A stretch of DNA of 43,653 bases. Origin: a virus. The stretch spans positions 1 through 43,653 of the IMG/VR virus record IMGVR_UViG_3300037010_000218, one strand, 5' to 3'. Below the pieces are notes generated by a model, which searched no databases, was not told where the DNA came from, and worked only from the letters and a program-made list of their open reading frames with translations. The position numbers were made by a program, and so were the translations under genes. Position 1 is the stretch's first letter. Each line of letters starts with the position of its first letter. Of this stretch, positions 1-43,653 are shown in pieces.

Positions 1-1239
1 GATGATGACGAAGAAATAGAAGACGAAGATGGTGATGATCTTGAAGATTCAGATGATGACGATGATGCAGAAGTAGAAGAAGATGGGGATTTCCTTGAAG
101 ATGATGATGATGAAGAAGTAGAAGAAGATGGGGATTTCCTTGAAGATGATGACGAAGATGACATCGAAGTAGGCGATGAACTTGAAGATGATGACGACTC
201 AGACGTTGAAAATACCGATGAAGATGACCTAGAATTAGGTGATGATCTTGAAGATTCAGATGATAATGATGAAGAAGTAGAAGACGAAGATGGTGATGAA
301 CTTGAAGATGAAGATTGCGTTGATGATGCTGACTGTGAAGATCAAATCGGTGATGAGATTGATGAAGAAGAAGAGCAAGTTGATGAAGATGATGAGCAGG
401 GCGACCTGTTTATTGAAGATGATGGCTCAATAAATATCGATCTTGTTGATGGTGCTGAGTTAGAAGACACTGATGAAACAGACGTAGAGTATTCTGCTTC
501 TATCAAAGGTGAAAAGCGCTGGATTGTAAATGTTAATGGACTACCTGTAGCTCATTTAACTGAGACAGCATCCGGTACAAACAAAGACATCTTCCATACC
601 GAGAAATTCGGTAAAGTAATTAGTCAAGTAGTTGCTTCCGAAGGTTTAAAAGGTCTGAAGAAACTTGGATTCCAGTCAATCATAATTGCAGCTCCTATTA
701 AGAGTCTTATTAACACTGCAGTACAGACTGAGATTTCAAAGCATGAGACTGAGGTAAGTAAGCAACTCAAGTCTTTAGTTTCTGATTTCCAAACAACCTT
801 AGGAATGGCTTCGGTTGGTATTAATCGTGGCTTCTTCTCTGATGCGGTTAACCCATTAAAAGTAAGAATGTGGGAAGAACTATCATCTTTAGGTATTCCA
901 CAACCACACAGACTTATTGACAGAGTATTTAAAGAAACCGCAGAAGATTTCTGTAAGATTCTGATTGAAAAAGCTTCAGAGCTTTATGCAAAGCCTGTTG
1001 AAGTTCGTGCAGAGCTTTCAAAAGCTATTATAGGAAGTAATTTCATTTCTGCTTCAGAAGAAGAAGATGAAGAAGAAGTTGAAACTGTAGATGATAATGG
1101 ATTGGAAGAATCAATTGCAAATAGAATCGAAGCTTCTTCAATTCCATTTGGAACTCGTTCAATAGTTGAAGCTGCGTCCACAACCGTTAAGGAAGATGCA
1201 TTTACATCCAAATTAAAGACTGCTTTCAGCAGCTTATAA
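1..1239 (+). CDS. Acidic prohead core / scaffold-like protein (5' partial)
   Basis: The reading frame is open from base 1 to the TAA at 1237-1239 (412 visible residues), so the true start is upstream and the ATG at 805 is internal. Residues 1 to about 163 are mostly Asp and Glu, built from near-repeats of a short acidic unit. Residues 165-412 are an ordinary mixed, mainly helical domain. The gene lies directly upstream of the decoration and major capsid genes. An acidic protein in this place fits a prohead core or scaffold protein (compare T4 gp22, which is acidic and removed before packaging), but no family motif is recognised, so the function is inferred from position and composition. A prohead protease fused upstream of the edge cannot be excluded. 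Confidence 0.65.
   Translation, partial: DDDEEIEDEDGDDLEDSDDDDDAEVEEDGDFLEDDDDEEVEEDGDFLEDDDEDDIEVGDELEDDDDSDVENTDEDDLELGDDLEDSDDNDEEVEDEDGDELEDEDCVDDADCEDQIGDEIDEEEEQVDEDDEQGDLFIEDDGSINIDLVDGAELEDTDETDVEYSASIKGEKRWIVNVNGLPVAHLTETASGTNKDIFHTEKFGKVISQVVASEGLKGLKKLGFQSIIIAAPIKSLINTAVQTEISKHETEVSKQLKSLVSDFQTTLGMASVGINRGFFSDAVNPLKVRMWEELSSLGIPQPHRLIDRVFKETAEDFCKILIEKASELYAKPVEVRAELSKAIIGSNFISASEEEDEEEVETVDDNGLEESIANRIEASSIPFGTRSIVEAASTTVKEDAFTSKLKTAFSSL
70..159 (+). repeat. 45-bp tandem direct repeat inside the acidic domain
   Basis: The stretch beginning at 70 recurs at 115 with an offset of 45 bases (15 codons). The two copies are nearly identical and encode an EVEEDGDFLEDDD-like unit. Further diverged copies of the acidic unit lie at about 25-60 and 235-300. 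Repeat copy number could vary by slippage or recombination. Confidence 0.8.
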
Positions 1240-1266
1240 TCTAATTCAAGAAAGGAATTTAAAACA

Positions 1267-2001
1267 ATGCTTAAACTTCAAAAAACCCGTATTATGAAAT
1301 CCTTTCATCGTAACGTAGCTACTGGCTATGATATTAAGAATGAAGGGGTTGCACTCGTTTATGTAAATGAGAATGGTGAAGGTAAAGTTAAACCTTCATC
1401 TGGAGCACCTAATGAGAAGTTTGCTGGTGTTTCTTTATCTCAAGTACAAGTTCCTACCCAACTTACTGGTGTAGAAAACTTCCTAGTTGCTGGTACTACC
1501 ACAATTAAATTAGCTCGTACTAATTTAGTAGCTGGTCAGATCACTGTTAAATCTGGTAATACTACTTTAGTACTTGCTGCCAATGCCGCTGCTGGTCAAT
1601 TCGCTGTTAATACTTTAATTGGCGAAGTTACCATTGACTCTTCAAACGCTGGTACTGCTATTTCTCCAGTAGAAATTTCTGTTGTTTATAAGTATGTACC
1701 TTCTGTTCAAGAAGCAATCAATGCTCAAGGCTATGGCCCAGCAGGTGGCATCCATTCAGCTTCTTACTATTCAGTAGTTGGTGTTATTACTGAAGGCGAC
1801 GTCTCTACTGATCAATTCGATGTAACCGATGATTGGTCTGCAACTACTGGTCCTGTTTATCTTGGTCCTAATGGTTTATTTACTCTTAAAGCTGGTGGTA
1901 CTGAGCTAAAGGGTTGTAACATTATTGGAGCTCCCTCTGCTCCTAATGGCTCCTTCTTTGGTGCTTTTATCACCCTTAACTTTGGTCCTTACAGCGGCTA
2001 A
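1267..2001 (+). CDS. Probable head decoration / minor virion protein
   Basis: A 244-residue protein placed between the core protein and the major capsid protein, with AAAGGA at 1251-1256 as ribosome-binding site. It is rich in Gly, Ala, Thr and Val, with short alternating hydrophobic segments that suggest an all-beta fold. It has no cysteine motif, signal peptide or membrane segment. The content (for example AGTTTIKLARTNLVAGQITV) resembles capsid-stabilising decoration proteins, and the position next to the capsid gene supports that, but I recognise no specific family. Like the capsid gene it uses CGT for arginine, consistent with high expression. An in-frame ATG at 1294 is a possible alternative start without as good a binding site. 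Confidence 0.55.
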   Translation: MLKLQKTRIMKSFHRNVATGYDIKNEGVALVYVNENGEGKVKPSSGAPNEKFAGVSLSQVQVPTQLTGVENFLVAGTTTIKLARTNLVAGQITVKSGNTTLVLAANAAAGQFAVNTLIGEVTIDSSNAGTAISPVEISVVYKYVPSVQEAINAQGYGPAGGIHSASYYSVVGVITEGDVSTDQFDVTDDWSATTGPVYLGPNGLFTLKAGGTELKGCNIIGAPSAPNGSFFGAFITLNFGPYSG

Positions 2002-2059
2002 TCGCATAATAAACTAAACTACTACTTTAAAAATAAACAGGAAAAGGAGAATTAAACAA

Positions 2060-3160
2060 ATGTCTAAGGCAAAACACAATCCTTATGCTGGTGTAAAGTT
2101 TACACTCGCTTCTGGCGCTGAAATTACTGATCTTCGTCTCGGTAAATCCGCTGAGCCTGCATTAGCAAGTAATGGCGAAATTAATGCACATAGCCAAAAG
2201 GAACTTCTCTCTAAGATTTCCGAACTGGTTACTGCTTCTTCTAAAGGTGAGATTGTTCGCCAAGCTCCTGAGAAAGATCGTCGTCTTCATCGTGAAGTTT
2301 TAGCTGCTGCTTTTACTGATAAGTCTGGTTCTAAGTGGAATCAGTTAGGTGTTGCACTAGCTGCCAAGATTGAAGAAGCTGCTTACCGTGAAGGTTTCAT
2401 GCGTAACCTGATGATTGAAGAGCAACTTAATCAAGGTGAAATCCCACGTTGTCGTATGCGTGTAAATAACGTAGTTGCTATGATTGCAACTTCTGTTGCT
2501 GATGTTGTACCTCAGCTTGTTCGTGAGCGTATTTTTTATCCACCTGAGTTTTATATCAATGCAAACGTAGAAGTTGAAAACCGTGACATTGATCAAATCT
2601 CTTCTGACATTCTGGATGAAAAGTACACCGAAGGTTTACAGAACATCATGGTTCAAGAAGACCTGGTTTGGAAGCGTCTTGCAGATGGTACTGTTGGTTC
2701 CGCTAACAACATTACTTATATTGCTGGTCAGCTCACTCCTACAACTTTGAGCACCTTACGTAACAACGTAGCTCATTGGAAAATTCCTGCAACTACTTGT
2801 TTATTAGCTCAAGATTACTGGAATGACATCGTTGGAAACAGCGAATTCCAATCAATGCTTGATCCTGTCAGCAAGTATGACCTGGTTCTGAATGGTGAAC
2901 TCGGTATTATCTTAGGCCTCCGTGTTGTTACAGATGGCTACCGTGCACCTGAGCTTCAGGTTCTTAATCCAGGTGAGATTTATGTTGTTGGTGCAGCAGC
3001 TAACCATGGTCAGTATACAACCCGTGGTGGTGTAGAGTCAACCCCAATTGATGGTGCATTACAAAGCCGTAACAGCAAAGGTTGGTTCCTTGCAGAGAAC
3101 ATCAGCTCCATTATCACCAATGCTCGTTCCGTAGCAAAAGGTATGAAAATTGGTATGTAA
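2060..3160 (+). CDS. Major capsid protein (HK97-fold type)
   Basis: A 366-residue protein with a strong ribosome-binding site (AAAGGAG) upstream of the ATG. Features consistent with a capsid subunit are a charged helical N-terminal region (about 60-125), a central region with the segment RIFYPPEFYI followed by long beta and helical stretches, and a C-terminal part with GELGIILGLRVVTDGYRAPE, which resembles the strand-loop pattern near the end of HK97-fold capsid proteins. It is followed directly by a strong terminator. All 20 arginine codons are CGN (19 CGT, 1 CGC), unlike the AGA-rich genes downstream, as expected for the most abundant virion protein. Assignment rests on position, size, composition and pattern, not on an alignment. 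Confidence 0.8.
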   Translation: MSKAKHNPYAGVKFTLASGAEITDLRLGKSAEPALASNGEINAHSQKELLSKISELVTASSKGEIVRQAPEKDRRLHREVLAAAFTDKSGSKWNQLGVALAAKIEEAAYREGFMRNLMIEEQLNQGEIPRCRMRVNNVVAMIATSVADVVPQLVRERIFYPPEFYINANVEVENRDIDQISSDILDEKYTEGLQNIMVQEDLVWKRLADGTVGSANNITYIAGQLTPTTLSTLRNNVAHWKIPATTCLLAQDYWNDIVGNSEFQSMLDPVSKYDLVLNGELGIILGLRVVTDGYRAPELQVLNPGEIYVVGAAANHGQYTTRGGVESTPIDGALQSRNSKGWFLAENISSIITNARSVAKGMKIGM

Positions 3161-3193
3161 CAAATAGTAGGAACAAAACAAGGATGTATAGAG

Positions 3194-3227
3194 AAAGGGG
3201 AGAGGACATTATTCTCTCCCCTTTTTT
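3194..3227 (+). terminator. Rho-independent terminator after the capsid gene
   Basis: A perfect 11-bp stem (3194-3204 with 3214-3224), a 9-base loop, and a run of six T at 3222-3227. It lies 34 bases after the capsid stop codon and separates the head genes from the next gene. Confidence 0.92.
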
Positions 3228-3249
3228 AATGGCAAAATTATATGTAATT

Positions 3250-3255
3250 TATAAT
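3250..3255 (+). promoter_or_regulatory. Candidate -10 element (TATAAT) between terminator and next gene
   Basis: A consensus TATAAT hexamer lies in the AT-rich 60-base gap between the capsid terminator and the gene at 3287. No good -35 hexamer is visible 17 bases upstream. In so AT-rich a sequence a chance match is possible. The location after a strong terminator is what makes it worth listing. Confidence 0.25.
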
Positions 3256-3286
3256 AACAAATATATATAAGATGAGGTGAAGAAGC

Positions 3287-3997
3287 ATGTATACTTTAGC
3301 TGGGGATCTTATTATTTTAGCTACTTCTGCTGCAAACTCCGGTGATTTAAAATCAGCGGCAAGATTATTTCTTCAGGCTTGTGTTACATCTGATTTACCT
3401 GTGTTAATAAATAAGATTTCTAGTAACAAAGATGTAACAGCTTCTGATACTATAAGTTCTTATAATTTTATCAATAAAAAGATAAATAAACGGTTCATCG
3501 TTGCCTTAACGGAAGAACTGGATAATACAACCCTTTTTAGTAAAAAAGAAATTATGGATGCAGTAAGAGCCATAAAATCTTCTGACACTTCTTCTAATAA
3601 AGATAAGTATTCTTTTGAAATAGTAGATAAAGAAGTTTGTCCTGAAGGATGTGATGAAACCTGTGATTGTAATGAGGATGAGACTCAAGATGAATTTGAT
3701 TTAGATGGTGCTGTTATAGAAGACGATGATATAGAGATATTAGCTTCTTCATCTACTTCTCTAGAAGAAGATATTAAAACTGCCTTAATCTCTTTAAAAC
3801 TAAGATCAGATGATTGGGATGTTAAGAAGTTTATACCAATATTAATGACCATATTTCCGGATCTAGTTATAAAAGGATCATCTAATAGAGAGATAAGAAA
3901 TATAGTCAATAATATTATAAACAGGTTAAAGACATTAGATAAAAACAAATTAAATGAATTACACAATGCAGTAAAGCCGTTATTAACTCAGGAGTAA
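3287..3997 (+). CDS. Unknown protein with an acidic, cysteine-bearing middle
   Basis: A 236-residue protein with binding site GAGGTG at 3274-3279. The first 50 residues look helical and Ala-rich (LKSAARLFLQACV). Residues about 115-165 are strongly acidic and hold the cluster CPEGCDETCDC, a possible metal site. The last 60 residues are helical and charged. It ends two bases before the next start, so it is translationally linked to the proteins that precede the tail sheath. Its position suggests a head-tail joining or tail-completion role, but no family is recognised. Confidence 0.6.
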   Translation: MYTLAGDLIILATSAANSGDLKSAARLFLQACVTSDLPVLINKISSNKDVTASDTISSYNFINKKINKRFIVALTEELDNTTLFSKKEIMDAVRAIKSSDTSSNKDKYSFEIVDKEVCPEGCDETCDCNEDETQDEFDLDGAVIEDDDIEILASSSTSLEEDIKTALISLKLRSDDWDVKKFIPILMTIFPDLVIKGSSNREIRNIVNNIINRLKTLDKNKLNELHNAVKPLLTQE

Positions 3998-3999
3998 AT

Positions 4000-4788
4000 A
4001 TGTCAACCACTCCAGATTTTTCGGATATCTCCTTTGTTTTTGATACAGATGTTTCTAAATTTAGTGCAGGTTCTATAAATGCTATCTATGAAACTACACT
4101 ATTAAGTTTAACCTTGCATGGATTAAGAGCTTCATTTAACAGGATATTACAGTGTCCTAGTCCTATAGATTTTTCTTTTACAGACAGACTTAAAGAATTA
4201 CAAGAAAAAAGAGAGTCTAATAACTTAAAGTATCCATATGCCTACATAGTATTAAACGATTTAGATCTTTTAAAAGATCAGGCTAATACTACGGCAATGT
4301 CACATCGTGGATTAGCAGGAAGAAAAGCCTTCATAGGAGATTCAGTAGATGTAACATATGCATTTCCAATGAAGTTAAATATAACTTTGAATGTATTAGA
4401 TTCAGATGTTGTAAGACTGTTAAGCTACGCACAATCCTTAATTTTGGCAGACGTAGCTAGAGCTTTTAATTTCAAAATAAATGCTTTTGATACACAAAGT
4501 ATTTGTAAAGTTCAGAGATCTGGTAATATCTCTTTTCCAGAGAATCTTATATCTACTGATAACGAGCAAGACTACAACAGTGGTAAGGTATCTTTATCAT
4601 TTGAAGTTCAAGGATGGATTGGATTTACTTGTTTAGTGCCTGGAGTTAAAACTATTAATTTAAGGTTCTATCAACAAGAAGTAAATTCAGATAAACGTAC
4701 ATTAGAACAAGCTTATATCTTAGAGTTGAAAGAGGAAGACGATGGCAAAGTCAATCTCTACAAATTTCTCCCTGCGGATAAACAATAA
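4000..4788 (+). CDS. Putative neck / tail-terminator-region structural protein
   Basis: A 262-residue protein of mixed alpha/beta type with no signal peptide or membrane segment. A conserved-looking block at about 75-105 (YPYAYIVLNDLDLLK) and a beta-rich second half (VSLSFEVQGWIGFTC) fit a virion structural protein. It lies between the capsid and sheath genes, where myoviruses often keep neck, head-completion or tail-terminator genes (T4 gp13, gp14, gp15). Which of these it is cannot be told from the sequence. Its last 47 bases overlap the next gene in another frame. Confidence 0.5.
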   Translation: MSTTPDFSDISFVFDTDVSKFSAGSINAIYETTLLSLTLHGLRASFNRILQCPSPIDFSFTDRLKELQEKRESNNLKYPYAYIVLNDLDLLKDQANTTAMSHRGLAGRKAFIGDSVDVTYAFPMKLNITLNVLDSDVVRLLSYAQSLILADVARAFNFKINAFDTQSICKVQRSGNISFPENLISTDNEQDYNSGKVSLSFEVQGWIGFTCLVPGVKTINLRFYQQEVNSDKRTLEQAYILELKEEDDGKVNLYKFLPADKQ

Positions 4789-5305
4789 GAATCAACCTAA
4801 GGTAATTGCAGATTCTAAAATATCCAGCGGATTGACTGAAGAATATTTTTATACAACAACTTATAAAGTTGATTCTATAGGTATATACTTAGGTGAAATA
4901 AAAGACTTTTTAGCGATTCAACCAAAATCTCCTATACTTATTGATTTTCAACGAGTAGACATGATAGAGCCTACACAAATATACTGTTCTAAACTTTTCA
5001 TTAATCATGGAGAAATGGGAAAAGTTTGGTTACGAGTAGTAGGTGAACCAGTTATTACAACTGTTTGGTTTAGTACAAATAATTTGAATCTTGCTGGAAA
5101 GTTCTACATAAAAGTTAAGACAAAAGACTTGAGAATAAGAGAAAAGCAGTTAGAATTAAAGAATCTAGATGGTATAGACTTCAGTCTTCCTGTTAAACAA
5201 TCTGTAAGATTTAAAGGAATCCGAAAGAAGAAGATACCATCAGATGGAATACCTGTGATAACTCATTTTGGAGAAAATAAACTTTTAGTTGTAAATTCTA
5301 AGTAA
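4742..5305 (+). CDS. Unknown structural protein, overlapping start
   Basis: A 187-residue basic protein whose ATG lies inside the end of the preceding gene (47-base overlap, different frame). The binding site AGAGGAAG at about 4731-4738 supports this start. Residues 45-135 alternate hydrophobic and polar residues as in a beta sandwich. The C-terminal third is Lys/Arg-rich (VRFKGIRKKKIP). It forms a translationally coupled unit with its neighbours upstream of the sheath. A head-tail joint role is possible, but no family is recognised. Confidence 0.5.
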   Translation: MAKSISTNFSLRINNKNQPKVIADSKISSGLTEEYFYTTTYKVDSIGIYLGEIKDFLAIQPKSPILIDFQRVDMIEPTQIYCSKLFINHGEMGKVWLRVVGEPVITTVWFSTNNLNLAGKFYIKVKTKDLRIREKQLELKNLDGIDFSLPVKQSVRFKGIRKKKIPSDGIPVITHFGENKLLVVNSK

Positions 5306-5317
5306 AAGGAGAGCAAT

Positions 5318-5644
5318 ATGTCTCAATTGGTTGAAGTTATTAATGTAGGTACAATGCCTGCAAGTATTGAGTTTATAAACTCCAATGGAGATCATGACTC
5401 AGCAACTTTAGCAGCAAAGACTAGACATATTATTGATGAAGAGTGTATAACAACTTCAAAAGAGAATTTAACTAAGAGGTCTATTAAGGTTAGACCTATA
5501 TCTTCATCTACACCAGTAGTAGAAACTTCAGTAGCAATTGAAGCTAAAACTAATAATCAACCTAGTGTAGTTAAGCCAACTTCAGGTACTAATAATTCAA
5601 AGTCAATGCAACCTGTAGGTATTGTAGATGGGAAAGATAAATAA
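5318..5644 (+). CDS. Small unknown protein upstream of the sheath
   Basis: A 108-residue protein with an AAAGGAG binding site. The N-terminal 50 residues look like a small beta domain (VEVINVGTMPASIEFINSNG), and the rest is a low-complexity Ser/Thr/Pro/Asn tail likely to be disordered. It sits 54 bases upstream of the sheath gene in the same transcript direction. It may be a virion accessory protein. No recognised family. Confidence 0.5.
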   Translation: MSQLVEVINVGTMPASIEFINSNGDHDSATLAAKTRHIIDEECITTSKENLTKRSIKVRPISSSTPVVETSVAIEAKTNNQPSVVKPTSGTNNSKSMQPVGIVDGKDK

Positions 5645-5698
5645 ACAATAAGATAGCAACAAAATAGATGACTCATATTACGTGAAAGGAGATAGTTC

Positions 5699-7453
5699 AT
5701 GGCGACTATTGTAACTCATTCCTCTGCTGGTGTATATACTTCTGAAAAAGATAATTCTCAGGGTATAGTACAAACAGCACAAGTAAGTATTGGAGCTATT
5801 GTATTTTTTAGTGAAATAGGACCAGTAGATCAGATTATAGAAATAACTGGAGGTCAAGCAGAATTCCTAAGTAAATTTGGTTCACCTAAGTATGAAGTGT
5901 CTTTAGGTCATTATGCAGCATTACAAGCTCTGACTAAGATGCCTAAACTATTGTGTACCAGAGTACATAATAGAGCTAAATTCGGAGGTTTAGTTGTAAC
6001 GTTAGATAACTCCGGTTTAGTATCAATGCGCCAATTTACTACTGCTAAAGATGTACATCCAGAAGATCCTAATATGTTCTTCATGGAGCTTGGTGATGCA
6101 GACTACAATGACGTTAATGACTTATTTTATATTTACGGAGCAGATCCAAACAAGTATAATGGAGATTACCGTATAGTAATTACGGATGTTAGAGATGAAG
6201 ACGACAAGTCTTTACCTAATACATTTAAGATACAGGTATTTGTAAAGGGATCAAATAGTGTTATTCCTGTGGAGTCTTTTGTTGTAAGTAGAAGTCATCA
6301 AACTGATGGTTATGGACGTCAACAATTTTTATCAGATGTAATTAATGGTAGATCAAGATTTATTCGTGTTTATAATAATGATCTTAACACTACTAAAATT
6401 AGTACTTCTATAATGCCTACCATGACGTTAAACTACTTAGGTACAACTCCTAGTGCAGTTCCTAATGCATACTTATCAAATGGAGATTCAGGTTTAGATA
6501 ATATTCCACTTAATGGACTATCGGCAATTATTATGGGAAGAGATGCACTTCCTAGTAATATGTCAAATCCTTATACACCATATAAAAACAGTGGTTGGCA
6601 GCTTTACTATGAACGTGAAGAGGTTAAATTCCAATTGCTGATAAATGGTGGTTATACTAATCCACAGATTCAATTAAAGATGTTAGATCTTTGTGAAACT
6701 CGTGGTGACTGTATGGCAATTCTTGATATACCATTTGATAAGCAAGGATCAAAGTATGATCGTACTACTGATCCTGTTGATTATCGTAATAATCCTTACG
6801 GTGGATTAGATGCAGATTCATCTTATGGTGCATTATATTCACCATGGTATTATGTTAATGACGAATTTAGTGGTAAGCAGATTTGGTTACCACCTTCTGG
6901 ATTTATTGCAGCTATTTATGCTGAGACAGATATCAATTACGCAACATGGTTCTCACCTGCAGGTTTAAATAGAGGTATGCTTCATAATGTAATTGACGTT
7001 GGTGCTAAGTATAAACAAGAGGATAGAGATCTATTAGTAACAAATCAAATTTGTCCTACTAGAGTATTTAAAGACATTGGTATTGCGGTATGGGGAGATG
7101 TTACTCTTCAAAAGAAAGACTCTGCAACGTCTAACATAAACGTTAGACGTTTATTGAACCTCATAAAATTGGATGTAGAATTTAATTTACAATATTCAGT
7201 ATTTGATCCAAATGACGAGATTTTAAGATCTGAGATTCGTCAAAGAGTAAATAACATTCTTGAACCTATTAGACTGGGACGTGGTTTATATACCTACTCT
7301 GTAGTATGTGATGGTACAAATAATTCCGTTGACGATTTAGCTAATGGTATACTGAATGTTGATGTGTATCTTGAGCCTGTAATTCCGGCTAAGAGAATAA
7401 TGGTTCAGTTGATTATTAATCGTACTTCTGTAAAGATTGAAGTTCAATCCTAA
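5699..7453 (+). CDS. Contractile tail sheath protein (T4 gp18-like)
   Basis: A 584-residue protein. The N-terminus (VTHSSAGVYTSEKD) and following segment (GAIVFFSEIGPVDQ) match the opening of myovirus sheath proteins. The C-terminal 130 residues carry the conserved sheath end: VWGDVTLQ, NVRRLLNLIKL, a segment with NNILEPIRLGRGLY, and a final beta region ending in a PAKRIMVQLIINRT pattern. This C-terminal domain packs on the tube and links neighbouring subunits. The tail tube gene follows directly, the normal myovirus order. The binding site AAAGGAGA precedes the ATG. The central 250 residues are the variable outer domain. Confidence 0.95.
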   Translation: MATIVTHSSAGVYTSEKDNSQGIVQTAQVSIGAIVFFSEIGPVDQIIEITGGQAEFLSKFGSPKYEVSLGHYAALQALTKMPKLLCTRVHNRAKFGGLVVTLDNSGLVSMRQFTTAKDVHPEDPNMFFMELGDADYNDVNDLFYIYGADPNKYNGDYRIVITDVRDEDDKSLPNTFKIQVFVKGSNSVIPVESFVVSRSHQTDGYGRQQFLSDVINGRSRFIRVYNNDLNTTKISTSIMPTMTLNYLGTTPSAVPNAYLSNGDSGLDNIPLNGLSAIIMGRDALPSNMSNPYTPYKNSGWQLYYEREEVKFQLLINGGYTNPQIQLKMLDLCETRGDCMAILDIPFDKQGSKYDRTTDPVDYRNNPYGGLDADSSYGALYSPWYYVNDEFSGKQIWLPPSGFIAAIYAETDINYATWFSPAGLNRGMLHNVIDVGAKYKQEDRDLLVTNQICPTRVFKDIGIAVWGDVTLQKKDSATSNINVRRLLNLIKLDVEFNLQYSVFDPNDEILRSEIRQRVNNILEPIRLGRGLYTYSVVCDGTNNSVDDLANGILNVDVYLEPVIPAKRIMVQLIINRTSVKIEVQS

Positions 7454-7470
7454 TACTTATATACAGATTC

Positions 7471-7475
7471 GGAGG
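7471..7475 (+). promoter_or_regulatory. Ribosome-binding site fixing the tube start
   Basis: GGAGG lies 9 bases before the ATG at 7485. An earlier in-frame ATG at 7437 lies inside the end of the sheath gene and has no such site, so 7485 is preferred. Confidence 0.85.
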
Positions 7476-7484
7476 TTTTCTATT

Positions 7485-8045
7485 ATGGCAAGCACTATAT
7501 CAAGAACTAGAATTGGAGACGTATTGGCTATAAATGACCCTCTTTATGGGGACAATTTTGAGTTATGGATACCTACATTACCTACTGGTGTTTCTGGTAC
7601 TCCTGGTAACGCAAAAAATGCTTTACGTATCCAGTGTAAATCAGTTTCAATGCCTGGAGTTCAAAACGAAGCACAAGATCTTACCTTACATGGTTATAAA
7701 GTATCAGTAGTTGGAAGAACAGTATTTCAAAATACTTTATCCATAACCTATGTAGAGACTAGACAGCTTGAGATTTATCAAACTTTAAAACAATGGGTTA
7801 AAGCCTGTAGGGATTGGCAAACACAAATAAGCAAAGGTAAACAAGCCTATTCAACTGTTGGAAACTTGGCTCTATTTGATGAGCAAGGTCAAGTAATAAC
7901 TGGAAGTGCTTGGACTATAGGTAACATGTGGTGTGAACAAGTTCAAGACATAAACCTTGATGGTTCATCTGCTTCAATTGTTGAAGTTTCCGCTTCGTTT
8001 AGATATGATTGGTTTGACCAAGTTGAAACACCTGCAAAATCATAA
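7485..8045 (+). CDS. Tail tube protein (T4 gp19-like)
   Basis: A 186-residue protein starting MASTISRTRIGDVLAIND. The size, the place directly after the sheath gene, and the pattern of a basic/beta N-terminus (FELWIPTLP), a central strand pair (GYKVSVVGRTVFQNTLSITY) and a C-terminal segment (VEVSASFRYDWF) fit the gp19 tube family, which stacks as hexamers inside the sheath. It is followed by a stable hairpin, as is common after highly expressed virion genes. Confidence 0.88.
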   Translation: MASTISRTRIGDVLAINDPLYGDNFELWIPTLPTGVSGTPGNAKNALRIQCKSVSMPGVQNEAQDLTLHGYKVSVVGRTVFQNTLSITYVETRQLEIYQTLKQWVKACRDWQTQISKGKQAYSTVGNLALFDEQGQVITGSAWTIGNMWCEQVQDINLDGSSASIVEVSASFRYDWFDQVETPAKS

Positions 8046-8055
8046 GTAATTCCTG

Positions 8056-8087
8056 AACAGGGGTATCTTATGGTACCCCTGTTTAAT
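8056..8087 (+). terminator. Hairpin terminator after the tube gene
   Basis: A perfect 10-bp stem (8056-8065 with 8074-8083) with an 8-base loop, followed by TTAATTA rather than a full T run. It could act as a partial terminator or as an mRNA-stabilising hairpin that raises tube mRNA over downstream genes. The next gene starts at 8099. Confidence 0.7.
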
Positions 8088-8098
8088 TAGGTGATGAT

Positions 8099-8665
8099 AT
8101 GTCTAAAAAACCTACTATATCTACAGTAATAGCACTAGCTAATACTGGGCCTTTAATGAGTCATAATTGGTCAATTGAAAGTGTAACGTTACAAGATTCA
8201 ACTAATGCTAATAGTTTTAACAGCTTTTTCCCTTCCAGGTTCTTTCAAAATTATGTAGAGTCGATAGAACTTCCCTTCAGACAATTCAACGCTGATGATC
8301 GTCACCTCGCTACGACCAAACAATTCTACGCAGGGTTTAATACTGTAAATAATTTTACGGTAACATTTTTTGAAGATTCAAATGCATCTACAATTAAAGG
8401 ATTCTCTAAATGGCAGGATTTAATAATGGATTCAGATCCAAGTAAACCTGAAACCTTTGGAAACTATTATCCTGCATCTAACTATAAAGCTAAAGTTATA
8501 GTTAATCTTTTAAGTGATACCATTCAAGGTAAAATTATTAGAACCGCAAGTTTACTTGGTGTATTTCCATTGATTATTAATCCTTTAAACATGACAAGTG
8601 TAGTAGACATAGTTACAGTTCAAGTAACATTTAGCGTAGATAAAGTAAATTGGTCAAACATCTAA
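8099..8665 (+). CDS. Second tail-tube-like protein
   Basis: A 188-residue protein of the same size class as the tube protein next to it. It has the arrangement of an N-terminal segment, a strand region (YVESIELPFRQFNADDRH), a central region (NFTVTFFEDSNASTIKGFSKW) and a final strand (DIVTVQVTFSVDKVNW) seen in tube-fold proteins. A role as a tube paralogue, tail-terminator or baseplate-proximal tube protein (as T4 gp48 and gp54) is inferred from fold-like patterns and position. The alternative is another small virion protein. It is preceded by AGGTGATG, with little room for a binding site, so translation may depend on coupling. Confidence 0.6.
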   Translation: MSKKPTISTVIALANTGPLMSHNWSIESVTLQDSTNANSFNSFFPSRFFQNYVESIELPFRQFNADDRHLATTKQFYAGFNTVNNFTVTFFEDSNASTIKGFSKWQDLIMDSDPSKPETFGNYYPASNYKAKVIVNLLSDTIQGKIIRTASLLGVFPLIINPLNMTSVVDIVTVQVTFSVDKVNWSNI

Positions 8666-8689
8666 AGAAAAACTAACTAGGAGACACTG

Positions 8690-9586
8690 ATGAACAACAG
8701 CAATGGACAAATTATGCCACCGAAGAGGAAAGCTATTCTAAAACCTGTATCATCACAACTACAAGAACCTGTATCTAAAACTCAAGATCAAGCTCATTCT
8801 GAGAAACAAAGATTTCAGAATGATGGTCGTTATGTCTTATTACAAGAACTTCCTTCACAGTATCATCCACGATTTGGGTACGACTTTGAAGAACTATGGA
8901 TCAGACAATTAACTACTAATGAAGCTCGCTTGATACATATGGCTAAAGTTAGTAATAACATTACTTATTTGATTAGTGCAGTTGGAGCATGTTTAAGTCA
9001 ACCAATAAACAAGTTAATTGTGGAAGACTTTGAGTTCTGTCTTTATTGGTTACGTTTAAATAGTTACCCTGCAAGACCTTTTCATGTTACTTGGACTTGT
9101 GATAATGAACTTGAAGATCTAGATGAAAATGGTAACAAGAAGATTTGCGGTCATAAAGATCAATTATCACAAATAAAGAAATCCGATATAACTATTAACC
9201 ATATACCAGATGATTTTAAAATGTTACCAGAGGTTGCATTTCCTACAATGCGATTCTTTGAAGAGCTGGATTCTCTTAGACGAAGGATCGAGTCATTTAA
9301 AAACTCCGATCTTACAGATGAGGATGAAGAAAAAGAATATACCTCTTTAATGGGAGATCTTTATTTAGCAGATATAGCTCAATGGATTAAAGCTGGAGAT
9401 TCATTAGCTGAAAAATTGATGATTTTAAATGAGCAACCTAATCTTGTGCTTCAAGAAAAAATTGAGGGGTTTGTAGAGAAACTTCCTCAATTTGGGGTAT
9501 CTGAATGGATATCTTTAAAATGTCAAGCTTGCGGAGGTATAATGAGAAGGAAACTGACATTGAATTATCTTTCCTTCTTTCCCTAG
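8690..9586 (+). CDS. Tail assembly chaperone / T4 gp26-like protein, unshifted form
   Basis: A 298-residue protein. Residues 1-55 are polar and disordered. The core shows the gp26-like pattern LTTNEARLIHMAKVSNN, then EDFEFCLYWLRLNSYPARP, then a probable zinc site made of C137, C153, H155, C278 and C281 (TCD, CGH, CQACG). A charged, acidic segment lies at about 203-220. It sits between the tube-like genes and the tape-measure-like gene, exactly where tail assembly chaperones lie. It ends at a TAG preceded by TTT CCC, and a clean second reading frame continues downstream (see the next entry). T4 gp26 is a baseplate hub assembly protein, so a baseplate role is the alternative. Confidence 0.75.
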   Translation: MNNSNGQIMPPKRKAILKPVSSQLQEPVSKTQDQAHSEKQRFQNDGRYVLLQELPSQYHPRFGYDFEELWIRQLTTNEARLIHMAKVSNNITYLISAVGACLSQPINKLIVEDFEFCLYWLRLNSYPARPFHVTWTCDNELEDLDENGNKKICGHKDQLSQIKKSDITINHIPDDFKMLPEVAFPTMRFFEELDSLRRRIESFKNSDLTDEDEEKEYTSLMGDLYLADIAQWIKAGDSLAEKLMILNEQPNLVLQEKIEGFVEKLPQFGVSEWISLKCQACGGIMRRKLTLNYLSFFP

Positions 9587-9719
9587 CCTGACTATACAAC
9601 AGATACTAGATACTCAGTGGACTTTAGCTACAAAATGTAATATACCACCTAATGATAATATGCCTATAATGAACTTGTTATACTGGGCTTCTTTATACAA
9701 AGAAGATATCTCAAAATAA
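8690..9719 (+). CDS. Frameshifted (+1) extended form of the chaperone
   Basis: If ribosomes slip +1 at TTT CCC TAG (9578-9586), reading continues from AGC at 9585 to the TAA at 9717-9719. This adds 44 residues, giving about 342. The extension reads SLTIQQILDTQWTLATK, then a segment ending in NLLYWASLYKEDISK: a coding-like helical sequence with Trp and Tyr, not random translation. The -1 frame closes at TGA 9589, so only +1 (or -2) works. The added frame has no start codon and binding site of its own suited to a protein this size. Chaperone pairs made by frameshift just before the tape measure gene are the rule in many phages (lambda gpG/gpGT, P2 E/E+E'). A sequencing error would give the same picture. 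Confidence 0.65.
9578..9586 (+). promoter_or_regulatory. Candidate +1 frameshift site TTT CCC TAG
   Basis: CCC in the P site can re-pair on CCT one base on, and TTT can re-pair on TTC. Both give the same product. The stop codon in the A site would provide the pause. The +1 shift at CCC UGA in Listeria phage PSA structural genes and the CUU UGA of prfB are comparable. Confidence 0.6.
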
Positions 9720-9730
9720 AGTAGGATGTT

Positions 9731-12553
9731 ATGGCTAATTCATTATTCAGTAACGTAATGAAAGATATAAAATTAAATACTATAGACATAGTTAAAAATA
9801 AGTATCAAGATGTAAAAACTAATGTTAGGAATAATGTTGCAGATAGAGCAGGTTCATTAAGCCAAACTCTATCTAAGCATGCTCCAAACACGTATCCAAA
9901 CTCCTCTTTATCTAGAACCTTAGAAAAGATTGCAGGTAGTAAAGTACAAGATATAAGAGAAGATGCTAAGAAGAGATTAGAAAGAACTCAGGACGCCGCA
10001 GCTCAGGAACAACAGACTGAAGCTTTAGATGGAATGGATAAATCTTTAACAGCGCAGTTAAAGCTGGTTAATAAAAATCTAGAAAAAATAGACAAGACTA
10101 TAAGAGTAACTGGTTCTGATGGAGGTTTACTTGGCAAGTACTTAGAGTACAGAGGACTAAAAGGTACTTTAAAAGGTAAAGGTACTTGGTATAATCCAAA
10201 AACCTGGTTTAATAAAGGTGCTGGTTCTACTACAGAAGCTGCTGCCGAAGCAGCAGAAGCTACAGGAGCTACAGCAGCAGAGACTACAGAAGCTACAGCC
10301 GCAGCAGCAGATACTACAGCAGTCGCAGCTTCTACTGGAAGTCGTGTTTTGTCAGGAGCTACTAAGGTAATAGGTAGAGTTGCATTACCTCTAACAGGTT
10401 TAATTGCAGGATATTCAGAGTATAATTCAGCAGATAATAAAGATCAATCCACTGAGGTAAAAACTGCAAGAGCTGTAACTACTGGTGCTGGTACAATGGC
10501 AGGTGCACTAGGTGGTGCTAAACTAGGCGCAATGGGTGGTGCTGCTTTAGGCTCTGTAATACCAGGTTTAGGAACTACGGTTGGAGGTATTGTAGGAGCT
10601 ATAGTAGGTGGTATTGGTGGTGCATTCGGTGGAGAGAAATTTTCAAAGTGGATCTCAAGAAAAGTATTTAAAAGTGATGAAACTAAACAAAAAGATGTAG
10701 ATACTAAAAAAGAACTTACTGATAATTTTGATACTAGAAATGCCTTAATTATAAACAAGGCAGAAGATATAACAAATAAATCAACTGCCCTAACAGGTAA
10801 TGAAGAAGGTGATGAAGAAGGTGAAGGGCCTACTTACTTAGAAAAACAAGACGCTAAAAATCTAAAAGATTTGACCACAATTACTAAGGAAGCGTATAGA
10901 CCTAGAGGACTAATGGAACGTCTATTTTCTACTTTAAGTGCACCGTTTGAGTGGCTTAGAAGTAAGCTTGGTGGTGGTCCCTCAACTCCTACAGGAGGAG
11001 CACCTATAGGTGCTCCAAGTTCTAGTGATGCAGAAGTACCTATGGCTTCTTCACATGGTACACCATCTTCTTCTTCTTCATATGGTACACCATCTTCTTC
11101 TTCATATGATACACCTTCTTCTTCAGGAAGTACCACATCAAGCACTTCAGGTTCTATAGATACTTCCAACATTGTTGCAGAAGGTTTTGCAGGAGCAGCC
11201 CTTTCCGGAATACCTTATAATAACAAACGAGATGGAACAGGAATGGACTGTTCCGAAATAAGCCAAGCTGCTTATCGTGCTGCTGGAATATCAATTCCAG
11301 GTACTGCTGAAGCTCAAAGAAAAGATGTTCTAAAAAATGGTACTCCTGTTACTAGTATAAAAGATCTTCAGCCTGGAGATCTTATCTTCTATCATAGTGA
11401 AAAAGAAGAAGCTTTAAGAAAAGCTGGAATAGCAGGTGGTGGAGCTAGAAAGCCAGTAGGGCCTTTTGGTGCGACACATGTAGCTGTATACCTAGGTAAG
11501 GATCCAGTTACTGGCAAACCTAAGATGTTTGAGTCTGGAAATAGTAAAACTGGTGCTAAGTCAGGTGTGAAAGACTTTAGAGCCAAAGGTTTTATAATGG
11601 GTGGACGCCCAACTAAGTCAGGAGATTCTGGTAAAAGAGTAATGGCTGCCTTAGTAGGAAATCAAGGTGGTTCAATTCCTAAAGACGACATACAAGTCGC
11701 ATCTTCTGACAAAGCAGAGCCAGAAACAACTCAAAGTACCAGTACACAAAAAGCTTCTTCAGAAGACTTTAAAACTGTTACATCACCAGAAGAAGACATT
11801 AAAAAAGAAGAACCTTATGATGTGGCCTCCGTTGCTTTACCTTCTGATATTGATTCTGAACCACAAGGTCTTGTAAAACAGTTATTAAAATCTGATAATT
11901 TTGTAGCTGCTTCTTCACCTGCGGTTAAGAAAGAAGAACCACTGTTAGATACAGTTAGTGCTGTAGAAGCAGCGTCTAATATACCGGCATCTTCTGGAAC
12001 TAACTTGCCTATTTCTTCAACTGAAGGTTTAAAACCAGAAACAACTACGAATAACAGTGGTCTATTAGGATTCTTAAATAAGGTTTTAAGCACAGTTACT
12101 GGTGCGGCGACTTCTGGATACTCTGATTTAAAAGATTCTGGTGGAAAACTATATGATAAAATTTCTAATGGAATTAGTGATACTGTAGGAGCAGGACTAG
12201 ATACTTTAAAAAATAAAGCACAGTCTGCTACTGATACGGTTATGGGTTCATGGGATAACTTAGCTTCTTCTGCCTTTCCAGTAATTGATGGAGCTACGGG
12301 AGCAGTAAATAGAGCTTTTAGTGGAGTGCCAGATGCCCAGACTGTAAAATCACCTGAGTCAATAGTATTACCACCAAGAGCAGAGCTGACATCAAATAAG
12401 CCTACTACAAATAAAGATAATAAAGTTAGTCAACAACCAAGCTATCCACCTACTGCTAATCTGCCTGCCGCAGAAGTTCCAAGTTTAAGAACTGATGGAA
12501 TGTTTATGGTTGAGGATGGTGGACTAAATCTTATTATATTAGGAGTAGTTTAA
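9731..12553 (+). CDS. Tape-measure-like tail protein with NlpC/P60 hydrolase domain
   Basis: A 940-residue protein. Residues 1-135 are charged and helical, probably coiled coil. About 165-205 is Ala/Thr/Glu-rich. About 250-302 is a glycine-zipper segment (repeated GGAxLG, GGIVGAIVGG) able to enter a membrane. About 430-475 is Ser/Thr/Pro low complexity. About 480-630 is an NlpC/P60 domain with catalytic Cys507 in MDCSE, PGDLIFY, His583 in THVAVYLG and a third polar residue, probably Glu601. This domain cuts peptide cross-links of peptidoglycan. The remainder is a polar linker with a helical segment (about 780-870). The position after the chaperone and before the hub genes, the coiled coil and the membrane segment fit a tape measure protein. 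A hub-lysin role is the alternative. Confidence 0.75.
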   Translation: MANSLFSNVMKDIKLNTIDIVKNKYQDVKTNVRNNVADRAGSLSQTLSKHAPNTYPNSSLSRTLEKIAGSKVQDIREDAKKRLERTQDAAAQEQQTEALDGMDKSLTAQLKLVNKNLEKIDKTIRVTGSDGGLLGKYLEYRGLKGTLKGKGTWYNPKTWFNKGAGSTTEAAAEAAEATGATAAETTEATAAAADTTAVAASTGSRVLSGATKVIGRVALPLTGLIAGYSEYNSADNKDQSTEVKTARAVTTGAGTMAGALGGAKLGAMGGAALGSVIPGLGTTVGGIVGAIVGGIGGAFGGEKFSKWISRKVFKSDETKQKDVDTKKELTDNFDTRNALIINKAEDITNKSTALTGNEEGDEEGEGPTYLEKQDAKNLKDLTTITKEAYRPRGLMERLFSTLSAPFEWLRSKLGGGPSTPTGGAPIGAPSSSDAEVPMASSHGTPSSSSSYGTPSSSSYDTPSSSGSTTSSTSGSIDTSNIVAEGFAGAALSGIPYNNKRDGTGMDCSEISQAAYRAAGISIPGTAEAQRKDVLKNGTPVTSIKDLQPGDLIFYHSEKEEALRKAGIAGGGARKPVGPFGATHVAVYLGKDPVTGKPKMFESGNSKTGAKSGVKDFRAKGFIMGGRPTKSGDSGKRVMAALVGNQGGSIPKDDIQVASSDKAEPETTQSTSTQKASSEDFKTVTSPEEDIKKEEPYDVASVALPSDIDSEPQGLVKQLLKSDNFVAASSPAVKKEEPLLDTVSAVEAASNIPASSGTNLPISSTEGLKPETTTNNSGLLGFLNKVLSTVTGAATSGYSDLKDSGGKLYDKISNGISDTVGAGLDTLKNKAQSATDTVMGSWDNLASSAFPVIDGATGAVNRAFSGVPDAQTVKSPESIVLPPRAELTSNKPTTNKDNKVSQQPSYPPTANLPAAEVPSLRTDGMFMVEDGGLNLIILGVV
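11053..11125 (+). repeat. Short tandem repeat encoding Ser-rich linker
   Basis: Three imperfect copies of a unit of about 24-27 bases reading GGTACACCATCTTCTTC with TTCATATG, encoding (S)SYGTPSSS repeats. It forms the flexible linker directly before the NlpC/P60 domain. Confidence 0.75.
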
Positions 12554-12554
12554 T

Positions 12555-13172
12555 ATGTCTGAAATAGGTGGATATGAGTCTTTAAATAAAAATTATAGAG
12601 TATGGTTAAGTAAAGGTAGTTCAATAGTATCTACACCAATGGCTGAGAATTTTTCTACTTCTTTAGATATAACATGGAATCCAATACTTGCCGGTGGTAT
12701 GCAAGAAGCAATGTCAGCTATGGTAGGTGGAAATGTTACTGAATGGGTTAATAAGACTGCCGCAGCAGGTGGTTTTAACTTTCAGAATAAACAGTTAAGT
12801 GCTCAATTATGGCAAGGATCTTCGTATATTTCATATAATATTCCTTTTGTGTTTAAGGTAGAGAAAGATCCTCAAAGAGAACTTGTTGAACCAATAAAAG
12901 AAATAATGAAGATGGCTCTACCTAGAGAATTTGGTCCTATCCTTAAAGCGCCTTATACACCTATGTTACCGGATAGCGAAACTAATTCTCCAGTAGAAGT
13001 TAGATTTGGAAATTTCATGGTTCTTAAAAATTGTGTAATAACTAATATAAGTCAGACATATGATGCAATTTTTGATTCTGATGGTAGACCTTTAAGTGCT
13101 AAGTTAGATGTTTCAGTAATATCTACTTATATTATCGTCTATGATGATATTCAAACTATGTTCAAACATTAA
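12555..13172 (+). CDS. Tube-baseplate adaptor (gp48/gp54-type or LysM-less tube initiator)
   Basis: A 205-residue protein starting one base after the tape-measure stop codon, with AGGAG at 12541-12545. The N-terminal half has beta segments and an Ala/Gly helical patch. The second half contains VRFGNFMVLKNCVITNISQ and DSDGRPLSAKLDVSVI, the pattern seen near the end of phage proteins that start or cap the tail tube at the baseplate (positional or charged loop followed by DG-x-P-x-x-A-x-x-x-V). The context between tape measure and gp53-like wedge supports a baseplate tube-initiator role. Its exact equivalent in T4 (gp48 or gp54) is not resolved. Confidence 0.6.
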   Translation: MSEIGGYESLNKNYRVWLSKGSSIVSTPMAENFSTSLDITWNPILAGGMQEAMSAMVGGNVTEWVNKTAAAGGFNFQNKQLSAQLWQGSSYISYNIPFVFKVEKDPQRELVEPIKEIMKMALPREFGPILKAPYTPMLPDSETNSPVEVRFGNFMVLKNCVITNISQTYDAIFDSDGRPLSAKLDVSVISTYIIVYDDIQTMFKH

Positions 13173-13186
13173 CTAGAGGTTATTAT

Positions 13187-13519
13187 ATGTCGATATATGA
13201 TAGACATTTATATCTAACTAGAGATAACTTAGGTAATGACCCTCTCACAGATAAATTGGTTGATAAAATAATGGTAATACCTTATTCTTCAATATATGAA
13301 ATACCTTTTTATAATGAGAATAGGCCAGATAAAATTTCAGCTTTATTCTTTGGTTCACCTGAGTTATATTGGGTAATACTTGTTTATAATAAACTTATTG
13401 CAAATACTGAACTGACTGCAGGATCATTTATAAAGATACCTAATTTTACTATTTTAAATGATCTTTTAGTTAAACAGAGCCAAGGTAAACGTTTATCCAA
13501 ACAAATTTATTTGAAATAA
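13187..13519 (+). CDS. Baseplate wedge protein, gp53-like
   Basis: A 110-residue protein. The pattern YSSIYEIPFYNENRPDKIS, then LFFGSPELYWVILVYNKL, then SFIKIPN matches the gp53/LysM-like wedge family, in which an aromatic 'YGxPxLYWxIxxxN' block is typical. It is preceded by an AGAGG site and followed 12 bases on by the hub gene. The protein would join wedges around the hub. The short length is normal for the core of the family (T4 gp53 is longer). Confidence 0.8.
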   Translation: MSIYDRHLYLTRDNLGNDPLTDKLVDKIMVIPYSSIYEIPFYNENRPDKISALFFGSPELYWVILVYNKLIANTELTAGSFIKIPNFTILNDLLVKQSQGKRLSKQIYLK

Positions 13520-13531
13520 CTAGAGGCCTTT

Positions 13532-15106
13532 ATGTCAGTAATAGCACTAGATGGACAACTATTTTTAGACCTTAAGGTAGATGATCAAGATCTACCTGTA
13601 GCTGGAGTAGATTTTTTGGATCAAATAACTATGCTTCAAGACGTATCTTCTGGAATACCAACGTTGACATTAACCGTCAATGACTCAGAAGGTATATTTT
13701 CTGATTTACATCCTTTGTCTGATGCCAATAAATTTTCAATTACTATTGGTAAAGATAAAGATGAACTATCTAGCAATAGACCTTATGAGTTTAGGCTATT
13801 TAGTTGGAAGGCTATACAGTATAGCCGTGGTTTAAAATATGTAATACACGCTGTTTTAGACAACTATAAGTTTATAAAAAAGATAAAGACCAAAGCATAT
13901 AAAGGAACAAGCTATAAAGTAATAAAAGAAATTGTAGAAGACTGTGGTTTAGACTTTGTAGGAGATAGTTCTGGAGACCCTTGTTCAGATGAACAAACGT
14001 GGATAAATGTTTGTGATCCTGTTGCTATTTTCATAAAGAAAATAACTCAACATAGTTATTCAGAAAATGGTGTAATGCTAGCTTGTGCTTCTTTTAATGG
14101 TGACTTTATTTATAAAAATATAAATAATGCCTTTTCTGAATCTACGCAACCTTATGCTAGTTTTGACTCAGACCTAGATTCTAAGAAAACTGATAATACT
14201 ACTACTAGTCCAGCAACTACTTCTAATCCTTCTTCTATTGGAGGAACAGACTTTAGCAGTTCTCCTGATAAGTATACAATGAGAGAATATACAACTAGCA
14301 GTTCTTCTGGATTCTTAAACTCATGGGTAAACTATGGATATAAGATGATAGAAGATTTAATGTCTGGAAGTAATGAAGAGTATAGTGGTGTTTCAATACC
14401 TTCAGCGGATGGTGCTGCTTCTATAAATACTGAAATATCTGATCAGATAGAAATAGCCCGTAGAGATTATGCTCCTATAGACTGTGGAAATACCTATCCA
14501 AAATATTGGAAGGCTTACCATAGAAATCTTCGTATGTTAGGATTATTTAGTCAAAAATCAACTTTCTTGGTTGATACTGTTACTAATTTACAACCATTAG
14601 ATCCTATTGATCTTAAATTCTATAATCTATCTACTGGAAAGCCTAATGGCTATAGTGGTAGATATATTGTTGGGGCACATAAAATTGTCATAAAAGGTAC
14701 AAAGTATGCAGAGTTGTTTGAAGTGTATAAAATGACAGTACCTAAAACAAGCTCAAGTTCAACAGAAGCAGATAATTCTTCAAATATAACTAATGCACCT
14801 AGTGATAATAGTAGTAGTCAAAAATTACCTAAACTTGCAGATTCACCACCACCTCAAGGGTCTGCTTTTAGTGGAACTAAAACTAGCTCTGGCGGTATAG
14901 CTGTTAATGATATGGAACCTTTAGTATCTGGTGATAAACCTGTTAGTGATAATCAATTGATACAACCTAAAGAAGTTAATACTTTGCCTCTTGCTTCTGA
15001 TGTACTTAAGTCCAATAAAACTTCTAGTACAACGAATACAAGTCAAGTATCACAAAGTAGTAGTATTATAGCTGTAAAGAATTTAGGAGAGTTACCTAAT
15101 ATATAG
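13532..15106 (+). CDS. Baseplate hub protein (T4 gp27 / gpD-like)
   Basis: A 524-residue protein. Residues 1-120 and 120-200 carry the beta-barrel pattern of baseplate hub proteins, including the block KGTSYKVIKEIVEDCGLDF and WINVCDPVAIFIKKITQHSY, then ACASFNGDFIYKNI, which is characteristic of gp27/late-control-D-type hubs. About 195-290 is a Ser/Thr-rich insertion. About 295-400 returns to folded sequence (PLDPIDLKFYNLSTG). The last 110 residues are Ser/Asn/Pro-rich and likely disordered. The hub is a trimer that joins the tube to the spike. The spike gene lies 16 kb downstream, an unusual separation. Confidence 0.82.
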   Translation: MSVIALDGQLFLDLKVDDQDLPVAGVDFLDQITMLQDVSSGIPTLTLTVNDSEGIFSDLHPLSDANKFSITIGKDKDELSSNRPYEFRLFSWKAIQYSRGLKYVIHAVLDNYKFIKKIKTKAYKGTSYKVIKEIVEDCGLDFVGDSSGDPCSDEQTWINVCDPVAIFIKKITQHSYSENGVMLACASFNGDFIYKNINNAFSESTQPYASFDSDLDSKKTDNTTTSPATTSNPSSIGGTDFSSSPDKYTMREYTTSSSSGFLNSWVNYGYKMIEDLMSGSNEEYSGVSIPSADGAASINTEISDQIEIARRDYAPIDCGNTYPKYWKAYHRNLRMLGLFSQKSTFLVDTVTNLQPLDPIDLKFYNLSTGKPNGYSGRYIVGAHKIVIKGTKYAELFEVYKMTVPKTSSSSTEADNSSNITNAPSDNSSSQKLPKLADSPPPQGSAFSGTKTSSGGIAVNDMEPLVSGDKPVSDNQLIQPKEVNTLPLASDVLKSNKTSSTTNTSQVSQSSSIIAVKNLGELPNI

Positions 15107-15127
15107 TAAATTAGCGAGGAAATAAAA

Positions 15128-15673
15128 ATGGGTAATTTTGATTATGCTCAAAGAGTAACAATGTCTGATGGTGATTATCCTATTGATGATAAGAGTACGT
15201 TAAAAAGCGGTGATTGGAATAATACTACAATCCTACAGCCTTGGGATGCAATTGAGTCTAATGGTGTACTAAGACCACAAACTGGTTCAAAACGTCCATG
15301 TTATGCAACATACATGACCAGAAGAAAAGCTGTAAGTCAAATGAAAGTTACAATAGTTGGAACTTATAGAAAAATAAGTCTTAAACTACCTGGACTAGAA
15401 TACTTATTTGACAATGCACCAAATGGTTGGTTAGACTTAACCATGTTATATGATGGGTATGATACTCCAGGATCTGGAAGAAACAGTAATGGATGTGCTT
15501 TAGGTATTGCTGCAAATGGAGGAAGCGGTCTTTTTATTGCTACCTTTGGTAGACAATCTAGCACTAATAGTAGTAACAATACTATTTTAGTAAGGATAAA
15601 ACTCGAAGCTCTTGATGTTATAAAAGGAATAACCTTAGAAGGAATGGTTGAAAATCCAGATATAGTATGGTGA
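15128..15673 (+). CDS. Unknown small virion protein
   Basis: A 181-residue protein with GCGAGGAA as binding site. It looks all-beta with Gly/Asn-rich turns (DGYDTPGSGRNSNGC). It contains the two-fold pattern MKVTIVGTYRKISLKL and TILVRIKLEALDVI. It starts the long fibre/adhesin block directly after the hub gene. It may be a baseplate or fibre-attachment protein. No family is recognised. Confidence 0.5.
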   Translation: MGNFDYAQRVTMSDGDYPIDDKSTLKSGDWNNTTILQPWDAIESNGVLRPQTGSKRPCYATYMTRRKAVSQMKVTIVGTYRKISLKLPGLEYLFDNAPNGWLDLTMLYDGYDTPGSGRNSNGCALGIAANGGSGLFIATFGRQSSTNSSNNTILVRIKLEALDVIKGITLEGMVENPDIVW

Positions 15674-15700
15674 CATAGTTGTCGGTAGTGGAGACTAAAA

Positions 15701-16612
15701 ATGGCAATTTCAGATACTAAAAAATTAGATATAGTTTGGAAGAAACTTTTTGGTGTAGCTGAAACTGATATTTTAAATAAGGATGTTTTGAATGAAACAA
15801 TTTATACTAACGTAATATCTTATGGTCATGAGATTTGGACAGACTCAGGTAAAATACCTTCTACACCGCCTATATCAAATACTAGAGAAATTGGCTTATA
15901 TAAAGATGATACTATAGCTAAGATGGTTGTTGATGAAACAGTCCCTGGTAATAGAACTTGGTTAGCAGTAGATAATAGCAATGTACGATTACGAGACTGG
16001 ATTCCTCCATCTTTAGGCTATAGTTATGCAGTAAGAATATATGTAGAAAATTTAGACTATGGGACACATAGAAAGATTATAAATCCTACACTACTAACAA
16101 TGGAGTATGTATTTGATTATAACGCTGGTGTATTATATTTTCCAAATTGCGTTCCTTCAGATGTATTATCTAATAATGCAGTTTTATATATTGAAGGTTA
16201 CAGATATATAGGGCCTAAAGGCGTTGGAGATGGCGGTGGTCCTATCGAACCTCCTAAACCTGTAGGAGATTTAGTATATGAACTTTCTGGATCTATCTTC
16301 GGTTCAGCTAAGCCTGATGAAGTAGTAATGCGTTTTGTTGTAGCAGCACCAATACGAATAGATAGAAATTTTCCTAAGTCACAGGCTTACTGTACTATTA
16401 AACCTAAAAGAGATACTGAACTGTTGATAACCAGAAATGACAGTATATTTGGCAAGATAGTTTTTAGAGCAAATGGAGATGGTTACGGAGAGTATAGAGG
16501 AATAGAGACTTTATTATTTCCAAAAGATATTTTATTAGTAAAAGCTCCATCTGATTATGATAATACGATGAGAGATGTAGAATGGACTATAGTAGCACAA
16601 CCTGCAGGATAA
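15701..16612 (+). CDS. Tail/virion structural protein (WKK-N-terminus type)
   Basis: A 303-residue protein. Its N-terminus (DTKKLDIVWKKLFGVAETD) resembles the start of structural proteins found in large myoviruses, apparently an attachment module. Residues 60-170 are beta-rich. A Gly/Pro linker (GDGGGPIEPPKP) at about 176-189 separates a second beta domain (195-303). The two-domain layout suggests a virion protein with a docking N-terminus and an exposed C-terminal domain. Function beyond that is not known. Confidence 0.55.
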   Translation: MAISDTKKLDIVWKKLFGVAETDILNKDVLNETIYTNVISYGHEIWTDSGKIPSTPPISNTREIGLYKDDTIAKMVVDETVPGNRTWLAVDNSNVRLRDWIPPSLGYSYAVRIYVENLDYGTHRKIINPTLLTMEYVFDYNAGVLYFPNCVPSDVLSNNAVLYIEGYRYIGPKGVGDGGGPIEPPKPVGDLVYELSGSIFGSAKPDEVVMRFVVAAPIRIDRNFPKSQAYCTIKPKRDTELLITRNDSIFGKIVFRANGDGYGEYRGIETLLFPKDILLVKAPSDYDNTMRDVEWTIVAQPAG

Positions 16613-16638
16613 ACTTCGTCTATACATGAGGTATAAAG

Positions 16639-19600
16639 ATGTTAATTTCTAGTTCATATAAAATAGGATTTACTAGTTTAACTGAAGTATTTGATTCAGT
16701 TTATACTGAGTTTATTTCTGCAGGATGGAACTCTGTTTTTAAAGGTACTGATAAATTTACTATTGAAACAACTACAACAGTTGATAGTTTATCTCCACTT
16801 GAGTCTTGGCGTGTTCACATGGACGCTGGATACATATTAAAATTCAAAAAGCTAATGTATGGATTTGATGAGCCTAAAGAAGAGGAAATAAAAGAATATG
16901 GAAGAATTGTTCTTGGTACTTCTCATCAACTGTTAGATGATGGTACTGTATTACCTACTCCTATTCCTAAAGATGGTAGATCTACCGATAAACCTTCCGA
17001 TATAGAGATAGCCGAAGCTCTTATTAGACAGAAGTATGAAACATCTTTGGATGAATTTCTGACAAGCAAGTTAGCTACACCTAAACCACCAGATGAAATT
17101 TATATACCACAATATGATCTTATTGATGGTAAGGAGTGTATAAGGTTTGATACAGATGGTACTTCACTACCTTTACCTTATGGTGATATAAGTCCATTAT
17201 TAAGTGAGGTAGATGCAGTTGGAGAAGGCAGAGTTTTAAGCTATCGTCTTTCTATATCTGATTCTGGATTTGTTTTAGTGATAAAATCAGAAGGGCACCC
17301 TCAAGGCCGTGGAGTAAAATGGCTTTGCGCCCAACGTTTGGTAGACTCAACTACCGGTATTCCATTTATAGGAAAATTTAATCCAGTAGTTTGTCTAACT
17401 AATCATATAGAAAGAAACTATATTAGAACCTTAGGTGATTCTAGTACTGTGTTATATCCTCGGTCTGGTGATAATGTGGTTTGGCAGTTTATAGTTAGAG
17501 AGAAGGATGTACTTATACCTACAGCCCATAGTTATTCTAATATTTGCACAGACTACTCTTCTGATCCATGGAACAACAAAAAACAAATATCTATTTCAGA
17601 ACGAGGAAATTATCTAGTTACTATTCCTGATGGAATAACCACTAAAAGGTTTTTATATCAAGATCAGTGTATGGATCTTATCTCATTTGTTTCTGCTAAT
17701 GTATTATCTGAAGGTAATACTGCAGTATTTAATTGTTTTAGACAAGGAGATCATTTAGTTAGACTTGAATATACTGGAGAAAGAGCCTCCATTAATTATA
17801 ATGAAGGACAAAGATTACTAATTCAAACTAATTTTGATTATCTTAATATTCCTGAACCTATAGCAATTGTTTCTGGTAATCCTGATAGGATAACTAATAG
17901 TTCTAATCTTGATGTTTCTGTATCTGGATTATACTTAATAAATTATAAGTGGAGAATAGATTTTGGAGAATGGAGTGATGAATTAGACATAATAACACCA
18001 ATTAAATTAAAGGATTTACCAGAAGGTCAAAGAGTATTAGAGGTAATAGGCCAGCGTGATGATAACAAGTGGCAGATTAGACCTACTACAGTTTTTTGGA
18101 CTATAGATAAAAGTTATCCTACTGCAATAATAAATTCAGATGTTCCATTTGCTACAAGAAAAAAGGACATAACGATTAGTATTGGTGATAATTCTGTATC
18201 TGCTTTTAAATATAAATTAGACAATAATAATTGGAGCCAGGAGATTTTAAATTTTCCTACTACTAAAATTAAACTCACTAATTTAACTGAGAGTACTCAT
18301 ACTATAAAAGTTATTGGAAAAAATAGTATAGGAAATTATCAACCAGAAAATGTTGCTACTGAATTTTCTTGGGTAGTAGATACATTAACTAATGTTCCTA
18401 TATTAACTAATGTACCAAAAAGTCTTACCTATTTAACAACCACAGATATAACTATCTCTGGAAGAAATGTAAATATTTATAAATACCGTATCAATAATGG
18501 AACATGGAGTGGAGAATATTCTTCATCTCAACCCTTACAACTCTCGTCTTTACCAGATGGTCTAAATAAATTAGAAGTTCTATCTTTTGATATAATAAAT
18601 CAGGTATGGCCAGCAGAATCTGAGGCAGTAACTTATTCATGGACTATAAACTCAGTAGAACCAGAAGCAATTTTAACAAATCTTCCAAAGCTTTTAACAA
18701 ATGTTACTTCTACTAATATTAATGTGACAGGACAAAATTTAGTTTTATATAAATATAAAATTGATGAAGAACCTTGGAGTATAGAATATCCACTTACACG
18801 TAGTATAGACCTATCTAATTTATCTTCAACTTCTCATACTTTACTAGTGGTGGTTAAAAACACTGCAGATAATTGGCAGGAAACAACACATCCTACAGAA
18901 TTTACTTGGACAATAGATACAGAAAAACCTGTTGCAGTTATTTCAACTACAATACAAGATTACACCAATTCTACTATTGCTATTTTTAATATTTCTGGAG
19001 AGAAAGTTGTTAGTTACACCTATAAACTAGATACAGGAGCGTGGACAAATCCAGCACCAATTTCGTCTCCAATTAGTCTTTTAGGACTTGCATCTGAAAC
19101 ACATACATTGCAAGTTTGTGGAATAGATGCCTTAGGCAATATACAAGATACGTTAAATCCAACCACATTTTTATGGACAATTGACACCACTGCACCAGTT
19201 GCAACAATTTCAGGTCTTCCTACTACAGAGTACGCTTTAACTCATTCAGTAACAGATTATGATGTGGTTGTAGGAGGTACAGATGTAGTAAAATATAGAT
19301 ATTCATTAGATAGAAATGCATGGAGTGGAATAAAGTCTGTCTCAGAAAAGATTCTTTTAAGAAATTTAACACAAGGCGGACATTCACTACGAGTTGTCGG
19401 ATCAGATTCTGTAGGAAACTGGCAAACTTCTGCTTCAATTTATAACTGGAATGTTTCTACAGAACCTAGAATATTTATAGACAATGTACCAAACGGTCCT
19501 GTTACTTCTCCTTATAATATTAACATCTCAGTAAAATTAGAAATGTGTTATTACTATAGTTATAGATATTACTTATCTAATGTAGAACCTGTTTGGAGTA

Positions 19601-19740
19601 ATTGGATTACGCAAACAAAAGATCAAAATATAGTTATTTCTGTAAATCAACCTACTACAGCTAATATACAATATTGTGGATCTACGTCTTCTGGAGAACA
19701 ACTTACTGTTTATGGATTAGTTACAATAACAATAACATAA
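16639..19740 (+). CDS. Large tail adhesin with Ig-like repeats (paralogue 1 of 3)
   Basis: A 1033-residue protein. Residues 1-400 form a domain shared with the next two genes (PLESWRVHMDAGY, HQLLDDGTV, SISDSGFVLVIKSEG, QFIVREKDV, NKKQISISERGNYLVTIPDG). Residues about 408-1033 are six Ig-like repeats of 87-93 residues plus a degenerate seventh, each ending like HTLxVxGxDxxGNxQ followed by FxWTIDTxxP. This is the pattern of bacterial Ig-like/cadherin-like surface domains. The array probably forms an extended stalk that binds sugars or cell surface. No catalytic motif is visible. Confidence 0.75.
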   Translation: MLISSSYKIGFTSLTEVFDSVYTEFISAGWNSVFKGTDKFTIETTTTVDSLSPLESWRVHMDAGYILKFKKLMYGFDEPKEEEIKEYGRIVLGTSHQLLDDGTVLPTPIPKDGRSTDKPSDIEIAEALIRQKYETSLDEFLTSKLATPKPPDEIYIPQYDLIDGKECIRFDTDGTSLPLPYGDISPLLSEVDAVGEGRVLSYRLSISDSGFVLVIKSEGHPQGRGVKWLCAQRLVDSTTGIPFIGKFNPVVCLTNHIERNYIRTLGDSSTVLYPRSGDNVVWQFIVREKDVLIPTAHSYSNICTDYSSDPWNNKKQISISERGNYLVTIPDGITTKRFLYQDQCMDLISFVSANVLSEGNTAVFNCFRQGDHLVRLEYTGERASINYNEGQRLLIQTNFDYLNIPEPIAIVSGNPDRITNSSNLDVSVSGLYLINYKWRIDFGEWSDELDIITPIKLKDLPEGQRVLEVIGQRDDNKWQIRPTTVFWTIDKSYPTAIINSDVPFATRKKDITISIGDNSVSAFKYKLDNNNWSQEILNFPTTKIKLTNLTESTHTIKVIGKNSIGNYQPENVATEFSWVVDTLTNVPILTNVPKSLTYLTTTDITISGRNVNIYKYRINNGTWSGEYSSSQPLQLSSLPDGLNKLEVLSFDIINQVWPAESEAVTYSWTINSVEPEAILTNLPKLLTNVTSTNINVTGQNLVLYKYKIDEEPWSIEYPLTRSIDLSNLSSTSHTLLVVVKNTADNWQETTHPTEFTWTIDTEKPVAVISTTIQDYTNSTIAIFNISGEKVVSYTYKLDTGAWTNPAPISSPISLLGLASETHTLQVCGIDALGNIQDTLNPTTFLWTIDTTAPVATISGLPTTEYALTHSVTDYDVVVGGTDVVKYRYSLDRNAWSGIKSVSEKILLRNLTQGGHSLRVVGSDSVGNWQTSASIYNWNVSTEPRIFIDNVPNGPVTSPYNINISVKLEMCYYYSYRYYLSNVEPVWSNWITQTKDQNIVISVNQPTTANIQYCGSTSSGEQLTVYGLVTITIT
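17860..19737 (+). repeat. Array of six to seven Ig-like repeats (about 267 bp each)
   Basis: Unit starts fall at about 17860, 18121, 18400, 18664, 18931, 19198 and 19468, spacings of 261-279 bases. They are conserved mainly at protein level (for example FTWTIDTEKP, FLWTIDTTAP), so the duplications are old and diverged, apart from the degenerate last unit. Confidence 0.8.
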
Positions 19741-19779
19741 AATTTATAATTTATATAAACAATGTAAAGCGAGGTTCTT

Positions 19780-22374
19780 ATGGGATTTTCAATAAGTAGA
19801 AATGGTATAACAGATATTTATACACTTTTTACAAATTTAGCTCAAGATCTTGTAGATGGAGGATTTGATCTTATATGGACTGAAGAAGAGCCTGAGAAAG
19901 TATTTATTCAGACAAAGTATTTAAAAGTAAAAATAGATGGAGAATTAGTAGATCCTTCTCATTATATTGTTTCAACTTCTTCACCAAGAGATATAACCGC
20001 AATTTGCTCTATTCAATTTGTTGAAGGTTTTTATCCATCGAAGGATTCTAAAACGATAACGGCAGACTTTTATTATCTTCGTGCATTTAAACAAGCTACG
20101 GATATTCCTGTACTAGGTACACCAAGCTCTTTTAATAACATTTTTAAAACAACTGGTTTATCTGATACAAATATCTTAGATGAAGACTCATTTAATCTTT
20201 ATATAGACGATAATTCAGTAACAAAGGACTCTTACACTCTTAAACCAATACCTGGAGATGGAAATTACAGTATAACTGTGAATAATTATGATTTATTGCC
20301 CTCAACAGGTTTCTCAATCAAAGCTAGCTACACTACTTCTTATTTAGAAACTAGCCCTACTTATTTGCTTTCTTCTTATAGTGGTTATGATACTGTAACC
20401 AGCATTTCTTTAGCTGAAGATAAAAATAGTTTTACTATATCACTTAGAGGTAATATGGGATTTAGCATGACTGAGGTTCCAAGTAATGTACTTCAAATAT
20501 ATATAACTAATATTGTTAAGAATGCTTCTAATATTGTATATGAATTAGAAACCACCTTAGGTGGTCACCCAAAACGTTTTTACTGTGATACATATGGACC
20601 TAATTCACGGTACATTAATATCCCAGAGTCGGCTGTAACTAAGATGTCTGAGAGTAAAGATCTTGCTGAGGCTGAATTTCTTGTAGATATGACTTCTTTT
20701 TCAGCACAAGATAAACAAGATACAATATTTACTATTAATAACTTAAATACCTCTATAACCTATACAGAGCTTGTTCCAACCGCAGTATATGATGAAGGAG
20801 TTACTTTAGAACAAGCTATACCGAAAGTTGTAACCTATTCAATGAACACTTCTGTTAAGAGTAATCTACGGGTATATAGATTTATAACTAACACTACTCT
20901 TAGTGGTAAGAACACAGGATACAATGATATTTTTTATACACCTAAAGATTTAGTATCAGTTGACTTATCTACTTTTGAGCTTAAGGTTAAGGATACCCCA
21001 ACTAGTACTGCTGTTATTTATTCATTAGGTCTAGACTATTTAGTAGATCCGATTCCTTCAGGGCAAGCAAAAATAACTATTGTAGATAAAACTAAAATTC
21101 CAATAGATACTGCAATAGTAACCGCTAGTTTTAAATATCAACTGCCTGGTAAAGAAGAAGTAGTAAATTGTGTTTTAAAAGGTGATATAGATGGAGAAAA
21201 TAATATTTTTGATATTGGCCCAAGATTAGTTGGAAAGAGATTTACTTTAGAAGCAAGCTCAAAAGTTGATCCTTTAGTTACTTTTCAGCCTTGGAGAATA
21301 CACTTAGATTCTAGCTATTATATAAATTTTTTAATCAACACTTTGAGGCCTATAGGATCTAGAAATGACTTAGAGTCAGATCCTCCAGAACAAATAACAG
21401 AGTATGGCAGACTAGTAGTAGGAACCAAGTATCAGTTATTAGACGATGGAACTGTTTATGACATATTTGTACCTGAAAATGCTCCATTTCAAGATTATTT
21501 TATTTGTATATATGATACTTCTTATGAAGACTTTAAGTCGATTGTTTACACTCAACAGACGGGTGCTCCGTCTGTTGAGGACCGTGGTGGGTTGTACTAT
21601 AATCAGATGGAATATAGTTCAGCATTTCCAAATGGTAGACTAAGATTTGATATAGATGGTATAGAGAGAAAAATGACAGTAGGTAATATAAGTCCTTTAA
21701 TAAGTGAAGTTGATTTAAACCCAAGTAGACCTGTTTCTTATGTTGTATCTATATCTGATCATGGATTTGCTTTCCATTTAAAAACTGAAGCTTATCCAGA
21801 GGGTAGACAAGGTAGTTTTGTCTGCGTTCAAAGACCAGTAAATGCTAAAACTGGAAAAGTTTCAACCGATGGATTAACACCTGTAATTGGCTTATTTAGT
21901 CAGATAGATAGAATATATCAATCAACAGCAGGTGGAAGTCCATATACCAAATTTCCAAGTTCTGGTTTAAAAACGGTGTGGCAAATAGTTGTTAGAGAAA
22001 AAGATGTATGGACACCTTCTGTACCTAAAAATATAACCTACAATCAAAATAATAATGACTTAAATCAGAGTTATAGCTCAACTTTTTGGAATGCTAAGAA
22101 ACAGATTTCTATAGCAGAAGACAATAGTTATATAATTACCGTGCCTGATGGAATTGTAACAGATAGGCATTTGTACCATAATGAAAGACTTGATATGATT
22201 GCTTTTATTTCTGCTAATGTTATTGCGGAATCAATGGTTGCAAAAGTTAATATGCATGGAGAGCTAGACTCAAATGGACAAAAATTAATGCGAGAGTATA
22301 CTGCTCAAAGATCAACAGTTGGATATCACGAAGGTAGTCGTGTAATGATTTTGACAAAAGGTGGCGGAGTATAA
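19780..22374 (+). CDS. Large tail structural protein (paralogue 2 of 3)
   Basis: An 864-residue protein. It begins MGFSISRNGITDIYTLFTN like the next gene (MGFTVERSGFI). Its C-terminal 370 residues (FQPWRIHLDSSYYINF, YQLLDDGTV, FDIDG, QIVVREKDVWTPS, KKQISIAEDNSYIITVPDG, YHEGSRVMILT) are clearly homologous to residues 50-400 of the gene before. Between them is an insertion of about 420 residues holding three copies of a beta motif that runs from a charged dipeptide through SYxL/VDP to an ITASY-like end. Probably a fibre or baseplate-attached adhesin. A strong internal hairpin lies at 21551-21579. Confidence 0.7.
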   Translation: MGFSISRNGITDIYTLFTNLAQDLVDGGFDLIWTEEEPEKVFIQTKYLKVKIDGELVDPSHYIVSTSSPRDITAICSIQFVEGFYPSKDSKTITADFYYLRAFKQATDIPVLGTPSSFNNIFKTTGLSDTNILDEDSFNLYIDDNSVTKDSYTLKPIPGDGNYSITVNNYDLLPSTGFSIKASYTTSYLETSPTYLLSSYSGYDTVTSISLAEDKNSFTISLRGNMGFSMTEVPSNVLQIYITNIVKNASNIVYELETTLGGHPKRFYCDTYGPNSRYINIPESAVTKMSESKDLAEAEFLVDMTSFSAQDKQDTIFTINNLNTSITYTELVPTAVYDEGVTLEQAIPKVVTYSMNTSVKSNLRVYRFITNTTLSGKNTGYNDIFYTPKDLVSVDLSTFELKVKDTPTSTAVIYSLGLDYLVDPIPSGQAKITIVDKTKIPIDTAIVTASFKYQLPGKEEVVNCVLKGDIDGENNIFDIGPRLVGKRFTLEASSKVDPLVTFQPWRIHLDSSYYINFLINTLRPIGSRNDLESDPPEQITEYGRLVVGTKYQLLDDGTVYDIFVPENAPFQDYFICIYDTSYEDFKSIVYTQQTGAPSVEDRGGLYYNQMEYSSAFPNGRLRFDIDGIERKMTVGNISPLISEVDLNPSRPVSYVVSISDHGFAFHLKTEAYPEGRQGSFVCVQRPVNAKTGKVSTDGLTPVIGLFSQIDRIYQSTAGGSPYTKFPSSGLKTVWQIVVREKDVWTPSVPKNITYNQNNNDLNQSYSSTFWNAKKQISIAEDNSYIITVPDGIVTDRHLYHNERLDMIAFISANVIAESMVAKVNMHGELDSNGQKLMREYTAQRSTVGYHEGSRVMILTKGGGV

Positions 22375-22395
22375 ATTAAGATATAGGAGATAATC

Positions 22396-23670
22396 ATGGG
22401 GTTTACTGTTGAAAGATCAGGCTTTATTAGAAGACCAGATATATATAACCAAATCATAAAGGACTTAGTTGAAAATGGTTTTATTCCAGTCTATTATAAT
22501 TTAGGTGCGTTATCTGATCCTATTGCAGATATTACTGCTACTAAAGCTACTTTAATTGCTGGTCCTTCTGTTGATATTATGAATGATCCAAGTAATGTTT
22601 ATCCATGTGGATTACAACCTTGGAGGATACAAATAGATGGCACTCTTCCTGGAGGTCAGGTTATTGTAGCTACAGAATATCAACTTCCGGATGATGGTAG
22701 CTGCTATACATTTACTGGAACTAAAATACCTGCTACTAATACTACAATAACTACTGATATAAGTGGTTGTATAGGAAGAGCAAATGAAGATGAAGACGGA
22801 CTAATAACTGAATCTACTATTCATAATGCAAATCCTTACAATTACATACTAAGTATAACTAATAGAGGTATAGCAATTGAGATTTTTCAACAAATTGCAG
22901 TTAATGGTGCCAGGCGTTATAGTTGGTTCTGTATACAAAGACTTGTTAATCCAATTACTGGAAAAATTCAGACTACTGGTAAATGTCCTGTTGCAGTATT
23001 ATATTGTTGTGAGGCTTCAGGTAAACATGCAAGAAGATTTTATGCTAGGGAGGTAGACGTATATGGTCCTACCCAATCACAAGCAGCTTATGTATATAGC
23101 GATTATGTAAATCAAGTAATAAACGTAGAAAAACAAACGGTATTAGCAGAAACAAATCAGTACTATATTATATTCCCTGCTGGATTTAATACCAATAGAC
23201 ATCTATATAATGAAGAGATGGACATGGTAGCATATACTAGTGCAGGTGTTTTATCACAGAACAATGATGCTATAGTAAATGTGTATGGTAGGGCTACAGT
23301 AGCTTTTTCAAATGGTTCTACCAAACCTCTCTCAGAAGATTTAATAAAAGATCCTATTACCGGAGCAACTGGTGTTGTTTATGAAGTAGTTTTAACTTCA
23401 GGCACCTGGTTAACTTCAACCACTGATCCTATAACAGGAACAGTTACAACTACAGGTGGAGATGCGAAAGGTTTTATAAATGTTTATAGCTGTAGTGGAA
23501 CTTTTGTTACTTCTAATCCAATAGATAACGTAACTAAGAATTTAACCAAGATTGCAGTCTCAGATTTAGATAGCCAATTAGAATACCGATCTTATCGTGG
23601 TGGATGTGCTAATATACCAGATGCAGAAGGTATGAGGATGCTATATCTAGTAAGTGGTGGCGGAATTTAA
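22396..23670 (+). CDS. Tail structural protein (paralogue 3 of 3)
   Basis: A 424-residue protein, the shortest of the three paralogues. N-terminal MGFTVERSGFIRRPDIYNQ and LVENGF match the gene before, followed by LQPWRIQID, TEYQLPDDGS, SITNRGIAIEI, FCIQRLVNP, FYAREVDVYGPT, EKQTVLAETNQYYIIFPAG and HLYNEEMDMVAYTSAGVL. Near the end it has an insertion (about 315-395) before the shared terminus. It lies 21 bases after the previous stop and 21 before the next start, so it is part of the same transcript. The specific role is unknown. Confidence 0.7.
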   Translation: MGFTVERSGFIRRPDIYNQIIKDLVENGFIPVYYNLGALSDPIADITATKATLIAGPSVDIMNDPSNVYPCGLQPWRIQIDGTLPGGQVIVATEYQLPDDGSCYTFTGTKIPATNTTITTDISGCIGRANEDEDGLITESTIHNANPYNYILSITNRGIAIEIFQQIAVNGARRYSWFCIQRLVNPITGKIQTTGKCPVAVLYCCEASGKHARRFYAREVDVYGPTQSQAAYVYSDYVNQVINVEKQTVLAETNQYYIIFPAGFNTNRHLYNEEMDMVAYTSAGVLSQNNDAIVNVYGRATVAFSNGSTKPLSEDLIKDPITGATGVVYEVVLTSGTWLTSTTDPITGTVTTTGGDAKGFINVYSCSGTFVTSNPIDNVTKNLTKIAVSDLDSQLEYRSYRGGCANIPDAEGMRMLYLVSGGGI

Positions 23671-23691
23671 AATTCTATTATTGGAGAGAAA

Positions 23692-25722
23692 ATGATTTTA
23701 GATCCAATAGTATATTTACCTTTAGACTCAGACTTAAAAGATTACTCAGGAGGTGGATTTGATGCCACCTCCTATGAGTTCTCTGAAATAAAATACTCCA
23801 ATATTTCATTTAGAAATTCATCTGTAGTATTAGATAGAGACTATTTATATAATCCTTCCGCCCTACCTATAGTAAACGACTTTACTATAGTCCTCGCTAT
23901 TAATCCAAACAAAGATCTAGTTGGATTAATACCTTTAGTTTTCCTTGGCTCTAACTTAACCGGAATAGGCCTTAGTTTAGTATGTGGTAGACCTTATGGA
24001 GAATATCCATATGGTAAAGATCCATATGGAGGATTCTATAGTTTATCTTTACTAATAGGTACTGGTTTATCTTTAGAACAAATATTTATTGGTTATGATA
24101 TTAAATTTTCTCGTTGGACACCTATCTTTTTAAGAAGAAAGTCTAATGTTTTAACCTTACATATTGGAATGTATAAAGTATATACTGATAATAACTTTTT
24201 ATATTCTCTTAATTTAGACTCTGGATATAATATAGGGACTATACCTCCAGATAGGTCTTACTATTATACTGGCGGATTAGATGAGTTTTATATTTATAAT
24301 AAAGCCTTAACTGACGAGCAGTATAAATTATTCTTTCCTATAGTTTACAGAAAATACAATCAAAAAATTACTATTTCACAAGATAGATTTATAAAGTATA
24401 AGATAGGTTCAGATCCTATTGATACAACAGAAAAAACTTATGAAAATAGTATATGCCATTGCTCCTTAGCTACTAATTCCTATGATTTTATCTCAACTTT
24501 AAAACATGTTGCAACCAATTCTGAAATAAAAATACTTGGTAATATAAACCACTCCACTCCCATAGACTTTTCGTACTCTGCTTCAACTTCTGTTGATAAA
24601 GCCACTTTATGCTTTAATACAACTAATTTTAAATCTTGGGTTTATCATAAAGACATTAATACAATAGTACCTTCTTACGTTTCAAGTATTTTAGATAGAG
24701 CTATTAATACAATAATTCCTTTATACTTAATGAATATACCACATGCTTATTTAGCATCTCTTTCAAAAATATTTTCTATAAGTTCTTTAATGGAATACTC
24801 TATATTAACTTGTTTACCTGGAGCATTAAGTAATGAATTTAAGTATAGTCTAACTTTAAGTTCCTTAGATACAGAGACTAAAAATTTATCTAAGTATATT
24901 TTCTTTAACTTAGGATTAGATACAACTGGTACTATAGCAATTTCAAAAGAGGCAACTTTCTCGAGTGTTAAAGTACATCCAAAAGAATTATCTAAAATTA
25001 GAACATTCATAGAAAGAATAGTTAGTAATAATCTTATTAATACTGAATCCTTATGCATAGATTTACCTATGTATAATGTACATGAACTTTATTCTAATCC
25101 TTCTTATATAAACTTTTCTATAAGAAATGGTAAATCTTTTAGTGTTAATCATGTTTCATTTGTTTATAACAATAGAAAAAATGTTAGCCCTCTTTATATA
25201 AATATAGTATACCTTAATTATAAAAAACAAAAAGAAACTAAGTGGTTTACACCAGTTCAAAAACATAGAAAAGTGATAGGTTCTGAAAAAACTATAGCTG
25301 TTGATATTAGTTATGACAACATAAAACCAACTAATGATTTGAAGTTTATAAATATAGTAAAAGATAACTATAGCAGTATCTCAAAGGAGTTTGAAAGATA
25401 TAGAAAATTAGTTAAGATAAAGTTAGACTCAACGTATGACAGGAAAGCACCTTCTAAAGGAAAAACCTGTAACTTATATGCAGTTAAAAAAATGAAACAG
25501 TCTTCAATATCTTCAGAAAAACAAGTTGCTAAAAGAGCTACAACTAAAGCCTCTATATCTTCTAAGGTAGATCTAGATTTTATTAAGAGAATTAGTGTAA
25601 ATGCTAGTGTAAAATCTAGCTTCTCTAAATACTTATTAGATAATAAAAAATCCTCTATGATATTTGGCAAGACTCGTAGGATACTAATAACTTGCCGTCC
25701 TTATCAAGAGCAAGAGAATTAA
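23692..25722 (+). CDS. Adhesin with N-terminal LamG-like domain
   Basis: A 676-residue protein. Residues 1-215 look like a concanavalin/LamG-like jelly roll, ending with the typical TGGLDEFYIYNKALTDEQ, which often binds carbohydrate in phage and bacterial surface proteins. The rest is Lys/Ser/Ile/Leu-rich with no family recognised. The 3' end carries a 50-base segment that is repeated just past the stop codon (25712-25761), suggesting that the C-terminus was rearranged. A hairpin with SD-like GGAGG lies at 23744-23779 near the start. Confidence 0.65.
   Translation: MILDPIVYLPLDSDLKDYSGGGFDATSYEFSEIKYSNISFRNSSVVLDRDYLYNPSALPIVNDFTIVLAINPNKDLVGLIPLVFLGSNLTGIGLSLVCGRPYGEYPYGKDPYGGFYSLSLLIGTGLSLEQIFIGYDIKFSRWTPIFLRRKSNVLTLHIGMYKVYTDNNFLYSLNLDSGYNIGTIPPDRSYYYTGGLDEFYIYNKALTDEQYKLFFPIVYRKYNQKITISQDRFIKYKIGSDPIDTTEKTYENSICHCSLATNSYDFISTLKHVATNSEIKILGNINHSTPIDFSYSASTSVDKATLCFNTTNFKSWVYHKDINTIVPSYVSSILDRAINTIIPLYLMNIPHAYLASLSKIFSISSLMEYSILTCLPGALSNEFKYSLTLSSLDTETKNLSKYIFFNLGLDTTGTIAISKEATFSSVKVHPKELSKIRTFIERIVSNNLINTESLCIDLPMYNVHELYSNPSYINFSIRNGKSFSVNHVSFVYNNRKNVSPLYINIVYLNYKKQKETKWFTPVQKHRKVIGSEKTIAVDISYDNIKPTNDLKFINIVKDNYSSISKEFERYRKLVKIKLDSTYDRKAPSKGKTCNLYAVKKMKQSSISSEKQVAKRATTKASISSKVDLDFIKRISVNASVKSSFSKYLLDNKKSSMIFGKTRRILITCRPYQEQEN
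25585..25634 (+). repeat. 50-bp direct repeat, copy 1 (inside the LamG gene)
   Basis: Bases 25585-25634 match 25712-25761 at 49 of 50 positions, with an offset of 127 bases. Here it encodes KRISVNASVKSSFSKYL in the gene's frame. Confidence 0.9.
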
Positions 25723-25761
25723 TGTAAATGCTAGTGTAAAATCTAGCTTCTCTAAATACTT
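25712..25761 (+). repeat. 50-bp direct repeat, copy 2 (across the stop codon)
   Basis: Second copy, straddling the stop at 25720-25722. The single mismatch (G at 25595, A at 25722) and the 127-base offset put it in another frame, where it would read KRINVNASVKSSFSKYL and end at a TGA a few codons on. The bases from 25723 to 25799 hold no gene. Confidence 0.9.
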
Positions 25762-25799
25762 GATGAATACTATGACGGAGATGTGATAGGAAAACTATT

Positions 25800-26939
25800 A
25801 TGGCTATTTATGATCTTACACCTAATATTGGATTAAAAAATATAAAAATTGGTGAACGTCCTTGGGGTAATGAAGAACGAGAGAATAAAATAATCTTAGA
25901 TAGTGTTATATCTAACATATCTAACAGCGGGAAATTAAAGATAAGTTTAAAACCACAAAATGCAATTAAACTAGTAGTTTCTAGTGCTGTTATAGAAACA
26001 TTAGCTCATAATGAACCAGTTGTATCATTTGAACCTATAACTGAAATTGGGTGGTTAATTACAGCCGCTGAAACCTATGAATATTCACCAAGAGCAATAC
26101 CATTTGTATCAAAAAGTTTAGTTACAACTAATATAGGAAAAACTTTTTTATATGGTGACACTGATAGTAATTTTATCAATGAAATAATGCCTAATGATGA
26201 AATAAAAGTAGGAGAACTTACCTGTATTGTTAAAAATGTTACTGCAAGTGTATTAGAGGTAGATAAAACTTTCTCTGAACAGCTTAATGGTGTTCAGATG
26301 ATAGTAAATCCTTCTGGATCAGATAGAGTAAAACTTGAAGTTAAATGGGTAGCACCTAGTGCATGTACTAATGTGGCTTGGGGTTTTAACCTAAATACTT
26401 TACTTGATGGTGAAGAGTATGACATTCAAGATATTCTGGTAAAAAAGATTCATTCATTTGTGGACTTTACTTCTACTGAAGCAAATAAAGTAACTACTTC
26501 AACTTACATTTTTTCACCAGAAGTATTTGAAATAAATCCAGGTAAGCCAAGTATATTTAAATTATCTTATACTACAAGTTCACCAGAAACAACAATTAAA
26601 GTATTAAGTGTAGACTTTACACTAGCTAGAGAAAAGAACGTACCTTGCTTTTTAAATAATATTTATAATATAAATGTCGAAGAATTAGATACAGTAACTA
26701 CTGAGTATACTTATGATTCCGATGGAAATATTATAGAGAGCTCAGAAATTTTAGTAGGAGGTTTAACTAGAATTACTAATTTTGTTTATGATGCAGAGTT
26801 TAATATAATACAGCAAAGAATTGACTTCGATAACTCAATTACAACAGAAGACTATACTTATGATACACTCGGTAATATAATTAGAATAGATAAAAGTATA
26901 GTACCTTCATATAAACCTAATACAGTAATTTTTCCATAA
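25800..26939 (+). CDS. Structural protein with C-terminal YD-like repeats
   Basis: A 379-residue protein. Residues 1-300 look all-beta with no recognised family (N-terminus MAIYDLTPNIGLKNIKIGER). Residues about 300-375 hold three repeats of the type YTYDSDGNIIESS, FVYDAEFNIIQQ and YTYDTLGNIIRI, the YD-repeat pattern of Rhs/teneurin-type proteins, which bind carbohydrate or build a shell. Three copies are too few for a closed shell. More likely a short beta extension in a fibre. The TAGG before the ATG serves as a weak binding site. Confidence 0.6.
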   Translation: MAIYDLTPNIGLKNIKIGERPWGNEERENKIILDSVISNISNSGKLKISLKPQNAIKLVVSSAVIETLAHNEPVVSFEPITEIGWLITAAETYEYSPRAIPFVSKSLVTTNIGKTFLYGDTDSNFINEIMPNDEIKVGELTCIVKNVTASVLEVDKTFSEQLNGVQMIVNPSGSDRVKLEVKWVAPSACTNVAWGFNLNTLLDGEEYDIQDILVKKIHSFVDFTSTEANKVTTSTYIFSPEVFEINPGKPSIFKLSYTTSSPETTIKVLSVDFTLAREKNVPCFLNNIYNINVEELDTVTTEYTYDSDGNIIESSEILVGGLTRITNFVYDAEFNIIQQRIDFDNSITTEDYTYDTLGNIIRIDKSIVPSYKPNTVIFP

Positions 26940-26957
26940 TTTATGTAGGAGCAAGTT

Positions 26958-28067
26958 ATGTCGCTTTCCTTACCTGTTGTTCTTACTTTTGTTAAGAACA
27001 AGTTAAAAGCTTATTATACTAAAATCCAAATAGATTCTCTTCTTAAACGTACAAAACAGAGTTGTATAGTAGACTTTACTTTACCTGCACATTCTTTTAC
27101 TGTAGGTAACTGGGTTATTCAAACATCTAGTGGATTAGAAAAAGGTATAGCTACAGCTCCAGAGACTTCTGATGTTATAGGAGTAATAGTAGCTACAACT
27201 TTAGATACTATTTCAGTGTGCACTTCAGGATATATACAAGAATTAACAGGATTGATTCCAGGCTCAGTGTATTTTTTATCGGACGTTACTCCAGGAGAAA
27301 TGATTATTAATGGTCCAACAGATTTAGATCATGTTAGTAAACCTGTATTTTTAGCAGTGTCTACAACTTCAGGTGTAATTTTAAATCAGAGGGGTATAGT
27401 TTTAACTAACACTGATCTTGATTTAGGAATAAAAATTGCTAAAGACGGAACAGAATTTACTGATACTGTAAAAGTTTTAAATTTTGAAAAAATGTTATGT
27501 ACTGAGACTGATCCTGGAAAATTTACACTATCAGTAGATGATTCTCCATTAGATAAAAAAGAAGATAAAATAAACAAAAACGTAGCAAATGGTTATTTAG
27601 GACTAGATACTGATGCTAAGGTTCCACCAGATTATTTAAGTAAACTTTTAAATGATTTAGACACAACAGGATCTACTAATAGAGCGTGGAGTTCATCATA
27701 TACCTTAAGTAGAATAAATAGTCCAAGTTTAAAGAACTATAAAGAAGTTTTAGTAAATTTAGGAAATATATCTGGAAACGTAACGTTAGATCTTACTCAA
27801 GGTAATGTTTTTGTAGCTACACTTACAGGAAACGTGGTATTAAATCTTTCTGGAGCAACTTCTGGCTATGCACATAGTTGTACCTTTATACTGACAAATG
27901 ACTCAGTGGCAAATAGGACATTAAATTTCTCTTCAACAGTAAAATATCAGAAAGGTATTGTACCATCTAGGACACTTACTGCTAATGCTACAGATATATG
28001 GACATTTTATACTTGGTCTGCAGGAGCTACATGGTTGGCATCTATATCTATTCTGGATTTAAAGTGA
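26958..28067 (+). CDS. Tail fibre protein
   Basis: A 369-residue protein. The central segment NKNVANGYLGLDTDAKVP is a pattern common in phage tail fibres, where a coiled region leads into beta domains. The C-terminal 100 residues read NVTLDLTQGNVFVATLTG followed by a beta-rich end (TLNFSSTVKYQKG), another domain found at fibre tips. The N-terminal 180 residues are beta-rich and probably dock to the baseplate. The protein likely forms a trimer. Confidence 0.7.
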   Translation: MSLSLPVVLTFVKNKLKAYYTKIQIDSLLKRTKQSCIVDFTLPAHSFTVGNWVIQTSSGLEKGIATAPETSDVIGVIVATTLDTISVCTSGYIQELTGLIPGSVYFLSDVTPGEMIINGPTDLDHVSKPVFLAVSTTSGVILNQRGIVLTNTDLDLGIKIAKDGTEFTDTVKVLNFEKMLCTETDPGKFTLSVDDSPLDKKEDKINKNVANGYLGLDTDAKVPPDYLSKLLNDLDTTGSTNRAWSSSYTLSRINSPSLKNYKEVLVNLGNISGNVTLDLTQGNVFVATLTGNVVLNLSGATSGYAHSCTFILTNDSVANRTLNFSSTVKYQKGIVPSRTLTANATDIWTFYTWSAGATWLASISILDLK

Positions 28068-28074
28068 GATCCTT

Positions 28075-29013
28075 ATGTTCTTTGATAGATTTTTTTGGAG
28101 TTCAAATAGTGCTCCTAGTTATACAATATTAAAAGCAACAAACATAGCTACAACAAGTTGCACTTTATCTTGGAGTGCTGCTACAGATATAAACAATGAT
28201 CCTGTTACTTATTTTTTATATAGAGATGATATACTGATAGCCTCAAATTTACAAGTGTTGACTTATTCTGTTACTGGAATGACTCCAGGATCATCTGTTA
28301 CCTTTTCTATTGAAACTTATGATGGAAAAGTATATGGACCAAGAACTTCTATTGTAGTAACTTTCGTAAAAACATGGGCTCAAGTATATGAAAAATGGTA
28401 TAGATTCTCTCATGATACTACAACGAATCAACCTGCCAATGCTTCAGAATTGACTACATGGACATATGATGCCACTGGTGATTATATTCAGAATAACACT
28501 AATAGCGTTACCTACATTGGATTTATAAGTACTGAATACTACGAAAACTACTATTTTCAGATACAATTAACTGCAAACTCTGATGATGATGACTGTATCT
28601 CTGTAGTTTTAGCTTTTGCAGTAGATGAAAAAGGTTTTGAGCATACACTATCAGCTGTACGATTAAGAAACAATAATCAATTCTATCCAAAATTACAATG
28701 GGCAATTGTTTATGACTATAATAGATCAACTCAAGCATTACTAGCTAATGGTGATAGTAAGATTGCTATTTCTGTTGGTAGTTGGAATACAGTACCTAAT
28801 GGAACTACTGTAAGAGTGGAGAGAACTGGTGATATTTTTGTTGCTAAATGCTCACCATTTAATAGTACCGTTGTATCTGATGCTTCAGCTTTAACTATTG
28901 ACTTAAATTCAGATGCAAGATTAGCTGTTTTTAAAGGCCCTCAAAGATATGGAATAGGTTGTTTAAGTCAGCAATATTCTCGTTATTCAAATCTAATTTT
29001 TAATTATAGCTAA
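28075..29013 (+). CDS. FN3-bearing fibre/adhesin protein (paralogue A)
   Basis: A 312-residue protein. Residues about 15-98 form a fibronectin type III-like domain (ATNIATTSCTLSWSAATD ... YFLYRDDILIASN ... VTGMTPGSSVTFSIETYDG). Residues 100-312 form a domain also present in the gene at 30500, with shared blocks KTWAQVY, RFSH, NQPA, SDDDD, FAVDEKGFEHTLSAVR and RYGIGCLSQ. The second domain looks beta-rich like a lectin. It begins eight bases after the previous stop. Binding to host surface sugars is inferred. Confidence 0.6.
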   Translation: MFFDRFFWSSNSAPSYTILKATNIATTSCTLSWSAATDINNDPVTYFLYRDDILIASNLQVLTYSVTGMTPGSSVTFSIETYDGKVYGPRTSIVVTFVKTWAQVYEKWYRFSHDTTTNQPANASELTTWTYDATGDYIQNNTNSVTYIGFISTEYYENYYFQIQLTANSDDDDCISVVLAFAVDEKGFEHTLSAVRLRNNNQFYPKLQWAIVYDYNRSTQALLANGDSKIAISVGSWNTVPNGTTVRVERTGDIFVAKCSPFNSTVVSDASALTIDLNSDARLAVFKGPQRYGIGCLSQQYSRYSNLIFNYS

Positions 29014-29024
29014 CTGGAGACATT

Positions 29025-30503
29025 ATGTCTAAACCAAGTACAATAATTTTATCTTCTTACTTTGCAAATTCAGGAGTAGATTCGAATTTAGTTTGGAAGA
29101 ATCCTATTAGTAATAGAGGTCTATCAGACATAGATGCTTTAACTTTGACTTTTTTAAATCCAGTAGATGGAACTACTTCTTCTATTATAGAAACTGGAAA
29201 AATATATAGATATAGTTCTGTGTCTTCTACTTGGATAGACATTTCTAGCTCACATGGATTTTCTGGACATGAAATAATTGATGCCAAGACAAATTGTACT
29301 TTAAAACTAAACAGAGGACTAGATGCAGATAAACCTGTAACACTAGAGGAAGGTGAGCCATATTTCTCTTTAGATACAAATGCTTTATACATAGGAAATT
29401 CTGCTAAAAATTTAATTGAGATAAAAGATATTTATTTACAGAGTACAGAACCTATAAATAAGAATAAGTTATGGCTAGATCCAATACTTGGAACTTTTTA
29501 TTTTTATGATTTTTCTGATTCTACTTGGAAAGATATTATACATTCAAAATTAGGTTCTTCTGATATAACTGCACTACTTTCACAAAAAGCAGATAAAGCA
29601 ACTACCTTATCTGGTTATGCTATTACAGATGCTTATACTAAGTCAGAAGTTAATTCAAGCCTGGACTTAAAATTTGATAAAACTGGTGGTAAAATATCAG
29701 GAGCAGTTGAATTAGGATCATATCTTTTTAGAACTACTCAAGATGGTACTTCATATTTTATGCAGCAAGATGGCACAGGTAACTTACACTGGTATTGGAA
29801 TACTATTGGTGGTACTTCTCCAGTTTTTGAAAGATCCAATACTGGTGCCTCTGATATAATGCAAGATATAACATCTAATGGATTAGCATACTTTAAGTAT
29901 AGATACTCTGATGGTTCAACTAAGTCGGCTGGTGATTCAATAAAATGGACTGATATACTTTACGCTGATTCAAATAATGTCTTTAAGTTTTTAGATAAGG
30001 ATGTTTGGCACAAAGGCAATTTAGAATCTGCTTATACTAAGGCAGAGACTGATACACTACTATTAGAAAAAGAAAATAAATTACCTACTCCTACAAGTAT
30101 AAGTCTTATACAAAAAAGTCCTGAAGGTGTTTACTCATTTGCTAAATATCCAAAAGAGTCTTTTGGTATAGCCTTGAGTGATGAAGTTACACCTTTAGTA
30201 GCAGGATCGAATAAACTTATTTTTAGGATGCCGTATGCTTTTAATCTATTAGAAATAAGAGCATCAGTAAGTTATGAGTCCACTTCTGGAAATATAACCC
30301 TAGATATAAAACATAATGGAGTAAGCGTAACAAATTCTTATGTAGTAATAGACGCAGGGTCTAAGACTAGTTTAAATTCTAGTAGTAGCTTTGTTATAAC
30401 AACTACCAGTCTATTAGATGACTCTGAGATAACTATAGACTTAGTTTCAGCAGGTACGAATAGTACAGGACTCAAATTATGGTTAATAGGTAGACAGCTA
30501 TGA
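29025..30503 (+). CDS. Tail fibre protein with gp37-like repeats
   Basis: A 492-residue protein. Residues about 195-230 read KADKATTLSGYAITDAYTKS with SLDLKFDKTGG, and later AYTKAETDTLL: the coiled, repeated pattern of T4-like long tail fibre and side fibre proteins. The C-terminal 110 residues (ALSDEVTPLVAGSNKLIFRM, AFNLLEIRASV, DSEITIDLVSAGTNSTGL) match a very common phage fibre tip domain. The N-terminal part (ANSGVDSNLVWK) probably attaches to the virion. Its stop codon overlaps the next start in ATGA. Confidence 0.78.
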   Translation: MSKPSTIILSSYFANSGVDSNLVWKNPISNRGLSDIDALTLTFLNPVDGTTSSIIETGKIYRYSSVSSTWIDISSSHGFSGHEIIDAKTNCTLKLNRGLDADKPVTLEEGEPYFSLDTNALYIGNSAKNLIEIKDIYLQSTEPINKNKLWLDPILGTFYFYDFSDSTWKDIIHSKLGSSDITALLSQKADKATTLSGYAITDAYTKSEVNSSLDLKFDKTGGKISGAVELGSYLFRTTQDGTSYFMQQDGTGNLHWYWNTIGGTSPVFERSNTGASDIMQDITSNGLAYFKYRYSDGSTKSAGDSIKWTDILYADSNNVFKFLDKDVWHKGNLESAYTKAETDTLLLEKENKLPTPTSISLIQKSPEGVYSFAKYPKESFGIALSDEVTPLVAGSNKLIFRMPYAFNLLEIRASVSYESTSGNITLDIKHNGVSVTNSYVVIDAGSKTSLNSSSSFVITTTSLLDDSEITIDLVSAGTNSTGLKLWLIGRQL

Positions 30504-31432
30504 GTTTTATTTTAAATCCTTATACTTTTCAAACCGTGGCTCCTGAACCTTATTTAGTTTTAGATGTAACCAATATTACAGATGTTAGTTGTACTTTAAA
30601 TTTTAACTTATACAATTTTTCTTCTCCTGTAACTTATACAATTTTAAGAGGCTCTGAAATATTAGCTCAAAATTATTCAGGAACATCGTTTAATGTAACG
30701 GAAAGCACTGCAGGATTAACTGTAAATTATACTATAGTGGCGTATAGTGGCTCCTTAGAAAAAGCTACAACAAATAAAACTGTATCGTATGTTAAGACAT
30801 GGGCTCAAGTATTTAATGACTGGAGAAGATTCTCTCATAATACTACTACTGAAAATCAACCTGCTAGTGCTACAGAAATATCTAGTTGGACCTATTCTTC
30901 TTCTACTAATAGTTTAAGTTGTCCAATTAATAGTTTAACTTATCTAGGATTAGTAAGCAATGAATTATATACTTCTTATATACATAAAGCCCGGCTTACT
31001 TCTACAGCTTCCGATGATGACTTAATAGGTGTTATTATATCTTTTGCTGTAGACGGAAACGGAAGAGAGCATACATTATCTGCAGTCAGGACAAGAGGAG
31101 GTTTACAACCACGATGGGGTATTTATAAAAACTATAGAAGATCAGATCAGATACTTCTTATTGATGGCAACTCTAAAATAACTTCTCAGACTGGAGGATG
31201 GAATGCAGTATCTACAGGTACTACGGTTAAAATAACGAAGACAGACAATCTTATTGATGCACGTTGTTCTGTCTTTAATAGTACTTCTGTGCTATCTAGC
31301 TCCTCATTATTGCTAGACTTGTCTGCGGATCCAAACTTGTCTATTTTTAGGCAACCATGTGCATATGGATATTCTGTATTTTCACAACCTAATACTACAT
31401 ACTCTAATATAGTTTTCTCTTATTCAGAATAA
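30500..31432 (+). CDS. FN3-bearing fibre/adhesin protein (paralogue B)
   Basis: A 310-residue paralogue of the 28075 gene. It has an FN3-like N-terminus (DVTNITDVSCTLNFNLYNFS) and the same second domain with KTWAQVFNDWRRFSH, NQPASATE, SDDDLIGVIISFAVD, GREHTLSAVRTRGG. It overlaps the fibre gene by four bases (ATGA), so translation is coupled. The two paralogues flank one fibre gene, which suggests either duplication or insertion of the fibre between them. Probably exposed adhesins. Confidence 0.6.
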   Translation: MSFILNPYTFQTVAPEPYLVLDVTNITDVSCTLNFNLYNFSSPVTYTILRGSEILAQNYSGTSFNVTESTAGLTVNYTIVAYSGSLEKATTNKTVSYVKTWAQVFNDWRRFSHNTTTENQPASATEISSWTYSSSTNSLSCPINSLTYLGLVSNELYTSYIHKARLTSTASDDDLIGVIISFAVDGNGREHTLSAVRTRGGLQPRWGIYKNYRRSDQILLIDGNSKITSQTGGWNAVSTGTTVKITKTDNLIDARCSVFNSTSVLSSSSLLLDLSADPNLSIFRQPCAYGYSVFSQPNTTYSNIVFSYSE

Positions 31433-31470
31433 TAATATTATATTAATTAGGAAGAGGAAGGTATAATTTT

Positions 31471-32232
31471 ATGGGACTAATAAATTCTACAAGAGATATT
31501 TTAAGGGTAGGTTTAAGAGAAGGTGTTAGATATAGAGCTATAGTTACAGATAATAAAGACCCGAAGCAACTAGGAAGAATAAAATTTAAGATACCAAAAT
31601 TCTTTGAGTTAGAATTAAAAGATTCTCCTTGGGCTATCTGTGCAAATGCTGGCATAGATGGTGGAACAAAAGAATCTGGAAGTCTTGATATTCCTAGAAT
31701 AGACTCTTTTGTAGAGATAATGTTTATGCATGGTAGTCCATATCATCCAAAGTATTTCTCAACAACTTTATTTAAACCAAATCAATTAAAACAAGCACAG
31801 GTTAACTATCCTGATAGAAAAATAATAAGACTAAGTAATAAAGCCTTCCTTGTAGTTGACCTACATAATAATCTTATTCAAGTTTATAATCCTGGTGATG
31901 TATCTATTGAGATAAATGGGAGTTGTGGAATAAACGTGCAAGGAACGACTACTTTATCTTCAGTAGGTGATACGACTATCTCAGTTAGTAAAGGTAACTT
32001 AAATGCAACTGTATTAAAAGGTGATGCTAATGTAGTAACAGAGAAAGGGGATATTATAGCTTCAAGTGCAAATGATGTCTCAGTTATAGCATCACATAAT
32101 ATTTATTTAACTGGTGGAAGTGGTGATGGTGACTTAGCTGGAGTAGTTACCGGAGCTTGTACTTGTGCGTTTACTGGTGGACCACATCCTGACTATTCTA
32201 ATAATGTATTTGCAACTACAGGAGGAAGTTAG
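31471..32232 (+). CDS. Baseplate central spike protein (gp5 OB-fold and beta-helix, no lysozyme)
   Basis: A 253-residue protein. Residues about 15-110 are an OB-fold (YRAIVTDNKDPKQLGRIKFK, then a later PRIDSFVEIMFMHGSPYHP), the first domain of gp5/gpV/VgrG spikes. About 125-220 are short beta repeats (GINVQGTTTLSSVGDTTIS) that make the triple beta-helix. The C-terminus (TGACTCAFTGGPHPDYS) has a Cys/His pattern resembling metal-binding spike tips. Unlike T4 gp5 there is no lysozyme domain between the OB-fold and helix. The cell-wall hydrolase is instead in the gene at 9731. Preceded by GGAAGAGGAAGG. Confidence 0.82.
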   Translation: MGLINSTRDILRVGLREGVRYRAIVTDNKDPKQLGRIKFKIPKFFELELKDSPWAICANAGIDGGTKESGSLDIPRIDSFVEIMFMHGSPYHPKYFSTTLFKPNQLKQAQVNYPDRKIIRLSNKAFLVVDLHNNLIQVYNPGDVSIEINGSCGINVQGTTTLSSVGDTTISVSKGNLNATVLKGDANVVTEKGDIIASSANDVSVIASHNIYLTGGSGDGDLAGVVTGACTCAFTGGPHPDYSNNVFATTGGS

Positions 32233-32233
32233 T

Positions 32234-32500
32234 ATGCCTTCAGACATGACAGGTCTAAATTCAGAACGCCTAACACTAGTTTTACAAGAAGCTATGCAAA
32301 AGAAAGTTATGCAGTCACAGACTATAATGTTCAGTCTTGGATTAGATGGTACTGCTGCATTATATGACTTTTGTAACATCATAGCTGAAGCTGTTTCTGA
32401 AGAAGTAATTAAAGAAATAACAATGCATAGTAAATTAGAAGCAATGTCTAGAGATGCCGGAATTGCTGGTTCTGGTATTATAACCGGTTCAGTTAGTTAG
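32234..32500 (+). CDS. Small unknown protein downstream of the spike
   Basis: An 88-residue, largely helical protein (LTLVLQEAMQKKVMQSQ). The start at 32234 is preferred because GGAGG at 32221-32225 lies 8 bases before it, while the upstream in-frame ATG at 32165 lies inside the spike gene without a site. It starts right after the spike stop codon. No PAAR motif (HxGH) is visible, so it is not an obvious gp5.4 tip. It may assist spike or hub assembly. Confidence 0.6.
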   Translation: MPSDMTGLNSERLTLVLQEAMQKKVMQSQTIMFSLGLDGTAALYDFCNIIAEAVSEEVIKEITMHSKLEAMSRDAGIAGSGIITGSVS

Positions 32501-32509
32501 GAGTGAAGT

Positions 32510-34819
32510 ATGCCCTGGAGATCTGCAACGTTAGCTCAAATATTAGGACCAGCAAATGCTATGGTAGCAGCAGCTTTGGCTGCTGCTGAACTAGCCTTAG
32601 CTAAAGCACAGCTAGTATTAGCTTTATTGCAAGCTGCACTTAGTGCAATTTTAGATCAAATAAATAAGATACTAAGAATAGTAGAAATACTCGAAGCAAC
32701 TGGTGCTTATGTTATTGTACTTAGTGGGGCTAAAGGATCATGGAATTCTCGAATGAGATTAGCTCCTAATGCTCCTCCAGAAGGAACCGATTGGTGCACT
32801 ACAGGTGTAGCTTTAGTAGCGGTAGGTCCAGATCTTGCTGGTAATATTGCAGCTTTTAAACAAGCTATGGATACGGTGAATAAAGGAATTAAAGAACTTT
32901 TTATTAAAAGAGACCAAAACCTTCCACCGCAAATTGCTCCAAAGCCACCTCAGCCACCACCTCAGTTTAATGTCTGGTATTCAATGACTTTAGGTGACAT
33001 GTTTCCTGGATATTTTGCATTAGCTAAGAACGTTCTTAATACGGCTAAAGGATTTATAGGTAATTTAAAACATGATATAGCTAACGCTAGCAATGTTATA
33101 AATTCTGCAAATGGTGTATTATCTAGTATAGCTTCCTTTATGTCTGATCTAAATCAGACAGGAGCTTATGGTATAGTATTACCACCTAAAGCACTTGGTA
33201 TAATGCAAAGATTAGAAACAGAAGCTAATGCTCCGCCCATGACTTCTCAATTTTACTCTATAGGTTTGTGCTTTTGTTTTTATTATCCTAATTGGAAAGC
33301 CTGTGATGATAAATATGCTTCATTGTGTCAAATTTTTGATCCTAATCCAAAAGAGATAACTATATCTAGACCTTCTGATCCTTTTAGACCGACAGATATA
33401 TTTGAAATAGAAATACCAATAAAATCATGGGCTGTACCAAAAGGTGGTTATTATGATAAACAGGTAAGTGTACAGTTAAAGTGTAATGTAGCTAATGCAA
33501 CTATTTTTTATACTATAAATGCAGAAAAACCTAGAACTAATCCTTTTAGACGTATTTATAGTGATCCAATTCTAGTTACTAAAAATAATACCGTAATAAG
33601 ATTTTATGCAAAAACTTATTTACAAGAAGAAAAAAGAGATAGAGAAGAAGTTTATAAAATAATTGAATATGCTCCTAATGCTAATTATTACTATGACTTA
33701 AATTATGGTTTATTACCAGGATTTCCTGTTGATGAACCACCTGATTGGTGGTTAGGAAAAACTCTGAATGAGTGTATTCAAGCAAGACATCAAGATGCTA
33801 CTGATTTAGTATTAGATCCAGGTAATGCTACTAGAGACATTGATACATGTCCAGAGTATTATAATCCTGTAATACCTGATGATCCTACTTTAAAGGATTT
33901 AAAGATAGTAGCAAAAGTTCAGGATTCTCAAGCTGGAACTACTACTCCAAATAATCATGCTCTAACTGCCTGTGACGCCTATGTAGATAGTGGCGGATTA
34001 TCAGGATGGGCAGAGAGCAGTTTAATAGCTAGCTTTGGATTTGGTCCGTGGGGAGCTTACTCCGCTTTTCCTGATCCTACTGCTTATTGGATATGGAATG
34101 AAGCTGGTGCTTCAACAACAGCTTTAGTTAATACTTTCGTTGTATTTAAATATTGGTATAATAATACTACTGGGCAGGATTTTACTTGTAATATTTGTTT
34201 TATGTGTGATAACACTGCAATGTTATTTAGTGATAATGCATATATAGTTGGTACAAATCCACTTACAGTAGGAGAAAAAAGGTTATTAGATACTGACTCA
34301 GGATGGGATAGCATTAGCGGTACTGCAAAAGGTTCATGGGAGACTGAATACGGTTATAGAAATATAGAAATTATAATGCCTCAAGGTATTACTGAGTTTT
34401 CTTGGATAGGAACTAATTGGGGTGGTCCTGCAGGTTTAATATTTACTTGTATGGATTTATCTTCAGGTACTGTTTATTTTCATTCCGATGCTACTATAAA
34501 AACCATTGGAGCCTCGGACGATTGGTATACTAATTATATAGTAAACTATGTAGATAAAGGTTATGCTATAAATGGAAGTATCTCACAAACAGTAAGACCT
34601 GTAGTTGGAGAATACTTTTATATACCTGTTGTTTTAGGTGATTCTAAAATAACAGAAGCTTTAACTGATTTACACGGATTTGAAATACAATCTAACAAAA
34701 AAGGATTATATGGTAAAGTTGATGATCCATATCCTTTTAGCATTACGTTACTTGTAGATAACTCTGTACATTTTACTATAATTATTTCACCTAAGAATGA
34801 TTTAGACACGTTAAGTTAA
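32510..34819 (+). CDS. Large baseplate/tail protein with internal duplication and chitobiase-like domain
   Basis: A 769-residue protein. The N-terminus (AAAELALAKAQLVLALLQAA) is a long Ala/Leu helix. A segment TGAYVIVL with APNAPP at about 64-100 recurs as TGAYGIVL with ANAPP at about 217-245, each after a helix: an internal duplication. Residues about 310-370 (PKGGYYDKQVSVQLKC, ATIFYTINAEKPRT) match the chitobiase/beta-hexosaminidase C-terminal-like domain, a beta sandwich used for surface binding. The rest (about 400-769) is beta-rich and unassigned. The protein lies between spike and gp25 genes, so a baseplate role is likely. Confidence 0.6.
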   Translation: MPWRSATLAQILGPANAMVAAALAAAELALAKAQLVLALLQAALSAILDQINKILRIVEILEATGAYVIVLSGAKGSWNSRMRLAPNAPPEGTDWCTTGVALVAVGPDLAGNIAAFKQAMDTVNKGIKELFIKRDQNLPPQIAPKPPQPPPQFNVWYSMTLGDMFPGYFALAKNVLNTAKGFIGNLKHDIANASNVINSANGVLSSIASFMSDLNQTGAYGIVLPPKALGIMQRLETEANAPPMTSQFYSIGLCFCFYYPNWKACDDKYASLCQIFDPNPKEITISRPSDPFRPTDIFEIEIPIKSWAVPKGGYYDKQVSVQLKCNVANATIFYTINAEKPRTNPFRRIYSDPILVTKNNTVIRFYAKTYLQEEKRDREEVYKIIEYAPNANYYYDLNYGLLPGFPVDEPPDWWLGKTLNECIQARHQDATDLVLDPGNATRDIDTCPEYYNPVIPDDPTLKDLKIVAKVQDSQAGTTTPNNHALTACDAYVDSGGLSGWAESSLIASFGFGPWGAYSAFPDPTAYWIWNEAGASTTALVNTFVVFKYWYNNTTGQDFTCNICFMCDNTAMLFSDNAYIVGTNPLTVGEKRLLDTDSGWDSISGTAKGSWETEYGYRNIEIIMPQGITEFSWIGTNWGGPAGLIFTCMDLSSGTVYFHSDATIKTIGASDDWYTNYIVNYVDKGYAINGSISQTVRPVVGEYFYIPVVLGDSKITEALTDLHGFEIQSNKKGLYGKVDDPYPFSITLLVDNSVHFTIIISPKNDLDTLS

Positions 34820-34846
34820 TAATTTATATTACATGAAGAAGTTATA

Positions 34847-34852
34847 TGAGGT
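34847..34852 (+). promoter_or_regulatory. Ribosome-binding site deciding the gp25 start
   Basis: TGAGGT lies 5 bases before the ATG at 34858. The ATG at 34846 has no comparable site and overlaps this motif, so 34858 is preferred. Confidence 0.6.
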
Positions 34853-34857
34853 TAGAA

Positions 34858-35250
34858 ATGGCAGACTTATACGTTGATATAAATTCAAATTACACTGCAG
34901 ATTATTCTTCCAATATCTTGTGTACTGGTGCACAAGCCTTATTAAACTCCCTTATAAACTTAATAAACACAATAAAAGATGAAAATGGGATAAGTGAGAG
35001 ACTTTTTAAACCATATTTAGGAACAGGTCTATATAGACTTCTTTTTGAACCTATTGATTCTATAACTGCATATAAGATACGAATTTATATAGATCAATTA
35101 GTAGAACAAGAACCTAGAGTAATGCTAGTAAATAATGAGACTAGTATAATTGAAGATATTGAGAATCAGTGCTACTATATTACATTAACTATTATTGATA
35201 AAGCTACACAGGAAAAGGCATCTTCAAATTTAATTTTAAGCAAGCCTTGA
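34858..35250 (+). CDS. Baseplate wedge protein gp25-like
   Basis: A 130-residue protein, the normal size for gp25 (T4 gp25 is 132). The pattern CTGAQALLNSLINLINT, then RLFKPYLGTGLYRLLFEPID, then TAYKIRIYIDQLVEQEPRV matches the gp25/GPW family, which sits in the wedge core and starts sheath assembly. It precedes the gp6-like gene, the usual order. An in-frame ATG four codons upstream (34846) is less likely. Confidence 0.92.
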   Translation: MADLYVDINSNYTADYSSNILCTGAQALLNSLINLINTIKDENGISERLFKPYLGTGLYRLLFEPIDSITAYKIRIYIDQLVEQEPRVMLVNNETSIIEDIENQCYYITLTIIDKATQEKASSNLILSKP

Positions 35251-35258
35251 GGTGAATG

Positions 35259-37109
35259 ATGATAAGAAAACCTGTAGACTTAAGTACAGTCGTTCCAAAT
35301 TTTTCAGATTTTGTTGCAGCTTTACAGCAAGATCTTAGAGCACGAGACTCTTGGAAGGACCTTGTTGATGGTAGTACCGGAGAAACCTTAATAGAACATA
35401 ATGCTGCTATTGGGACATTTCTACAGCAATCTTTAGAGACTGCCTTTAAAGAGTGTTTTACAGATACAGCCTCCAGAGATAGTTCTATTTATGCAATAAC
35501 TAGAATGTTGGGTATTAGAGTATCCAGAAAATTACCTGGAGTGCAAAGTTGTAACATTCAAAGATCCAATATGCTTAACTTGCCTATAAGTAATTCATTG
35601 GTTATTCCAGAATTTTCACAGTTTACTGTTGGTGATGATATTCCTTTTTATAATAGATCTACCTTGAACTTTGTAGAATCTAGTGCAACATTAAATAATG
35701 TTCTTTTATATCAAGGTAAAATTTATACTAAAAAGTATGTAAGCTCTGGAGAACCATTTCAGAGAATAATAATTCAATCATCCTCACCAATGTCTATATC
35801 AGATATAGATATAATTGTTTATGTTGGAGATGAAAAATGGACTGTCGTTTATGATGGTTTATGGAATTATGGAATAGATGATAAAGTTGTAGCAGATTCT
35901 ACTTTAGGTACTGGTGACGTTATTCTTCAGTTTGGAAATGGCTATAATGGAGCATTACCTGCAACTAATCAAGATATAACCGTACAGTATGTAGAGACTT
36001 ATGGTGCAAAATTAAGTATGATAGGTTCAGGTGCAAACGTTCAATTAAATAATCAACTTAATGGATACTCTATATCTGGTAATATTATACGACTACCAGA
36101 TGTTACCCAAATTTTTACTACCTTAGGTGGTTTGAGTTTAACACTAAGTAGTTTAACTAATCCTACTCCAGTAGTTTATTTACCTTCTGGAAATAGTTGG
36201 GACATAACTAATGTTGGTTTTCAATTAGAAGAGAGTAATGGAGGACTTGCTTTAATAACAGGAGTAAATGGAAATGAAGCAACCTTATCTGTAGTGTCTC
36301 CTTTTACGACAAAAAATTTATCTGCTGGATCCTGGTTTATGTCAGTACCAACTACGGGTCAAGATGAAAAACCTAGTTATTATTATAAGGTTCTATCACC
36401 TAACATGAGCAAGGCAATGGGAAGAGCTGTTACTACTCAAGACCACTCTGCTGTTATAATGCAATACAGCGGAATAAGTGATGTTTTGGTAAGAACAGAA
36501 AAAGATATAATAAAAGCTTTGACGCAAAAAATACAGAAAAGTGCAGAGGTTATAGCTAGAGAACAGTCTCTCAATATTTATAACGGTGTGGATTACTATG
36601 AAATAGTTCCAGATATACATCCTGCACTTCAAAATGTGATATGGGTTTCATTTTTAACATCTAGTGGATTAAGTTTTAATTCACTTCAGAATACCGAATT
36701 TTTAAACTGGTTTAGATCTAAGCAATTTGATGGAACTACTATTAAACTTCAGGTTCCTACTAAAAACATGGTAGATTTATCAATTTCTTTATATTGCAAT
36801 TCTGGAAAAGATCTTCTGGTAGCACAATCATTGGCAGAGACTGCAATAAGAAAGATGTTTGCAACAGACAAGCCTATGTTGAGCAAAAAGATTGTAATGA
36901 ATGATATTTATGATACTTTAAGTAATAGCCTTGATGACTTTTTAGATTATTCTTCTATAGAGGCTAAGTTAGATGGAGTAGCAACCTTTGAGTTAGTTCC
37001 AAAGAATGCAGCTATAGATGACTTCGGTTTTCCTGTACCACCTGGATACTTATATTTGCAGAATTTATCTATAACAGCCAAAACTACAGATAGAAGAAGT
37101 AAAAGGTAG
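35259..37109 (+). CDS. Baseplate wedge protein gp6-like (baseplate J family)
   Basis: A 616-residue protein following gp25. The N-terminus (PNFSDFVAALQQDLRARDSW, TGETLIEHNAAIGTFLQQS) and LQFGNGYNGALPATNQDITV are typical of gp6/baseplate J proteins, which form the wedge ring. The C-terminal region (RSKQFDGTTIKLQVPTKNMV) fits the same family. The ATG at 35256 has only one base between it and GAGGTG, so the second ATG (35259) is chosen. The difference is one residue. Confidence 0.9.
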   Translation: MIRKPVDLSTVVPNFSDFVAALQQDLRARDSWKDLVDGSTGETLIEHNAAIGTFLQQSLETAFKECFTDTASRDSSIYAITRMLGIRVSRKLPGVQSCNIQRSNMLNLPISNSLVIPEFSQFTVGDDIPFYNRSTLNFVESSATLNNVLLYQGKIYTKKYVSSGEPFQRIIIQSSSPMSISDIDIIVYVGDEKWTVVYDGLWNYGIDDKVVADSTLGTGDVILQFGNGYNGALPATNQDITVQYVETYGAKLSMIGSGANVQLNNQLNGYSISGNIIRLPDVTQIFTTLGGLSLTLSSLTNPTPVVYLPSGNSWDITNVGFQLEESNGGLALITGVNGNEATLSVVSPFTTKNLSAGSWFMSVPTTGQDEKPSYYYKVLSPNMSKAMGRAVTTQDHSAVIMQYSGISDVLVRTEKDIIKALTQKIQKSAEVIAREQSLNIYNGVDYYEIVPDIHPALQNVIWVSFLTSSGLSFNSLQNTEFLNWFRSKQFDGTTIKLQVPTKNMVDLSISLYCNSGKDLLVAQSLAETAIRKMFATDKPMLSKKIVMNDIYDTLSNSLDDFLDYSSIEAKLDGVATFELVPKNAAIDDFGFPVPPGYLYLQNLSITAKTTDRRSKR

Positions 37110-37115
37110 GATGTT

Positions 37116-39284
37116 ATGATTCCGACTAAAGCTAGCAATTGGGAATATATCTATTTAGATACTAATACTAACTTGTATGTTCCACATTACTATAACATAA
37201 CTGATAGAGTAATGTTTGAAGATAATGAGTACATAGCTCAAGTAAGTCATTATGCTACTAGTTCTTTCACGCAAGACTACTTAAATGGATATTGGAAACG
37301 TTGGAATCTTATAAAGACTAGAGAATGGCTTCCAGGAACAATTTATGCATCAGGAGATAAAATTAAGTATGGTCATATAACATATATATGTAAATATGGT
37401 CATTTATCTCAAGACTTATTTAGTAAAGATCTTAGTGTAAATTTAGATAACTTAAACTTCGATTTTTTATATAAGAGAAATGATTATAACAAAGTTTCAA
37501 AATCTTTTCCTTGGGCAGGCATAAAAGTATATACCAAAGATGAATTAGTAATAGATAGAGATATAACATATAAGTGTTTACAAGATCACACAGTCAACAC
37601 TCTTGCTGACATATATTCAACTAGACCTTTATATGGTGTAAATTGGAAAAGCTATTGGACTTTTACTATTGAAGAACCTAAAGATTTAAACACTCGTTGG
37701 GCGCAAGGTCGTATCTTTAATATTAATGATCTGGTAGAAAATAATGGTAAGTTATATCTTTGTAAGAGCGCCTATAATGGATTATCTCCTGAGTATATAG
37801 ATAATAATGAACCTGGAATGGGTTCTACTTGGAAAGATTTTTGGGATGAATTTGTACTATGGGATGTAGAACTAACCAGATGTGATTATGTCAACTGGAT
37901 GAGTGATGTACCATTTCTTCGTGATTATTTAGAAGTTATTGATCTATTGCAAATAACTAATATAGATCATCCAATAGTCAAATTGACAAAATTGAGATCA
38001 TTAGATACAGAAACAGAGCAGGAGATATTAAAACTAACCACTAGCTTTTTAGGTTTTTCTTTCCTAGCCGAGTCTTCTTTAATAGATCCATCCTCATATT
38101 ATCAATACATAAATTATTTGTCTATGTATAAGAGTGAGTCTGGAACTGAATCTTACTTAAAATTTTTAAACTTTATAGTAAGACATGATTTAGATATACC
38201 TTCAAACGATACTCCTCTATCTCAGTATATAGATAAAACTACAAAAGTTCCACTTTGGAAAATTAAAGAACTATATACTCATAATTATAAATCTTTTTGG
38301 ACTAAAGAAGAAGTTATTTGTAAGTTAGGACTGAGCAAAAAATACTTTAAAACTACTTTCTTTAGATCTAATGGACAAACAGTATATAATATGTTTGAAA
38401 CAGTTGAATATATGGGTTGGGTTTGGAGTAGTCTTGTTGATAATAATGAAGACTTACCTACTTTAACTTCTCCTTATTGGACCAGAGTTTCTGCTCTACC
38501 TGAATCTGAATTTGTAGATAGTTCATTACTTTCAAATTTTGATGATAGTGAGGTTTTGTATTTAAATTTTCCTATGACATTTAGAGGAACTTGGTTCAAG
38601 CTAGAGTCTTATTATTTGAATGATACAGTAATATATAATGGTAAAATATGGAACTGTATTAAAGCTGGTGCTAAAGGATATATACCTTATGATGGAAGTT
38701 CTTACTGGAGTAAGGTTTCAGATATAAATCTTTTTGAAGTGTATAATAGTTATAAAACATACTATGTAGATGATAAAGTAATGTACAACAATGAAATTTG
38801 GCAGTGTACTAAAGCCAGAATAAAAGGTCAAGAACCATCTGACTCCAGTAGTTCTTGGAACAAGCTCTCTGACTCCAGTTCTGTAGCTAGTTCTGAATTT
38901 AAGAATTATGGTTATTATAGAACCAATAGAGTATATTTATATAGATCTGATGATATGCGTAAGATGGGTTCTGACTTAGAAAAGTATCCTGAATATGCAG
39001 GTATAACTAAAATATTTTATGAATTATCAATTGCAGCTAAAGTAATTTATATAAAGGAGATTGGATATGATTATGTATTATCTAACTTACCAAGACTTGT
39101 TCAGATAAATCCAGATAATAGTGAATTTGAAGAAGCTCACTATATACCATTTATTTGTAATAAAAAAATTACATATCCTACACCTGTAAGAGTAGGCAAT
39201 TGGGTACCAGATGACCTTAGATCTTGTGTAACTTGTCCACAAAAATTATTTACACCTAATATTACCGAAAGTCAACAACTGTAA
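37116..39284 (+). CDS. Probable baseplate wedge protein with carbohydrate-binding-like repeats
   Basis: A 722-residue protein after the gp6-like gene, a position that in many myoviruses holds a gp7 or tail-protein-I type gene. Residues about 255-350 (FLRDYLEVIDLLQITNID, TEQEILKLTTSFLGFSFL) look like the helical core of that type. Around it are at least six short repeats of the form YxxxDxVxYNxxIWxC with a Trp-rich end (about 25-65, 75-98, 136-185, 199-242, 495-540, 545-588), like chitin-binding CBM5/12 modules. They may bind sugars or pack together. The gp7 equivalence is inferred. Confidence 0.55.
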   Translation: MIPTKASNWEYIYLDTNTNLYVPHYYNITDRVMFEDNEYIAQVSHYATSSFTQDYLNGYWKRWNLIKTREWLPGTIYASGDKIKYGHITYICKYGHLSQDLFSKDLSVNLDNLNFDFLYKRNDYNKVSKSFPWAGIKVYTKDELVIDRDITYKCLQDHTVNTLADIYSTRPLYGVNWKSYWTFTIEEPKDLNTRWAQGRIFNINDLVENNGKLYLCKSAYNGLSPEYIDNNEPGMGSTWKDFWDEFVLWDVELTRCDYVNWMSDVPFLRDYLEVIDLLQITNIDHPIVKLTKLRSLDTETEQEILKLTTSFLGFSFLAESSLIDPSSYYQYINYLSMYKSESGTESYLKFLNFIVRHDLDIPSNDTPLSQYIDKTTKVPLWKIKELYTHNYKSFWTKEEVICKLGLSKKYFKTTFFRSNGQTVYNMFETVEYMGWVWSSLVDNNEDLPTLTSPYWTRVSALPESEFVDSSLLSNFDDSEVLYLNFPMTFRGTWFKLESYYLNDTVIYNGKIWNCIKAGAKGYIPYDGSSYWSKVSDINLFEVYNSYKTYYVDDKVMYNNEIWQCTKARIKGQEPSDSSSSWNKLSDSSSVASSEFKNYGYYRTNRVYLYRSDDMRKMGSDLEKYPEYAGITKIFYELSIAAKVIYIKEIGYDYVLSNLPRLVQINPDNSEFEEAHYIPFICNKKITYPTPVRVGNWVPDDLRSCVTCPQKLFTPNITESQQL

Positions 39285-39314
39285 ATATAATATAATATAA
39301 TAGGAGGTTTTACT

Positions 39315-41879
39315 ATGGCTACAATGCAAATAACTAAAGTCGGTTATGAGCAAATAACCGATGCACTACAAAGTGGTTATACTTTAAAGATTACTAAAGT
39401 TAAATTTGGTACTGGATCAGATTATGTTCCAACAGCAGGAGATGTTGAACTTCATGGTCATATTCTATATGAAGGCCCAATTAGTAATGTGGATGTAGTA
39501 AATGATGATATAATTGATTTTCTTTGTATTTGCCCTGAGAACTTAGGTGTAGACACAGTCACTATTGGTGAAGTTGGATTATATATAGAAAATACTGATG
39601 GAACCGATACTCTATTTGCATTAGCTTGTTATCCTTATCCTTTCAGTAAAGCACCAAATATGCGGTATAAAACACACTGCTTAGTTTTGAATCCATATAT
39701 AAGCAATGCAGTAGATTTAACTTTAACTTGGACTATGAGTTTACCACGAGTTAATTATTATGGAGATTTACCTAATCCGGAAAGAACTGGAGATAATGCT
39801 TATATAGTAAACCACGGATTTACAGATAGTGGTGTTTTAAAACCTTCTTTAGTTACACGATACGCAATGTCTGATACAGGCCCACTAGCGTGGGGGCTCT
39901 TAAATGGAGATTTATATTATGATGGCTATGTTACTCCAGTTGAAGGGGATCCAGCCAGTTTTAAATTAGCTGGTTTACCATTGTCTAACTTTCCTGCCAT
40001 AAATATTAAATTTGCTTTTGTTTATGTTTGTGAAGGTACAGGAAGAACTCAGTGTAGAGCATTATCTTATAATGCATCACTAGATTGCTTTACTACTTTG
40101 TATGAAGACTTTTCCTTAACTGTTAAGGGATCTGGAACTCCTTCCTATGAAGGAGCTTGTAATACAGGTAACACTGCAGGTACTGTGTTGCATATAACTA
40201 ATCTAGATTCAAGCTCAAGAGTATTGATTTGGACAGCGGTAAGGATGGAAGCTACTGGTCTTGTTTTTAGAGGTCGTTGGGATGCAGCAGCAGGATATCC
40301 ATCTAGTCCTATTCCAGGATCATACTGGGTAGTATCTGGTAATGGTATTATAAATGGAACCTGTTATCAAGTTGGAGACTGGATGGTATTTTCTGGTGAT
40401 GAACAGTGGGATAAGATTGATAACACTGAACTACCTTACTTACTATATCGTGGTGATTGGGATGCTTCTACCGGTCAAGCTCCACCGCCACAACCAATAC
40501 AATATTATTGGCAGAATATTCGTCAAGGACATTATTGGGTAATAAGTACTGCTGGAGTTATAGCAGGAGTATGGTTTGATGTTGATGATTGGATAGTATG
40601 GAATGGAACAAAGTGGCAAAAAGTAGATAATAAAGGTGGTCTAAAATTTAGAGGGTATCATGCTATAGTATCTGATAATCATGTGCCTACTGTTTTAACT
40701 GATGGTGACTATTGGATTGTGTCCCAAAAAGGAACTATTAATGGTATTCGTTATGATGTTAAAGATATCCTAGTATGGACAGGTTCAACCTTTATGCGGT
40801 TGATAAATCAAGAAGGCTTAGTTTATCAAGGTCTTTATGACCCAAGCATAACTGGTGAATATCCAGTGCCTTTCAAATCTGGTGATCTTTGGATTGTTAA
40901 AAAGAATGGTGAAGTAACTAATCAAGATGATCCTACAGTTAAAGATAACTTATATGTAGATGATTTTTTAGTAGCTATTCCAACTACTAGTACTACTTTT
41001 ACCTGTGATACTAATAGTAATAGTACCATTTTAAATACTACTGGTAATATGCGTTGGAAAGTAATTTCAGCAGGAGGATTAACCTATCGTGGTACTCATG
41101 ATGCATCTACTGGTATTATGCCAATTCCCCTGCATAAAGGAGACTATTGGGTTATTACTAATCCAGGTTATTTAAATGGTGTATATTATGAAACAAATGA
41201 TTGGATTACATTTAATGGATCTTCTTTTAATAAAGTTAGTAATAGAGAAGGTCTTAAATATCAAGGACTGTGGGAAATTGGTACCAACGGATCTGTACCT
41301 CCAACTCATCCAGTAGAAGGTGACTTTTGGATTGTTAGCTCTCCTGGATCTGTACAAGGCACTGGATATAGTATAGGTGATTGGTTAGTTTGGACAAATT
41401 CTGGATGGACTAACGTTGATAATAGACCTGGATTCTATTATAGAGGAGACTGGAATCCAACTTCAGGAACAAATCCAGTTGCATTAAAAGAAGGCGATTT
41501 GTATCGTATTAACGCTGCTGGTACATTCAATGGCGAGCATGTAGCTCCTGGAGACTTCATTGTTTGGACAACAGCAGGATGGCTCCTGATCTTAGGAACT
41601 CTTGACCGTATAGATATTCCTAGATATAACATAACCACTAATGATTACATGCTCCGTGAGTATGAATATGCAGATGCTTCTACTGGTAAAGTATATAACT
41701 CAGCTAAAAACCTTAAGATAGGATTTGCATTAGAGATTTTATTTAAAGATAGAACTAATCCAGTGTATGTACCATATCTTGAACAATTGAACGAATTAGA
41801 GTTTTGTGGTTGTACTTGTACTTGTACTTGCCAATGTACGGCACCTTGTAACTGTTGTAAAGGCGCAGGTCCAGTTTAA
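39315..41879 (+). CDS. Tail fibre/collar protein with seven tandem repeats and Cys-rich tail
   Basis: An 854-residue protein with a strong AGGAGG site. Residues 1-150 (QITKVGYEQITDALQSG, VKFGTGSDYVPT, IGEVGLYIENTDG) match the N-terminal tail-collar/fibre attachment domain. About 150-315 is a separate beta region. About 316-760 hold seven repeats of about 57-87 residues, consensus YRGxWDxxTGxxPxP...GDYWxVSxxGxxNGxxYxVGDWxVWxGxxWxKVDN. About 830-854 is a Cys cluster: C831, 833, 835, 837, 839, 841, 845, 847, 848. Probably the fibre's receptor-binding arm, with the cluster at the tip. Confidence 0.8.
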   Translation: MATMQITKVGYEQITDALQSGYTLKITKVKFGTGSDYVPTAGDVELHGHILYEGPISNVDVVNDDIIDFLCICPENLGVDTVTIGEVGLYIENTDGTDTLFALACYPYPFSKAPNMRYKTHCLVLNPYISNAVDLTLTWTMSLPRVNYYGDLPNPERTGDNAYIVNHGFTDSGVLKPSLVTRYAMSDTGPLAWGLLNGDLYYDGYVTPVEGDPASFKLAGLPLSNFPAINIKFAFVYVCEGTGRTQCRALSYNASLDCFTTLYEDFSLTVKGSGTPSYEGACNTGNTAGTVLHITNLDSSSRVLIWTAVRMEATGLVFRGRWDAAAGYPSSPIPGSYWVVSGNGIINGTCYQVGDWMVFSGDEQWDKIDNTELPYLLYRGDWDASTGQAPPPQPIQYYWQNIRQGHYWVISTAGVIAGVWFDVDDWIVWNGTKWQKVDNKGGLKFRGYHAIVSDNHVPTVLTDGDYWIVSQKGTINGIRYDVKDILVWTGSTFMRLINQEGLVYQGLYDPSITGEYPVPFKSGDLWIVKKNGEVTNQDDPTVKDNLYVDDFLVAIPTTSTTFTCDTNSNSTILNTTGNMRWKVISAGGLTYRGTHDASTGIMPIPLHKGDYWVITNPGYLNGVYYETNDWITFNGSSFNKVSNREGLKYQGLWEIGTNGSVPPTHPVEGDFWIVSSPGSVQGTGYSIGDWLVWTNSGWTNVDNRPGFYYRGDWNPTSGTNPVALKEGDLYRINAAGTFNGEHVAPGDFIVWTTAGWLLILGTLDRIDIPRYNITTNDYMLREYEYADASTGKVYNSAKNLKIGFALEILFKDRTNPVYVPYLEQLNELEFCGCTCTCTCQCTAPCNCCKGAGPV
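40260..41600 (+). repeat. Seven tandem protein repeats in the fibre gene
   Basis: Each unit opens with a Leu/Phe-x-Tyr/Phe-Arg/Gln-Gly-x-Trp/Tyr-Asp block and closes with Trp-x-x-Val-Asp-Asn. The fourth unit carries an insertion of about 25 residues. Units are diverged at DNA level, so expansion is not recent. Confidence 0.8.
41811..41830 (+). repeat. TGTACT hexanucleotide repeat (three copies)
   Basis: Three tandem copies of TGTACT encode the Cys-Thr-Cys-Thr part of the fibre's C-terminal cluster. A repeat of this size can gain or lose units by slippage without breaking the frame. Confidence 0.75.
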
Positions 41880-41896
41880 ATTAAAGTGAGGATAAT

Positions 41897-42634
41897 ATGT
41901 CAAGAGTATATTTTTGTGTTAAAAACAGTTATTCTTCTACCACTCCTAAACCTGCGAATATTACGTCTGTAGGAGATGTAACTATAACAGTATCTAATTC
42001 AAACATAATAATAAATCAACCCGATGTTCTTATAGACTCAGATAGAGATATACATTTAATAGTTGCTTCAGATTTTACATTTAATACTCCTGGTCTAGTT
42101 CAGACTTCGCATGTTTTTGGTTCAAAGGATTATTTTGATAAAGTACAGGTTTATTATTATAATAATACCTATTTCTATTATTTTGAAAGTGTAGAACATT
42201 ACTGTGCCGTATATGAGCGTCACTTTTCTACAGTTTATTTTAGACATGATCCTACTAAAATATTCTGTGAAGTAACATCTAATGCGATAGCTATTCAAGG
42301 AGCAGGTAAATTTGTTTTTCTAATCAGAGGTCTTTTTGTTTCAGAAAATGTAGTTACCTTGAAAATGCAAGATGAAGAAAAAACTGAAATACCAATATCT
42401 TTAATATCAGATAGTAATACACAAACTACGTTAAACTCTATAAATACTTCTTTCAATACGTTAGAAAATGGTACTATAGTAGATTCCTTTATTCAAAGTC
42501 GTGGATTCTTTTTAGAGCTAGACCCCGATGTTTTAAAAGGTGAAGGTTATCTAATAATAGAGAATGAATTACCTACAAGTTTTGCAATAACCGGTGTATC
42601 TAAGACTAGAAGTAAAATGATGTTCTTTATTTAA
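41897..42634 (+). CDS. Unknown protein between fibre and radical SAM genes
   Basis: A 245-residue protein, binding site GTGAGGAT. It is beta-rich in the first 160 residues (VTITVSNSNIIINQPDVLID), rich in Tyr and Phe (VQVYYYNNTYFYYFESV), and ends in a helical/polar segment. Cysteines are few and scattered, unlike the fibre tail. Position makes it a candidate fibre chaperone, accessory tail protein, or partner/substrate of the radical SAM enzyme. No family is recognised. Confidence 0.55.
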   Translation: MSRVYFCVKNSYSSTTPKPANITSVGDVTITVSNSNIIINQPDVLIDSDRDIHLIVASDFTFNTPGLVQTSHVFGSKDYFDKVQVYYYNNTYFYYFESVEHYCAVYERHFSTVYFRHDPTKIFCEVTSNAIAIQGAGKFVFLIRGLFVSENVVTLKMQDEEKTEIPISLISDSNTQTTLNSINTSFNTLENGTIVDSFIQSRGFFLELDPDVLKGEGYLIIENELPTSFAITGVSKTRSKMMFFI

Positions 42635-42668
42635 AATAATAACTGATTACTGGTAAAGGAAAAATAAA

Positions 42669-43653
42669 ATGATAACTAAACATGATTTAGAAGATGATAT
42701 TTTAACCTTTTCTAAAGATAGGTCTTTTAGGTATTTTAAAACAAAAGGCGGATTATTAGTAAAGAGCTTTCTTAATACAAATAGATACTATATAGAAAGT
42801 GCTGATGATGATTTACCTATTGCCTCTGTTTGTTTTGGAGAAGAAATATTTACTAATGATGAATTAGATCAACTATATGATATTATAAATCAAGATAAAA
42901 AACAGTTACGCCAAGATATATTTAGTTTAGGAATATTCAATTCTACCTGTAATGTTAGTTGTGAATATTGTACTAATGGCGATAGAACTAAAATGCTCCA
43001 GAAGCTACCAAGTATAGAACAACTACAAGAGGTCTTTAATACTTATAACATCAAATATGTAAGTGTAGCTGGAGGAGAACCATTAGTAGAATGGCCCCAA
43101 CTAAAAAATATTCTGACATTTTTAGATGAACAACCTGGTATAAAAACAATGGAAATCTTATCAAATGGAAGATTACTTAAGCCTGAGATACTTGAGTTTA
43201 TATCTAGTTTAACACGAGACGTTAAGTTATTTTTAACTGTTACTACAAAAGAAGACTCAAAAGATCACATGAATATACAAGAGCTTTATGAGTTATATCC
43301 GAAGTTGGTAGGACACCCTGTTGAAATAAATATTGTTATAGACCACTATAAATTTGATGTAGATAGATTTTTATCTTTAATTGTAGAAATGGTTAAAAAA
43401 GGAAATTTTGGAGTAACCTTAAATGCAATACGCAGAGAAGACGCAACAGAAGAAGGACTATTGCAATTAATAAATAATGTAAAAGCAATGATCCGAAGTC
43501 CTCATATTCGTGATTTGTCTTGTCCAGAAGACGATAATCCAACAACACCTTTTTATTATGCAACCGGAAGTTGTAGTAGTGGGATGATTTGTGCTTCATC
43601 TAAAGGTTATTCCTTTTGTTTGGCCTCTATGCCACAATATATAGAACAAACTG
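42669..43653 (+). CDS. Radical SAM enzyme, SPASM-like (3' partial)
   Basis: The frame opens at ATG 42669 with AAAGGA at 42655-42660 and runs to the window end without a stop (328 codons). An N-terminal 90-residue region precedes the radical SAM core: CNVSCEYC (C94, C98, C101; CX3CX2C binds a 4Fe-4S cluster), then VAGGEPL at 134-140 (SAM binding), then a further TIM-barrel-like part. At the visible end C302, C308 and C317 (SCSSGMIC, YSFC) resemble the start of a SPASM/twitch auxiliary-cluster domain, as in enzymes that modify peptides or proteins. It is not QueE-like, given the long N-terminus and C-terminal cysteines. Substrate is unknown. The neighbouring Cys-rich fibre suggests a protein target (inference). 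Confidence 0.85.
   Translation, partial: MITKHDLEDDILTFSKDRSFRYFKTKGGLLVKSFLNTNRYYIESADDDLPIASVCFGEEIFTNDELDQLYDIINQDKKQLRQDIFSLGIFNSTCNVSCEYCTNGDRTKMLQKLPSIEQLQEVFNTYNIKYVSVAGGEPLVEWPQLKNILTFLDEQPGIKTMEILSNGRLLKPEILEFISSLTRDVKLFLTVTTKEDSKDHMNIQELYELYPKLVGHPVEINIVIDHYKFDVDRFLSLIVEMVKKGNFGVTLNAIRREDATEEGLLQLINNVKAMIRSPHIRDLSCPEDDNPTTPFYYATGSCSSGMICASSKGYSFCLASMPQYIEQT

Follow-up and report, generated by a model that had tools for sequence, protein, structure and literature searches.

The known systems closest to the locus reported here are the ranthipeptide maturases PapB (NF047865) and CteB, the SCIFF maturase (TIGR03974, PDB 5wgg), which are likewise radical SAM enzymes with C-terminal cysteine clusters adjoining a cysteine-rich substrate. 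In the accessible part of the source, CteB is described as making Cys-Thr and PapB as making Cys-Asp thioethers, and QhpD, the quinohemoprotein amine dehydrogenase maturase (TIGR03906), as forming thioethers in a large protein (PMC8172795). Among phages, radical SAM genes are also found in the Campylobacter phages CP220, CPt10, CP21 and IBB_35. The accessible portions of the reports on them term such genes highly unusual in 2010 (PMC2853527) and propose metabolic or DNA-related roles (Timms 2010, PMC2853527; Carvalho 2012, PMC3322345).

The window, meaning the whole stretch of DNA that was analysed, is 43,653 nt long and corresponds to positions 1-43,653 of IMG/VR record IMGVR_UViG_3300037010_000218. 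The PHROG matches of the proposed substrate gene are to tail fiber, baseplate wedge genes lie upstream of it, its N-terminus is collar-fibre-like (PF12571 22.6 bits, cut-off 23), and modules of approximately 60 aa, as read by eye, are repeated along its length. A sequence-only reading had claimed that this fibre ends in nine cysteines within 18 residues, and that an unknown ORF and then a radical SAM ORF follow 3' on the same strand; both claims held (Table 1). Cysteine accounts for 1.03% of residues across the 33 window ORFs, and the runner-up 18-residue stretch contains four. The probability of at least nine Cys in 18 residues is 6e-14, which gives an expectation of 8e-10 over the proteins of all 33 ORFs.

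Table 1. Features of the fibre and radical SAM locus, numbered on the window except where L003, a longer record of the same phage, is given
Feature	Coordinates	Strand	Remarks
Tail fibre gene, 854 aa, proposed substrate	39315..41879	+	PF12571 near cut-off, PHROG matches
Nine-Cys tail CGCTCTCTCQCTAPCNCC, proposed modification site	41805-41858	+	fibre residues 831-848
ORF of unknown family, 245 aa, between fibre and enzymes	41897..42634	+	
First radical SAM enzyme (r1), truncated by window end	42669..43653	+	PF04055
r2 (MiaB/RimO-like), r3, r4 and 1191-aa Ig-like protein	L003:11343-18518		beyond window

Longer records of the same phage showed that the whole r1 is 454 aa (L003:10001-11365) and that it is the first of four consecutive radical SAM genes. 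The PF04055 score of r1 (40.6 bits, cut-off 29.5) places it in the radical SAM superfamily. It contains the CX3CX2C and GGEP motifs noted in the sequence-only reading, and all of r1-r4 exceed this cut-off. The same reading had described the C-terminal cysteines of r1 as SPASM-like, for which the evidence is mixed. Of 11 enzymes from other lineages, 8 contain the strict motif (C-terminal CX2CX4-5CX2-3C plus further Cys for auxiliary clusters), as does r3; a motif search did not find it in r1 or r4, r1 having a looser pattern only. Cys 302, 344, 347, 356, 365 and 382 of r1 sit at invariant or nearly invariant columns.

Among the matches listed, further terminal tails of the CTCTC type are carried by J363 (a 363-kb contig), F35, C118 and an Omnitrophota phage/prophage family, and in each of these the radical SAM genes lie within approximately 1 kb of the structural protein with the alternating-Cys tail. 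The Cys-tailed carriers in these lineages are 551, 814, 759 and 191 aa in length, and the F35 fibre matches PF12571 with 154.3 bits (cut-off 23). The window tail aligns to those of these four carriers, although most of the proteins are unrelated in their bodies; with tails on, all pairs of the five fibres align at the tail, and with tails cut off the fibre bodies of J363 and F35 gave no match to each other. These two phages share an orthologous four-enzyme cassette with its order kept (identity 31, 36, 31 and 40%), and cassette make-up varies between lineages. A related phage record, L129, has neither the Cys tail nor the radical SAM cluster.

In the Omnitrophota family a Cys-tailed protein is encoded directly upstream in 10/10 close enzyme relatives, two of which are the query contigs. 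Nine distinct tails, summed over pairs, differ by 473 synonymous versus 36 other codon differences, so the tail residues are kept while the codons drift. No long Cys-tailed protein was found in the DNA examined around six distant bacterial or archaeal relatives of this enzyme. One of these six, L144, has an ordinary short Cys-rich peptide.

Several candidates were set aside. The 245-aa ORF of the window gave no convincing match in family searches, and it was rejected as a conserved accessory protein as it shows no similarity to what J363 and F35 encode at the corresponding position. A 72-aa ORF ending in RSCCGGGASR (L003:18539-18757) is an unlikely peptide target because a comparable ORF with an RSCC end is present in L129, which lacks the radical SAM cluster. 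At the L222 and L223 loci, where no radical SAM motif was found, a 136-aa stop-to-stop frame ends in CGCTCTCTC followed by 15 residues; both were excluded from both tallies. Three radical SAM matches occur in the L222 record, but the 20 kb around them show no Cys tail. Stop-to-stop frames of 101-133 aa with the pattern near their end in L009, L036, L093 and L117, and many shorter frames with the tail pattern (most of them in simple repeats), are without a radical SAM motif and were judged by eye to be chance.

Starting from the enzymes, a dense same-strand Cys protein was found near 32/44 phage enzyme clusters and in 0/20 control regions. Co-occurrence of the enzyme with a Cys-ended fibre across phages, the check proposed in the sequence-only reading, was found in both directions, which supports that reading. 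The 44 clusters come from the best 80 of 232 enzyme relatives and include the query families J363, F35 and Omnitrophota, without which the count is 30/41. They were built on one automatically picked radical SAM ORF per locus, a pick that failed for L315 and L330, and one phage may be split between clusters (L285/L287). Control regions were taken anywhere in the same phages and not from tail modules; as the 20 control-donor phages were preselected as positives, their focal 20/20 is no test and the 32/44 rate should be used. With ORFs from 60 aa, 31 of the 44 clusters were positive at a threshold of 9 Cys per 40 residues, and 36 at thresholds of both 8 and 7. At the same three thresholds the positive control regions numbered 1, 3 and 6 of 20, and opposite-strand matches were seen in 2, 6 and 10 of 44 (one member per cluster). 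L325, positive in the 32/44 count, is missing from the 60-aa counts through a filter. At least 7/44 clusters had no dense Cys protein in the DNA examined. (CTCNCNY)n proteins have SDERLK-like ends, which were considered as a peptidase S74 chaperone, an idea dropped when the two tested proteins gave no Pfam match.

In four of the five tail lineages, the family closest to one of the enzymes is that of the thioether-forming ranthipeptide maturases, always below family cut-offs. PapB was the top NCBIfam match of the Omnitrophota enzyme, J363_r4, F35_r4 and C118_r2 (1e-61 to 3e-16). Its cut-off of 340 bits was not reached by the enzymes of the other lineages (208.6, 125.9, 131.0 and 59.5 bits) or by window r3 and r4 (35.3 and 31.2 bits), the best score against the SCIFF maturase model was 128.3 bits (cut-off 425), and no enzyme passed the curated cut-off of any peptide-maturase family. 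C118_r2 exceeds the SPASM model TIGR04085 (36.1 versus 27). The best solved match of the r4-type enzymes is CteB. The similarity of window r1, r3 and r4 to peptide maturases lies mainly in the radical SAM core, and these enzymes match MoaA, viperin and other radical SAM families about equally well. The r1 structure model (mean pLDDT 58.8) is good in the core only, where it matches radical SAM folds; its top Foldseek match was CteB 5wgg with a TM of 0.30, and viperins were close behind. The r4 model was weak (mean pLDDT 52) and was left unused. No Pfam match to an RRE (PqqD-like) domain was found in the enzyme N-termini, where the structure models are too weak, and no leader peptide was apparent. 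The RiPP criterion of a short precursor with leader and core is not met, the carrier being the fibre itself.

On the basis of these matches and of gene position, we propose that the four adjacent radical SAM enzymes would be dedicated fibre maturases acting post-translationally on the Cys-rich C-terminal tail. With the ranthipeptide and sactipeptide maturases as a model, they would most probably form several thioethers between Cys sulfur and neighbouring side-chain carbons (Thr in CTCTC), and the MiaB/RimO-like member may add a methylthio group. The predicted outcome is a stiff, non-reducible tip of a presumably trimeric fibre. The existence of the tail and of the cassette is shown, as are the recurrence of the cassette and its joint absence with the tail in a relative. 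The pairing of tail and enzymes is well supported, whereas a modification, and the kind of chemistry involved, are inferences. The tail as substrate is inferred with fair confidence; a thioether bond is an evenly balanced inference, and a role of the modified tip in host contact is likewise inferred. There is no biochemical evidence for the explanation as a whole, in which the cassette matures the fibre tail, most probably by thioethers, for host contact, and we consider it probable but far from settled.

Known phage spikes contain bound metal. The Cys tail could similarly bind Zn or Fe-S, stiffening or arming the tip, with the enzymes building the cluster or acting elsewhere, and alternating and CxxC cysteines do look like metal-binding clusters, several repeats in other phages being CxxC. 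Binding alone needs no radical SAM enzyme, yet such genes lie within approximately 1 kb of the tail in all five lineages, and in 20/30 clusters with a scored pair a radical SAM gene lies within 50 bp of, or overlaps, the Cys-repeat gene. These pairs fall on 17 carrier groups (blastp 1e-3 on the short non-Cys parts, from 60 residues, so distant kinship was possibly missed). The spacings of Cys in the repeats (2, 3, 4 and mixed) do not point to a single metal site, and the best family matches of the r4-type enzymes are thioether maturases. A metal-binding tip, also named in the sequence-only reading, is unlikely but not excluded.

The same tail could instead receive methylthiolation, C-methylation, epimerisation, C-C cross-links or Cys-to-formylglycine conversion. 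Window r2 scores 149.2 bits against the MiaB/RimO model TIGR00089 without meeting membership (cut-off 251; UPF0004 22.0 bits versus 27, no TRAM match), the second Omnitrophota enzyme, which resembles a P-methyltransferase, gives a weak match to a B12-binding domain (26.8 bits versus 32.1), and the matches of r1 include the epimerase YydG. However, the similarity of the r4-type enzymes to thioether formers extends over the full length, and chemistry at sulfur is favoured since Cys is the residue common to tails and repeats, which leaves these alternatives improbable. That the enzymes act on a host surface, nucleotide, lipid or small peptide and lie beside the Cys tail by coincidence is very doubtful: many large phages have radical SAM genes (21 records selected for having them show 2-16 matches each), earlier authors proposed the other roles cited above for those of Campylobacter phages and a Cys repeat is missing from some enzyme clusters, but the pairing recurs on the 17 carrier groups, is seen in 0/20 controls, is jointly absent from L129, and in approximately 28 kb around the window cassette at least five Cys in 25 residues occur in the fibre and the enzymes and in no other ORF.

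If maturation of the fibre tail by the cassette is correct, viruses cross-link their own attachment structures post-translationally with radical enzymes, a new layer of virion maturation, and phage radical SAM genes gain a function. Natural pairs of enzyme and substrate, covering several Cys spacings, would become available for peptide stapling, and host recognition of uncultured phages, including those of Omnitrophota, would become testable.

The Campylobacter phages bear on how far this extends. One of their radical SAM enzymes shares 37% identity, along all 328 aa of the query, with an enzyme encoded near (CTCNCNY)n proteins, and its gene is approximately 7 kb from a repeat gene. CxxC-repeat proteins are present in CP220 and CP21, with 38 and 115 matches to the pattern versus 4 and 44 for the reversed pattern. 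A pattern search found no CxCxCxC stretch in either, and one (CTCNCNY)n protein gave no match to cultured phages in BLAST with the low-complexity filter on. It is equally easy to believe or to doubt that a wide class of phages stiffens or arms fibre tips by radical-SAM thioether cross-links in Cys-repeat tails, with tail and cassette as a portable unit on many unrelated virion proteins, which would account for the 11-12 radical SAM genes in phages such as CP220.

The profiles of PapB and CteB are matched near full length by J363_r4, F35_r4, C118_r2 and the Omnitrophota enzymes, and chiefly in the core by those of the window; all of these score below the curated cut-offs. In place of a short precursor peptide, the proposed phage substrate is the C-terminal end of a virion protein, and the phage cassettes hold up to four enzymes. 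The neighbouring Cys-Thr of the phage tail is tighter than the CX3D and CX4T of known substrates, as given in the accessible part of PMC8172795. QhpD, unlike the phage enzymes, belongs to a non-viral system; its model TIGR03906 matches the Omnitrophota, J363_r4 and F35_r4 enzymes at 1e-39 to 2e-12, far under its cut-off. Window r2 resembles the MiaB/RimO methylthiotransferases over most of its length, and its cysteines, judged by eye, presumably sit at the positions expected for both clusters of those enzymes; it differs from them in that it is 372 aa long and is encoded in a virion module.

The right end of the 43,653-base virus record falls inside a gene, and the right part of the window is a tail module in which baseplate proteins, a baseplate wedge and a 722-aa tail protein precede the fibre. 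The sequence-only reading had proposed that a radical SAM enzyme modifies the tip of a Cys-ended fibre, and the pairing it started from is real: nine Cys in 18 residues has a chance expectation of 8e-10 across the window's proteins. Nearly the same phage is represented by three longer records (146.8, 170.1 and 81.6 kb), with 0-2 mismatches to the window across 10,985 common bases. These contain the whole gene of the adjoining enzyme, r1 (454 aa), followed by three further radical SAM genes (r2 to r4; 372, 406 and 422 aa), which overlap or are separated by a gap of a few bases, and then by a 1191-aa Ig-like protein. By eye, the fibre also contains several copies of a module of approximately 60 aa (GDYWVVS..NGxxYxVGDWIVW), one of which is weakly DUF2793-like.

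Positions of the fibre and neighbouring genes in the window phage, and of CxxC-repeat proteins in Campylobacter phages
Feature	Position	Remarks
Fibre	39315-41879	C-terminus with nine Cys in 18 residues
245-aa ORF of unknown family	3' of fibre	Same strand as fibre
Radical SAM ORF (r1)	3' of 245-aa ORF	Same strand as fibre
Proteins with long CxxC repeats, CP21_165/166	L388:14375-15812	Cultured Campylobacter phage; function unknown
Protein with long CxxC repeats, CP220 gp032	L005:22836-23207	Cultured Campylobacter phage; function unknown
Protein with long CxxC repeats, CP220 gp166	L389:7107-7532	Cultured Campylobacter phage; function unknown

In order to follow the Cys tail to its neighbours, IMG/VR was scanned with a DNA pattern encoding CxCTCTCTC, giving at least 119 stretches. 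Most of those listed were within simple repeats, usually in short frames, and no radical SAM motif was found in the analysed locus of most of them. Besides the window phage, the exceptions among the matches listed were L104, L035 and L107 (the last two being one phage family), where radical SAM genes adjoin each tail. In four cases the motif was near the end of a 101-133 aa frame without a radical SAM motif, and these frames were put down to chance. With a second pattern, CGCTCTC, 91 stretches were obtained and all of them analysed. This pattern was located no more than 30 residues from the end of ORFs of at least 300 aa in the window phage, J363 (L104/L142), C118 (L239) and F35 (L240), and radical SAM genes were observed within about 1 kb of the tail in all four. 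The records of L226 and L210, whose ORFs carry CGCTCTC far from the end, had no radical SAM match. A 136-aa frame with CGCTCTC (L222/L223) is unresolved and was left outside the four-phage count.

The 363-kb contig J363 and the 35-kb fragment F35 have the same gene order: fibre, a protein of 205-257 aa, one of about 100 aa, then r1, r2, r3 and r4. Taken one by one along this order, their enzymes are orthologues (31, 36, 31 and 40% identity), and their first small proteins are related (28%), whereas standard blastp found no match between the fibres. Tail and cassette may form a portable unit. A fifth carrier, a protein of about 190 aa, occurs in Omnitrophota phages and a prophage of Ca. Velamenicoccus archaeovorus, downstream of a large tail protein that we read as J-like from its ORFs. 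With tails removed hardly any relationship is left among the five carriers (window-F35, E 0.025; C118-J363, 8e-4; no other pair matching at E 1); with tails kept every pair aligns at the tail, but since these alignments are of low complexity they were taken as resemblance only. In all 10 close relatives of the Omnitrophota enzyme, including the two query contigs, the Cys-tailed protein is directly upstream. The (TC)n length varies among these tails, and in pairwise comparisons of nine distinct tails the codon differences added up to 473 synonymous against 36 other, although the sequences are related and the events not independent. The location of the Cys-tailed protein gene and radical SAM genes in the chromosome of Ca. 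Velamenicoccus archaeovorus (L143, NZ_CP019384.1 1903361-1916653) points to Omnitrophota as hosts of the related phages.

The converse search used a profile of the r4-type enzyme, from which the best 80 of 232 viral relatives formed 44 clusters at 70% identity. An ORF of at least 80 aa with at least 9 Cys in 40 residues was found on the enzyme's strand in 32 of these clusters and on the opposite strand in 2; with query families left out, the count was 30 of 41. F35 itself falls just under this threshold. Under the same rule, none of 20 control regions (13 kb each, from 20 of the enzyme-bearing phages, away from radical SAM matches) scored. Looser rules gave 36/44 clusters against 3/20 controls (Fisher 5e-7), the Cys proteins in the controls appearing aperiodic by eye. 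The co-occurrence that the sequence-only reading had named as a check was thus observed in both directions, and the finding is larger than could be seen from the window. Because the controls were not tail modules, they leave it possible that the tail genes of such phages are Cys-rich in general.

Within the clusters from these best 80 relatives, a radical SAM gene lies no more than 50 bp from, or overlaps, the repeat gene in 20 of the 30 with a scored pair; compared by their non-Cys parts, the carriers form 17 groups. The most frequent Cys spacings were 2, 3, 4 and mixed units, CTCNCNY and CPCNCNF among them. Ten carriers were scanned: five had tail or tail-fibre PHROG matches (three of these matching other families more strongly), one matched a virion structural family weakly, two matched nothing but families without a known function, and two had no match at all. 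Among the individual records, one phage with seven radical SAM matches has four tandem (CTCNCNY)n proteins (L304:8687-11251), a 207-kb record (G025, the record of L320) has 16 radical SAM matches, and a Cys-repeat carrier with RCC1-type repeats (L279:7067-8617) begins its frame 14 bases before the end of a radical SAM gene.

In a related record of 295 kb, the fibre shares a segment of 57% identity with the window fibre but lacks the Cys tail, and there is a single radical SAM match, in a 233-aa frame elsewhere in the record, which may be incomplete. This relative is thus without both the tail and the cluster. Small ORFs in two related phages (L003:18539-18757, 72 aa, ending RSCCGGGASR; L129:15972-16274, 100 aa, ending RSCCGNTKVI) occur independently of the radical SAM cluster.

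For Campylobacter phages CP220 and CPt10, Timms et al. (2010; PMC2853527) described 11 and 12 radical SAM proteins, an abundance that they termed "highly unusual" and for which they proposed a metabolic benefit, and Carvalho et al. (2012; PMC3322345) suggested activase or DNA-related roles; the word "cysteine" is absent from the main texts of both. A 328-aa enzyme from near (CTCNCNY)n proteins, used as query, aligned over its full length with CP220 gp023 and CP21_151 at 37% identity, and CxxC-repeat proteins, whose presence in the virion is unknown, lie about 7 kb from this match in both genomes. CP220 has a second such protein, gp166, at 0.8 kb from a different radical SAM gene, gp163. A full-text literature search, lacking bioRxiv and most subscription papers, gave among the hits listed no paper whose title or abstract opening connects phage radical SAM enzymes with Cys-rich fibres.

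As to enzyme type, the best NCBIfam match was the PapB ranthipeptide maturase for the Omnitrophota enzyme (1e-61), J363_r4 (2e-36), F35_r4 (6e-38) and C118_r2 (3e-16), none reaching the curated cut-off. The closest solved protein to the Omnitrophota enzyme and to the r4 profile is CteB; according to a review, CteB joins Cys to Thr and PapB joins Cys to Asp (PMC8172795). In the window phage, r2 matches MiaB/RimO methylthiotransferases (149 bits), and r3 and r4 are paralogues (35% identity) whose radical SAM cores match peptide maturases, with viperin and MoaA families matching about as well. A model of r1, good only in the core, had CteB as top Foldseek match (TM 0.30), with viperins and other maturases close behind.

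The sequence data show the tail, the enzyme cassette, the recurrence of the pairing and its joint absence in a relative; the mechanism is inference. By inference from these neighbourhoods and matches, we consider it probable that the fibre tail is the substrate of the enzymes. They would bind it in the anoxic cell, where a residue close to a Cys would lose a hydrogen to the 5'-deoxyadenosyl radical and a C-S bond would form, with an auxiliary cluster probably holding the Cys, as has been described for CteB. With several bonds of this kind a floppy Cys tail would become a rigid tip, and the methylthiotransferase-like r2 may add a further mark. That the bonds are thioethers is an inference we hold about evenly for and against. 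Since the pairing is found again in many phages and lends itself to direct testing, we regard it as of high interest. We class the system as a variant of radical SAM peptide maturation, because none of the enzymes scores above a maturase family cut-off and the substrate we propose belongs to the virion.
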